DNA of 41,453 nt from Clostridiaceae bacterium. Its GTDB lineage: Bacteria > Bacillota > Clostridia > DSM-8532. A program made the position numbers and the translations under genes. The notes beneath the pieces were generated by a model. The model ran no database searches. It was given only the letters and a program-made list of their open reading frames with translations, and was not told the DNA's origin. Shown piece by piece: positions 1 through 41,453 of the stretch (the first letter of the stretch is position 1; every line of letters begins with the position of its first letter). Location of the stretch: NCBI GenBank assembly GCA_012520615.1, contig JAAYNX010000145.1, positions 1-41,453 on the forward strand, in the 5' to 3' direction.

Positions 1-108
1 ACGTTTGGTGAATCCGGAGAGCCTCAGGAATTGATGGACAAATACGGTCTTAACGCTGATGCAATTGTCAGTGCGGCATTGTCTGTGCTGAAGAAGAAGG
101 CAAAGTAA
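1..108 (+). CDS. tkt: Transketolase, C-terminal end (partial)
   Basis: The window opens inside a reading frame that gives 35 residues and then TAA. The peptide begins TFGESGEPQELMDKYGLNAD and ends in a lysine-rich tail. The pattern FGxSGxPxELxxKYGLxxxxI is the usual end of transketolase, the thiamine-diphosphate enzyme that moves two-carbon units in the pentose phosphate pathway. Only the last part of the C-terminal domain is present, so the catalytic regions cannot be checked. It could instead be the C-terminal subunit of a split transketolase, which ends the same way. Confidence 0.85.
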   Translation, partial: TFGESGEPQELMDKYGLNADAIVSAALSVLKKKAK

Positions 109-166
109 AACAAGGTTGTTAAAAGATAAGATTAACCTGTGTTATATATAAAGAACGGTTTAAAAG

Positions 167-189
167 GCGACTAGAGATAGTCGCTTTTT
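167..189 (+). terminator. Intrinsic terminator after transketolase
   Basis: The 6-bp stem GCGACT (167-172) pairs with AGTCGC (179-184) around a 6-nt loop, and five T follow. It lies about 60 nt after the transketolase stop codon. Confidence 0.8.
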
Positions 190-410
190 GCCGTAATAAT
201 TATTAAATTAAACCGGAGTATTTAAATAGCTGATGACAAGACTAGTAAATATAAAGATTCATCATAAATGACCACACTTGAAAAGTGGGATATTTTGATA
301 TGAGATTTTTCTTGTTAATTAAAATAAAGAAGGGCAAATTCAGCTTGTTTAATTAAGTTAAAACTTGTATGATTGGTAAGTAAGTTTAAAGCAACAGAGG
401 GGTTATCATC
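190..410. other. Rest of the 302-bp gap between transketolase and the EamA gene
   Basis: The gap 109-410 holds the terminator at 167-189 and the promoter at 345-373. The remainder is AT-rich. I see no coding signal and no strong structure, apart from a weak CACTT/AAGTG stem near 273-288. Confidence 0.5.
345..373 (+). promoter_or_regulatory. Sigma-A promoter for the EamA transporter
   Basis: TTGTTT (345-350), a 17-nt spacer, then TATGAT (368-373). Transcription would start near 380, about 30 nt before the GTG start codon. Confidence 0.5.
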
Positions 411-1301
411 GTGAATAATAAAAATAAAAAAGTAAGTGCAATAATTCTATTAGTGGTTACAGCAACCATGTGGAGCCTTGGCGGGCTTTTAATTAAATCT
501 ATAAATGCTCACCCTTTAGCCATAGCAGGAACAAGATCGGCTATTTCTTGTATAATCATGATACTATATGTGAAAAAGCCTAAGTTCAACTGGTCGTTCA
601 CACAAATTGCTGCAGGGGTGGCTTATGCATCAATGGTAATTACCTTTGTATTCAGCACTAAGCTTACAACAGCTGCAAATGCGATACTTCTGGAATATAC
701 AGCACCAATTTTTGTAGCTTTACTCAGTGCTTGGATGCTTAAGGAAAAACCAAAAGCCATTGACTGGGTTACCATAATGCTTGTATTTGGAGGTATGGTG
801 CTCTTTTTCCTGGACAGCCTTGATGCAAAAGGGTTCGCAGGAAATATTTTCGGTCTCTTAAGCGGTATCAGCTATGCTCTTTTCACTGTGTTCATGAGAA
901 TGCAAAAAAACGGGTCACCAATCGAGTCAGTAATTCTGGGTAATGCTATTTCGGCTATTGTTGGCATACCATTTATCTTTATGTCGGTTCCCGATTTTAA
1001 AGGATGGTTGTTTCTCGTTATTCTGGGTGTTGTTCAACTCGGAATTCCATATATTATGTACAGTGAAGCCATCAAAAATGCTTCAGCTCTTGAAGCCAGC
1101 ATTATTACAATGATAGAGCCTATATTAAATCCCATCTGGGTTGTTTTGATTATTGGAGAAATACCCGGAGTCCTTTCAATAATAGGGGGAATCATTGTTA
1201 TTGCCACCGTTGCTATAAGGTGTGTAATTCTTTCTTCCACAAAGCATACTGATGAAGAAAATCTGAATGAAAAGATGGAAGTAAAGTCAATTGCAAGCTA
1301 A
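411..1301 (+). CDS. EamA/DMT-family inner-membrane transporter
   Basis: This 296-residue protein is very hydrophobic and has about ten membrane segments arranged as two repeated EamA halves. The first half carries the WSLGGLLIKSI type of start and the second begins near GNIFGLLSGISYALFTVFMR. Each half ends in the usual E(Y/P)xxxP-like signature: LLEYTAPIFVALLSAWMLKE and, later, MIEPILNPIWVVLIIGE. Members export small metabolites such as amino acids or import sugars; the substrate cannot be told from sequence. The start is GTG, preceded by AGAGGGG about 8 nt upstream. The last residues are polar and probably cytoplasmic. The stop codon overlaps that of the convergent hydrogenase-like gene by four bases, so no terminator can lie between them. 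Confidence 0.85.
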   Translation: MNNKNKKVSAIILLVVTATMWSLGGLLIKSINAHPLAIAGTRSAISCIIMILYVKKPKFNWSFTQIAAGVAYASMVITFVFSTKLTTAANAILLEYTAPIFVALLSAWMLKEKPKAIDWVTIMLVFGGMVLFFLDSLDAKGFAGNIFGLLSGISYALFTVFMRMQKNGSPIESVILGNAISAIVGIPFIFMSVPDFKGWLFLVILGVVQLGIPYIMYSEAIKNASALEASIITMIEPILNPIWVVLIIGEIPGVLSIIGGIIVIATVAIRCVILSSTKHTDEENLNEKMEVKSIAS

Positions 1302-2575
1302 TTTTTCTCTGCAGGTTTTGCGAATTTCCTAATAAATAAATTATCCCTCTCTAGGAAATCAGATATTGTATCAAAACCCAGCTGATTTAGAAGCTCTATA
1401 ACGTGAGGATTATCGATAGGAGTTTTATACTGTGCAAGCTCCCCGTAGTCATTAACATGTTCGGTTCCCTCTTTATATGGAATAATTGCCTTAGGCCCGC
1501 CTACACAGCCGCCTACACAGCCCATACCCTCCATAAAGTTTGATTTAATATTCCCGTCCATAATCTCTTTTAGAAGCTGCTTACATTCAACGGCTCCATT
1601 AGCCTGAGTAGCCCTTAGCTTAATCTTTCTGTCTGGGTTCAGGCGGTTAAGTGTGCTTTGAACAGCCTGACTGACACCACCGGTTTTCGCATAAATACGC
1701 CCTGCCTTTGATGAATGATCCCGTAAATCCTCGGGTAATTGAGAAAAATCAATTTCAGCAATATCAAAAAGCTCTTTTATTTCTTGAAAAGTGAGGACAT
1801 AGTCTACCGCATCTTTGATATCGGGTTCTTTAGCTTCGGCCTTTTTTGCAATACAAGGCCCAATGAAAACAGTCACTGCATCGGGATGAATTTTCTTAAT
1901 TGCTCTGCCGCAAGCTACCATAGGAGAAACAGAAGGGGGCATATGGGGTATCAGCTCATGATAAATTTTCTTTATCATTGCTACCCAAATAGGACAGCAG
2001 CAACTGGTAAGCATAAAATCTTTGTCTTCTTTTATGGTACGATCGAATTCCAGAGCTTCTTTAAGGGTAAGAATATCTGCGAATAAGGCGACTTCAAGCA
2101 TACCGTAAAACCCAAGACATTTAAATGCGGAGCGTAGTTTTCCCGCTGTTACGTCTAGTGTAAATTGGCCGTTAAATGCGGGAGCAATCATTGCATATAC
2201 AGGAACGGATTTAGAATGTACCAAATCAAGAATGGGAAGCAGGTCTTTTCTTTCAACCAAACCTTTGTTTTCACATACTTCAAGGCAACGACCGCAGCCG
2301 GTGCAATCATCCTGATCAACAACGACTTTACCATCTTCGTCCCTTTTGATGGCAGAAAAAAGGCAAGCAACCTCGCAAGCAGGTTTATTTTCTGAGGTAC
2401 AACTATCGCAAGCTCCGGTTCTGATAACAGATGGATAGTTTTCCGGGTGGAGAATCTGATTTAAGTCTTCCTCGTTGTATGCGCAATTTTGCCTAATATC
2501 CTCAATTTCATTATCAAGGTTGTTATTAAAAGAAGCCTTGACCAATCTATTATATAATTCTCTGAAAGTTAGCAT
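1298..2575 (-). CDS. [FeFe]-hydrogenase-like iron-sulfur protein
   Basis: This 425-residue soluble protein has two ferredoxin-type [4Fe-4S] sites (Cys 56, 59, 67, 71 and Cys 91, 94, 97, 101) followed by an H-cluster domain. The three H-cluster loops are recognisable: TSCCCPIW near 190-197, PCIAKKAE near 240-247, and MGCVGGCVGG near 351-360. The four expected cluster cysteines and the lysine of loop 2 are kept. Loop 1 has an extra cysteine compared with the usual TSCCPxW. No PAS, thioredoxin-like or NADH-binding domain is present. It may be a ferredoxin-linked hydrogenase or a redox sensor of the same fold. I chose the ATG at 2575, not an upstream one at 2635, because GAGGAGG sits just before it. 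The gene is divergent from the acyl-CoA ligase. Confidence 0.85.
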   Translation of the reverse strand: MLTFRELYNRLVKASFNNNLDNEIEDIRQNCAYNEEDLNQILHPENYPSVIRTGACDSCTSENKPACEVACLFSAIKRDEDGKVVVDQDDCTGCGRCLEVCENKGLVERKDLLPILDLVHSKSVPVYAMIAPAFNGQFTLDVTAGKLRSAFKCLGFYGMLEVALFADILTLKEALEFDRTIKEDKDFMLTSCCCPIWVAMIKKIYHELIPHMPPSVSPMVACGRAIKKIHPDAVTVFIGPCIAKKAEAKEPDIKDAVDYVLTFQEIKELFDIAEIDFSQLPEDLRDHSSKAGRIYAKTGGVSQAVQSTLNRLNPDRKIKLRATQANGAVECKQLLKEIMDGNIKSNFMEGMGCVGGCVGGPKAIIPYKEGTEHVNDYGELAQYKTPIDNPHVIELLNQLGFDTISDFLERDNLFIRKFAKPAEKN

Positions 2576-2626
2576 TATATATCCTCCTCTTTCGCCATCA
2601 AGTATGTTATCCCAACTATTTCTATT

Positions 2627-2655
2627 ATTATACATTGCTTTGTATTATGATACAA
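2627..2655 (-). promoter_or_regulatory. Sigma-A promoter for the hydrogenase-like gene
   Basis: Read on the minus strand, TTGTAT (2655-2650) is followed by a 17-nt spacer and a perfect TATAAT (2632-2627). Transcription would start about 45 nt before the ATG at 2575. The palindrome GAACGTTC (2678-2685) lies upstream and could be an operator. Confidence 0.65.
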
Positions 2656-2771
2656 TTATTAGATACATTAATGGTGTGAACGTTCTTTGTATTTTAATAT
2701 TTTAGCCCGTGATATATAATAGTATTTATTAATTAATCGGCCTAATAAGTCTGATTTGGAGGTATGTTTAA

Positions 2772-4487
2772 ATGAAGAATGGTGAACTGTATGAAGTTAG
2801 GACTATAAAAGACCTTAAGGACATGCTTGATTCCAGCGTAAAGCTTTATGGGGATAAAGCGGCTTTTTTGTCTAAGCAAAAGGGGCAGGCTGATTATACT
2901 GCAATAACCTACAAACAATATAAATCTGACGTTGAGGCTTTTGGGACTGCTCTTATGAGCCTGGGCCTGAAAGACGGTAAAATTGCTCTTATCGGTGAGA
3001 ATCGTTATGAATGGTCAATATCGTATCTGGCAATTGTTAATGGAACAGCAGTAATTGTGCCATTGGATAAAGAGCTTCCCCCCAATGAGATTGAACTTTT
3101 ATTGGAGAGATCAAAGGCCGATGCAATTATTTATTCAGGAAATATCAAAGACAAAGTTGAGGTATTGGCAAACAAGACAACAACTATGCGCTATTTTATC
3201 AATATGGATGCAGAAAAAGATGAAGGCAATATTTTGTCCTTTAATCGCCTTTTACAAAAGGGGCACAGCCTGCTGAAAGAAGGAAACCACGATTTTGTTG
3301 ATGCAAAGATAAACCCCGAAGTTATGAATATGTTGCTTTTTACATCCGGGACAACCGATACCGCAAAAGCAGTTATGCTATCTCATAGAAATATTTGTGA
3401 GAATCTGATGAACATGTGCTCAATGCTATATATAGATGAAAAGGACATATTTTTATCAATTCTTCCCATACATCATACCTATGAGTGTACCTGCGGCTTT
3501 TTATGTCAGCTTTATAGGGGCTGTACCATCGCATACTGCGAAGGGTTAAGACATATAGTCAAAAACCTTAAGGAATCTAAGGCAACTATGATGCTGGGTG
3601 TACCTTTGGTTTTTGAATCAATGTATAGGCAAATTATGAACCAAGCAATAAAATCCAAGGGTGAAAGTAAGATTAAATTTGCTATTAGTTTAAGTAATAC
3701 CTTGAGGAAGTTCAAAATTGATATTCGTAAAAAACTATTCAAGCAGATTCACGAAGCACTGGGAGGCCATATAAGGATGTTTATCAGCGGTGCTGCCGGA
3801 ATTGATCCCCAGATAGCAAAGGGTTTAAGGGAATTAGGAATCTCTTTGGTTCAAGGTTATGGACTTACCGAATGTGCACCGATAGTAGCATTGAACAGAA
3901 ATAATTACTATAAGGATGAAGCGGCAGGGCTTCCACTTCCTAATCTTCAGGTAGAAATAGATAATCCTGATGAAGATGGTATCGGCGAAATCAAATGTAA
4001 GGGTTCAAGCGTAATGTTGGGATATTATGAGGACCCGGAAGCTACCGCAGAGGTAATTAAAGATGGCTGGTTCTATACAGGTGACAGCGGATTCATTGAC
4101 GAAGATGGATTTGTTCATATTACCGGGAGGAAAAAGAATGTTATCATAACCGGTAATGGTAAAAATGTATTTCCCGAAGAGATAGAAACTCTTTTAAATA
4201 GAAGCATGTATATAAAGGAATCTTTGGTTTACGGCAAAGGCCAGTCGGACGGTGATACTGTTATTTGTGCAAAAATAGTTCCCGATAAAGAAAAAATTGA
4301 AGAAGACATTAAAAATGGAACAGCTCCGGAATCAACCGTTGATAAAGTTATAGAAGCGGAAGTTAAAACAGTAAACAAGAGTATGGTTATTTATAAACAC
4401 GTTAAAGAGTTCAGTCTTCAAGATGAGGAATTTGTTAAAACTACTACTAAAAAAATAAAACGCCATGAAGAATTAATTAATAAATAA
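2772..4487 (+). CDS. AMP-forming acyl-CoA synthetase (long-chain type)
   Basis: This 571-residue adenylate-forming enzyme should activate a carboxylic acid, probably a fatty acid, to its CoA thioester through an acyl-AMP. The phosphate-binding loop is TSGTTDTAKAVMLSH (191-205). The adenine-site motif is QGYGLTECAP (361-370). The ribose-binding aspartate is in FYTGD (near 434-438), and the hinge is ITGRKKNVI (450-458). A lysine-rich C-terminal tail, KTTTKKIKRH, supplies the catalytic lysine region. The loop departs from the usual TSGTTGxPKGV at three places. The ATG has GGAGGT 8 nt upstream. It is a single-gene unit between its own upstream region and a strong terminator. The acid substrate cannot be assigned. 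Confidence 0.87.
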   Translation: MKNGELYEVRTIKDLKDMLDSSVKLYGDKAAFLSKQKGQADYTAITYKQYKSDVEAFGTALMSLGLKDGKIALIGENRYEWSISYLAIVNGTAVIVPLDKELPPNEIELLLERSKADAIIYSGNIKDKVEVLANKTTTMRYFINMDAEKDEGNILSFNRLLQKGHSLLKEGNHDFVDAKINPEVMNMLLFTSGTTDTAKAVMLSHRNICENLMNMCSMLYIDEKDIFLSILPIHHTYECTCGFLCQLYRGCTIAYCEGLRHIVKNLKESKATMMLGVPLVFESMYRQIMNQAIKSKGESKIKFAISLSNTLRKFKIDIRKKLFKQIHEALGGHIRMFISGAAGIDPQIAKGLRELGISLVQGYGLTECAPIVALNRNNYYKDEAAGLPLPNLQVEIDNPDEDGIGEIKCKGSSVMLGYYEDPEATAEVIKDGWFYTGDSGFIDEDGFVHITGRKKNVIITGNGKNVFPEEIETLLNRSMYIKESLVYGKGQSDGDTVICAKIVPDKEKIEEDIKNGTAPESTVDKVIEAEVKTVNKSMVIYKHVKEFSLQDEEFVKTTTKKIKRHEELINK

Positions 4488-4511
4488 ACACAAATAAACA
4501 CAAAAATAGCG

Positions 4512-4552
4512 CTAAGAGCCGATTAATAGTACATATCGGCTCTTAGTTTTTT
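4512..4552 (+). terminator. Strong intrinsic terminator after the acyl-CoA synthetase
   Basis: A perfect 12-bp stem (4512-4523 with 4535-4546, CTAAGAGCCGAT and its complement) closes an 11-nt loop and is followed by six T. Confidence 0.93.
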
Positions 4553-4589
4553 AGCTTAAATATTATTGCTTTTATTGTCGAATTACCTC

Positions 4590-4598
4590 TGGTATAAT
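4590..4598 (+). promoter_or_regulatory. Extended -10 promoter candidate upstream of pit
   Basis: TGG then a perfect TATAAT (4593-4598) forms an extended -10 element with no good -35. Transcripts from here would run into the repeat array at 4600-4650. A second possible -10 (TATATT, about 4647-4652) lies after the array. Confidence 0.45.
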
Positions 4599-4599
4599 A

Positions 4600-4650
4600 T
4601 TAAGGGTTTGTTAAGGGAACATTAATTTCATACTAACATTACCTTTATAT
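4600..4650 (+). promoter_or_regulatory. 11-bp-periodic direct repeats, possible PhoP box of pit
   Basis: Five hexamer-like units start exactly 11 bp apart at 4600, 4611, 4622, 4633 and 4644: TTAAGG, TTAAGG, TTAATT, CTAACA and TTTATA. Bacillus PhoP binds repeats of TT(A/T/C)ACA separated by about 5 bp, lying roughly -60 to -20 from the transcription start. Here the array would occupy that position for a -10 near 4647-4652. The next gene is a phosphate transporter, which fits. The repeats are seen directly; the PhoP assignment is inference, because only the fourth unit matches the consensus closely. Confidence 0.45.
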
Positions 4651-4691
4651 TATTTATCAGAAATTTCTTATTAAATCGAAAGGGGAAGTCT

Positions 4692-5687
4692 ATGTTTGCT
4701 TTAGCCATTGTTCTGCTATTGGTTTGTGCTTCGGTCTTTGTTAACGGATGGACGGATGCCCCAAATGCTATTGCAACTGTTATTTCGACTCGTGTATTAA
4801 GCCCCAAGGCGGCTGTTATTCTAGCGGCAATATTTAATTTAGCAGGTGTATTTCTTACCGGTTCTGCAGTTGCTAATACCACCGCAAAGATTATAGAAAT
4901 TGGAACAGGTCAAGATGCACTTGTTACATTGGCTGCCGCACAATTATCTATTGTAATCTGGGCCGTTTCTGCGTGGAGATATGGTATTCCCACCAGCGAA
5001 AGTCATGCTTTGATTGCCGGGTTGATGGGAGCAGGTATTTCTTTTAAAGGTATTGAAGCTTTTAATTGGAATGAGTTTAAAAAAGTTCTTATTGGCCTTC
5101 TTGTTGCGACAGTATTGGGTTTTTTGGCAGGTTTTTTTGTAACCAAGGGAATCGTATTTACATTCAAAGGTGTAAATAGACACAAAGCAAATACATTCTT
5201 TTCATGGGGGCAGATCTTTTCTGCGGCTATGATGGCATTTAGTCACGGTGCTCAGGATGGGCAAAAATTTATGGGAATTTTTGCGCTTGCCCTTGTAGTA
5301 GGGGGTGTATACCCACCAAGTGAAAGTCTTTATATACCTTTTTGGATCATGCTTCTGGTTTCGATTATTATGGCTGTAGGTACTTCCATAGGTGGTTATA
5401 AAATTATTAAGACAATGGGTATGGATATGGTCAGTCTTGAAAAGTATCAAGGGTTTTCAGCCGAAATAGGTGCATCAGCTTGTATGATAGGAGCTACTGT
5501 CTTGGGTATACCACTAAGCACCACCAATGCCAAAGGTACTGCAATAATGGGAGCCGGTGCTGCAAGAAGGTTATCAAATGTAAACTGGAATATAGTTAAG
5601 GAAATGATGATTGCGTGGGTCTTAACTTTCCCGGCATGTTTATTATTAGGGTATGTTATGGCCAAACTGTTTAATTTTATATTCTGA
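4692..5687 (+). CDS. pit: PiT-family inorganic phosphate transporter
   Basis: This 331-residue membrane protein belongs to the PiT (PHO4) family, low-affinity symporters that bring in metal-phosphate or phosphate with a cation. Two family signatures are visible. The first, near residues 17-30, is NGWTDAPNAIATVIST. Its counterpart in the second half is MMAFSHGAQDGQKFMGIFAL, about residues 179-198. PTSESHALIAGLMGA and PLSTTNAKGTAIMGAGAARR are further conserved stretches. About ten membrane helices are expected. AGGGG precedes the ATG. The DUF47 gene follows 17 nt after the stop, the usual pairing for PiT transporters in bacteria. The upstream repeat array suggests control by phosphate supply. 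Confidence 0.93.
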   Translation: MFALAIVLLLVCASVFVNGWTDAPNAIATVISTRVLSPKAAVILAAIFNLAGVFLTGSAVANTTAKIIEIGTGQDALVTLAAAQLSIVIWAVSAWRYGIPTSESHALIAGLMGAGISFKGIEAFNWNEFKKVLIGLLVATVLGFLAGFFVTKGIVFTFKGVNRHKANTFFSWGQIFSAAMMAFSHGAQDGQKFMGIFALALVVGGVYPPSESLYIPFWIMLLVSIIMAVGTSIGGYKIIKTMGMDMVSLEKYQGFSAEIGASACMIGATVLGIPLSTTNAKGTAIMGAGAARRLSNVNWNIVKEMMIAWVLTFPACLLLGYVMAKLFNFIF

Positions 5688-5704
5688 TAGGAGGAACTAC
5701 TGCA

Positions 5705-6331
5705 ATGGGTTTTTTTTCAGGTAAAGATGTTGATTGTTTTGAATTATTCCAAATTTCTATTTCGTATTCCCGTAAGGCTGCGATGACTTTGAAGAAAGCT
5801 TATGAAGACGGGCCAGTGGACTATAACGAGCTTAAGAATCTAAAAGCCATTGAACATGAGGCAGATATCCATGTACACCGCTGTTTAAAGATGGTAGAAG
5901 AGGCCTTTATCACCCCAATAGACCGTTCGGATATTGTTGAGATAATAAAGGAAATAGAAAATATTACTGACAGCATTGATTCAATTGCCAACCATACCTA
6001 TATGATGTGCGTAAATAAGGTTAATGATGCGGCTCGAGAGCTTATGGGTTTAGTTGTTGATGCTTGTGTTAAACTAGAAGAATTGATGAAAGTTCTAAAA
6101 AATTTCAAGAAAGAGTTCAAAAAGATTAATGACTTGATTATTGAAATCAATAATATTGAAGAAGCAGGGGACAAGACTTATCTTACTGCTACACGAAGCC
6201 TTTTTGAATTTGAGACCGATACAAAAAAGATATTAGTATGGAAGCTGCTGTATGACCAACTGGAAAGCGCCTTGGATAAATGTGAAGATGTAGCTGATAT
6301 AGTACAAAAAATAATTATATCAAAAACTTAA
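5705..6331 (+). CDS. DUF47 (PhoU-like) partner of the PiT transporter
   Basis: This 208-residue, all-helical cytoplasmic protein belongs to DUF47 (PF01865), related to PhoU. Family traits visible are a CFELFQISISYSRKAAMTLK start, the metal-ligand stretch LKAIEHEADIHVHR (about residues 46-59), DIVEIIKEIENITDSIDSIA, and a C-terminal ESALDKCEDVADIVQKI segment. Members are encoded next to PiT transporters and probably control them, perhaps by binding metal or phosphate. The gene lies 17 nt after pit with GGAGGAA before its ATG, so the two are co-transcribed. A terminator follows. Confidence 0.92.
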   Translation: MGFFSGKDVDCFELFQISISYSRKAAMTLKKAYEDGPVDYNELKNLKAIEHEADIHVHRCLKMVEEAFITPIDRSDIVEIIKEIENITDSIDSIANHTYMMCVNKVNDAARELMGLVVDACVKLEELMKVLKNFKKEFKKINDLIIEINNIEEAGDKTYLTATRSLFEFETDTKKILVWKLLYDQLESALDKCEDVADIVQKIIISKT

Positions 6332-6354
6332 ATTATATAAGAAACTTGAATTAT

Positions 6355-6392
6355 AAAAGACGGGAAAAACAAAAGTAGACTCGTCTTTTTTT
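6355..6392 (+). terminator. Intrinsic terminator after pit-DUF47
   Basis: AAAAGACG (6355-6362) pairs with CGTCTTTT (6382-6389) across a 19-nt loop, within a run of seven T. It also lies just past the 3' end of the minus-strand PH-domain gene. Confidence 0.75.
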
Positions 6393-6410
6393 ATTCCTGT
6401 TTATGTGTAT

Positions 6411-6809
6411 TTAGTTTCTGCATATGAAGAATGAAGTTATAATTTCATATGCTTTATGAATGCTGTCTTTAATTTCTTTACTCCTTAAAAACCTCAGTTG
6501 AATTTTAATATTGCCCCTAAGATTCAGAAGTATTTCTGCATCAAGATCAAAGCCACCAACCATACCGACTTTATAGAATGTTATGCTGTTATAAGGAATA
6601 GAAATATATCTTATTTTTTTACCAAAAATACCCTTTCTATCAGCTATAAGAATTCTTTTTTCTGTCATCACCATTTCATCCCGGACAGATGAATAGCAGA
6701 TCAGAGGATTTTCGGAATTACAAAGTTTTTCTCTGATTATATCTGAAGGCTCGGACTCGTTAAGAAAAAAATAAATAGTAGGTTTTAGTCTCCAGTATTT
6801 CAAAATCAT
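6411..6809 (-). CDS. Bacterial PH-domain protein (bPH_1-like)
   Basis: This is a 132-residue protein of unknown role. The middle, about residues 45-105, carries the pattern MTEKRILIADRKGIFGKKI followed by YISIPYNSITFYKV and GGFDLDAEILL. This is typical of the bacterial pleckstrin-homology-like family PF08000 (YvbH/YokE type). Such domains fold like eukaryotic PH domains, but their ligands are mostly unknown. No signal peptide or membrane helix is evident. The start has AAGGTGAT about 8 nt upstream. It stands alone, convergent with pit-DUF47 and divergent from the M13 peptidase. Confidence 0.7.
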   Translation of the reverse strand: MILKYWRLKPTIYFFLNESEPSDIIREKLCNSENPLICYSSVRDEMVMTEKRILIADRKGIFGKKIRYISIPYNSITFYKVGMVGGFDLDAEILLNLRGNIKIQLRFLRSKEIKDSIHKAYEIITSFFICRN

Positions 6810-7009
6810 AAATAAATCACCTTAGTGTTACTTTATACAAAGCTTTTGTAATATAAAGGCTAAATATACTTATAGCTTTTTAAATGTAACACTTAAACAT
6901 AGCTCTAGGTAAAATTACATAGAAAAAATAAATGTTTAATAATTAACAGACAAATAGTCAGGTAATATGTAATAATATTAGTAAAATTATGAAGGGACGT
7001 GGACATTAA

Positions 7010-9427
7010 ATGAACAAATTTAAAGTTAGGCTGTTAGTTGTTTTGCTTTGCCTTACCATTGCATTTGGTTCTTTACCTATTTATGCAGAAACTCAGGGCA
7101 ATAGCTTCGTAACAAGAGAGCAAGCAGTTGTAAGCATATTGAGCACAGTTGGATATGGGGCTTTAAATGAATTTGAGAATAATCTCAGCACATTTTCGGA
7201 TGTATCGGATGTTACGGAGCAATATATAGATGAAATCGGAATTGCAGTAACTAATGGTATATTGTCGGGATCCGGCACAACATTAGATCCGAAAAGAAAT
7301 GTTACCCGCCTGGAATTTGCAATGTTTTTAAGCCGTTCTATCAGAGAACTTCCAAATTTGGGAGATAATCAGGTATTTAATGATGTTCCCTATTCTGCAG
7401 CGGGTGATGTGAGCAGACTTGTTAAAGCAGGCTTATTCAGCGGCTACGGTAATGGTAGTTTTGGATCCAATGATTATCTTACAAATGAGCAAATGAAAGC
7501 TGTTTTGGAAAGGGTAAAAGCTTTACGCAATACCAACTTAAAAGATGATTTCTATTATTCAATCAATTATGAATGGTTGAATAATACCAAACTGCCTGCC
7601 GGATATCCCGGATTTGGCTCCTTTGATGAGGTAAGTTTAACCAATGATGAAAAACTAAAAGAAATAGCCCATGAAGTATATAAGAACAAAGATACATATG
7701 AAGACGGAACCATAGAACAGAAGCTTGCTGATTTCTATAGCTCTGTACTGGATATAGAAAATCGAAATAAGCAAGGAATAGAACCCATACAGAAATATTT
7801 AGACAAATTTGATCAAGTAAAAACCGCGCAGGAGCTTCTTGATTATACAGCCGAGTTTGAAAATGAGACAGGAATTAATCCGCTTTTTTCCTTTAGCCCT
7901 TCTCCTGATCTTTTGGACAGTAATAGATACAGCTTGTATGGGCAAGGACTTGCAACGGGTCTTAACTCGGCATACTTACTCAGTGGCGATCCCAATATCA
8001 AATCGATGTATGAAGGATTTATTGCACAGATGTTGATGGCTTCAGGTATTGACCAAGAAAATGCAATGATTCAGGCACAAAATGTTTATGCGTTTGAGAC
8101 ACTGCTGGCGGAAAACACTCTAAGTAATGAGCAAGCAAGTAAAATTGAGAATCGCTATAACCCTATGACTAAGGAAGACTTAGCAAAAGCATTCACAAAA
8201 GTAAACTTAAAAAAATATATGGCTGACCTTGGATATGATTCCATTGAAAATTTAATCATATTAGATACTAAACTGATGGCAAAGACAGGCGAGCTTATAT
8301 GTGATGAGAATATTGATATTCTAAAGTCCTATGTAAGAACACGTCTTGTTATGAGTACCGCTTCCCTGCTATCTAAAGAGCTTCAGGATGCTATTGCAGA
8401 GTTTAATGCTGTTTTCTTAGGATTAAGTAGTACCATGAGTGATGAGGATATTGCATTTAGCCTTCTTAGCTCTGTTATGAGTGGATATCTCGGAAGGGTG
8501 TATGTAGAAAAATATTTCTCACCTGAAGCTAAAGCTGATGTTGAAAGTATGGTAAAAGAAATTATAGAAACCTATAAAAAGCGAATCGAGCGGCTTGATT
8601 GGATGGGAGAAAATACAAAGGCAGCTGCTATAAAAAAGCTTGATACAATGAGTATTAAAATTGGTTATCCTGATACCTGGAATGATCCCTATAAGGAAAT
8701 TAACCTAAGAAACTATGAGGATGGAGGTTCTCTACTGGGAAATATATTCGCTATTACATCTGCTCAGGCTAAGGACATGAAAACATTACTGGATAAGCCT
8801 GTTGATAAATCCGGATGGTTAATGCCTCCCCAAACGGTAAATGCATATTATAATGCGCTAAGCAATGAAATAGTATTCCCGGCAGGAATACTTCAAGCTC
8901 CTTTCTATGATGTAAATGCTTCCCGCGAGCAGAACTTAGGCGGAATTGGTGCTATTATAGCCCATGAGATAACCCACGCCTTTGACCATAACGGAGCTCA
9001 GTTTGATGAAAACGGAAATATGAACAATTGGTGGACCGAAGAAGATTATCAGACCTTCCAACAAAAGACTAAGGCCGTAGCAGAATTGTATAACGGCTTG
9101 GAGATAGCCCCTAATGCGGTTGTAAACGGAAACTTAACCCTCTCTGAAAATGTAGCTGACATAGGCGGTTTAGCCTGTGTATTAGAGATAATGAAGGGAA
9201 TTCCCGATGCCGATTATAAAGCGTTTTTCGAGAGTAACGGGTGTATTTGGCGTTATACCGCAACACCCAAGATGTATCAACTCTTAGTGCAACAAGACAC
9301 TCATTCTCCTCATAAACTTAGGTCGAACATGGTAATACGCAACTTCCAGGAGTTCTACGATACATATGAGATTCAACCTGATGATGGAATGTATCTGGCG
9401 CCTGAACAGAGAGTTAGTGTTTGGTAA
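7010..9427 (+). CDS. Exported M13-family zinc metallopeptidase with N-terminal SLH domains
   Basis: This 805-residue protein starts with a signal peptide (MNKFKVRLLVVLLCLTIAFG, cleavage likely after about residue 26). Two to three S-layer-homology-like repeats follow (about 30-175), with FVTREQAV and GLFSGYGNGSFG as typical parts. A neprilysin-type peptidase fills the rest. The zinc site is HEITH (His652, Glu653, His656), with the third ligand and catalytic Asp in ENVAD (713-717). The substrate-site motif HSPHKLRSN (765-773) replaces the usual HxPxxxRxN. M13 enzymes cut peptides outside the membrane. The SLH part should hold this one on the cell wall. A GGGA-type ribosome site is distant and weak. 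The family is usually about 630-750 residues; the extra length is the SLH region. Confidence 0.9.
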   Translation: MNKFKVRLLVVLLCLTIAFGSLPIYAETQGNSFVTREQAVVSILSTVGYGALNEFENNLSTFSDVSDVTEQYIDEIGIAVTNGILSGSGTTLDPKRNVTRLEFAMFLSRSIRELPNLGDNQVFNDVPYSAAGDVSRLVKAGLFSGYGNGSFGSNDYLTNEQMKAVLERVKALRNTNLKDDFYYSINYEWLNNTKLPAGYPGFGSFDEVSLTNDEKLKEIAHEVYKNKDTYEDGTIEQKLADFYSSVLDIENRNKQGIEPIQKYLDKFDQVKTAQELLDYTAEFENETGINPLFSFSPSPDLLDSNRYSLYGQGLATGLNSAYLLSGDPNIKSMYEGFIAQMLMASGIDQENAMIQAQNVYAFETLLAENTLSNEQASKIENRYNPMTKEDLAKAFTKVNLKKYMADLGYDSIENLIILDTKLMAKTGELICDENIDILKSYVRTRLVMSTASLLSKELQDAIAEFNAVFLGLSSTMSDEDIAFSLLSSVMSGYLGRVYVEKYFSPEAKADVESMVKEIIETYKKRIERLDWMGENTKAAAIKKLDTMSIKIGYPDTWNDPYKEINLRNYEDGGSLLGNIFAITSAQAKDMKTLLDKPVDKSGWLMPPQTVNAYYNALSNEIVFPAGILQAPFYDVNASREQNLGGIGAIIAHEITHAFDHNGAQFDENGNMNNWWTEEDYQTFQQKTKAVAELYNGLEIAPNAVVNGNLTLSENVADIGGLACVLEIMKGIPDADYKAFFESNGCIWRYTATPKMYQLLVQQDTHSPHKLRSNMVIRNFQEFYDTYEIQPDDGMYLAPEQRVSVW

Positions 9428-9435
9428 AATAATTG

Positions 9436-9460
9436 GAAGCAGGGGATAGCCCCCTGCTTC
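9436..9460 (+). terminator. Hairpin between convergent M13 and panE-like genes
   Basis: A perfect 10-bp GC-rich stem (9436-9445 with 9451-9460, GAAGCAGGGG and its complement) has a 5-nt loop. A T-rich stretch (TTACTATTTTTG) follows on the plus strand. The panE-like gene ends at 9464, so the hairpin may serve both strands. Confidence 0.75.
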
Positions 9461-9463
9461 TTA

Positions 9464-10375
9464 CTATTTTTGTTCCAATACCCGAATCATCAGATAAAGA
9501 ATCTCATTTATCGGTGTTGGGATATTGTGCTTTTTGCCAAGATTTATTACAGCAAGAGCAAAGCTTTCAACCTCTGTTTTTCTTCCGGCTTCTACATCCT
9601 GAAGCATTGAGGTTTTACTAGAAGGGGAGAGGGTTTTTAATATTTTTATATACTCATCAATATCCGACTCGGATAGAGATACGCCTTCCTTTTCAGCAAT
9701 AGGAATAACCTCTTTACATGCCGCGGCTAAAAGTTCTTGTGCCTCGGGGATTGAGGCGTAAACTCCATAGGGCGCTCTGAGTATGGCTGAGGTTTGGTTT
9801 ACTCCTACGTTAAGCATAAATTTCCACCACATTTCCTTGAGGATATCCTCTGGGATGGAGTAGTTAATGCCGGCTTTTGAGAAAATATCAGCAACTAATG
9901 CGGCTTTCCCTTTGACCTCGGGATAGTGTTCGCCAAAGACAATCCTGCCCATACTGGAGAATTTCACCTCACCATTCTCTCTTAACGCATCAATACCCAC
10001 CGAAAATCCATGAAGAACCTTATCTCTCCCAAATTTACTACTTAACATATCCTCACTGGTTATTCCGTTAAGCAAGGAGAGGATAATAGTGTCTCTTCCT
10101 ACCAATGGAGTGATTGCATCTATGGTTTCATGCAAATGGCGGCCTTTAACTGCTATTATAATAAGTTCAGCTTTTGAATCTTCGTTTTTGGGAACCTGCA
10201 AATCAAAAAAGTATCTTTTCCCGTTAACTAGAATACCATCTTTATATTTGGGCAACCGCTCTTTATCAAGCAGAACTTTAACACTGCTTTTGTCATAATC
10301 GTACAAAACTGAGCCATATGTTGCACCAATCGCGCCAAGGCCTATTATATGAACAGTTTTGATTTCTTTCAACAT
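9464..10375 (-). CDS. Ketopantoate reductase (PanE/ApbA) family protein
   Basis: This 303-residue cytoplasmic NADPH-dependent reductase has an N-terminal Rossmann motif, GLGAIGATYG (12-21). IIAVKGRHLHETI and LLNGITSEDML are the usual nucleotide and substrate-site stretches. Its C-terminal helical domain has MWWKFMLNVGVNQTSAIL, with the lysine in the catalytic position, and SMLQDVEAGRKTEVESF. Ketopantoate reductase makes pantoate for vitamin B5 and CoA synthesis. Paralogues with other substrates are common, and no panB or panC lies nearby, so the exact reaction is uncertain. ATG with GGAGGT upstream. Single-gene unit, convergent with the peptidase. Confidence 0.85.
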   Translation of the reverse strand: MLKEIKTVHIIGLGAIGATYGSVLYDYDKSSVKVLLDKERLPKYKDGILVNGKRYFFDLQVPKNEDSKAELIIIAVKGRHLHETIDAITPLVGRDTIILSLLNGITSEDMLSSKFGRDKVLHGFSVGIDALRENGEVKFSSMGRIVFGEHYPEVKGKAALVADIFSKAGINYSIPEDILKEMWWKFMLNVGVNQTSAILRAPYGVYASIPEAQELLAAACKEVIPIAEKEGVSLSESDIDEYIKILKTLSPSSKTSMLQDVEAGRKTEVESFALAVINLGKKHNIPTPINEILYLMIRVLEQK

Positions 10376-10463
10376 TTTTAACCTCCATATGATTTTATTC
10401 TAATTGACATTATAGCGTAGATTTAGCCTTAGGGGCTATTAAATTAAGTTTACTGAAGGTCAC

Positions 10464-10492
10464 TTGAAAATCAATTCTTATATAGGTACAAT
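10464..10492 (+). promoter_or_regulatory. Sigma-A promoter for the 31-residue membrane peptide gene
   Basis: TTGAAA (10464-10469), a 17-nt spacer, then TACAAT (10487-10492). The next start codon with a ribosome site is the ATG at 10558. Confidence 0.6.
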
Positions 10493-10557
10493 AAAAAGGA
10501 CGGCTTACAGTAATTCAGCCCGAAATAAAATCTATAATTGCGGAGGAAGCCAAATAT

Positions 10558-10653
10558 ATGAATAACAAAATTAGACGGGTTGTAGCGTCAGTCTTAGCAA
10601 TGTTCATTATCGCGTCTATGATATTAAGTATGATTCTCATGAGCTTAAACTAA
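10558..10653 (+). CDS. 31-residue single-pass membrane peptide
   Basis: The frame encodes 31 residues, beginning MNNKIRRVVASVLAMFIIAS and ending MILSMILMSLN. It has a short basic N-terminus and one hydrophobic helix. GGAGGA lies 10 nt before the ATG and a good sigma-A promoter lies at 10464-10492, so I think it is a real gene. The arrangement resembles Prli42-type peptides, which anchor the stressosome in some Firmicutes, but the match is one of overall design and I would not name it on this evidence. It could also be a small toxin-like or complex-associated peptide. A GC-rich hairpin follows at 10681-10704. Confidence 0.6.
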   Translation: MNNKIRRVVASVLAMFIIASMILSMILMSLN

Positions 10654-10680
10654 CAAATCATCAACTTTAAGGTATAATGG

Positions 10681-10704
10681 GGGGAGGTATGATATACACT
10701 CCCC
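10681..10704. other. GC-rich hairpin without T-run
   Basis: GGGGAGGTAT (10681-10690) pairs with ATAC plus CTCCCC (10694-10704) around GAT, with one bulged A. It lacks a clear T-run on either strand, so it is a poor classical terminator. A TATAAT lies just upstream at 10673-10678, with CTAACA 17 nt before that, so a transcript could begin at the hairpin. Confidence 0.4.
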
Positions 10705-10725
10705 TATGCTGTAACACTGCCCGAT

Positions 10726-10914
10726 TCAATCCGAAAAGGTAGTGTTTTTCTTTCCGTCAAATCGGATGGGATTTGCCTTTTCTTTCGTGTGCTTTGCTTT
10801 TCCCTGAAGTTCAGGGACAGGATATACCTCGTTTTTATTGAAATGCTGTTTTTTATTGCTTTCGGTGCCATGGGGTTCTTCTGGGTTTGGTCTTCTCATG
10901 CCTTTCTTAGCCAT
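10726..10914 (-). CDS. Small, charged, conserved-looking protein of unknown function
   Basis: This 62-residue hydrophilic protein contains MAKKGMRRPNPEEPHGTESN at its start and VYPVPELQGKAKHTKEKANP in its second half. From memory, similar short proteins with a PVPELQGKAKxxKEKA core are common in Clostridia, without known function. It has no membrane helix, cysteine or enzymatic motif and is probably largely unstructured. AGGAGG sits about 8 nt before the ATG, strong support for translation. It is convergent with the 31-residue peptide gene and divergent from the SPOCS gene. The downstream GC-rich hairpin may end its transcript. Confidence 0.7.
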   Translation of the reverse strand: MAKKGMRRPNPEEPHGTESNKKQHFNKNEVYPVPELQGKAKHTKEKANPIRFDGKKNTTFSD

Positions 10915-11067
10915 ATTTCGTATCCTCCTGATGGTTTTTTATAGTTTTAAACAGATACCTGCTAAATATGCAGCAAATAGAATGGTTTCGGGTATTTGAG
11001 TATGATTTATTGAAAACTTTTATCTTGTTGTAGCAACTTTGGACTAGCCTGAATAATATGTATTGAG

Positions 11068-11080
11068 CTTGTTCGACAAG
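11068..11080 (+). other. Small hairpin before the SPOCS gene
   Basis: CTTGT-TCG-ACAAG is a perfect 5-bp inverted repeat 34 nt before the start codon. It could be a leader hairpin or an operator. I could not identify a sporulation sigma-factor promoter here. Confidence 0.3.
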
Positions 11081-11114
11081 ACAAGCATTAATTCTGAGAG
11101 AAAGGAGTGATATA

Positions 11115-11780
11115 ATGAAAAAGAAAATTCTTCAAGTACCTGTTATAGTTGGAAAGGGATCGGAACAGTTTTTTGTTGAAAAGGACGTTGCTATTTCACC
11201 ATCAAGTCCTCCGATATATAAAATTGAGAAAATCGACAAAAAAGTCGTTGTTACCGATGCACATGTTATTCCTGGGAAGGTAATTTTCAACGCTTTCATC
11301 TGGAAAAATGTGACCTACAAAACCGTTGAGGATGTTTGTGACGGAATTGTTTCTGGCAAGTTGAACCACATAACCTTCAAGATTCCTTTTGGAGGATTTG
11401 TTGAAATTAAGCCCATAGGGTGCGACAAAATTAAAGAAGGCGATGTCGCTGAATTGCTTGAAGCATTCGTTGAAGGTGAAAAGGATTTTTTACACGACGA
11501 AACTACATGCAAGGGGCAAAAAGTATTCTGCAGCCTTTTGGAAAAGGACGTTGTAAAGCTTACCTTCAAAGTCGTAAGATTCGAACATGTTCCTGTCTGT
11601 GCCGAGGAAGATAAATACGATGACGACAAAAAAGACAAGGAAAAATGTAAATGCGACAAATATGACGACGACAAAAAAGACGACAAGTGCGACGAAAAGG
11701 ATGACAAATGGGACAAGCGCTATGATTGCCGGGGAGATTACTATGCTAAATGCCGTGGATCCTACTCGCAAAAATATTAA
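11115..11780 (+). CDS. SPOCS/DUF3794-domain protein with Asp/Lys/Cys-rich tail
   Basis: This is a 221-residue protein. The N-terminal half, about residues 5-100, fits the SPOCS (DUF3794) domain of spore-coat and spore-assembly proteins such as SipL: LQVPVIVGKGSEQFFVEKDV, then VIPGKVIFNAFIWKNVTY and HITFKIPFGGFVEI. After about residue 160 it becomes a low-complexity acidic/basic tail with two KYDDDKKD copies and interspersed Cys, Trp and Tyr. There is no signal peptide, so it would act in the mother cell. I infer a spore-surface structural role, possibly cross-linked or metal-binding through the tail. It has no LysM domain, so it is not SipL itself. AAAGGAG lies 7 nt before the ATG. Confidence 0.75.
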   Translation: MKKKILQVPVIVGKGSEQFFVEKDVAISPSSPPIYKIEKIDKKVVVTDAHVIPGKVIFNAFIWKNVTYKTVEDVCDGIVSGKLNHITFKIPFGGFVEIKPIGCDKIKEGDVAELLEAFVEGEKDFLHDETTCKGQKVFCSLLEKDVVKLTFKVVRFEHVPVCAEEDKYDDDKKDKEKCKCDKYDDDKKDDKCDEKDDKWDKRYDCRGDYYAKCRGSYSQKY

Positions 11781-11803
11781 ACCTCAATCCTGACGTTAAA
11801 AAA

Positions 11804-11830
11804 ACAGGGTGGCTTATAGCCGCCCTGTTG
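11804..11830 (-). terminator. Bidirectional terminator between SPOCS and CoA-disulfide reductase genes
   Basis: An 11-bp stem with one G-T pair (11804-11814 with 11820-11830) has a TTATA loop. On the minus strand it runs straight into seven T (complement of 11797-11805), so it is a strong end for the minus-strand sulfur gene. On the plus strand the T-tract is weak. Confidence 0.8.
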
Positions 11831-11877
11831 CCATTTAGACTTAAAAGACTGTTTTCATTCTCGCAACCTTATATATG

Positions 11878-14385
11878 CTAAATAAACAGCGACATGTCTG
11901 ATTCCTCGGCAGATGCCAGCATTGCAGCAACGCCTCCCATTTTAACGCCTTCAATAAGCTCCTCTTGTTTTATGCCCATGACATCCATAGACATGGAGCA
12001 AGCAGTTATTGTGACGCCATTTTTTATAGCAGTATCTATAAGTTCTTCAATTGAAGAAATATTCTTGTGTTTCATGATCTTTCTTATCATAACAGCTCCC
12101 ATTCCCATCATATTCATATTGGAAATACCAAGCTTTTTAGTACCCCGGGGCATCATAAATCCAAACATCTTTTCAATGAAATTCTTCTTTACTCGAACCT
12201 TATGAGCCTTTCTTAAAATATTAAGTCCCCAAAAGGTAAAAAACATATTCACTTCTCTGCCCATGGCAGCAGAACCGTTGGCTATAATAAAAGCGGCTAT
12301 GGCTTTATCCAGATCTCCGGAAAATACTATTATATTTTTTGCATCTCCGGAGGAAGTTGAAGCTTTTTTCAATGTTTCAGCGCCTTTTCTTACAACAACA
12401 AAAAACTGGCCGTTGCTGCTGTTACTTTCAACAAGCTCATTGCCGGTACGTTTACACCAAGCCTCCACATCGGTCGCAAAGGCAGGGTCGGTAGCTGATA
12501 TTTCCAACTCTTCGCCGGGATTAAGTTTTTTCATAGCTTCGCTTACTTTTAAAATAGGCCCGGGGCATTGTAGACCACATGCGTTTACAGTGATACGCTT
12601 AGCTGGGGATTCTTCTTTTGACGAGGTAGCTGAGGTAATGGCACCTTTTTCTGATAATTCCATAGATTTTTGGTCGTCTTCATTCTTTTCCAAAGTGTTG
12701 GATACCTTTTTCCCGAAACCCTTAAAAGGTTTTAGCGGAGTCGTCACCGTTTTATATAGCCGATAGCCTCCGGAAAGATTGTATACATTATCAAAACCAT
12801 TCTGCATAAGAATCCTTGAAGAAATATAGCCACGAAGACCAATCTGGCAGAACACATAAACCGGTTTTTTTGAATCAAGCTCAGAAATCCTCTCTCTTAA
12901 ACTATCTACAGGAATATTAACTGCTCCGTTAATACTACCGTTAGAAAATTCAGTTTCAGTTCTGACATCCAAAATAGTGACTTTTTCAGGGTCGAGGTCT
13001 TTTATATCATGCCAGTGAAAAATCTTAGCATCTTCGCTTATTATATTTGAGGCAACATAGCCTGCCATGTTAACAGGGTCTTTTGCCGAGCCGAAAGGAG
13101 GTGCATAAGACAGCTCAAGATTTGTAAGGTCACTAACATTCATTCCTGCTTTAATTGCTGTAGCTATAACATCTATTCGCTTGTCAACACCCTTATATCC
13201 TGTAATTTGGGCACCCAGTACTTTGCCGCTGATTTTTTCAAAAAGAAGTTTTATTGTCATAAAGGTAGCACCCGGATAGTAGCTAGCATTAGATGCGCTG
13301 AATGTAAATGATTTTTCATAGTCAATACCGGCGGCTTTTAACGTTTTTTCATTACTACCGGTAGTTGCAACTGTCATATCAAAAGCTTTAAGTATGGCTG
13401 TACCCAAAGTGCCTCCATAGGTACTGTTCTTACCAGCAATATTATCTGCTGCAATTCGTCCTTGGCGGTTTGCGGGAGAAGCCAAAGGCACGAAAACTTT
13501 TTTGCCGGTTATCACATCAACAACCTCTACTGCATCACCCACAGCATAAATGAACGGATCACTTGTTTTCATGTGATTGTCGGTCACTATGCAATCGCGG
13601 AAACCTAATTCCAATCCCGCATCTTTTGCCAGACCACTTTCAGGCCTTACTCCAACTGCAAGTATTACCATATCGGCTTTGATGCTGGGCCCCTCGCTCA
13701 ATATCACTTCATATGTTCCGTTATCAAAATGAAGGCCTGTTACTCCACGATTCAGGTACAAAGCCACACCCTTACTTTGAATATGCTTGTGCACCTCTGC
13801 TGCCATATCAAAATCCAGGGGCTGAATAACATGATCGGAAAGCTCAACAATTGAGACATCAAGCCCTAAGGTATGAAGATTTTCCGCCATTTCAATTCCT
13901 ATATATCCTGCGCCTACAACTACAGCGGTTTTAGGATTGTTCTGCAAAACGTAATTTTTTATTCGGTAAGTGTCAGGAATATTTCTTAAAGTAAAGACCG
14001 CTTCGGTTTTCGCTCCTTCAATCGGTGGTACTATTGGATCCGCACCCGGTGAAAGGATAAGATAATCATAGCTTTCCTCGTATACTTTTCCGTTTGATTC
14101 TCTTACTTCTACAGTTTTTTTATCACGATCTATTTTTGTAACTTCGCTTTTTACTCGTACATCCACGTTAAGACGGCTTTTAAATGATTCTGGTGTCTGA
14201 AGCGTTAATTGCTCTCCGTCTTTAATAACATCTCCGATGAAATATGGAAGACCGCAATTAGCAAAGGAAATAAAATCTCCTCTTTCAAACATAATAATCT
14301 GTGCTTTTTCATCTAATCTTCTGAGCCTAGCCGCAGCAGTAGCGCCGCCGGCTACACCACCGACAATCAAAACTTTTTTTCCCAT
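11878..14385 (-). CDS. Four-domain CoA-disulfide reductase-rhodanese-TusA-DsrE fusion
   Basis: This 835-residue protein joins four sulfur-handling modules. Residues 1-450 are an FAD/NAD(P) disulfide reductase of the CoA-disulfide reductase type. It has a GGVAGG FAD motif, the active cysteine in SFANCGLPYF (Cys44), a GAGYIGIEMAE second Rossmann motif and a YAVGDAVEV FAD end. Residues about 465-550 are a rhodanese with active Cys513 in CQIGLRG. Residues about 598-668 are TusA with CGLQCPGP (Cys603, Cys607). Residues about 684-835 are DsrE-like with ACSMSMD (Cys796). It probably reduces persulfides or polysulfides and passes sulfane sulfur between cysteines. I start at the second ATG (14385) because AAGGAG is then 7 nt away; the ATG at 14391 is only 1 nt from it. 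A Crp/Fnr gene lies directly upstream. Confidence 0.92.
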   Translation of the reverse strand: MGKKVLIVGGVAGGATAAARLRRLDEKAQIIMFERGDFISFANCGLPYFIGDVIKDGEQLTLQTPESFKSRLNVDVRVKSEVTKIDRDKKTVEVRESNGKVYEESYDYLILSPGADPIVPPIEGAKTEAVFTLRNIPDTYRIKNYVLQNNPKTAVVVGAGYIGIEMAENLHTLGLDVSIVELSDHVIQPLDFDMAAEVHKHIQSKGVALYLNRGVTGLHFDNGTYEVILSEGPSIKADMVILAVGVRPESGLAKDAGLELGFRDCIVTDNHMKTSDPFIYAVGDAVEVVDVITGKKVFVPLASPANRQGRIAADNIAGKNSTYGGTLGTAILKAFDMTVATTGSNEKTLKAAGIDYEKSFTFSASNASYYPGATFMTIKLLFEKISGKVLGAQITGYKGVDKRIDVIATAIKAGMNVSDLTNLELSYAPPFGSAKDPVNMAGYVASNIISEDAKIFHWHDIKDLDPEKVTILDVRTETEFSNGSINGAVNIPVDSLRERISELDSKKPVYVFCQIGLRGYISSRILMQNGFDNVYNLSGGYRLYKTVTTPLKPFKGFGKKVSNTLEKNEDDQKSMELSEKGAITSATSSKEESPAKRITVNACGLQCPGPILKVSEAMKKLNPGEELEISATDPAFATDVEAWCKRTGNELVESNSSNGQFFVVVRKGAETLKKASTSSGDAKNIIVFSGDLDKAIAAFIIANGSAAMGREVNMFFTFWGLNILRKAHKVRVKKNFIEKMFGFMMPRGTKKLGISNMNMMGMGAVMIRKIMKHKNISSIEELIDTAIKNGVTITACSMSMDVMGIKQEELIEGVKMGGVAAMLASAEESDMSLFI

Positions 14386-14424
14386 AGACATACTCCTTCA
14401 CATGATTATTTACAATAAAATTCT

Positions 14425-14440
14425 GGTGAATTTTTTCACA
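14425..14440. promoter_or_regulatory. Crp/Fnr-like palindrome 1 (overlapping the start of transcription)
   Basis: On the minus strand the site reads TGTGA-N6-TCACC, one base short of a perfect Crp half-site pair. It directly follows the extended -10 TGCTATTAT (14449-14441), so it covers the predicted start site. Binding there would be expected to block transcription. Confidence 0.5.
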
Positions 14441-14449
14441 ATAATAGCA
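14441..14449 (-). promoter_or_regulatory. Extended -10 promoter of the sulfur fusion gene
   Basis: The minus strand reads TGC then TATTAT, with no good -35 at 16-18 nt. An activator-dependent promoter is likely. The same TGCTATTAT occurs before the neighbouring Crp/Fnr gene (15186-15178). Confidence 0.5.
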
Positions 14450-14472
14450 TACATCACATAAAAAAGTTTATC

Positions 14473-14487
14473 AGTGACTATGTCACA
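14473..14487. promoter_or_regulatory. Crp/Fnr-like palindrome 2 (upstream site)
   Basis: GTGAC-TAT-GTCAC is a perfect inverted repeat, flanked to read AGTGACTATGTCACA. Its centre is about 46 nt before the predicted start site, near the usual place for a Crp/Fnr activator. The arms resemble Crp half-sites, with a spacer one base shorter than the E. coli form. Confidence 0.5.
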
Positions 14488-14495
14488 CAAATTAT

Positions 14496-15155
14496 TTAAA
14501 CTGCACCTTGATGAAGAATTATTTTCCCCCGGCCTAAAGTGACCTGACCCTTAGACTCCATTTCTTTTAATAGTCTGCTTACTACTTCTCTGGCTGTTCC
14601 AAGTTCTGCTGCCACTGTTTCGTGTGTTGCGTACAACGGATAGGCCCCACCGGCTGTTTTTGTTATCAGAAAATCTACAAGACGATCACTTGTCCGCTTA
14701 AAAGTTACGTTTTCAAGAAGACCTAATAAAGAATAGAATTTTGCAGACATAGAAGAAAAAATGAATTTTTGAACGGATGGGATCTCATAAAAATATCTCT
14801 TAAAAAGTTCAATGGGAATAAATACAATATCGGATAGCTGCTCAGCAGCAGCAGCCACTGGAAAGGGGATATCTCCCGTGCCGAGCATGCATGATATAGT
14901 AAGTACACAGGTTTCACCTCTGCTAATGCGATAGAGAGTTATTTCCTTGCCTTCTTCGGATAATTTGTAAATCCTGATAATTCCGGAGAGAACTAATATA
15001 ACCCCTGAACATTCACGGCTTTCATCCAGTAGAACCATACCCGGTTCCACTCTTTGATGATATAGAAAACTCAAGAATTTTTCCTTTTTATCACCTAATT
15101 CATTTATGAAAGGAAAAGCCTTAGAAAGATCAACTTTTACTTTTTCATCAAGCAT
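14496..15155 (-). CDS. Crp/Fnr-family transcription regulator
   Basis: This 219-residue protein has an N-terminal cyclic-nucleotide-binding-like beta-barrel (about 20-135) and a C-terminal winged helix with recognition region LGTAREVVSRLLKEMES (185-201). The FNR-type N-terminal cysteine cluster is absent. The barrel has Cys83 and Cys89 in RGETCVLTISCMLG and Cys49 near a turn, which could sense redox or reactive sulfur; this is inference. The residues that bind cAMP in Crp are not obvious. I chose the ATG at 15155 because GGAGGAG lies just upstream. The fusion gene begins 110 nt downstream on the same strand, after two Crp-like palindromes, so it is the likely target. Confidence 0.88.
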   Translation of the reverse strand: MLDEKVKVDLSKAFPFINELGDKKEKFLSFLYHQRVEPGMVLLDESRECSGVILVLSGIIRIYKLSEEGKEITLYRISRGETCVLTISCMLGTGDIPFPVAAAAEQLSDIVFIPIELFKRYFYEIPSVQKFIFSSMSAKFYSLLGLLENVTFKRTSDRLVDFLITKTAGGAYPLYATHETVAAELGTAREVVSRLLKEMESKGQVTLGRGKIILHQGAV

Positions 15156-15177
15156 ATATTCTCCTCCGACTATCAAC

Positions 15178-15186
15178 ATAATAGCA
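15178..15186 (-). promoter_or_regulatory. Extended -10 promoter of the Crp/Fnr gene
   Basis: The minus strand reads TGCTATTAT, identical to the element before the fusion gene. It begins right after the T-tract of the trxA terminator and has no clear -35. Confidence 0.4.
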
Positions 15187-15191
15187 CACAA

Positions 15192-15225
15192 AAAAAGAAA
15201 AAGACAGGGTTAACCCGTCTTTTTG
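15192..15225 (-). terminator. Terminator after thioredoxin
   Basis: On the minus strand, AAAAAGACGGG and CCC(T)GTCTTTTT form a stem around TTAA with one bulged base. T-rich sequence (CTTTTTTT) follows. Confidence 0.75.
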
Positions 15226-15277
15226 GCAGCAATCTGCTGAAGGTCGAGGGGAATATGGAAAAATGAAAAAATTATTA

Positions 15278-15586
15278 TCAGAGCATGTTCTTAAAATCTT
15301 CCTTGCTTCTGAACCCTACAACTTTATTGGTGGCTTTCCCCTGTTTAAATGCTATTACAGTAGGAATGCTCATTACACCGAATTTACTTGCCAATTCCGG
15401 TTCTTCATCCACATTTACTTTTAGTATTTTAACTTTGCCACTCATTTCACCGGCCAATTCGTCAAGTACTGGGCTCAGCATACGGCAAGGTCCACACCAA
15501 GGCGCCCAAAAGTCGACTAGTACTGGTAAGCTTGAACCTGAAATTTCTTTATCAAAATCATTTTTTGTAACGTGTTTAACATTCAT
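15278..15586 (-). CDS. trxA: Thioredoxin
   Basis: This 102-residue cytoplasmic thioredoxin has the active site WAPWCGPCRM (about residues 27-36), VDFWAPWC before it, and the cis-proline region GVMSIPTVIAFKQG. The two CGPC cysteines reduce disulfides in target proteins and take electrons from thioredoxin reductase, which is not in this window. The length is standard. AAGGGAG lies about 10 nt before the ATG. It precedes the Crp/Fnr gene and the sulfur-transfer fusion on the same strand, which suggests it serves the same redox function, although a terminator separates it from them. Confidence 0.95.
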   Translation of the reverse strand: MNVKHVTKNDFDKEISGSSLPVLVDFWAPWCGPCRMLSPVLDELAGEMSGKVKILKVNVDEEPELASKFGVMSIPTVIAFKQGKATNKVVGFRSKEDFKNML

Positions 15587-15678
15587 TGATGCTCAACTCC
15601 CTTCAAATTTTTGTATGAATAATAGCTTCAATAATAATATACCCTGTTTGACAAGATTATTCTGTGATAAAGTTACAG

Positions 15679-15707
15679 TTTATAAAACCGGATTCTTATG
15701 CTATAAT
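15679..15707 (+). promoter_or_regulatory. Sigma-A promoter for the cyclophilin transcript
   Basis: TTTATA (15679-15684), a 17-nt spacer ending TGC, then a perfect TATAAT (15702-15707) make an extended -10 promoter. Transcription would start near 15714. Confidence 0.65.
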
Positions 15708-15738
15708 GTTTTGGTTCATATTTTGGAGAGAACAATTT

Positions 15739-15783
15739 ATGTTTAAGGGACACATATTTTGGAGGCGATTAAGATATTTATGA
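15739..15783 (+). CDS. Possible 14-codon leader peptide before the cyclophilin gene
   Basis: An ATG with GGAGAG 8 nt upstream opens a frame for [14 protein letters not shown]. Its TGA overlaps the ATG of the cyclophilin gene (ATGA). Inside it lies GGAGG (15761-15765), 14 nt before the cyclophilin ATG, a rather long spacing. Ribosomes ending the leader could restart on the main gene, giving translational coupling. The peptide is basic and aromatic. It may have no function of its own, or the frame may be chance. Confidence 0.35.
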
Positions 15784-16502
15784 AATTAATTAATATAATA
15801 AAATCTGCGGGGCTAATTATTCTTTGTTCCACATTATTTGCCGGATGCGCCGGCAAACAGCCAAAGACTATAACATTCGGTGAAGGAGAGAACCAAATGA
15901 CAATAACACCCGGATATCAGTTTATTCCAGTTAAAGATGAGGATACCAAGGCTATTATTAAAACCAATATGGGTGATATAAAAATTAAATTATTTCCCGA
16001 TAAAGCGCCAAAGGCAGTTGAAAACTTTATAACCCACGCAAAAAACGGATATTACGATAATGTTATATTCCATAGGGTAATTAAGGATTTTATGATACAA
16101 GGCGGTGATCCTCTGGGCAACGGCACAGGTGGCGAGAGTATTTGGGGGCAACCCTTTGAAGATGAGCCTAACCCTGATCTGTTAAATTATCGGGGAGCAC
16201 TCTCTATGGCCAATGCAGGACCAAATACCAATGGCAGCCAGTTTTTTATTGTACAGAAGAAGGAAATGTCTGCTGATGATATCGTCTTTCTTGATCAGTC
16301 GGTCTATCCCAAAGAGATTATTAAGATTTACAAAGAAAAGGGTGGAACTCCGTGGCTTGATTTTAGACATACCGTATTCGGACAGGTTTATGAAGGAATG
16401 GATGTGGTGGATAAAATCGCAGCTGTTAATACAGATGGTAAAGATAAGCCCTTGGAGGATGTTATAATATTATCTATTGAAGTAACAGAAGGGACAAAAT
16501 AG
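15780..16502 (+). CDS. Cyclophilin-type peptidyl-prolyl isomerase lipoprotein
   Basis: This 240-residue exported foldase has a signal peptide that ends in lipobox LFAGC (Cys23), so it should be anchored to the outer face of the membrane. The cyclophilin domain (about 60-238) has the catalytic arginine and surrounding residues in [17 protein letters not shown] and the substrate-site stretch GSQFFIV. The [17 protein letters not shown] end is also typical. A 30-residue insertion before FRHTVFG, rich in Lys and Ile, is seen in other clostridial members. It probably helps exported proteins fold by turning prolyl bonds. The start is the ATG at 15780; an earlier in-frame TTG (15759) overlaps the GGAGG and is unlikely. 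The YdcF gene follows closely. Confidence 0.93.
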
Positions 16503-16510
16503 AGGAATTG

Positions 16511-17299
16511 ATGAACAACAAGCAACGCGGCAGAAGGATTTTTGCCGCATTTCTAATAATATTAGGCATATTGCTTTGCATGAACACGATTTTTGCACAC
16601 AATTATTCTAACGATTGGAATTTTGGTGTTATAATGCCCTCGGTAATTGGGCTTTGCTGCTTTGCATTTTCTGCAATATTGTTGCGCACCAAAGGCCCGG
16701 TTATTAAGAAAAAAGGGTTAAGAATAGCATTTATCGCAGTTTTTATCATTTGTTCTTTATTTTTTATCGCCGTTGAAGCCTTGATAATTGCAGACCCATT
16801 CACCCATGGGAAGCAACAGGCCGGGAAGGTGGATACCGTAATTGTTCTAGGCTGTGGAATATGGCCTGATGGTAGACCTACCTTAGCTCTTGCTATGCGT
16901 CTTAATAAGGCCATCGAATATTATGAAGAAAACCCGCATGTAAACATAATAGTTTCGGGCGGGCAGGGGCCAAACGAGCCCTATCCTGAAGCTTTAGCCA
17001 TGAAAGAGTATTTGATTAACCATGGTATACCGGATGAAAAAATAATAAAAGAAGATAAATCAACCAGTACAAGAGAAAACTTTGAGTATTCAAGAAGATT
17101 AATGAATATCAGTGATGATAAAATCGAAAAGATAGTTTTTATTACAAACGATTTTCATGTGTTCCGCGCCCGGATTCTAGCCCGACGATTTGGCTTTGAA
17201 GCCTATGCTATTGCAGCTCCAACACCAAGCGTGATAATTCTAAACAGCTATCTGCGTGAATTTTTCGCCTTTGTAAAATCAATGCTGGTAGATTATTGA
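16511..17299 (+). CDS. YdcF/DUF218-family membrane protein
   Basis: This 262-residue protein has three N-terminal membrane segments (within about residues 10-95) and a DUF218 domain (about 105-255). Domain motifs are VDTVIVLGCGIWPDGRPT, IIVSGGQGPNEPYPEA, KSTSTRENFEYS and FITNDFHVFRARILARR. Relatives include SanA and YdcF, linked to envelope barrier function, and some bind S-adenosylmethionine; the reaction is unknown. The ATG at 16511 has GAGGA just before it. It starts 8 nt after the cyclophilin stop, so the two form an operon with a probable shared cell-envelope role. Its stop codon lies within a 16-bp tandem duplication. Confidence 0.87.
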   Translation: MNNKQRGRRIFAAFLIILGILLCMNTIFAHNYSNDWNFGVIMPSVIGLCCFAFSAILLRTKGPVIKKKGLRIAFIAVFIICSLFFIAVEALIIADPFTHGKQQAGKVDTVIVLGCGIWPDGRPTLALAMRLNKAIEYYEENPHVNIIVSGGQGPNEPYPEALAMKEYLINHGIPDEKIIKEDKSTSTRENFEYSRRLMNISDDKIEKIVFITNDFHVFRARILARRFGFEAYAIAAPTPSVIILNSYLREFFAFVKSMLVDY

Positions 17300-17325
17300 G
17301 AGGCCTTACTATTGAGAGGCCTTAC
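17294..17325. repeat. 16-bp perfect tandem duplication at the end of the YdcF gene
   Basis: TATTGAGAGGCCTTAC occurs twice back to back (17294-17309, 17310-17325). The first copy holds the final Tyr and the TGA stop codon. It lies just before the 3' end of the convergent DUF4364 gene. Confidence 0.9.
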
Positions 17326-17332
17326 GGCGCTC

Positions 17333-17875
17333 TCACTGGCTCTCTTTATCCTTGCCCAAAAGAACTGCGATTACTTCCGGGTATATTTCCTTAGCGTGAG
17401 TCTTCCAATTCTTGCAGATGGAACGGGCATCGTCCCTTGAACCTACCGAAAGCCGGATATCTATAAGGGGTTTGAAATCCTCCAGGATTCTGCACTTTAC
17501 TTCATACTCATCCTCGTTTTCAAGAGTATATTCAGCAACTACTGATGTTTCAAGCCTCATAACAGAACGGATAGCATCAATGTTATGATCAAGTCTTGAG
17601 CGAATTCCGAGGGGAACAATGTCAATAAACATTTCCAGCATTTTTTCTCCTTCATCGGAAAGACTGTAATAATCCAAATCATCTTTAGTCTCGGATAAAA
17701 TAAGCTTGTCTTGCTGCATTTCGTGGACACTTTGCTGAAGGAGAAAATAATTCATATAACGGTTCTCAAGCATTATTCTTGTTAACTGCATATTACTTAC
17801 GGGTATTCGTACCTTACTCATAAAATATAAAAGCAAAACTTTATTTTCGGCTTTTTCACGGTTTTCTAAATCCAT
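17333..17875 (-). CDS. DUF4364-family winged-helix protein
   Basis: This 180-residue cytoplasmic protein matches DUF4364, a family widespread in Clostridia. The N-terminus (about 8-75) has the look of a winged helix: ENKVLLLYFMSKVRIPVSN, then LQQSVHEMQQDKLI and YYSLSDEGEKMLEMF, similar to the PadR/MarR wing. The rest is an alpha/beta domain with VVAEYTLENEDEYEVKCRIL. Members are presumed transcription regulators but no targets are established. AAGGAG lies about 9 nt before the ATG. It is divergent from aconitase, so it could regulate the TCA genes; that is only a positional argument. Confidence 0.85.
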   Translation of the reverse strand: MDLENREKAENKVLLLYFMSKVRIPVSNMQLTRIMLENRYMNYFLLQQSVHEMQQDKLILSETKDDLDYYSLSDEGEKMLEMFIDIVPLGIRSRLDHNIDAIRSVMRLETSVVAEYTLENEDEYEVKCRILEDFKPLIDIRLSVGSRDDARSICKNWKTHAKEIYPEVIAVLLGKDKESQ

Positions 17876-17969
17876 TCTTTAGTACTCCTTACCATATTCT
17901 ATAATAGGCATATTTCCATATGTAGGACAGGAAGAGTATTATCCAGTTTTATTATCCTGCCCGCTACTA

Positions 17970-18076
17970 GCTACTCTCTTTGTTCGCAGAGTAGCACCTC
18001 AAAAGATTTCGAATGGGTCCCGAGCAATTGAAACCCGAGGTAAAATTTATCCATACTTACAATCTCGTATGTATGG
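17970..18076 (+). ncRNA. Candidate structured RNA element, unidentified
   Basis: Three stem-loops stand in a row. GCTACTCT/AGAGTAGC (17970-17977 with 17988-17995) is perfect. ACCTC/GAGGT (17996-18000 with 18037-18041) encloses GGGT/ACCC (18015-18018 with 18033-18036). CCATAC/GTATGG (18051-18056 with 18071-18076) closes the group. The orientation and function are unknown. It matches none of the riboswitch consensus cores I know well. It may instead be a bidirectional terminator region without T-runs. Confidence 0.3.
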
Positions 18077-18164
18077 TAAAACGTTATTCTCTTTATAAGT
18101 ATAATTAAAGTAGGGTTGTCTTACAATAAAAAGTTAGTGACTTATGCATATTGCTTATTGTAAG
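18056..18164. promoter_or_regulatory. Three CTTACAAT octamers upstream of aconitase, possible operator
   Basis: CTTACAAT is at 18056-18063 and 18120-18127, and its complement ATTGTAAG at 18157-18164. The last two extend to a perfect 10-bp inverted repeat, CTTACAATAA (18120-18129) and TTATTGTAAG (18155-18164), 25 nt apart. The right arm overlaps the -35 and spacer of the promoter. In Bacillus subtilis the LysR-type repressor CcpC binds ATAA/TTAT dyads at citB and citZ; a similar regulator is possible here. Confidence 0.5.
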
Positions 18165-18180
18165 TTAAATAGGGTATAAT
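18151..18180 (+). promoter_or_regulatory. Sigma-A promoter of the aconitase operon
   Basis: TTGCTT (18151-18156), an 18-nt spacer and a perfect TATAAT (18175-18180). The start site would be near 18187, about 20 nt before the ATG at 18209. Confidence 0.65.
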
Positions 18181-18208
18181 TTTCAAAAACAGAGCAAAGG
18201 TGAATTTA

Positions 18209-20128
18209 ATGGCGGGAACAATTACGGAAAAAATTCTAAAAGATCATATAATCGAGGGTGAAGCAAAAGTTGGCTGCGAGGTCGCTCTTAAAATAGACAA
18301 TACACTTACCCAGGATGCAACAGGCACTATGGCTTACCTGCAATTTGAGGCCATTGGAATAGACAGGGTAAAAACTCAATTTAGTGTTAGCTTTGTAGAC
18401 CATAACACTCTTCAGACAGATTTTAAAAATGCTGATGATCACAGATTCTTGGAATCTATAGCCAAAAGATACGGCCTTTATTTTTCAAAACCGGGCAACG
18501 GAATATGTCATCAGCTTTTTTTGGAGCGGTTTGCAATACCCGGAAATACGCTTATAGGTTCTGACAGCCATACTCCCACAGCCGGTGGCATGGGATGCTT
18601 TGCTATGGGAGCAGGTGGCCTTGATGTAGCTTGTGCTATGGCGGGTGCACCTTTTCGTATTAAATATCCCAAAGTAGTGGGAATTGAACTTACCGGAAAG
18701 CTTAGTCCTTGGGTTTCTGCTAAGGATGTTATTTTAGAAGTTCTTCGTCTTGTTGATGTAAAAGGTAATGTGGGCAAGGTTTTTGAATATTTTGGAGAAG
18801 GCGTAGGTACTTTAAGCGTTCCGGATCGTGCCACTATAACCAATATGGGTACTGAAACAGGTTGTACCACAAGCATATTCCCCAGTGACGATATTACTTA
18901 TAAATTTTTAAAGGCCCAGGGCAGAGAAAAAGATTTTAGACGCTTAGAGGCCGATAGTGACGCAGTTTATGATGAAATAATCAAAATAAATCTTTCTGAA
19001 ATAGAACCTATGGCAGCTCTTCCCCATAGCCCGGGATCGGTTAAAAGAGTTAGAGAGGTAGGGCCTATCAAGGTTGATCAGGTAGCAATAGGATCATGTA
19101 CGAATTCTTCGCTGCGGGATCTTAAAATAGTTGCACAAACCCTTAAAGGCCAGACTATTTCAGACAATCTACATGTATTTATCAGCCCGGGTTCAAGGCA
19201 GGTTGTAGAGCATTTGGCCGAAGACGGCGATTATACAAAGCTTGTGAGGTCAGGAGCCAGAATTATGGAAAATGCCTGCGGCGCATGTATTGGTATGGGA
19301 TGTGCTCCCGGTTCGGCTGGTGTTTCTGTGAGAACATTTAATCGTAACTTTGAAGGAAGAAGCGGTACCAAGGATGCTAAGGTCTATCTGGTAAGCCCCG
19401 AAACGGCTGCTGCCACAGCACTGAAAGGTGTATTGACAGATCCGAGAGACCTTGGTGATTATCCTGGGGTTAAATTACCGGACAGCTTTATAATAAATGA
19501 TAATATGATTTTAAAGCCTCTTAACGAGGAAGATGCCAAAAAAGTTGAGATAAAAAGAGGCCCTAATATTAAGCCTCTTCCATCTTTTGAGCCACTATCT
19601 GATACCCTCGAGGGCAAAGTGCTGATTAAGGTTGAGGATAATATAACAACCGATCATATAATGCCTGCCGGGGCTAAGATTCTTCCTTTCAGGAGCAATA
19701 TACCTGAGATTTCTAAATTTGTGTTTGAGGCTGTAGACCCTAAGTTTTATGAAAAGGCCAGAGAATACAACGGAGGCTTTATTATAGGCGGGGAAAATTA
19801 CGGTCAGGGATCCAGCCGTGAGCATGCTGCCCTTGCCCCAAAATACCTTGGAGTCAAGGCTGTAATTGTAAAAAGCTTTGCAAGGATACATCTTGCTAAC
19901 CTTATTAACTTTGGCATTGTACCGCTAACATTTAAAAATCCTTCTGATTATGATAACCTTAGTGAAGGTGACAAACTTGAAGTGGAAATAGGAGATCTAA
20001 AAGGAGCATGTGTGCTTAAAAATCTTACCAAAGGCATTACCATAGAGCTTGAGCATACATTATCCCCCTTGGATTCCGAGATACTGAAATCAGGCGGAAA
20101 GCTTCCCTGGATAAAGAAACAATTTTGA
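18209..20128 (+). CDS. acn: Aconitate hydratase (short, Aquifex type)
   Basis: This 639-residue enzyme turns citrate into isocitrate using a [4Fe-4S] cluster. The cluster ligands are Cys297 in GSCTNSS, and Cys357 and Cys360 in ACGACIGMG. The substrate-binding regions GSDSHTPTAGGMGCFAMGAGG and NYGQGSSREHAALAP are kept, the latter in the C-terminal swivel domain. It is shorter than AcnA/AcnB (about 850-900 residues) and resembles the LeuC-like form described for Aquifex. The ATG at 18209 has AAAGGTG 6 nt upstream; a GTG at 18200 overlaps that site and is unlikely. It leads an operon with icd 28 nt downstream. Confidence 0.93.
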   Translation: MAGTITEKILKDHIIEGEAKVGCEVALKIDNTLTQDATGTMAYLQFEAIGIDRVKTQFSVSFVDHNTLQTDFKNADDHRFLESIAKRYGLYFSKPGNGICHQLFLERFAIPGNTLIGSDSHTPTAGGMGCFAMGAGGLDVACAMAGAPFRIKYPKVVGIELTGKLSPWVSAKDVILEVLRLVDVKGNVGKVFEYFGEGVGTLSVPDRATITNMGTETGCTTSIFPSDDITYKFLKAQGREKDFRRLEADSDAVYDEIIKINLSEIEPMAALPHSPGSVKRVREVGPIKVDQVAIGSCTNSSLRDLKIVAQTLKGQTISDNLHVFISPGSRQVVEHLAEDGDYTKLVRSGARIMENACGACIGMGCAPGSAGVSVRTFNRNFEGRSGTKDAKVYLVSPETAAATALKGVLTDPRDLGDYPGVKLPDSFIINDNMILKPLNEEDAKKVEIKRGPNIKPLPSFEPLSDTLEGKVLIKVEDNITTDHIMPAGAKILPFRSNIPEISKFVFEAVDPKFYEKAREYNGGFIIGGENYGQGSSREHAALAPKYLGVKAVIVKSFARIHLANLINFGIVPLTFKNPSDYDNLSEGDKLEVEIGDLKGACVLKNLTKGITIELEHTLSPLDSEILKSGGKLPWIKKQF

Positions 20129-20156
20129 TTAATAAGTCGATTTTAGGAGGAAATAG

Positions 20157-21377
20157 ATGGCTAAAATTATTATGAAAACACCCCTTGTTGAAATGGACGG
20201 GGACGAAATGACCAGAATAATCTGGAAGTGGATTAAAGATATTCTGATTATCCCTTATGTTGACCTTAAAACAGAGTATTATGATTTAGGCTTGGAATTC
20301 AGAGAGAAAACAAATGACCAGGTTACAATCGATTCTGCTGAGGCTACAAAAAAATATGGGGTGGCTGTTAAATGCGCTACTATCACTCCTAATGCAGCTC
20401 GTGTTAAGGAATATAATCTGAAGGAAATGTGGAAGAGCCCTAATGGAACTATTCGTGCAATTTTAGACGGCACGGTTTTCAGAGAGCCTATCTTGGTAAA
20501 AGGAATAAGCCCCTTTGTGAGAACTTGGAAGAAGCCTATTTCTATTGCGCGTCACGCCTATGGAGACGTATATAAAAATACCGAAATGAAAATCCAAGGC
20601 GGGGGAAAGGCCGAGTTGGTATTTACCGATAAAAACGGAAACGAAACCAGAAAAACCATCCATGATTTTACCGACGACGGTATTATTATGGGTATGCACA
20701 ATACAAAAAAATCAATTGAGAGCTTTGCTCGTGCATGCTTTAATTATGCTTTAGACAAGAAACAGGATATATGGTTTGCCACAAAGGATACCATATCCAA
20801 AACATACGATCATACTTTTAAAGATATCTTCCAGGATATCTTTGATGCAGAGTATGCAGATAAATTTAAAGATGCAGGAATAGAGTATTTTTATACCCTT
20901 ATTGATGATGTGGTAGCAAGAGTAATGCGCTCTGAGGGCGGATTTATTTGGGCTTGCAAAAACTATGACGGAGATGTTATGTCAGATATGGTTGCATCTG
21001 CTTTTGGAAGCTTGGCCATGATGACCTCGGTTTTGGTTTCCCCTGAGGGATACTATGAATATGAAGCAGCCCATGGCACGGTTCAACGCCACTATTACCA
21101 ACATCTTGAGGGTAAAGAAACCTCAACGAACTCTGTGGCGACTATTTTTGCTTGGACCGGTGCCCTGAGAAAAAGGGGTCAGCTTGACGGTATTTCTGAG
21201 CTTGTAACCTTTGCCGATATGCTTGAAAAAGCGTGCGTTCAAACCATTGAAGAAGGTACTATGACAAAGGATTTGGTGGCGTTATCCGAACTTGAAAACA
21301 AAAGGATTGTAAATACCAAGGAATTCTTGTACGCCATACAAGACAGATTAAACCAATTGATTGAGCACAAGGAATAA
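20157..21377 (+). CDS. icd: NADP-dependent isocitrate dehydrogenase (eukaryote-like homodimer type)
   Basis: This 406-residue enzyme oxidises isocitrate to 2-oxoglutarate and CO2, giving NADPH. It belongs to the subfamily shared with mitochondrial and cytosolic eukaryotic enzymes: [16 protein letters not shown] near the start, [35 protein letters not shown] and [20 protein letters not shown]. The coenzyme loop reads [20 protein letters not shown], with the Arg-His pair typical of NADP use. Metal ligands lie in the YDGDVMSDM stretch. AGGAGG precedes the ATG. It follows aconitase in the same operon and performs the next step. Its product feeds glutamate synthesis in an anaerobe. Confidence 0.95.
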
Positions 21378-21384
21378 TAGACAA

Positions 21385-22185
21385 ATGAAGTATGACGGCA
21401 TTGTTATCTTCAGTGATCTTGACGGAACGCTTTTAGATGAAGATAGAAAACTATCAAAAGAAAACATGGATGCTATATCCCGCTTTGTTCAACAAGGCGG
21501 GAGTTTTGGCATAGCCACCGGACGAACAGAAAAAGCGCTTACATTTAACTTCCCCGATCTTAATGTAAATGCTCCCTCTATATTTTTTAATGGTGCTTTG
21601 GCTTGTGATGCCAATTGTGAGAGGGTTTTATTCAATTACACAATACCAGATAGTTATGAGGCTATAATTAAAAGAATCTTAGCAAAATACCCCAAAGTGG
21701 GCTGTGAGATAAATTTACGCAAGAAGGCTTATGTATTTAATCTTAACGATAATCTTCGAACACAGATTAAAAGAGAGGGCCTTGAGTGGGAGGAGTCTGC
21801 ATGGGAGGATATCCCGGGTGGATGGATTAAAGTTCTGTTTGCAGACAGACGTGAAACACTAAAAGAAATAAAAGCTGATTTAGAGCAATTAAATAATGAT
21901 ATTAATGTGGTATTCTCGGAATATGATCTATTGGATATAATGGCGAAAGGTGTTTCTAAGGGCGCTGCTTTAGATAAGTTGAAATCAATCTACAAAGAAA
22001 GCTGGCGTTTTACAGTTGCTGTCGGTGATAATCATAACGATCTGGAATTGATACAAGCGGCTGATTTAGGTATTGCAGTAGATAATGCTGTGCCAGCTGT
22101 AAAAGATGCTTCTGCCATTACAATTGAAAATCATAATACCCCATGCATACCTCAGGTTTTAGATATACTGGAAACATATTTGTAA
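21385..22185 (+). CDS. HAD-family phosphatase, Cof subfamily
   Basis: This 266-residue cytoplasmic hydrolase has the HAD nucleophile motif FSDLDGTLLDE (about residues 9-19). Motif II lies in FGIATGRTEKAL. MAKGVSKGAALDKL holds the lysine of motif III, and VGDNHNDLELIQAADLGIAV the acidic residues of motif IV. The Cof-type cap lies between motifs II and III. Such enzymes remove phosphate from sugar phosphates or cofactors; the substrate is not predictable. An earlier in-frame TTG at 21361 lies inside icd. I prefer the ATG at 21385, 7 nt after the icd stop, with AAGGA about 11 nt upstream. It is the third gene of the acn operon; no functional link is obvious. Confidence 0.87.
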   Translation: MKYDGIVIFSDLDGTLLDEDRKLSKENMDAISRFVQQGGSFGIATGRTEKALTFNFPDLNVNAPSIFFNGALACDANCERVLFNYTIPDSYEAIIKRILAKYPKVGCEINLRKKAYVFNLNDNLRTQIKREGLEWEESAWEDIPGGWIKVLFADRRETLKEIKADLEQLNNDINVVFSEYDLLDIMAKGVSKGAALDKLKSIYKESWRFTVAVGDNHNDLELIQAADLGIAVDNAVPAVKDASAITIENHNTPCIPQVLDILETYL

Positions 22186-22258
22186 TGTTTTGCTATTAAA
22201 TAGTGTTGGTAAATTATTGATAGCAGGTAATTTGCCGTTTTACCGGAGGTGTTACAAT

Positions 22259-23068
22259 ATGCGAAAGGCAAAGCTTACAGCACTATTATTAACATTTTTT
22301 CTTCTGTTTTCTGTCTGCTCCTATGCGGCAGTATCTCAGTATGATAATTTTGACAATTCAAAAACTGAGCAGGGCTCGGTTGGGGCCAGATATGTTCCCG
22401 CCTCCCAAAGACGCATTAAAACAAGAATACAAAATAGCATAGATAAATATGATTATGACCTTTTCGGCCGGGAAAACTTTGAATATTTTCCTTTGCAATT
22501 AGGCGAAGGCAGTTATAAGGTTACCATTTTTGAAAACGTTATATCTAATCGTTACCGTCAGGTTCGGGCTCAGAATATTAAGGTAACAATAAAAAACTTA
22601 CTGGATGTATTTAAAGCCTCTGTGCAGACTGTGAACTGGAATTCTGATATGGAAGTTATCAAGAAAGCCGGAGAACTAACACAGAATCTTAAGACTGATA
22701 AGGAAAAGGTAGTAGCAATATATAATTATGTTATTGATACATACGGCTACGATTATGACAAGATAAAGAGCATTGATACAACATATGTGCCAAATATTGA
22801 AACAATTTATCAAGCTAAAAAGGGAATCTGCTATGATTATTCCGCTGTTTTCGCTGCCATGCTCAGAAGCCAGAACATTCCCACCAAACTAATCAAAGGA
22901 TATTCAGATTTGGTTAACGGATATCATGCATGGAATGAAGTGTATTTGGCTGATGAAGATAGATGGATTGTTATTGATACAACCTATGACTCAGTATTAA
23001 AGAAAGGCAATAAGAAATTCAGCATGGAGAAGGATAGAAGTAAATATAAAGCATCTCGGGAATACTAG
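22259..23068 (+). CDS. Exported transglutaminase-like protein
   Basis: This 269-residue protein has an N-terminal signal peptide (MRKAKLTALLLTFFLLFSVC, cleavage likely after SYA). Its transglutaminase-like core has the catalytic triad visible: Cys191 in KKGICYDYSAVFAAMLRS, His223 in GYHAWNEV, and Asp240 in WIVIDTTYD. Members of this superfamily in bacteria are mostly cysteine peptidases or isopeptide-forming enzymes working on cell-surface proteins or peptidoglycan peptides. The ATG has GGAGGT about 9 nt upstream. An earlier in-frame TTG (22190) has no ribosome site. It ends the aconitase operon and is followed by a terminator. Confidence 0.85.
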   Translation: MRKAKLTALLLTFFLLFSVCSYAAVSQYDNFDNSKTEQGSVGARYVPASQRRIKTRIQNSIDKYDYDLFGRENFEYFPLQLGEGSYKVTIFENVISNRYRQVRAQNIKVTIKNLLDVFKASVQTVNWNSDMEVIKKAGELTQNLKTDKEKVVAIYNYVIDTYGYDYDKIKSIDTTYVPNIETIYQAKKGICYDYSAVFAAMLRSQNIPTKLIKGYSDLVNGYHAWNEVYLADEDRWIVIDTTYDSVLKKGNKKFSMEKDRSKYKASREY

Positions 23069-23090
23069 TGATATTAATAAAAATATTCTT

Positions 23091-23116
23091 AAAAGGTGCC
23101 TTAAAGGCACCTTTTT
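23091..23116 (+). terminator. Terminator of the aconitase operon
   Basis: AAAAGGTGCC (23091-23100) pairs with GGCACCTTTT (23106-23115) around TTAAA, ending in a T-run. It is 22 nt after the transglutaminase stop codon. Confidence 0.9.
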
Positions 23117-23188
23117 GCATCTAAGTATACTTGAGGAAACTTGATTAACCAACAAATAAATATGCATAAATTTTCAGCAATATTAGGG

Positions 23189-23219
23189 AAAAACTTGTAT
23201 TATATTGCAAGTTTTTTTA
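23189..23219 (+). terminator. Second terminator-like hairpin
   Basis: AAAAACTTG and CAAGTTTTT form a 9-bp AT-rich stem around a 10-nt loop, followed by further T. It may be a back-up terminator, or it may end an unseen short transcript. Confidence 0.5.
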
Positions 23220-23339
23220 TTTTAGACGTCATATACTACATTGTTTATAGGAGGGAAATAATAAAGTACAGTAAGAATAATTCTGCGAACAGCGCTTTAC
23301 ACCAACAATTTAGCTAGATATAGAACACCCTTCCAAAAA

Positions 23340-23355
23340 TGAAGTATTAACTTCA
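23340..23355. promoter_or_regulatory. Inverted repeat upstream of the gltA promoter
   Basis: TGAAGT-ATTA-ACTTCA is a perfect 6-bp inverted repeat centred about 60 nt before the expected transcription start. This is a common place for a regulator. Confidence 0.4.
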
Positions 23356-23373
23356 ATAAGTTGCAAATAGCAC

Positions 23374-23402
23374 TTGACGGATACTATGCAATTGGATACA
23401 AT
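23374..23402 (+). promoter_or_regulatory. Sigma-A promoter of citrate synthase
   Basis: TTGACG (23374-23379), a 17-nt spacer and TACAAT (23397-23402). This is the strongest promoter match near gltA and leaves a leader of about 120 nt. Confidence 0.7.
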
Positions 23403-23528
23403 AATAAGAATTCCATTTGCATAAATATACGGTCGCAAGTAGAAATACGAATATATATTATAATAATGGTTATCCCTTAAAAAGAGAACTTTTATCAATC
23501 TAATTAGCAAAAAGAGGAGGTCATTTCA

Positions 23529-24899
23529 TTGTATAAAGAAATGTCACAGGATGCTTTGAATAGCTATTTTGATATAGCAGGAGAGGTTGTAGAGACAAAA
23601 AATAGATTCAGACCAGGAGTTTATGATAAGTACAATGTTAAACGCGGACTTAGAAATGAGGACGGCTCCGGTGTATTAGTTGGATTGACCGAGATTGGTG
23701 ATGTTCATGCCTATGTTTTCGATGAAGGTGAAAAGGTTCCGGTTGAAGGTAGACTTGTATACCGAGGTATTGATATTTATGATCTTGTAAATGGATTTAT
23801 ATCAGAAAATCGTTTTGGATTTGAGGAATGTGCATACCTTCTTTTGTTTGGGGATTTACCCAATAAAAAAGAGATGCAAAAGTTTACGGAGATATTGGGG
23901 GCTAAAAGAAAAATTGATGAGGACTTTGTAAGAGCCAATATTTTAAATGCGCCAAGTCCTGATGTAATGAATAAAATAGCCCGTTTGGTTCTGACGATGT
24001 ATTCTTTTGACAAAGATGCGGAGGACACCAGCATAAAAAACCTGCTGAAGCAAAGCATGGATTTGATTGCTAAATTCCCGGTAATGGCGGCATATGGATA
24101 TCATGCAAAAGCCCATTATCTTGACGGGAAAAGTCTATATATTCATAATCCGGATCCCGATAAGAGTACTGCTGAGAATATGCTTATGCTATTAAGACCT
24201 TCAAAGGAATATACTGACCTAGAAGCAAGAGTTCTTGATTTGGCACTTGTACTGCATGCTGAACATGGCGGTGGTAACAACTCAACCTTTACCACTCATG
24301 TGGTGTCATCCTCAGGAACAGATATCTATTCGTCCATTGCCGCAGCAGTGGGCAGCCTGAAAGGCCCTAAACATGGTGGTGCCAATAATAAGGTTATCGG
24401 TATGATGGATGATCTCAAAACCGAGGTCAAGGATTGGGGAAGCGATGAACAAATCCGTGAATATATCAGGAAACTGGTCAATAAGGAAGCGTTCGACCAT
24501 ACGGGCCTTATTTATGGAATGGGCCATGCAGTATATACATTGTCCGACCCAAGGTGTGTTCTGCTAAAGGAACAGGCCGAAAAGCTGGCTAAACAAATTG
24601 GTAGAAATGATGAGTTCGAGCTTCATAAAAAGGTCGAAAAGCTTGCGCCAGAAGTCTTTAGAGAAGTTCGCAACACTGATAGACCAATGTGTGCAAATAT
24701 AGATTTCTACTCTGGCTTTGTGTATGATATGCTTGGAATACCTTTGGAAATGAATACCCCTATTTTTGCTGTTTCAAGAATAGCTGGCTGGTGTGCTCAC
24801 ATAATTGAAGAACACTTGAACGGATGTAAAATTATTCGGCCGGCATACAAGAGCATAAAGAAGCGCTGTGACTATGTTAAACTGGAGAATCGAACATAA
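23529..24899 (+). CDS. gltA: Citrate (or 2-methylcitrate) synthase, Si type
   Basis: This 456-residue enzyme condenses oxaloacetate and acetyl-CoA to citrate. Likely catalytic residues are His246 in HAEHGGGNNSTF, His333 in GMGHAVYTLSDPR and Asp392 in CANIDFYSGFVYDMLG. KGPKHGGANNKV is also typical. The N-terminal part has the RGIDIYDLV motif. It is the Si-type fold, unlike the Re-citrate synthase of some clostridia. The TTG start has GGAGGT 7 nt upstream; the ATG 12 nt further in is too far from it. With acn and icd upstream it completes the route to 2-oxoglutarate, but it has its own promoter and terminator. Use of propionyl-CoA cannot be excluded. Confidence 0.92.
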   Translation: MYKEMSQDALNSYFDIAGEVVETKNRFRPGVYDKYNVKRGLRNEDGSGVLVGLTEIGDVHAYVFDEGEKVPVEGRLVYRGIDIYDLVNGFISENRFGFEECAYLLLFGDLPNKKEMQKFTEILGAKRKIDEDFVRANILNAPSPDVMNKIARLVLTMYSFDKDAEDTSIKNLLKQSMDLIAKFPVMAAYGYHAKAHYLDGKSLYIHNPDPDKSTAENMLMLLRPSKEYTDLEARVLDLALVLHAEHGGGNNSTFTTHVVSSSGTDIYSSIAAAVGSLKGPKHGGANNKVIGMMDDLKTEVKDWGSDEQIREYIRKLVNKEAFDHTGLIYGMGHAVYTLSDPRCVLLKEQAEKLAKQIGRNDEFELHKKVEKLAPEVFREVRNTDRPMCANIDFYSGFVYDMLGIPLEMNTPIFAVSRIAGWCAHIIEEHLNGCKIIRPAYKSIKKRCDYVKLENRT

Positions 24900-24904
24900 G
24901 ATAC

Positions 24905-24931
24905 TAAAAAAGGAGCGGATGCTCCTTTTTT
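24905..24931 (+). terminator. Terminator of citrate synthase
   Basis: An 11-bp stem (AAAAAAGGAGC with GCTCCTTTTTT) has a 4-nt loop, GGAT, and a T-run. It begins 6 nt after the stop codon. Confidence 0.92.
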
Positions 24932-25024
24932 ATTGTGGTTGCGACAAAGTTCTTGTACAAAACCACCATAAAAAGATATAATAGAAGAAAATGTAACAAA
25001 AGAAAAGTTGGTTAATTGGTTAAT

Positions 25025-26692
25025 ATGAAAAGGAAAAAAATAATTCTAGCATCTATATTAATAGTCATCTGTTTTTTTTCAATGGCACATGTTTCCTTGG
25101 CGGAATCGGCATATAGATATGAATCCGAAGCGTGGCAGCTTTATAGGATGGGCTTATTCGCAGGTGCTTCAGCCGATAGATTCAATCCTGATCTTGGGGT
25201 AAAACTAGATCGTCAGATAGGTATAACATTGCTTTTAAATTTCTTTGGAAAAACTCCCGAAGTAAAATTACTATCATCGAAAGATATAAATGAGATACTT
25301 TCACCTTATACTGATGAGCACATTATCTCAAAATGGGCAAGACCGTATATGGCCTATGCATTAAAAACCGGGATGATTGTGGGAACTTCATCAACAACCC
25401 TAAGCCCGCAAAACAAACTTGACGGGGTATCTTTTGCAGCCATGATTTTACGGCAATTAGGCTATACTGTTGACCGAAAGGAGTTCATTGACTCAATTCA
25501 GATTCTGTCCGATAAAGGAGGGTTAATTGCCTCCGAAGTTAGCTTTTTTAACAAGCGGGAACTTATAAAGGATGATGCTGTCGGTATGGCATATGGCTCA
25601 TTATTTGCAACTTGCGATAATGAGAAAAGCCTTATTGAGAACCTTATAAGTTCAGATACAGTATCCTTAGAAACTGCCCTGTCCTATAATCTTGTACGGT
25701 ATTATAATCCCGGAAGTATTGAATCAGAAAATCTGAACAGTTCGATAAAACGACCTGCCGGTTACCAGCACGCTTACGATTTGATATTAGAGGCACTATT
25801 GTCAGCAAAAACAAGTATTGTGCTACCTAAAAATGAACATACCGACACCTTCGAGGAGATTGTCGATATAGTCAATACATGTTTGAGAGAAAACCCGGAG
25901 ATTCTCTATTACAGTAGCCTTACTTACAATCATAATGGGGTTCTGACTTTTAAATACAGCAAAGATGCAGAGACTATTAAGAATCACAAAGCGAAGCTGG
26001 AAGAAAAGGTAGAAACTATTTTATCAGAAATCATAAAGCCCGACATGACAGATTTTCAGAAAGAAATTGCAGTACATGATTATTTGGTTAAAAACTGTGA
26101 GTATGACATGTTAGGGTATAAAGGTAATAGTATCAAAGAAGAGTCATTTACAGCATATGGTGCGTTGTGTTCAGGGGTTGCTGTATGTGAAGGCTATTCT
26201 GAAGCGGCAAGTATCCTTCTTAATCGATCCGGAGTTAAGGCTAAAATTATTACCGGAAAATCAAAAGGTGTTGGACATGCATGGAATCTGGTAAAATTAG
26301 ATGACGAGTGGTACCATCTTGATATTACTTGGAATGACCCTTATCAAACTGATAAAAAAAGTGATATAAAATATCATTATTTTAATATCACTGATTCAGA
26401 GATAAGCCAAGACCATCAATGGGATAAAGATAAATATGAAACATGTACAGCCACAAAATACAATTACTATAAATATAATAATCTTATTGCAAAAAATCAG
26501 GACGAGTTTATTAGCAGAGTAATTGAAGAAGTACAGAGGGGAAATAAGGAAATTGCCTTACAAATACTAGAATCCGATCCCCAGAAGTTTGATATGAAAA
26601 CTGCTGCTAAAACCTTAGTAAACAAATTGTTTTTAGGATGCAGCTATAGCTATAATGAAGTTGTAAGAGTAGCAGAAATATCATTTAACTAA
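25025..26692 (+). CDS. Exported SLH-like and transglutaminase-core protein
   Basis: This 555-residue protein has a signal peptide (MKRKKIILASILIVICFFSM, cleavage likely near SLA-ES). An N-terminal region (about 30-220) looks like degenerate S-layer-homology repeats, for example ALKTGMIVGTSSTTLSPQNK. The transglutaminase core (about 340-460) has its triad at Cys388 in VAVCEGYSEA, His418 in GHAWNLV and Asp433 in LDITWND. It probably acts on the wall surface, as a peptidase or cross-linking enzyme; the substrate is unknown. I chose the ATG at 25025; no strong ribosome site is seen, and a TTG at 25016 is equally possible. It is the second transglutaminase-like exported protein in this window. Confidence 0.82.
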   Translation: MKRKKIILASILIVICFFSMAHVSLAESAYRYESEAWQLYRMGLFAGASADRFNPDLGVKLDRQIGITLLLNFFGKTPEVKLLSSKDINEILSPYTDEHIISKWARPYMAYALKTGMIVGTSSTTLSPQNKLDGVSFAAMILRQLGYTVDRKEFIDSIQILSDKGGLIASEVSFFNKRELIKDDAVGMAYGSLFATCDNEKSLIENLISSDTVSLETALSYNLVRYYNPGSIESENLNSSIKRPAGYQHAYDLILEALLSAKTSIVLPKNEHTDTFEEIVDIVNTCLRENPEILYYSSLTYNHNGVLTFKYSKDAETIKNHKAKLEEKVETILSEIIKPDMTDFQKEIAVHDYLVKNCEYDMLGYKGNSIKEESFTAYGALCSGVAVCEGYSEAASILLNRSGVKAKIITGKSKGVGHAWNLVKLDDEWYHLDITWNDPYQTDKKSDIKYHYFNITDSEISQDHQWDKDKYETCTATKYNYYKYNNLIAKNQDEFISRVIEEVQRGNKEIALQILESDPQKFDMKTAAKTLVNKLFLGCSYSYNEVVRVAEISFN

Positions 26693-26717
26693 TAGCCTGT
26701 CTTATCGTGGTTGAATA

Positions 26718-26726
26718 TGGTACAAT
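26718..26726 (+). promoter_or_regulatory. Extended -10 promoter candidate for smc
   Basis: TGG then TACAAT (26721-26726). The -35 is poor. The start would be near 26733, about 40 nt before the TTG start codon. Confidence 0.4.
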
Positions 26727-26771
26727 GTGTAATGATGTTTATACTTTGAAATTGACATGAGGTGCTTTGAT

Positions 26772-29700
26772 TTGTATTTAAAATCTTTAGAGATACAAGG
26801 TTTTAAATCCTTCGCAGATAAAATTGTTTTACATTTCAACAAAGGGCAAACTTCTGTTGTAGGCCCCAATGGCAGCGGCAAAAGCAATATTGCCGATGCC
26901 GTCAGATGGGTTCTTGGTGAACAAAGTGCTAAGACCTTGCGCGGCAGCAAGATGGAAGATGTTATTTTTGCCGGAACTCAACACCGCAAACCTGTGGGGT
27001 TTGCCGCCGTAACCATTACAGTAGATAATTCCGATAAAATACTTCCCGTTGACTTTACTGAGGTCACGGTTTCACGCCGCATGTATCGTTCAGGAGAAAG
27101 CGAATATTTTCTTAATAAAACTCAATGTCGTTTAAAAGATATACAAGAACTTTTTATGAATACCGGCGTAGGGCGCGAGGGCTATTCTATAATAGGGCAA
27201 GGCCGTATTGATGAGATTTTGAGCACCAAATCCGAAGAACGAAGGCTGGTCTTTGAGGAAGCAGCAGGTATAACAAAGTACAAGGCGCGGAAAAAGGAAT
27301 CAGAACGTAAACTGGAGTCTACAAAACAGAATCTTTTGCGTATAAATGACATTTTAATCGAGCTGGAAACCCAGTTGGGGCCTCTTGCTCAACAGGCTGA
27401 AACTGCCCGGCGTTATATAGATTTGAGCAACGAATTAAAAGGTATTGAAGTAAGTCTGTTCTTAGATACTATCGACAAGCTAAAAACCAAGCTTGATGAA
27501 GTTGAAGATCAGACACGGGTAATCAGAGAACAGATAGATGAAGAAAACAGAAGAATCGATAATATTAAAAATAAGAACCGCAGTAAAAATGAACGGCTTG
27601 AATTTCTGAAGTCTGAGATGGAAGAGCTTAGAACCATTATTCACAACCTCGATAGTGAGATTGAGAAAAATGAAGGACATGTTAGATTGTGCGAGGAAAA
27701 GATAAGCCATCTCACTGCAAATAATGAGAATTTCGGGAGTGACATAAATTCTATTAAAGAGCGTATGTCAGCTCTTGAGTTGGATATTGAAAAGAAGAAG
27801 AAACGTTTGCTAAAGATGGAACAGGATGAGGAGCAATTTGCCAGACTATTAGCAGAGGCAGAGGAAACTCTGGCAGGTATAGTAGCGCGTCTGGATGAGG
27901 GTGAAAGGCTTGTTGAAGAGGCCAAACAGGCTATCATGGATAAGCAGGACAACCTTTCAGATTCAAAGATTCGGCTTAACAATTTCAAAAATGATATAGA
28001 GAACTACCAACAGCTCAAATCAAGGCTTTTGGAGGATATACGTCAATCTACCCTGGAAATAGACCGTGAAAGCATGAAAAAAGAAGATTTAGATGCTTCT
28101 CTGAGAAAAACCAGGGAACAAATAAACTTGTCTAAAAACAAACTTAATGAATTAGAGCAAAAAAAGGGAGAAATACAAAAGGCACTATCGGAGAAAAAAG
28201 CCGCTCAAGAAACCATCAATCGCAGATACAGCACTTTAGAATCCCGGCATAAAGTTCTTTTGGATATGGAAGAGAGCATGGAGGGATATAACCATAGCGT
28301 TAAGGCGATAAAAAGGGCTTGCAAGGAAAACAAGGCTTTCGGTCAAGGTATACATGGCCCGGTTGCCCAGCTCATTACTGTTGAACAACGATTTGAGACT
28401 GCAATTGAAGTTTCATTGGGTGCCAGCCTACAAAATATAGTTACTGATGATGAGTATTCTGCTAAACGTGCAATAGAGTATCTAAAGAAAAATAATATGG
28501 GAAGAGCTACGTTTCTTCCTAAGTCATCTATAAAACCTCGTACACTGGATCAATCTCAACTTGATAGGTTACGTAAGATGCCGGGGTTTGAAGGGGTTGC
28601 TTCTGATAAAGTCAAATGTGATAAGCAATTTTCGGGTATTTTATTAAATCTTTTGGGAAGAACAGTGATTGTAGACAATTTGGATTCGGGTATACAAATG
28701 GCCAGACAATTTGAATACTCCTTCCGAATTGTGTCCCTAGACGGCGAAATTATAAATGCCGGTGGATCAATGACCGGCGGCAGCACTGGAAACAAAGCTT
28801 CCAGTATAATTGGTCGTAATCGTGTTATTAAAGAAATTGAGGATGAACTTAAGAAGATTACTTCTGAGCAAAGGAAGATAAACACTGAAATTAGTACAAT
28901 AGAAGAAGAACTTGATAATATTAATATTACATACGAACAGGAGCGGAAAGTCTTATCTGATATTGAACTGGTAAGACTAAGAGATGAAAACCATGTCGCA
29001 GCTATATTGGATAACGTCAGAAAAATAACTGCGAGAATGGATATGCTAAAACAACAGAACAATGAGATAGATGGTCAGATAAATGAGGTTAAAGCCGAAA
29101 GTGATAAAGAATCGGTAAAAGCAAAGGCTATCGAGGAAGAAATACAGCTATTAAAGAATAAAGTACAAGCCAATCAGATTAAGAATAAGGATGAACAACA
29201 GAAACGGGATGAACTTCATACCGATATTAATGATTACCGGGTATCTGTTAATTCTATAATTGAAAGCAAACAAAGCGTTTTAGAGCAGATAGAAATGCTT
29301 AATCAAGAAAAAGACAGCAATACTATGAATATGGCAAAACGCGAAGAAGAAAAGCAACGCAATCTGGCGCGAATTAGCGAATTAGAAGCCGAGATTCAGG
29401 GGGTATTGAAGAAGATTATAAGTCTCAAGGAAGAAAAGACAGGATGCGAGCTTAAAGTTGAAGGATTAGCCGAGGAAAGAGGTGTTCTGGAAGAGGAACT
29501 TTCAGGCATGCTTGATAGAGTAACTGAGCACAATAGCAACATTGTCACACTTCAAGAAGGGCAAGTGCGAATCGAAGCTAAAAAAGCTAAGATGGAAAGT
29601 GAGCTTGAAACATTCCAAAACAGACTATGGGACGAATATGGCCTTACTTATGGTAATGCTCTTGAAATCAAGTGTGAAATTAGCAATGTAAGGGCTACCC

Positions 29701-30356
29701 AAAACAGAATAAATGATATAAAAGCCGAAATAAGAGAACTGGGGCCGGTTAACGTTGCTGCCATAGAAGATTACGCCAAGACAAAAGAACGGTATGGTTT
29801 TATGAAGGTTCAGCATGAAGACCTGACCAAAGCGGAAGAAAAACTGAGACGTGTTATTCAGGAAATAACAAGTGTAATGAAAAAACAGTTTGTAGAGCAG
29901 TTTGAGATAATAAACAAGAACTTCAGTTCAGTCTTTAAGGAGCTTTTTGAGGGTGGCTATGCAGAAGTCAAGCTTGCCGACGAAGAAAACGTTCTGGAAA
30001 GCGGAATTGATATAATAGTTCAACCTCCGGGAAAGAAGCTCCAAAATATGATGCTGCTCTCCGGCGGAGAAAAAGCATTGGTGGCAATAGCTCTGATATT
30101 TGCGATTTTAAAGATGAGACCTGCACCTTTCTATATACTGGATGAAATAGAGGCCTCTCTTGATGATTCCAATGTTTACAAGTTTGCCGAGTATATCGGG
30201 CGATATTCCGACAAACTACAGTTTATAGTCATTACGCATAGAAAAGGTACCATGGAGTCTGCGGATATCCTTTATGGTGTTACCATGGAGGAACACGGCA
30301 TATCTAAGGTGGTATCGTTGCGAATGGATGAAGAATTGAAGAAAAATGCGGGCTAG
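26772..30356 (+). CDS. smc: Chromosome segregation protein SMC
   Basis: This 1194-residue ATPase works with ScpA/ScpB to compact and separate chromosomes. The Walker A site is GPNGSGKSN (31-39) after the typical EIQGFKSFADK start. Two long coiled coils (about 170-500 and 670-1020) flank a hinge (about 515-665) with the glycine-rich GGSMTGGS. The ABC signature LSGGEKAL begins at residue 1096, and Walker B is FYILDEIEASLDD. The start is TTG at 26772, with GAGGTG 7 nt upstream; it gives the family-standard MYLK start. The ATG at 26757 would overlap the ribosome site. ftsY follows 37 nt downstream, an arrangement found in many Firmicutes. Confidence 0.97.
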   Translation: MYLKSLEIQGFKSFADKIVLHFNKGQTSVVGPNGSGKSNIADAVRWVLGEQSAKTLRGSKMEDVIFAGTQHRKPVGFAAVTITVDNSDKILPVDFTEVTVSRRMYRSGESEYFLNKTQCRLKDIQELFMNTGVGREGYSIIGQGRIDEILSTKSEERRLVFEEAAGITKYKARKKESERKLESTKQNLLRINDILIELETQLGPLAQQAETARRYIDLSNELKGIEVSLFLDTIDKLKTKLDEVEDQTRVIREQIDEENRRIDNIKNKNRSKNERLEFLKSEMEELRTIIHNLDSEIEKNEGHVRLCEEKISHLTANNENFGSDINSIKERMSALELDIEKKKKRLLKMEQDEEQFARLLAEAEETLAGIVARLDEGERLVEEAKQAIMDKQDNLSDSKIRLNNFKNDIENYQQLKSRLLEDIRQSTLEIDRESMKKEDLDASLRKTREQINLSKNKLNELEQKKGEIQKALSEKKAAQETINRRYSTLESRHKVLLDMEESMEGYNHSVKAIKRACKENKAFGQGIHGPVAQLITVEQRFETAIEVSLGASLQNIVTDDEYSAKRAIEYLKKNNMGRATFLPKSSIKPRTLDQSQLDRLRKMPGFEGVASDKVKCDKQFSGILLNLLGRTVIVDNLDSGIQMARQFEYSFRIVSLDGEIINAGGSMTGGSTGNKASSIIGRNRVIKEIEDELKKITSEQRKINTEISTIEEELDNINITYEQERKVLSDIELVRLRDENHVAAILDNVRKITARMDMLKQQNNEIDGQINEVKAESDKESVKAKAIEEEIQLLKNKVQANQIKNKDEQQKRDELHTDINDYRVSVNSIIESKQSVLEQIEMLNQEKDSNTMNMAKREEEKQRNLARISELEAEIQGVLKKIISLKEEKTGCELKVEGLAEERGVLEEELSGMLDRVTEHNSNIVTLQEGQVRIEAKKAKMESELETFQNRLWDEYGLTYGNALEIKCEISNVRATQNRINDIKAEIRELGPVNVAAIEDYAKTKERYGFMKVQHEDLTKAEEKLRRVIQEITSVMKKQFVEQFEIINKNFSSVFKELFEGGYAEVKLADEENVLESGIDIIVQPPGKKLQNMMLLSGGEKALVAIALIFAILKMRPAPFYILDEIEASLDDSNVYKFAEYIGRYSDKLQFIVITHRKGTMESADILYGVTMEEHGISKVVSLRMDEELKKNAG

Positions 30357-30393
30357 CATATATAATATTAGGAATAAATGAAAGGAAATTTGT

Positions 30394-31527
30394 ATGGCTA
30401 AGAATAAATGGTTTAGCTGGGGCAAGAAGAAGGCTACTGAAAAGGAAGAGGAGACACTTATTCAACCTGAAATAGAGAATGAATTTGAAGAAATTGATGA
30501 AGATTTGGTTGAAGATATCATAGAAGAAGCAGAAGATTTTATAGAAGATACAGCAGAAGATATTGAAGAAGAGGATATATATACCGAGGAAGAAACACCC
30601 GAAAATACTAAGGTTGGTTTTTTCGGCAGATTAAAGGACGGGCTTAAAAAAACCAGAGACTCGATAACTCATAAAATTGATCAAGTGCTTGTATCCTTTG
30701 GTAAAGTGGACGAGGAGCTTTTTGAGGAGCTTGAAGAGGTTTTAATTACATCCGATATGGGGATGAATACATCCCTTAAAGTAATTGAAGAGCTCAAGGA
30801 AAAGGTTAAGGCTGAGAAAATTACAGATGCAAAAGGTGTGCGCCAAGCGATTAAGGAAATAATTGCCGCAAAGCTTACTGATGAAAACACCGAATTGAAG
30901 CTTTATACAAAACCTTCGGTAATAGTAGTTATTGGAGTAAATGGTGTAGGAAAAACGACTTCCATAGGTAAGTTGGCACATTATCTTAAGAATCAGAACA
31001 AGAAAATTACTGTAGCCGCTGCAGATACCTTCAGGGCCGCCGCAATAGAGCAGTTAGAAATATGGACAAACAAAGCCGGCGTAGAACTAATAAAGCACAC
31101 CGAAGGCTCCGATCCTTCAGCGGTTATTTTTGATGCAATCCAGCATTGTAAATCAAAACGTAACGATATATTGATTTGTGATACCGCCGGAAGGCTTCAC
31201 ACCAAGAAAAACCTTATGGACGAATTGAAAAAGATTTTTCGGATTATTCAGCGCGAGCTACCCGGCGCCGATATAGAGACACTTCTGGTATTAGATGCAA
31301 CAACCGGCCAGAACGCAGTTTCTCAGGCAAAAACTTTTTCAGAGGTTTCCCAGCTTTCGGGGCTTATTCTTACTAAGCTGGATGGTACTGCAAAAGGCGG
31401 AATTGTAGTATCTATTAAGTCTGAATTAAATATACCGGTTAAATTTATCGGCGTGGGAGAGAAAATGTATGATCTTCAGCCTTTCAAGCCCACCGAATTT
31501 GTTGAGGCCCTATTTGGCACCCAATAA
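30394..31527 (+). CDS. ftsY: Signal recognition particle receptor FtsY
   Basis: This 377-residue SRP-receptor GTPase brings ribosomes making membrane proteins to the translocon. The N-terminal 75 residues are very acidic (long Glu/Asp stretches), followed by the helical N domain and the NG GTPase. Motifs: G1 GVNGVGKTTS (181-190), the DTFRAAA insertion, G3 DTAGRLHTKK (from 263), G4 TKLDGTAKGG (327-336), and the closing GVGEKMYDLQPF. AAAGGAAA lies before the ATG. It is downstream of smc and probably co-transcribed with it; I see no convincing terminator after it. Confidence 0.97.
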   Translation: MAKNKWFSWGKKKATEKEEETLIQPEIENEFEEIDEDLVEDIIEEAEDFIEDTAEDIEEEDIYTEEETPENTKVGFFGRLKDGLKKTRDSITHKIDQVLVSFGKVDEELFEELEEVLITSDMGMNTSLKVIEELKEKVKAEKITDAKGVRQAIKEIIAAKLTDENTELKLYTKPSVIVVIGVNGVGKTTSIGKLAHYLKNQNKKITVAAADTFRAAAIEQLEIWTNKAGVELIKHTEGSDPSAVIFDAIQHCKSKRNDILICDTAGRLHTKKNLMDELKKIFRIIQRELPGADIETLLVLDATTGQNAVSQAKTFSEVSQLSGLILTKLDGTAKGGIVVSIKSELNIPVKFIGVGEKMYDLQPFKPTEFVEALFGTQ

Positions 31528-31610
31528 ACTGATTCATGCTTAAAAGATTTATAACAGATGCGAAAATAAAAGGACATTGTTAAATAAATATCAAAACAAT
31601 TGTAAATGCC

Positions 31611-31639
31611 TTGACTTTTGATGTAGCGAAGAGTATCAT
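31611..31639 (+). promoter_or_regulatory. Sigma-A promoter of the glycine riboswitch-serA transcript
   Basis: TTGACT (31611-31616), a 17-nt spacer and TATCAT (31634-31639). It lies about 25 nt before the first aptamer. Confidence 0.7.
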
Positions 31640-31661
31640 GTCTTTATTAGTTTTATAATCG

Positions 31662-31825
31662 GATGAAGGCTTAGGGAGAGTGGCTGTTTTAGCACACCGA
31701 AGGAGTAAAGCTCTCAGGTAAAAAAGACCTTGGCCTGACGAATCTCTGGAGAGACCTTTTTGAAGGCGCCGAAGGGGCAAATCCGAACAAGGATGACACT
31801 CTCAGGCAAAAGGACAGAGCAGAAC
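31662..31825 (+). ncRNA. Tandem glycine riboswitch
   Basis: Two glycine aptamers follow each other. The first (about 31662-31730) has GGGAGAG, then CACCGAAGGAG, then GCTCTCAGGTAAAA and GACC. The second (about 31743-31822) has TCTCTGGAGAGACC, then GGCGCCGAAGGGGCAAATCC, then CACTCTCAGGCAAAAGGAC and AGAG. CCGAAGG and CTCTCAGG(T/C)AAAA are the hallmark conserved blocks. The linker is short, as usual for the cooperative tandem form. A terminator lies about 70 nt later, before serA. Glycine riboswitches usually turn on glycine cleavage or export; here the target is a serine-synthesis gene. Confidence 0.95.
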
Positions 31826-31895
31826 CCATGCAAAGGCTTGCAAAAAGACAAGTCAGCTAGTGCTATTGTTCGTTACATAAAAAGAGGTTAATCAG

Positions 31896-31926
31896 AGGTC
31901 AAACAATTATAGGGTTTGGCTTTTTT
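31896..31926 (+). terminator. Terminator in the riboswitch leader of serA
   Basis: AGGTCAAAC (31896-31904) pairs with GTTTGGCTT (31914-31922, two G-T pairs), within a run of six T. It lies between the aptamers and serA, so it is probably the switched element. AACCC (31823-31827), just after the second aptamer, can pair with GGGTT in its 3' arm and could act as an antiterminator. Confidence 0.65.
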
Positions 31927-31974
31927 CATTGTATAAGTTGGTTTTGTAGTATATATATTTCAGGAGGTTAAATT

Positions 31975-33582
31975 ATGGCAAAAATCATAGTAACAGACAA
32001 AATGGCACCTAACGGAATTGACTATTTGAAGAGCAAAGGATTTGAAGTAGATACACCTTTCGGCATATCTCCAGAGGAACTAGAAAAGATTATTGGTGAA
32101 TATGACGCAATAATCGTAAGAAGTGCCACAAAATTAAAGGGAGCAGTTCTTGATAAAGCTGTTAATCTAAAAGTTGCCGGTCGTGCCGGTAATGGTGTTG
32201 ACAATATTGATGTACAGGAATGTACAAGAAGAGGTATAACGGTAGTCAATACCCCCGATGGAAACACCATGGCAGCAGCAGAAATGAGCGTTGCCTTGGT
32301 TTATGCGGTCTTTAGAAATGTAGCGCAAGCTTACCATGCAGCAAAAAACAAGGACTTTAGAAGAAATAAATTTGTCGGTGAGGAGTTGGACGGTAAAACT
32401 GCAGGTATTATCGGCCTTGGCAAAATTGGCTCTGTTGTGGCAAAGAAACTTGTGGGCGCAGGAATGAAAGTTGTCGGGTATGACCCGTACATTTCGGATG
32501 AACGTGTTAACAGCTTAGGGATTACTCGAGTGGAAAATCTTGATGATCTATTTAAAGTTGCTGATTTAATTACTATACATATCCCGAAAACCCCTGAAAG
32601 CAAAAACCTTATAGGGGAAAGAGAACTGGCTTTATGCAAAAAGGGAGTTAGAATTGTCAACGTAGCCCGCGGCGGTATGATTGATGAAAAGGCCCTTTAT
32701 AACGCAATTGTGTCTGGCCATGTAGCTGGTGCTGCCCTCGACGTTCAGGAAGTTGAACCGAATTTTACAAAAGCGCCGGAAGAACAGGATTACTGGAACC
32801 CTCTATTGGATTTGGACCAGGTAGTATTTACTCCTCATCTTGGCGCATCTACAAAGGAAGCCAACCTGAATTGCTCATTAGGAGTTGCCAAGAATGTTGA
32901 AGCTGTATTAAACGGAGAATTGGTAGCGGCTGTAAATATGCCTCCTATTGCAGGAGATGTAGAAAAGCTTAAACCTTATACAAACATAGGCGAAAAATTA
33001 GGTGCAATCTACTACCAGGCAGAACAAGAAAGAGTGCAGAAAATAGAGATAATGTACAGCGGCGATTTAGTCGATAAGCCCACAAAGCCTATTACTCTTG
33101 CTATCATTAAAGGATTTTTATCAGTTGTTAGCGAGGATGAAGTCAATTATGTAAACGCACAGCTTAAACTTTCAGAAATGGGCGTTGAGCTTATTGAGAG
33201 CAAATCGAGCCAGCTTGAAAAATATACAAATCTTATTACTGTTAAGTTCTATAGGAAGACTAATGCAATTTCTGTATCGGGTACAGTATTTGCAAAGGAT
33301 ACTATTCGCATCGTTGATTTCTTCGGATATACTTTGGATTTTGAGCCTACAAAGCATGTTTTGGCTCTGCAAAACATGGATGTTCCGGGTATTATCGGTA
33401 AGGTTGGAACCCTTTTAGGCCAGAACAATGTTAATATTGCGGCAATGCAATGGAGCCGCCGTGACTCAAATTCTAAAAAGGCTGTATCCTTTGTAAGCGT
33501 TGACAATGATGTATCTGCAGAAATATTAGAAAAGCTGCGCAATATGGAAGGAATACTAAAAGTATCAAAGCTGAATTTCTAG
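31975..33582 (+). CDS. serA: D-3-phosphoglycerate dehydrogenase, long form
   Basis: This 535-residue enzyme makes 3-phosphohydroxypyruvate, the first step of serine synthesis. The NAD site is GLGKIGSVVAKKL. The catalytic arginine is in VNVARGGMIDE, and the acid-base histidine in FTPHLGASTKEA. The C-terminal third holds the intervening allosteric-substrate-binding domain (about 320-450) and an ACT domain (about 460-535, HVLALQNMDVPGIIGKVGTL), the usual serine-sensing part. AGGAGG lies before the ATG. It follows a tandem glycine riboswitch and is 28 nt before a LUD-domain gene. No serC or serB is nearby. Confidence 0.95.
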   Translation: MAKIIVTDKMAPNGIDYLKSKGFEVDTPFGISPEELEKIIGEYDAIIVRSATKLKGAVLDKAVNLKVAGRAGNGVDNIDVQECTRRGITVVNTPDGNTMAAAEMSVALVYAVFRNVAQAYHAAKNKDFRRNKFVGEELDGKTAGIIGLGKIGSVVAKKLVGAGMKVVGYDPYISDERVNSLGITRVENLDDLFKVADLITIHIPKTPESKNLIGERELALCKKGVRIVNVARGGMIDEKALYNAIVSGHVAGAALDVQEVEPNFTKAPEEQDYWNPLLDLDQVVFTPHLGASTKEANLNCSLGVAKNVEAVLNGELVAAVNMPPIAGDVEKLKPYTNIGEKLGAIYYQAEQERVQKIEIMYSGDLVDKPTKPITLAIIKGFLSVVSEDEVNYVNAQLKLSEMGVELIESKSSQLEKYTNLITVKFYRKTNAISVSGTVFAKDTIRIVDFFGYTLDFEPTKHVLALQNMDVPGIIGKVGTLLGQNNVNIAAMQWSRRDSNSKKAVSFVSVDNDVSAEILEKLRNMEGILKVSKLNF

Positions 33583-33610
33583 GCTCATAAAATGTTTTGG
33601 AGGGATAGCC

Positions 33611-34252
33611 ATGGATAAGCATTTAAAATCAATTCTGAACAAACAAGTAGAAAGAACCATGGATAATCTTGTAAGGAACAATATGACTGCATTATATGTA
33701 GAAACCAAAGACGAGGTTATTGGCAAGGTATCCGAATTTATTAATGAAGGCGATTTAGTAGCTGTCGGCGGTTCTGTGACATTGTTTGAAACTGGAGTCA
33801 TTGATCATTTAAGGTCAGGACGTTACAGCTTTTTAGACAGGTATATGGAAGACTTGTCCAGGACTCAATTAGAGGAGATATACAGAAAATCTTTCTTCGC
33901 CGATACATATTTGACAAGTACCAATGCGATTACCGAAGATGGGGAACTCTACAATGTTGATGGCAATGGAAATCGAGTAGCTGCCATGATTTACGGCCCT
34001 AAAAGTGTTATTGTGGTAGCTGGCGTAAACAAGATTGTCAAGAATATTGATGAGGCAATAGAAAGGGTCAGACGTATTGCTGCACCTGCCAATTCAACTA
34101 GACTCGAAAGAGATACCCCCTGCGTAAAAACGGGATATTGTGTAGATTGCAAAAAAGAAGACCGTATCTGCTGCAGTTATACAATATTTGGGCAACAGAG
34201 ACAAAAAGATCGAATTAAGGTTATTTTGGTAGGCGAAAGTCTAGGATACTAG
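33611..34252 (+). CDS. LUD-domain protein (lactate-utilisation-like)
   Basis: This 213-residue cytoplasmic protein belongs to the LUD family (PF02589, like LutC). Family parts visible are VAVGGSVTLFETGVIDHL, FFADTYLTSTNAITEDGELY, VAAMIYGPKSVIVVAGVNKI and RRIAAPANSTRLE. The C-terminus has a cysteine group, PCVKTGYCVDCKKEDRICC, that could bind a metal or cluster. True lactate utilisation needs LutA and LutB, which are absent. Single-gene LUD proteins of this type are common in Clostridia with no proven function. GGAGGG precedes the ATG, 28 nt after serA, so both share the glycine riboswitch. A terminator follows. Confidence 0.85.
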   Translation: MDKHLKSILNKQVERTMDNLVRNNMTALYVETKDEVIGKVSEFINEGDLVAVGGSVTLFETGVIDHLRSGRYSFLDRYMEDLSRTQLEEIYRKSFFADTYLTSTNAITEDGELYNVDGNGNRVAAMIYGPKSVIVVAGVNKIVKNIDEAIERVRRIAAPANSTRLERDTPCVKTGYCVDCKKEDRICCSYTIFGQQRQKDRIKVILVGESLGY

Positions 34253-34277
34253 AAGTAAGAAGTTATCTTTAAGTTAC

Positions 34278-34311
34278 AACAGTGGGGAAAACTCCCCGCT
34301 GTTTTGTTTTT
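34278..34311 (+). terminator. Terminator of the serA-LUD operon
   Basis: AACAGTGGGGA (34278-34288) pairs with TCCCCGCTGTT (34293-34303, one G-T pair) around AAAC, followed by TTGTTTTTG. Confidence 0.92.
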
Positions 34312-34376
34312 GTAAGTTATGCTATATTAATAATGGTCATAAACTAACCAGACACTTATAAGGAGGACACATAAAT

Positions 34377-35717
34377 TTGAATCATAAGGTTGGTCTTGTA
34401 TCTTTAGGCTGCCCCAAAAATTTGGTTGACAGCGAGATTATATTGGGAATGCTAAAGAATGAAAAATATGAACTTACTATAGAGCATAAGAATGCTGATG
34501 TAATTATAATAAATACCTGCGCTTTTATAGGCGACGCCAAAGAAGAAGCCATAATGAGTATTTTAGAAGCCGCCCGATACAAGGAGGAGGGGAATCTTAA
34601 ACTCCTTATTGTAACAGGTTGCTTGGCAGAACGGTATAAAGCGGATATTTGCAAAGAAATACCTGAGGTTGACGTGGTAGTTGGAACCGGTAGTATTGAC
34701 GAAATACCGGCAATTATCAGTAAAGGTCTGTCTGGGGAAATAAATGAGAGGAATTTGTACGCAAATACTCCCAATACGGTTGACTATTTAGAGCTCACCC
34801 GTCTTGTAACAGATGAGAAGCCTTACAGTTACCTAAAAATTGCCGAGGGATGCTCGAACAGATGTACTTACTGCATTATACCGAGCCTGAGAGGAGATTT
34901 CAGAAGCAGAACAATTGAGAATATTTTGAGAGAGGCAAATCTCTTAGCTAAAAAAGGAAAAAAAGAGATTATTCTTGTAGCGCAGGATGTTACCCGTTAC
35001 GGAACAGATATTTACCAAGAAAAAAAGCTTGTGGAGCTAGTGCGACAAATCAGCAAAATAGAAGAGATTGAGCGCATAAGGCTTTTGTACTGTTATCCAG
35101 AATTAATAGACAATGAATTAATAATGGAAATGAAGAATAATCCTAAGCTTTGCAAATACTTGGACATCCCTATTCAGCATATTTCGGACAATGTTTTGAA
35201 AGCTATGGGCAGACGCGGGAACAAAGCATATATTTACGATCTTTTGGCAAGAATTAGAGAGCAAATCCCCGGTGTTGCATTAAGAACATCTCTGATAACC
35301 GGTTTCCCGGGCGAGACCGAGGAAGACTTTGAGGAATTATGCAATTTCGTTAAAGAAAGCAATTTTGAGCATCTTGGTGTATTTGCATACTCAAAAGAGG
35401 AAGGAACACCTGCTTATAAAATGAAAGGTCAGATTCCGCAAAAGATAAAAAAAGCAAGACGCGAAAAACTGATGATGATTCAGAAGGAAAATGTAGAGAA
35501 TTATAATAGTTCACGATTAGGACATATTTATGATACAATAGTCGATGGAGTTGCTGATGATGGTATCTTTTATGTCGGGCGGACTTATGCGGAAGCTCCG
35601 GACATAGATTCTGTTATTTATTTTACCGCAGCTGAACCATTGGATGTTGGCATGATAGTGCCTGTAAAAATACTTTGCCAAGATGATTATGATTTAGTTG
35701 GTGAAGTACAGATGTAA
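34377..35717 (+). CDS. rimO: Ribosomal protein S12 methylthiotransferase RimO
   Basis: This 446-residue radical-SAM enzyme adds a methylthio group to an aspartate of ribosomal protein S12. The N-terminal UPF0004 domain has its cluster cysteines in SLGCPKNLVDSE, INTCAFIGDA and VTGCLAER. The radical-SAM site is CSNRCTYC (Cys159, 163, 166). A TRAM domain lies at about residues 380-446. The start is TTG, with GGAGG 10 nt upstream; there is no nearby ATG, and the product MNHKVGLVSLGCPKN matches the usual family start. pgsA follows 21 nt downstream, as in many Firmicutes. Confidence 0.95.
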   Translation: MNHKVGLVSLGCPKNLVDSEIILGMLKNEKYELTIEHKNADVIIINTCAFIGDAKEEAIMSILEAARYKEEGNLKLLIVTGCLAERYKADICKEIPEVDVVVGTGSIDEIPAIISKGLSGEINERNLYANTPNTVDYLELTRLVTDEKPYSYLKIAEGCSNRCTYCIIPSLRGDFRSRTIENILREANLLAKKGKKEIILVAQDVTRYGTDIYQEKKLVELVRQISKIEEIERIRLLYCYPELIDNELIMEMKNNPKLCKYLDIPIQHISDNVLKAMGRRGNKAYIYDLLARIREQIPGVALRTSLITGFPGETEEDFEELCNFVKESNFEHLGVFAYSKEEGTPAYKMKGQIPQKIKKARREKLMMIQKENVENYNSSRLGHIYDTIVDGVADDGIFYVGRTYAEAPDIDSVIYFTAAEPLDVGMIVPVKILCQDDYDLVGEVQM

Positions 35718-35738
35718 ATAGGAATGGTGGATAGTGAG

Positions 35739-36305
35739 ATGAATCTTCCGAATAAAATTACAGTTTCAAGGATTTTGGCTACACCTGTTTTCTTGTTCTT
35801 TTTGGTACCGGGCTGGTTTGGGCAATTCTGGGGCTTGGATCAGTGGGGCAGATATGCTGCGGCTGTCATATTTATAGTTGCATCCATAACTGATATGGTA
35901 GATGGAAATATTGCACGAAAATATAATATGATTACGGAGCTGGGGAAGTTTCTGGACCCAATTGCCGATAAACTGCTGGTAACATCAGCTCTCATTGCCT
36001 TTATCAAGACTGATAATCTGTCTGTATGGGCTGTGTTTATAATAATTGCAAGAGAATTCATTATTACAGGTTTTCGTGTTGTTGCTGCCGGACGTGGCGT
36101 TGTCATTGCTGCAGACAAATGGGGAAAGATTAAAACTGTTGTGCAGATAGCAGCCATTATAGCTATATTAATAAAAAACTTCCCAGTATCGCTAATAATC
36201 GATTTCCCGTTGGGAATGGTATTAATGTATATTGCAGTAGCTCTTACAGTAATCTCAGGAGTTAATTATATAGTGAAAAATGTAAAGGTATTAGAAAAGA
36301 ACTAG
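35739..36305 (+). CDS. pgsA: Phosphatidylglycerophosphate synthase
   Basis: This 188-residue membrane enzyme joins CDP-diacylglycerol to glycerol-3-phosphate, the first step to phosphatidylglycerol. The family motif D-x2-D-G-x2-A-R-x8-G-x3-D-x3-D is complete in DMVDGNIARKYNMITELGKF and the following LDPIADK. About five or six membrane helices are expected. I prefer the ATG at 35739, because GGTGG lies 8 nt before it and MNLPNKITVSRI is the usual family start. The ATG at 35724 is in frame but poorly placed. It is co-transcribed with rimO. Confidence 0.94.
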   Translation: MNLPNKITVSRILATPVFLFFLVPGWFGQFWGLDQWGRYAAAVIFIVASITDMVDGNIARKYNMITELGKFLDPIADKLLVTSALIAFIKTDNLSVWAVFIIIAREFIITGFRVVAAGRGVVIAADKWGKIKTVVQIAAIIAILIKNFPVSLIIDFPLGMVLMYIAVALTVISGVNYIVKNVKVLEKN

Positions 36306-36368
36306 TGATTTGACAACCACGGCTTACGCATAAAAGCTTTTCCTTCATTTTTTTAGTGATGGTTATGC

Positions 36369-36397
36369 TTTACACAAAGCCGATTGTATGCTAGAAT
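36369..36397 (+). promoter_or_regulatory. Sigma-A promoter of rpsO
   Basis: TTTACA (36369-36374), a 17-nt spacer ending in ATGC, then TAGAAT (36392-36397). The start would be near 36404. Confidence 0.7.
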
Positions 36398-36403
36398 ATC
36401 TAG

Positions 36404-36478
36404 GTCTATAGAACCGAATGCGCGGTTAATGGCACTCCGACCATATACTGGGCATACGGCAATTTAAAGAAAGGAGAA
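36404..36478 (+). promoter_or_regulatory. rpsO leader, possible S15 autoregulation site
   Basis: The roughly 80-nt leader has one clear stem, AACCG/CGGTT (36412-36416 with 36423-36427), and further GC-rich parts (GGCACTCCGACC, GGGCATACGGC) before GAAAGGAG. S15 represses its own mRNA in several bacteria through such leaders. I cannot match it to a known leader class by eye. Confidence 0.35.
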
Positions 36479-36485
36479 TTTTATC

Positions 36486-36749
36486 ATGGAAAGATTGACA
36501 AAGCAAGAGATTATCGCTAAATATGCGACACATGAGGGTGATACAGGATCTCCCGAAGTGCAGATTGCTCTTTTAACAGACAGAATTAATCATCTTACCG
36601 AGCATTTAAAGTACCACAAGAAAGATCACCATTCCCGCCGTGGACTATTAAAAATGGTTGGTGCAAGAAGAGGTCTGTTAAATTACCTTACCAAGAAAGA
36701 TATCAATAGATATCGTGAAATCATTGCTAAACTGGATATTAGAAAATAG
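36486..36749 (+). CDS. rpsO: Ribosomal protein S15
   Basis: This 87-residue protein binds 16S rRNA in the platform of the small subunit. It has the family signature [20 protein letters not shown] (20-39), followed by [20 protein letters not shown] and [12 protein letters not shown]. The length is typical. AAAGGAG lies before the ATG. It has its own promoter and terminator. rpsO before pnp is a conserved order in many bacteria. Confidence 0.98.
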
Positions 36750-36783
36750 CAATCCGAAATGTTTGTATAACAAAAAAATAGTA

Positions 36784-36806
36784 GGGCGGAGTTTCCGCCC
36801 TTTTTT
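36784..36806 (+). terminator. Terminator of rpsO
   Basis: GGGCGGA (36784-36790) pairs with TCCGCCC (36794-36800) around GTT, followed by six T. Confidence 0.95.
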
Positions 36807-37103
36807 ATCACTAGTTTGTCCTTCTATAATTTTCCTGATAATAAGGACAAGCAAGGTGTTTCATTAAATCTAAACCAACTATTTTTTGAGAGAATAACCT
36901 CAGATTATAGTGGAAATATAACATTAAAATAAGATTCCAAAATAGTCAAGGGCAACAGAAGATCAGAGAAGAGGCTGCAAGTCCTTGGAGCCTGTTCCCT
37001 GACCTTTTGTCCCTGCCTAATGTGCTTTTTGTTGTCTTTGGGCACACTAAAAAGTACAAACGCTTTAACTATGCGTATGGAATCGGAGAAAAGGAGAAAA
37101 TTT
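36807..37103 (+). promoter_or_regulatory. pnp leader region with two hairpins
   Basis: The rpsO-pnp gap has a 16-bp imperfect stem (36961-36976 with 36989-37004, 13 pairs, 12-nt loop) followed by TTTTG. A smaller stem, TGTGC/GCACA, follows (about 37021-37045). The first looks like a weak terminator or an attenuator. pnp mRNA controls itself through leader structure in E. coli. I could not find a convincing promoter. Confidence 0.4.
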
Positions 37104-39200
37104 ATGAAAAAAGTCTTTAATTTTGAAGTGGCAGGCCGGCCCCTGTCCGTAGAAGTAGGTCAATTGGCACAGCTTTCTAATGGGTCTTGTCTGGTTAGAT
37201 ATGGAGATACTGTTGTTTTATCCAATGTAACTGCTTCAAAACAGCCCAGAGAAGGAATTGATTTCTTTCCTCTAAGTGTTGATTACGAAGAAAAACTCTA
37301 CTCGGTAGGTAAAATACCCGGTGGCTTTATTAAGCGAGAGGGAAAACCCACCGAAAAAGCCGTACTTGTTTCCAGAGTAATTGACAGACAAATGCGCCCC
37401 AGATTCCCTAAAGACCTTAGAAATGACGTAGTTATAGTAAACACTGTATTATCGGTAGAGCAGGATAATTCTCCGGAATTTACATCAATAATCGGCACGA
37501 TTATTGCTCTATGTATTTCTGATATTCCTTTTAACGGCCCTATTGGTGGTGTAATATTAGGACTTGTTGACGGTGAGGTTGTTATTAATCCAACAACAGA
37601 ACAGAGAGCAAAAAGCGATATGTATGTTACCCTTTCTGCTGACAAGGAAAAGATTGTAATGATCGAAGCGGGAGCAAACCAAGTTCCTGATGAGGTTATG
37701 TTTGATGCTATTAAGACAGGGCATGAAGAAATTAAGCGTATTATAGATTTTATTGAAACCATTGTTAAAGAAGTTGGAGTTCCTAAGTTCGAATATGAAT
37801 CAGCGGCTGTACCCGAGGATATTTGGACGGCTGTATACGATATGGCAAAGGATGAAATGAAAAATGCAATCCAGAATGCCGACAAAGCAACGAGAGATAA
37901 TCAGGTAGATGCAGTTTGTCAAAATGTTCAGGAAAAACTTGCTGAATCCTTCCCGGAGCAGAAAGGAAAAATTGACGAAGCTCTTTATAAACTACAGAAA
38001 AAGATAGTCAGAGAAATGATTTTAGAAGAGCATAAGCGTGTTGATGGTCGTTCCCTTATGGATATTCGTCAGCTTTCTGCAGAAGTATCGCTTCTTCCCA
38101 GAACTCATGGTTCAGCGCTCTTCCAGCGTGGACAGACCCAAGTTCTTACCAATGTTACCCTTGGTCCATTAGGCGAAGGGCAAAAATTAGATGGCGTTGA
38201 TCTTATGGAAGAAGGAAAGCGCTATATGCATCATTACAACTTCCCACCTTATTCTGTTGGAGAAGCAAGATCTTCTAGAGGCCCCGGCCGTCGTGAAATC
38301 GGTCATGGTGCTCTGGCTGAAAGAGCTCTGGAACCGGTTATACCAAACGAAATAGATTTTCCATATGCTATCCGTTTAGTTTCAGAGGTACTCATGTCCA
38401 ACGGCTCTACATCACAAGGTAGCGTTTGCGCCAGCACATTGGCTCTGATGGATGCAGGTGTGCCGATTAAAGCACCTGTTGCAGGTATTTCATCTGGACT
38501 TGTTGTAGATGAAGAAAACCCTGATAGATTTATTACATTCATGGATATACAAGGCATAGAAGACTTCTTTGGAGACATGGACTTTAAGGTTGCCGGAACA
38601 AAAGACGGTATTACCGCTATTCAGGTTGACATTAAAGTAGAAGGACTCTCATATGAGATTATTCGTCAAGCTTTTGAAATAACCAAAAAGGGTCGTTTAC
38701 AAATACTTAATGAATGTATGTTGCCGGTAATTTCTGAACCAAGAGCAACTCTGTCTCCATATGCCCCTAAGATTTATCAAACAAAGATTGATGTTGATAA
38801 AATCCGTGAGGTCATTGGCCCAGGCGGAAAGGTGATAAATAAAATCATTGCTGAAACCGGCGTGAAAATTGATATTCAGGAAGACGGTTCTGTTTATGTA
38901 GCAACTTCTGATGAAACTGCAGGGCACAAAGCCATCAAGATAATAGAGGGAATCGCAGGGGAAGTGGAAGTTGGTGCAATATTCAACGGCAAAGTAACCC
39001 GTATTATGAACTTCGGTGCATTTGTTGAATTCCTTCCCGGCAAAGAAGGCTTGGTACACATTTCTAAGCTTGACAACAAGCGTGTCAACAAGGTTGAGGA
39101 TGTTGTAAATGTCGGCGATGAAATTCTAGTTAAAGTAATGGAAGTAGATAAGCAGGGCAGAATTAATCTTTCAAGAAAAGATGCACTGGGCGAATCCTAA
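37104..39200 (+). CDS. pnp: Polynucleotide phosphorylase
   Basis: This 698-residue 3'-5' exoribonuclease uses phosphate to degrade RNA. It has two RNase PH-like domains. The first starts FNFEVAGRPLSVEVGQLAQL. The second (about 310-540) has GRREIGHGALAERALEPVIP and the catalytic acidic residues in DFFGDMDFKVAGTKDG. A KH domain (about 550-610) has IREVIGPGGKVINKIIAETG. An S1 domain ends it (GKVTRIMNFGAFVEFLPGKE). The start is the ATG at 37104, with AAGGAG 7 nt upstream. The frame is open upstream to 37020, but that part lacks a ribosome site and family likeness. Confidence 0.97.
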   Translation: MKKVFNFEVAGRPLSVEVGQLAQLSNGSCLVRYGDTVVLSNVTASKQPREGIDFFPLSVDYEEKLYSVGKIPGGFIKREGKPTEKAVLVSRVIDRQMRPRFPKDLRNDVVIVNTVLSVEQDNSPEFTSIIGTIIALCISDIPFNGPIGGVILGLVDGEVVINPTTEQRAKSDMYVTLSADKEKIVMIEAGANQVPDEVMFDAIKTGHEEIKRIIDFIETIVKEVGVPKFEYESAAVPEDIWTAVYDMAKDEMKNAIQNADKATRDNQVDAVCQNVQEKLAESFPEQKGKIDEALYKLQKKIVREMILEEHKRVDGRSLMDIRQLSAEVSLLPRTHGSALFQRGQTQVLTNVTLGPLGEGQKLDGVDLMEEGKRYMHHYNFPPYSVGEARSSRGPGRREIGHGALAERALEPVIPNEIDFPYAIRLVSEVLMSNGSTSQGSVCASTLALMDAGVPIKAPVAGISSGLVVDEENPDRFITFMDIQGIEDFFGDMDFKVAGTKDGITAIQVDIKVEGLSYEIIRQAFEITKKGRLQILNECMLPVISEPRATLSPYAPKIYQTKIDVDKIREVIGPGGKVINKIIAETGVKIDIQEDGSVYVATSDETAGHKAIKIIEGIAGEVEVGAIFNGKVTRIMNFGAFVEFLPGKEGLVHISKLDNKRVNKVEDVVNVGDEILVKVMEVDKQGRINLSRKDALGES

Positions 39201-39237
39201 TAAATTAAATGAAGAATAATATATATAAATAACACAG

Positions 39238-39284
39238 ATGACCGGAGTCTTACGATTCCGGTCATTTGTCGTCAGAGGGACGAC
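39238..39284 (+). terminator. Terminator of pnp, two hairpins
   Basis: ATGACCGGA (39238-39246) pairs with TCCGGTCAT (39257-39265), followed by TTGTC. A second perfect stem, GTCGTC/GACGAC (39268-39273 with 39279-39284), follows at once. T-tracts are weak. Confidence 0.65.
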
Positions 39285-39364
39285 GGGTTATTCTCTGTCG
39301 AATTATGCACAAATCCCATACACAACCTTTATTTAAGCTAATAATGTTTATTCTACTAAATAAA

Positions 39365-39373
39365 TGGTAAAAT
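39365..39373 (+). promoter_or_regulatory. Extended -10 promoter of glgA
   Basis: TGG then TAAAAT (39368-39373). The -35 is weak. Transcription near 39380 would leave a very short leader before GAGGTG and the ATG at 39394. Confidence 0.4.
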
Positions 39374-39393
39374 CTTATTAATTGAGGTGAAGT

Positions 39394-40851
39394 ATGAGTA
39401 ATAATCTTAAGGTTTTGTTCGTGGCCGCTGAGTGCACACCATTTATTAAAGTCGGTGGACTAGGCGATGTGACAGGCGAACTTCCACTAAAATTAAAAGA
39501 ATTGGGAGCAGACGTACGGGTCGTCATTCCCGGGAACAAGGATCTGGACTATCCCACCGAGTACAAGGGTGATTTCCCCGTGAAAATGGGATGGAAAGAA
39601 GAGACCTGTATTGTAAGGGAGATTATTAATGCACCGGTAACAACTTTTGTAATAGATAATTATCACTATTTTGGCAGACAAGGTGTTTATGGACACAGAG
39701 ATGATAGCGAAAGGTTTGCTTTCTTCTGTTCTGCTGTTTATGAAATGATCATGAGGTTTGATTTTATGCCGGATATTCTTCATCTGAATGACTGGCATAC
39801 TGCGCCTACTGCCATGCTGATTCGGGAAAACGAGCGGGAGCACCACCAATTATCGCAGATTTCTATTGTGTATACTATCCATAACCTTGAGTATCAGGGC
39901 GTGAGCGATCGCAGTATCTTTAACCTTTTCGGTGTTAAAGAGGTTGTGTTTAAGGTTGACAAGGTAGAGTACTACGGCTGTTTCAACGCTATGAAAACCG
40001 GCATAAACTATGCAGATATTATTAATGCTGTGAGTAAAACATCGGCCAAGGAAATGCTTTCCCCAAAATTTGGGTTTGGTTTGGAGGGCGTGCTTAAAAA
40101 CCGTATGCAGGCTCTTCGAGGTGTAGTAAACGGAATAAATCAAAACACCTGGGATCCCGAAACAGATAAATATATATGGTCTAATTATAGCAAAGATAAT
40201 ATTAGCGGGAAGAAAAAGAATAAGAAGGAGCTTCAGAAGGCGCTAGGGCTCAAAATTGAGGATGTCCCTTTGTTTTCTGTAATAAGCAGGTTGGTACCAA
40301 ATAAGGGCCTTGATTTGATGAATAGGGCCTTTGAATATATCCTGAAGGCCAATAATCAATTGGTACTCTTAGGTAGCGGAGAGAAGTATTACGAGAAAAT
40401 GTTTGCCGAGTTATCCGAAAAATATCCGGGTTTAGTATCTCTCAATTTTGAGTTCAATAGTGAGAAAGCTCGCCGAATCTATGCCGGCAGTGATATTTTT
40501 CTTATGCCGTCACTCTATGAACCCTGCGGCTTAAGTCAATTAATTGCTATGAGGTACGGTACTGTTCCGGTGGTTCATAAAACCGGGGGTTTAGCCGATA
40601 CTGTTATTGATGAAACCAGGAATCAAGGCTCTGGAACAGGCTTCATATTTAACACTTATTCAAATGAAGCTTTTATCAGGACTATAAGAAAAGCAATTAA
40701 CCTGTATAATAATAAGAAAGCTTGGGCTGAGCTTGTAAAAAGAGCTATGGTGAGAGATTCATCATGGGATAGCCCTGCCAGCGAATATCTTTCAATATAT
40801 AGCGAGGCAAAAACCGAAAATAACAAAAGGAAGCACAAAGGAAGGACCTAA
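39394..40851 (+). CDS. glgA: Glycogen (starch) synthase, GT5 family
   Basis: This 485-residue enzyme extends alpha-1,4-glucan chains from ADP-glucose. The N-terminal motif KVGGLGDVTGELP (19-31) binds ADP-glucose. The C-terminal half has VISRLVPNKGLDLM and PSLYEPCGLSQLIAMRYGTV, with the catalytic glutamate, then HKTGGLADTV. The length is normal for bacterial GlgA. No glgB, glgC or glgD is in the window, so the glycogen genes are not clustered here. GAGGTG lies before the ATG. The nth gene starts 1 nt after its stop codon, so the two are translationally close. Confidence 0.95.
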   Translation: MSNNLKVLFVAAECTPFIKVGGLGDVTGELPLKLKELGADVRVVIPGNKDLDYPTEYKGDFPVKMGWKEETCIVREIINAPVTTFVIDNYHYFGRQGVYGHRDDSERFAFFCSAVYEMIMRFDFMPDILHLNDWHTAPTAMLIRENEREHHQLSQISIVYTIHNLEYQGVSDRSIFNLFGVKEVVFKVDKVEYYGCFNAMKTGINYADIINAVSKTSAKEMLSPKFGFGLEGVLKNRMQALRGVVNGINQNTWDPETDKYIWSNYSKDNISGKKKNKKELQKALGLKIEDVPLFSVISRLVPNKGLDLMNRAFEYILKANNQLVLLGSGEKYYEKMFAELSEKYPGLVSLNFEFNSEKARRIYAGSDIFLMPSLYEPCGLSQLIAMRYGTVPVVHKTGGLADTVIDETRNQGSGTGFIFNTYSNEAFIRTIRKAINLYNNKKAWAELVKRAMVRDSSWDSPASEYLSIYSEAKTENNKRKHKGRT

Positions 40852-40852
40852 C

Positions 40853-41453
40853 TTGAGAAGAAAAGAAAAGGCTGAAATTATTCTTAAAGAACTAAAATCC
40901 CTATATCCTGATGCAATATGTACTTTAGATTTTGAAACTCCTTTACAATTACTTATAGCAACACAATTAGCGGCACAATGCACAGATGCCAGGGTAAATA
41001 TAGTTACAAAGGAACTTTTCAAAAAATATCGAAGCGTAGAAGATTTTGCCGGTGCCGATATTTCAGAGCTTGAACAGGATATTAAGTCAACGGGTTTTTT
41101 CAGGAACAAGGCCAAGAACATAAAAGAATGCTGTATTAAGCTTCTAAGGGACTATAAAGGTATAGTGCCTGATAATATGGAAGATTTACTGAGTTTGCCC
41201 GGAGTAGGCAGAAAGACGGCCAATGTTATATTGTCCACCGTTTTTTCTAAGCCCGGTGTAATTGTGGATACCCATTGCACGAGGCTATCTAATCGTATTG
41301 GGCTTACAAAGTCGCAAAATCCTGATATAATAGAACGCGACCTGATGAAGATTTTGCCAAGAAGTGAATGGGCTAACTTTTCTCATTATCTCGTTTATCA
41401 TGGGCGTGAAATTTGTCAAGCCCGAAGACCAAAATGTGAAATTTGTAGCATTA
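40853..41453 (+). CDS. nth: Endonuclease III, 3' part missing
   Basis: The frame starts at TTG (40853) with AAAGGAAGG 6 nt upstream and runs off the end of the window after 200 codons. The enzyme is a DNA glycosylase/AP lyase that removes oxidised pyrimidines. Visible motifs are LLIATQLAAQCTDARVN near the start, the helix-hairpin-helix LPGVGRKTANVIL with the catalytic lysine, and VDTHCTRLSNRIGL with the catalytic aspartate. The first three of four [4Fe-4S] cysteines are present in CQARRPKCEICS; the fourth would lie past the end. It begins right after glgA, with which it is co-transcribed. Confidence 0.95.
   Translation, partial: MRRKEKAEIILKELKSLYPDAICTLDFETPLQLLIATQLAAQCTDARVNIVTKELFKKYRSVEDFAGADISELEQDIKSTGFFRNKAKNIKECCIKLLRDYKGIVPDNMEDLLSLPGVGRKTANVILSTVFSKPGVIVDTHCTRLSNRIGLTKSQNPDIIERDLMKILPRSEWANFSHYLVYHGREICQARRPKCEICSI

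Follow-up and report, generated by a model that had tools for sequence, protein, structure and literature searches.

The tandem glycine riboswitch found in front of serA in the 41,453-nucleotide stretch of Clostridiaceae DNA studied here (the window) is probably, judging from fold models and from the comparison of related leaders, a transcriptional OFF switch for serA and, where it is present, for the LUD-domain gene that follows. When glycine is low, the 5' strand of the P1 helix of aptamer 2 would pair with a mimic of its usual partner, TCAGAGGT, just before the terminator, and this long-range antiterminator would occupy bases of the terminator foot, so that RNA polymerase would read into serA. 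When glycine is bound, P1 of aptamer 2 would be held closed, the mimic would be freed, the terminator would close and serA would be shut down. An earlier note on this DNA had left undecided whether glycine would raise or lower serA; in our models the OFF direction is the most likely, through an antiterminator other than the pairing of AACCC with GGGTT that the note had suggested.

Organization of the serA locus

The leader lies between ftsY and serA, and all of its parts are on the forward strand. A promoter (TTGACT-17-TATCAT, 31611-31639) was recognized by pattern scan with a score of 10/12. The scan of the leader region gave 11 promoter-like sites against 8.8 in shuffles, so that taken by itself the scan carries no weight; among 34 related leaders, where 120 bases were searched without a shuffle control, the best site reached at least 10/12 in 30, and one miss (L088) begins at a contig edge. 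Aptamer 1 with its leader and linker covers 31659-31740 (RF00504 at 31663-31740, RF03166 alignment from 31659), and aptamer 2 follows in tandem over a short linker at 31736-31827; they score 49.2 and 63.2 bits, respectively, with RF00504, both above the curated cut-off of 32. The RF00504 alignment places the P1 5' strand of aptamer 2, CTCTG, which is common to P1 and the predicted antiterminator, at 31744-31748, and the P1 3' strand, CAGAG, which is invariant in 33 leaders, at 31815-31819. The P1-mimic, the putative 3' strand of the antiterminator, lies at 31892-31899 and runs into an intrinsic terminator (31898-31926) made of GTCAAAC (31898-31904), GTTTGGC (31914-31920) and T6. This terminator is conserved in the 33 aligned leaders, where 98.7% of its pair cells hold standard pairs against 11.7-50.7% when the arms are slid; its stem has 7 bp and its loop 9 nt, and it was absent from the pattern scan because the scan allows loops of up to 8 nt.

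The ribosome binding site AGGAGG (31962-31967), read from the sequence, precedes serA (31975-33582), which encodes a D-3-phosphoglycerate dehydrogenase of 535 aa with an ACT domain (TIGR01327, 597 bits, cut-off 454; also PF02826, PF19304 and PF01842). At 28 nt past serA there is a gene for a LUD-domain protein of 213 aa (33611-34252; PF02589, 194 bits), with a further terminator from the pattern scan at 34278-34303. The tandem aptamers, promoter, terminator, serA and LUD gene were thus recovered where the earlier note had placed them, by RF00504, the pattern scan, the leader alignment, TIGR01327 and PF02589. It had named serA and the LUD gene together as the target, and the first part stood. 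A LUD gene was noticed 3' of serA in only 13 of 30 loci (some of which end soon after serA), so that serA is the constant target. In the LUD protein, Cys171, 177, 180 and 187 near the C terminus are invariant in 12 aligned proteins; its predicted structure (mean pLDDT 46) was unusable, and a sequence search of the PDB returned a single chance match (E 0.52). The serC gene (TIGR01364) is on contig 42 of the window's genome, unlinked to serA.

Distribution of the serA riboswitch

RF00504 matches were observed in 13 of the 14 genomes of the window's genus and in 30 of the 32 of its family, while SerA is present in 31 of these 32. The riboswitch stands directly before serA in 28 of the 31 family genomes with this serA, representing six of seven genera, and the P1-mimic is present in 23 of those 28. 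Among the 28, the contig of G019 begins inside aptamer 1, and only aptamer 2 of G031 is reported by RF00504. In G018, which is outside the 28, riboswitch and serA lie at the ends of different contigs; G007 (L058) seems to have lost its leader between a point within aptamer 1 and the vicinity of the ribosome binding site, and the leader of G022 (L047) has aptamer 2 cut short. Of the species with a name among the loci, Thermoclostridium caenicola (L043) is the closest.

Outside the family, SerA was searched in 79 riboswitch-bearing genomes (78 from a class sample of 147, plus G032), and the riboswitch was linked to serA in six of them, belonging to four families. It stands directly before serA in G032 and G043, and about 1.4 kb before it in G165, G147, G081 and G053, in all four with a class-V aminotransferase gene (PF00266) between; riboswitch and serA positions were paired up by eye from their contig coordinates, and SerA was accepted at E up to 1e-40, so that diverged serA operons could be missed. 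The aminotransferase of one such locus (L109), used as a query against the window's genome, found nothing at E 1e-10. Three of the four other families share the same platform as the window's family, and the OFF layout before serA or the aminotransferase-serA pair was seen in four of five tested leaders (L109, L110, L111 and L112) and in L056, which is one of the 29 distinct leaders described below. A single recognised aptamer, equivalent to aptamer 2 by its position beside the platform, was found in G043 and G165, which represent two of these families. The survey of riboswitch targets in relatives that the earlier note had proposed shows a recurring serA switch, in the 28 family genomes and in four other families.

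For the leader counts, L076 (contig edge), L046 (serA at a contig edge), and L047 and L058 (leader partly missing) were dropped beforehand, L059 (an archaeal match, 39% identity) was excluded by hand, and 25 leaders identical to another were merged, leaving 29 distinct leaders. L108 was scored for the platform but is outside the terminator/antiterminator alignment.

The predicted antiterminator pairing and its competition with P1

Just 5' of the terminator, CAGAGG or a variant of it is found among the 29 distinct leaders; exact CAGAGGTC occurs in 15 of the 33 aligned leaders, with variants in the others. The CAGAG of the mimic is a copy of the aptamer 2 P1 3' strand and complementary to the P1 5' strand CTCTG. 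In L007, L010 and L006 the stretch reads CTCCGGAG, which is complementary to CTCTGGAG all the same. Five leaders of one genus, the one to which Thermoclostridium caenicola belongs, have no mimic, and neither has L108. The best contiguous antiterminator helix has 6-12 pairs in 24 leaders and 8 in the window (31742-31749 with 31892-31899). Taking the longest contiguous helix, 19 of 29 leaders share 2-3 nt between helix and terminator (2 nt in the window), two share 1 nt and eight share none.

The window's duplex has a modelled energy of -9.2 kcal/mol, matched by 1.0% of 500 shuffles, and 23 of the 29 duplexes are matched by at most 5% of shuffles. Own duplexes average -11.7 kcal/mol against -10.9 for species-swapped partners, a value reached by 0 of 5000 permutations in a test that leaves shared ancestry in. 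In one fixed register, 84.8% of the cells of the antiterminator columns are paired against 28.8-49.2% when slid, and no pair changes on both sides, meaning no strict covariation. Letter shuffles of these columns carry no information: all 500 attain the observed values, since the shuffled score is identical at each of the eight pairs. As the comparison of leaders indicates, the predicted antiterminator helix is conserved and specific, though not proven by covariation. The pairing of AACCC with GGGTT did not hold up: each string occurs in three of the 33 leaders, both together only in the window, and it was dropped; the conserved alternative pairing of the terminator foot is with the aptamer 2 P1 5' strand, which is predicted to pair with 31892-31899.

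The competition between the two strands was modelled with folds that contain neither tertiary structure nor ligand. In transcripts ending before the terminator 3' arm, the antiterminator fold beats the P1 fold in 24 of 29 leaders, by 9.5 kcal/mol in the window, and the five in which it does not belong to one genus. In a thermodynamic cycle, aptamer 2 P1 stabilizes the terminator by over 1 kcal/mol in 25 of the 29 leaders, and in none does it destabilize the terminator to that extent; the coupling in the window is weak (-1.6 kcal/mol). Three mimic-less leaders are among the 25 with negative coupling, so that the mimic cannot be its sole source. For 18 of 29 leaders, the window among them (-1.9 kcal/mol), the full-length equilibrium model prefers a terminator fold to the complete antiterminator, so that the decision of the switch would have to be kinetic, made during transcription. 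Couplings of symporter (alsT) leaders were 1.6, -0.7 and -3.5, with no clear direction; one leader was unscored and the anchors were partly misassigned.

Comparison with gcvT and symporter riboswitches of the family

The gcvT gene was found in 27 of the 32 family genomes, and in 10 of the 27 RF00504 matches in front of it; at 31.3 bits the match of G003 stays under the cut-off. In the remaining 17 upstream regions, that of the window's genome included, an Rfam search at E up to 1 found no glycine element, and that of G016 has some 65 bases before its contig ends; pieces of aptamer or terminator were seen by eye before gcvT in G005, G017, G028, G029 and G031. Thus 17 of the 27 family genomes with gcvT have no switch before it or one that is reduced. 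In the window's genome gcvT is on contig 67, and the absence of a glycine riboswitch match in front of it agrees with the earlier claim that the target is not glycine cleavage. The companion claim that it is not export holds for the window, whose switch precedes serA, but not for all relatives, since riboswitches before symporter genes occur in four genomes (G001, G008, G026 and G027), with the sodium:alanine symporter domain PF01235 confirmed in the three tested (L005, L009 and L080) and the fourth assigned by resemblance. That gcv genes and transporters are the usual targets, as the note had also said, was upheld.

The gcvT leaders bear directly on the direction of the serA switch. If glycine binding blocked termination before serA, serA would be raised by glycine, for example drawing 3-phosphoglycerate into one-carbon metabolism; riboswitches of gcv genes are described as ON in the accessible text of PMC11477304, and the gcvT leaders of the family share an ON layout, in which the terminator 5' arm holds 3-5 nt of the P1 3' strand in nine of ten leaders, while the tenth (L086) has no hairpin under the filter and the same layout by eye. 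We regard such an ON switch before serA as improbable, because the serA terminator holds none of the P1 3' strand and starts 54-165 nt past the aptamer-2 anchor in the leaders compared, because none of the 29 couplings exceeds +1 and 25 are below -1, and because the aptamer scores before serA follow a pattern opposite to that before gcvT.

Where both aptamers before serA have a score, that of aptamer 2 is the higher in 24 of 27 leaders (exceptions G005, G024 and G030); this count includes G018, despite its riboswitch and serA being on different contigs, and leaves out G019 (contig edge), G031 (aptamer 2 only) and G022 (aptamer 1 only, truncated leader). In the gcvT leaders, aptamer 1 is higher in four of four with both scores and alone reported in five, which makes nine of ten; the exception, G019, where only aptamer 2 is reported (33.3 bits), is absent from the score table. 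Conservation of aptamer 1 is associated with glycine cleavage and that of aptamer 2 with transporters, contexts linked to ON and OFF control, in the accessible part of PMC6944388. Our score pattern agrees with these published contexts and so forms a second line for OFF before serA and ON before gcvT. Type-2 singlets are compared with aptamer 2 in the same source, in keeping with the lone aptamers of G043 and G165.

It could also be that the platform is no longer switching, with the aptamers kept and termination constitutive or leaky. The weak coupling in the window, the terminator being favoured in 18 of 29 full-length models, and the two relatives that seem to have lost leader parts by deletion (L058 and L047) would suit this reading, yet the serA switch is kept in 28 of 31 family genomes and the mimic in 23 of the 28, while 17 of 27 genomes show a missing or reduced gcvT switch, and we find it unlikely that a dead platform would account for this. 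We infer that the terminator acts in cells as an OFF switch for serA would need.

Identity of the aptamers

Searched with RF00504 at E up to 0.001, the window's genome, which is 98% complete in 256 contigs, yields these two aptamers and no others. An Rfam search of 31500-32000 at E up to 1 found no family besides the glycine element; a T-box hybrid, that is a glycine-T-box(Ser) logic gate, was considered and dropped, as no T-box match was found in 31500-32000. Membership in RF03166 (glycine-GGAnGA) was likewise dropped, the match to the whole tandem being 86.3 bits against a gathering score of 110.

Aptamer 1 reads T for the consensus C of CAGGC in all 32 serA leaders examined, while aptamer 2 keeps the consensus core; the leader filter demands CAGGCAAAAGGAC, so that the C in aptamer 2 partly follows from selection, although no leader was apparently lost through this requirement. 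The window's genus has five gcvT leaders, and at the same position all five show T in aptamer 2, four of them with C in aptamer 1 and L086 with A; in gcvT leaders of other genera both aptamers mostly have T. That the aptamers sense a ligand other than glycine, as an RF03166 variant or a relative with an altered pocket, would draw on the 86.3-bit match and on the T in aptamer 1, but it is very unlikely, since the RF03166 gathering score was missed, both aptamers pass the RF00504 cut-off, the aptamer 2 core is consensus and the same T is found in aptamer 2 of five of five gcvT leaders of the window's genus. By their sequence, the serA-leader aptamers would be expected to bind glycine.

Discussion

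SerA carries out the first step from 3-phosphoglycerate toward serine, and GlyA converts serine to glycine. Since glycine is made from serine by GlyA, OFF control of serA would amount to end-product feedback on serine and glycine synthesis, and we take this as the probable physiological purpose of the switch; the sense that the earlier note had seen in an off-switch as feedback was borne out in this respect. The ACT domain of this SerA (PF01842) may mediate inhibition by serine, and glycine OFF control would come on top of any effect of that domain.

With reference to the literature, control of serine synthesis by glycine riboswitches has been disclosed before. In the accessible text of PMC9481103, a tandem glycine riboswitch with a T-box(Ser) before serC, serA and serS is predicted to be OFF. 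Those systems are like the one described here in having tandem glycine aptamers before serine-synthesis genes and a predicted OFF direction, but the leader of the window is without a T-box, and the OFF platform is here detailed and traced across families. One Clostridium species has both serC and serA in its glycine riboswitch regulon (PMC3766115, accessible part), and serC was placed under a glycine riboswitch in metagenomes (PMC2211319, likewise), with neither direction nor mechanism given there; the regulated pathway is the same as that of the window's switch, whereas here the switch stands before serA and does so in most genomes of a family. The gcvT ON riboswitch, as presented in the available portions of PMC11477304 and PMC2258182, shares the aptamer class and the use of transcription attenuation. 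In the family, however, the P1 3' strand is part of the terminator 5' arm before gcvT but not before serA, where the extra antiterminator would reverse the logic. The AGCS symporter riboswitch of Streptococcus pyogenes and Vibrio cholerae, cited as OFF in the accessible text of PMC11477304, resembles our serA proposal in direction, and aptamer 2 is the conserved one in transporter contexts (PMC6944388, accessible part), but the symporter switch controls uptake and the serA switch synthesis. Our search of the open-access literature, which leaves most subscription journals outside, found no report of the serA-leader platform or of a family-wide serA switch. While glycine control of serC and serA is already published, its family-wide persistence as the gcvT switches decay seems to be new.

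We think it fairly likely that the lasting job of the glycine riboswitch in this clade is end-product repression of serA through the P1-mimic antiterminator, while gcvT ON switches are being lost and several genomes, G008 and G011 among them, keep both with opposite logic. The finding bears on the view, put forward for C. difficile in the accessible text of PMC11477304, that the production of essential metabolites is outside the control of glycine riboswitches, and it offers serA as a third gene context for the idea, set out in the available part of PMC6944388, that the aptamer relied on depends on the regulated gene. If true, the ON (gcvT) and OFF (serA) switches of one genome would be natural matched pairs for the opposite wiring of one aptamer class, and the anabolic use of the glycine riboswitch would be one that is kept across a family, not a sporadic one.

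Variation in the glycine riboswitches and their neighboring genes

Upstream of gcvT, the glycine-cleavage gene, inspection by eye disclosed a terminator or a partial aptamer in five loci (L092, L099, L103, L104 and L106), and a search against Rfam returned no glycine riboswitch match at these remnants. Because the remnants persist where Rfam gives no match, our data suggest that the gcvT glycine switches have decayed repeatedly. Matches of Rfam to the c-di-AMP riboswitch (RF00379) were also observed in the window's genome (L090:2420-2501, minus strand) and in genome G007 (L095:1-67, plus strand), approximately 1.2-1.3 kb upstream of gcvT.

In two families other than that of the window, the serA-linked glycine riboswitches (L108:204-290 and L112:250-334) each display only one recognised aptamer, adjoining the expression platform, and these lone aptamers resemble published type-2 singlets of the glycine riboswitch. 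In genome G138 (L114), the riboswitch precedes a sodium:alanine symporter gene (PF01235), with a short serA-like gene and another gene lying upstream of the riboswitch; serA therefore adjoins a glycine switch here without the switch preceding serA.

In the window, the LUD protein gene (33611-34252) lies 28 nt downstream of serA. Cys171, Cys177, Cys180 and Cys187 of its product are invariant, and a sequence search for relatives of this protein with solved structures found none.

Among the serA leaders, those of one genus that includes Thermoclostridium caenicola (L064, L066, L067, L071 and L078) retain the aptamers and the terminator, which is weak in L064 and L066, and harbor CTGCAGGTC-like sequence instead of the P1 mimic, the proposed antiterminator strand. 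In G007 (L058) and G022 (L047), both metagenome assemblies, the terminator portion of the leader has seemingly been deleted, with the break inside aptamer 1 and aptamer 2, respectively, and serA starting at 5001 in each locus. If real, these deletions would free serA from riboswitch control.
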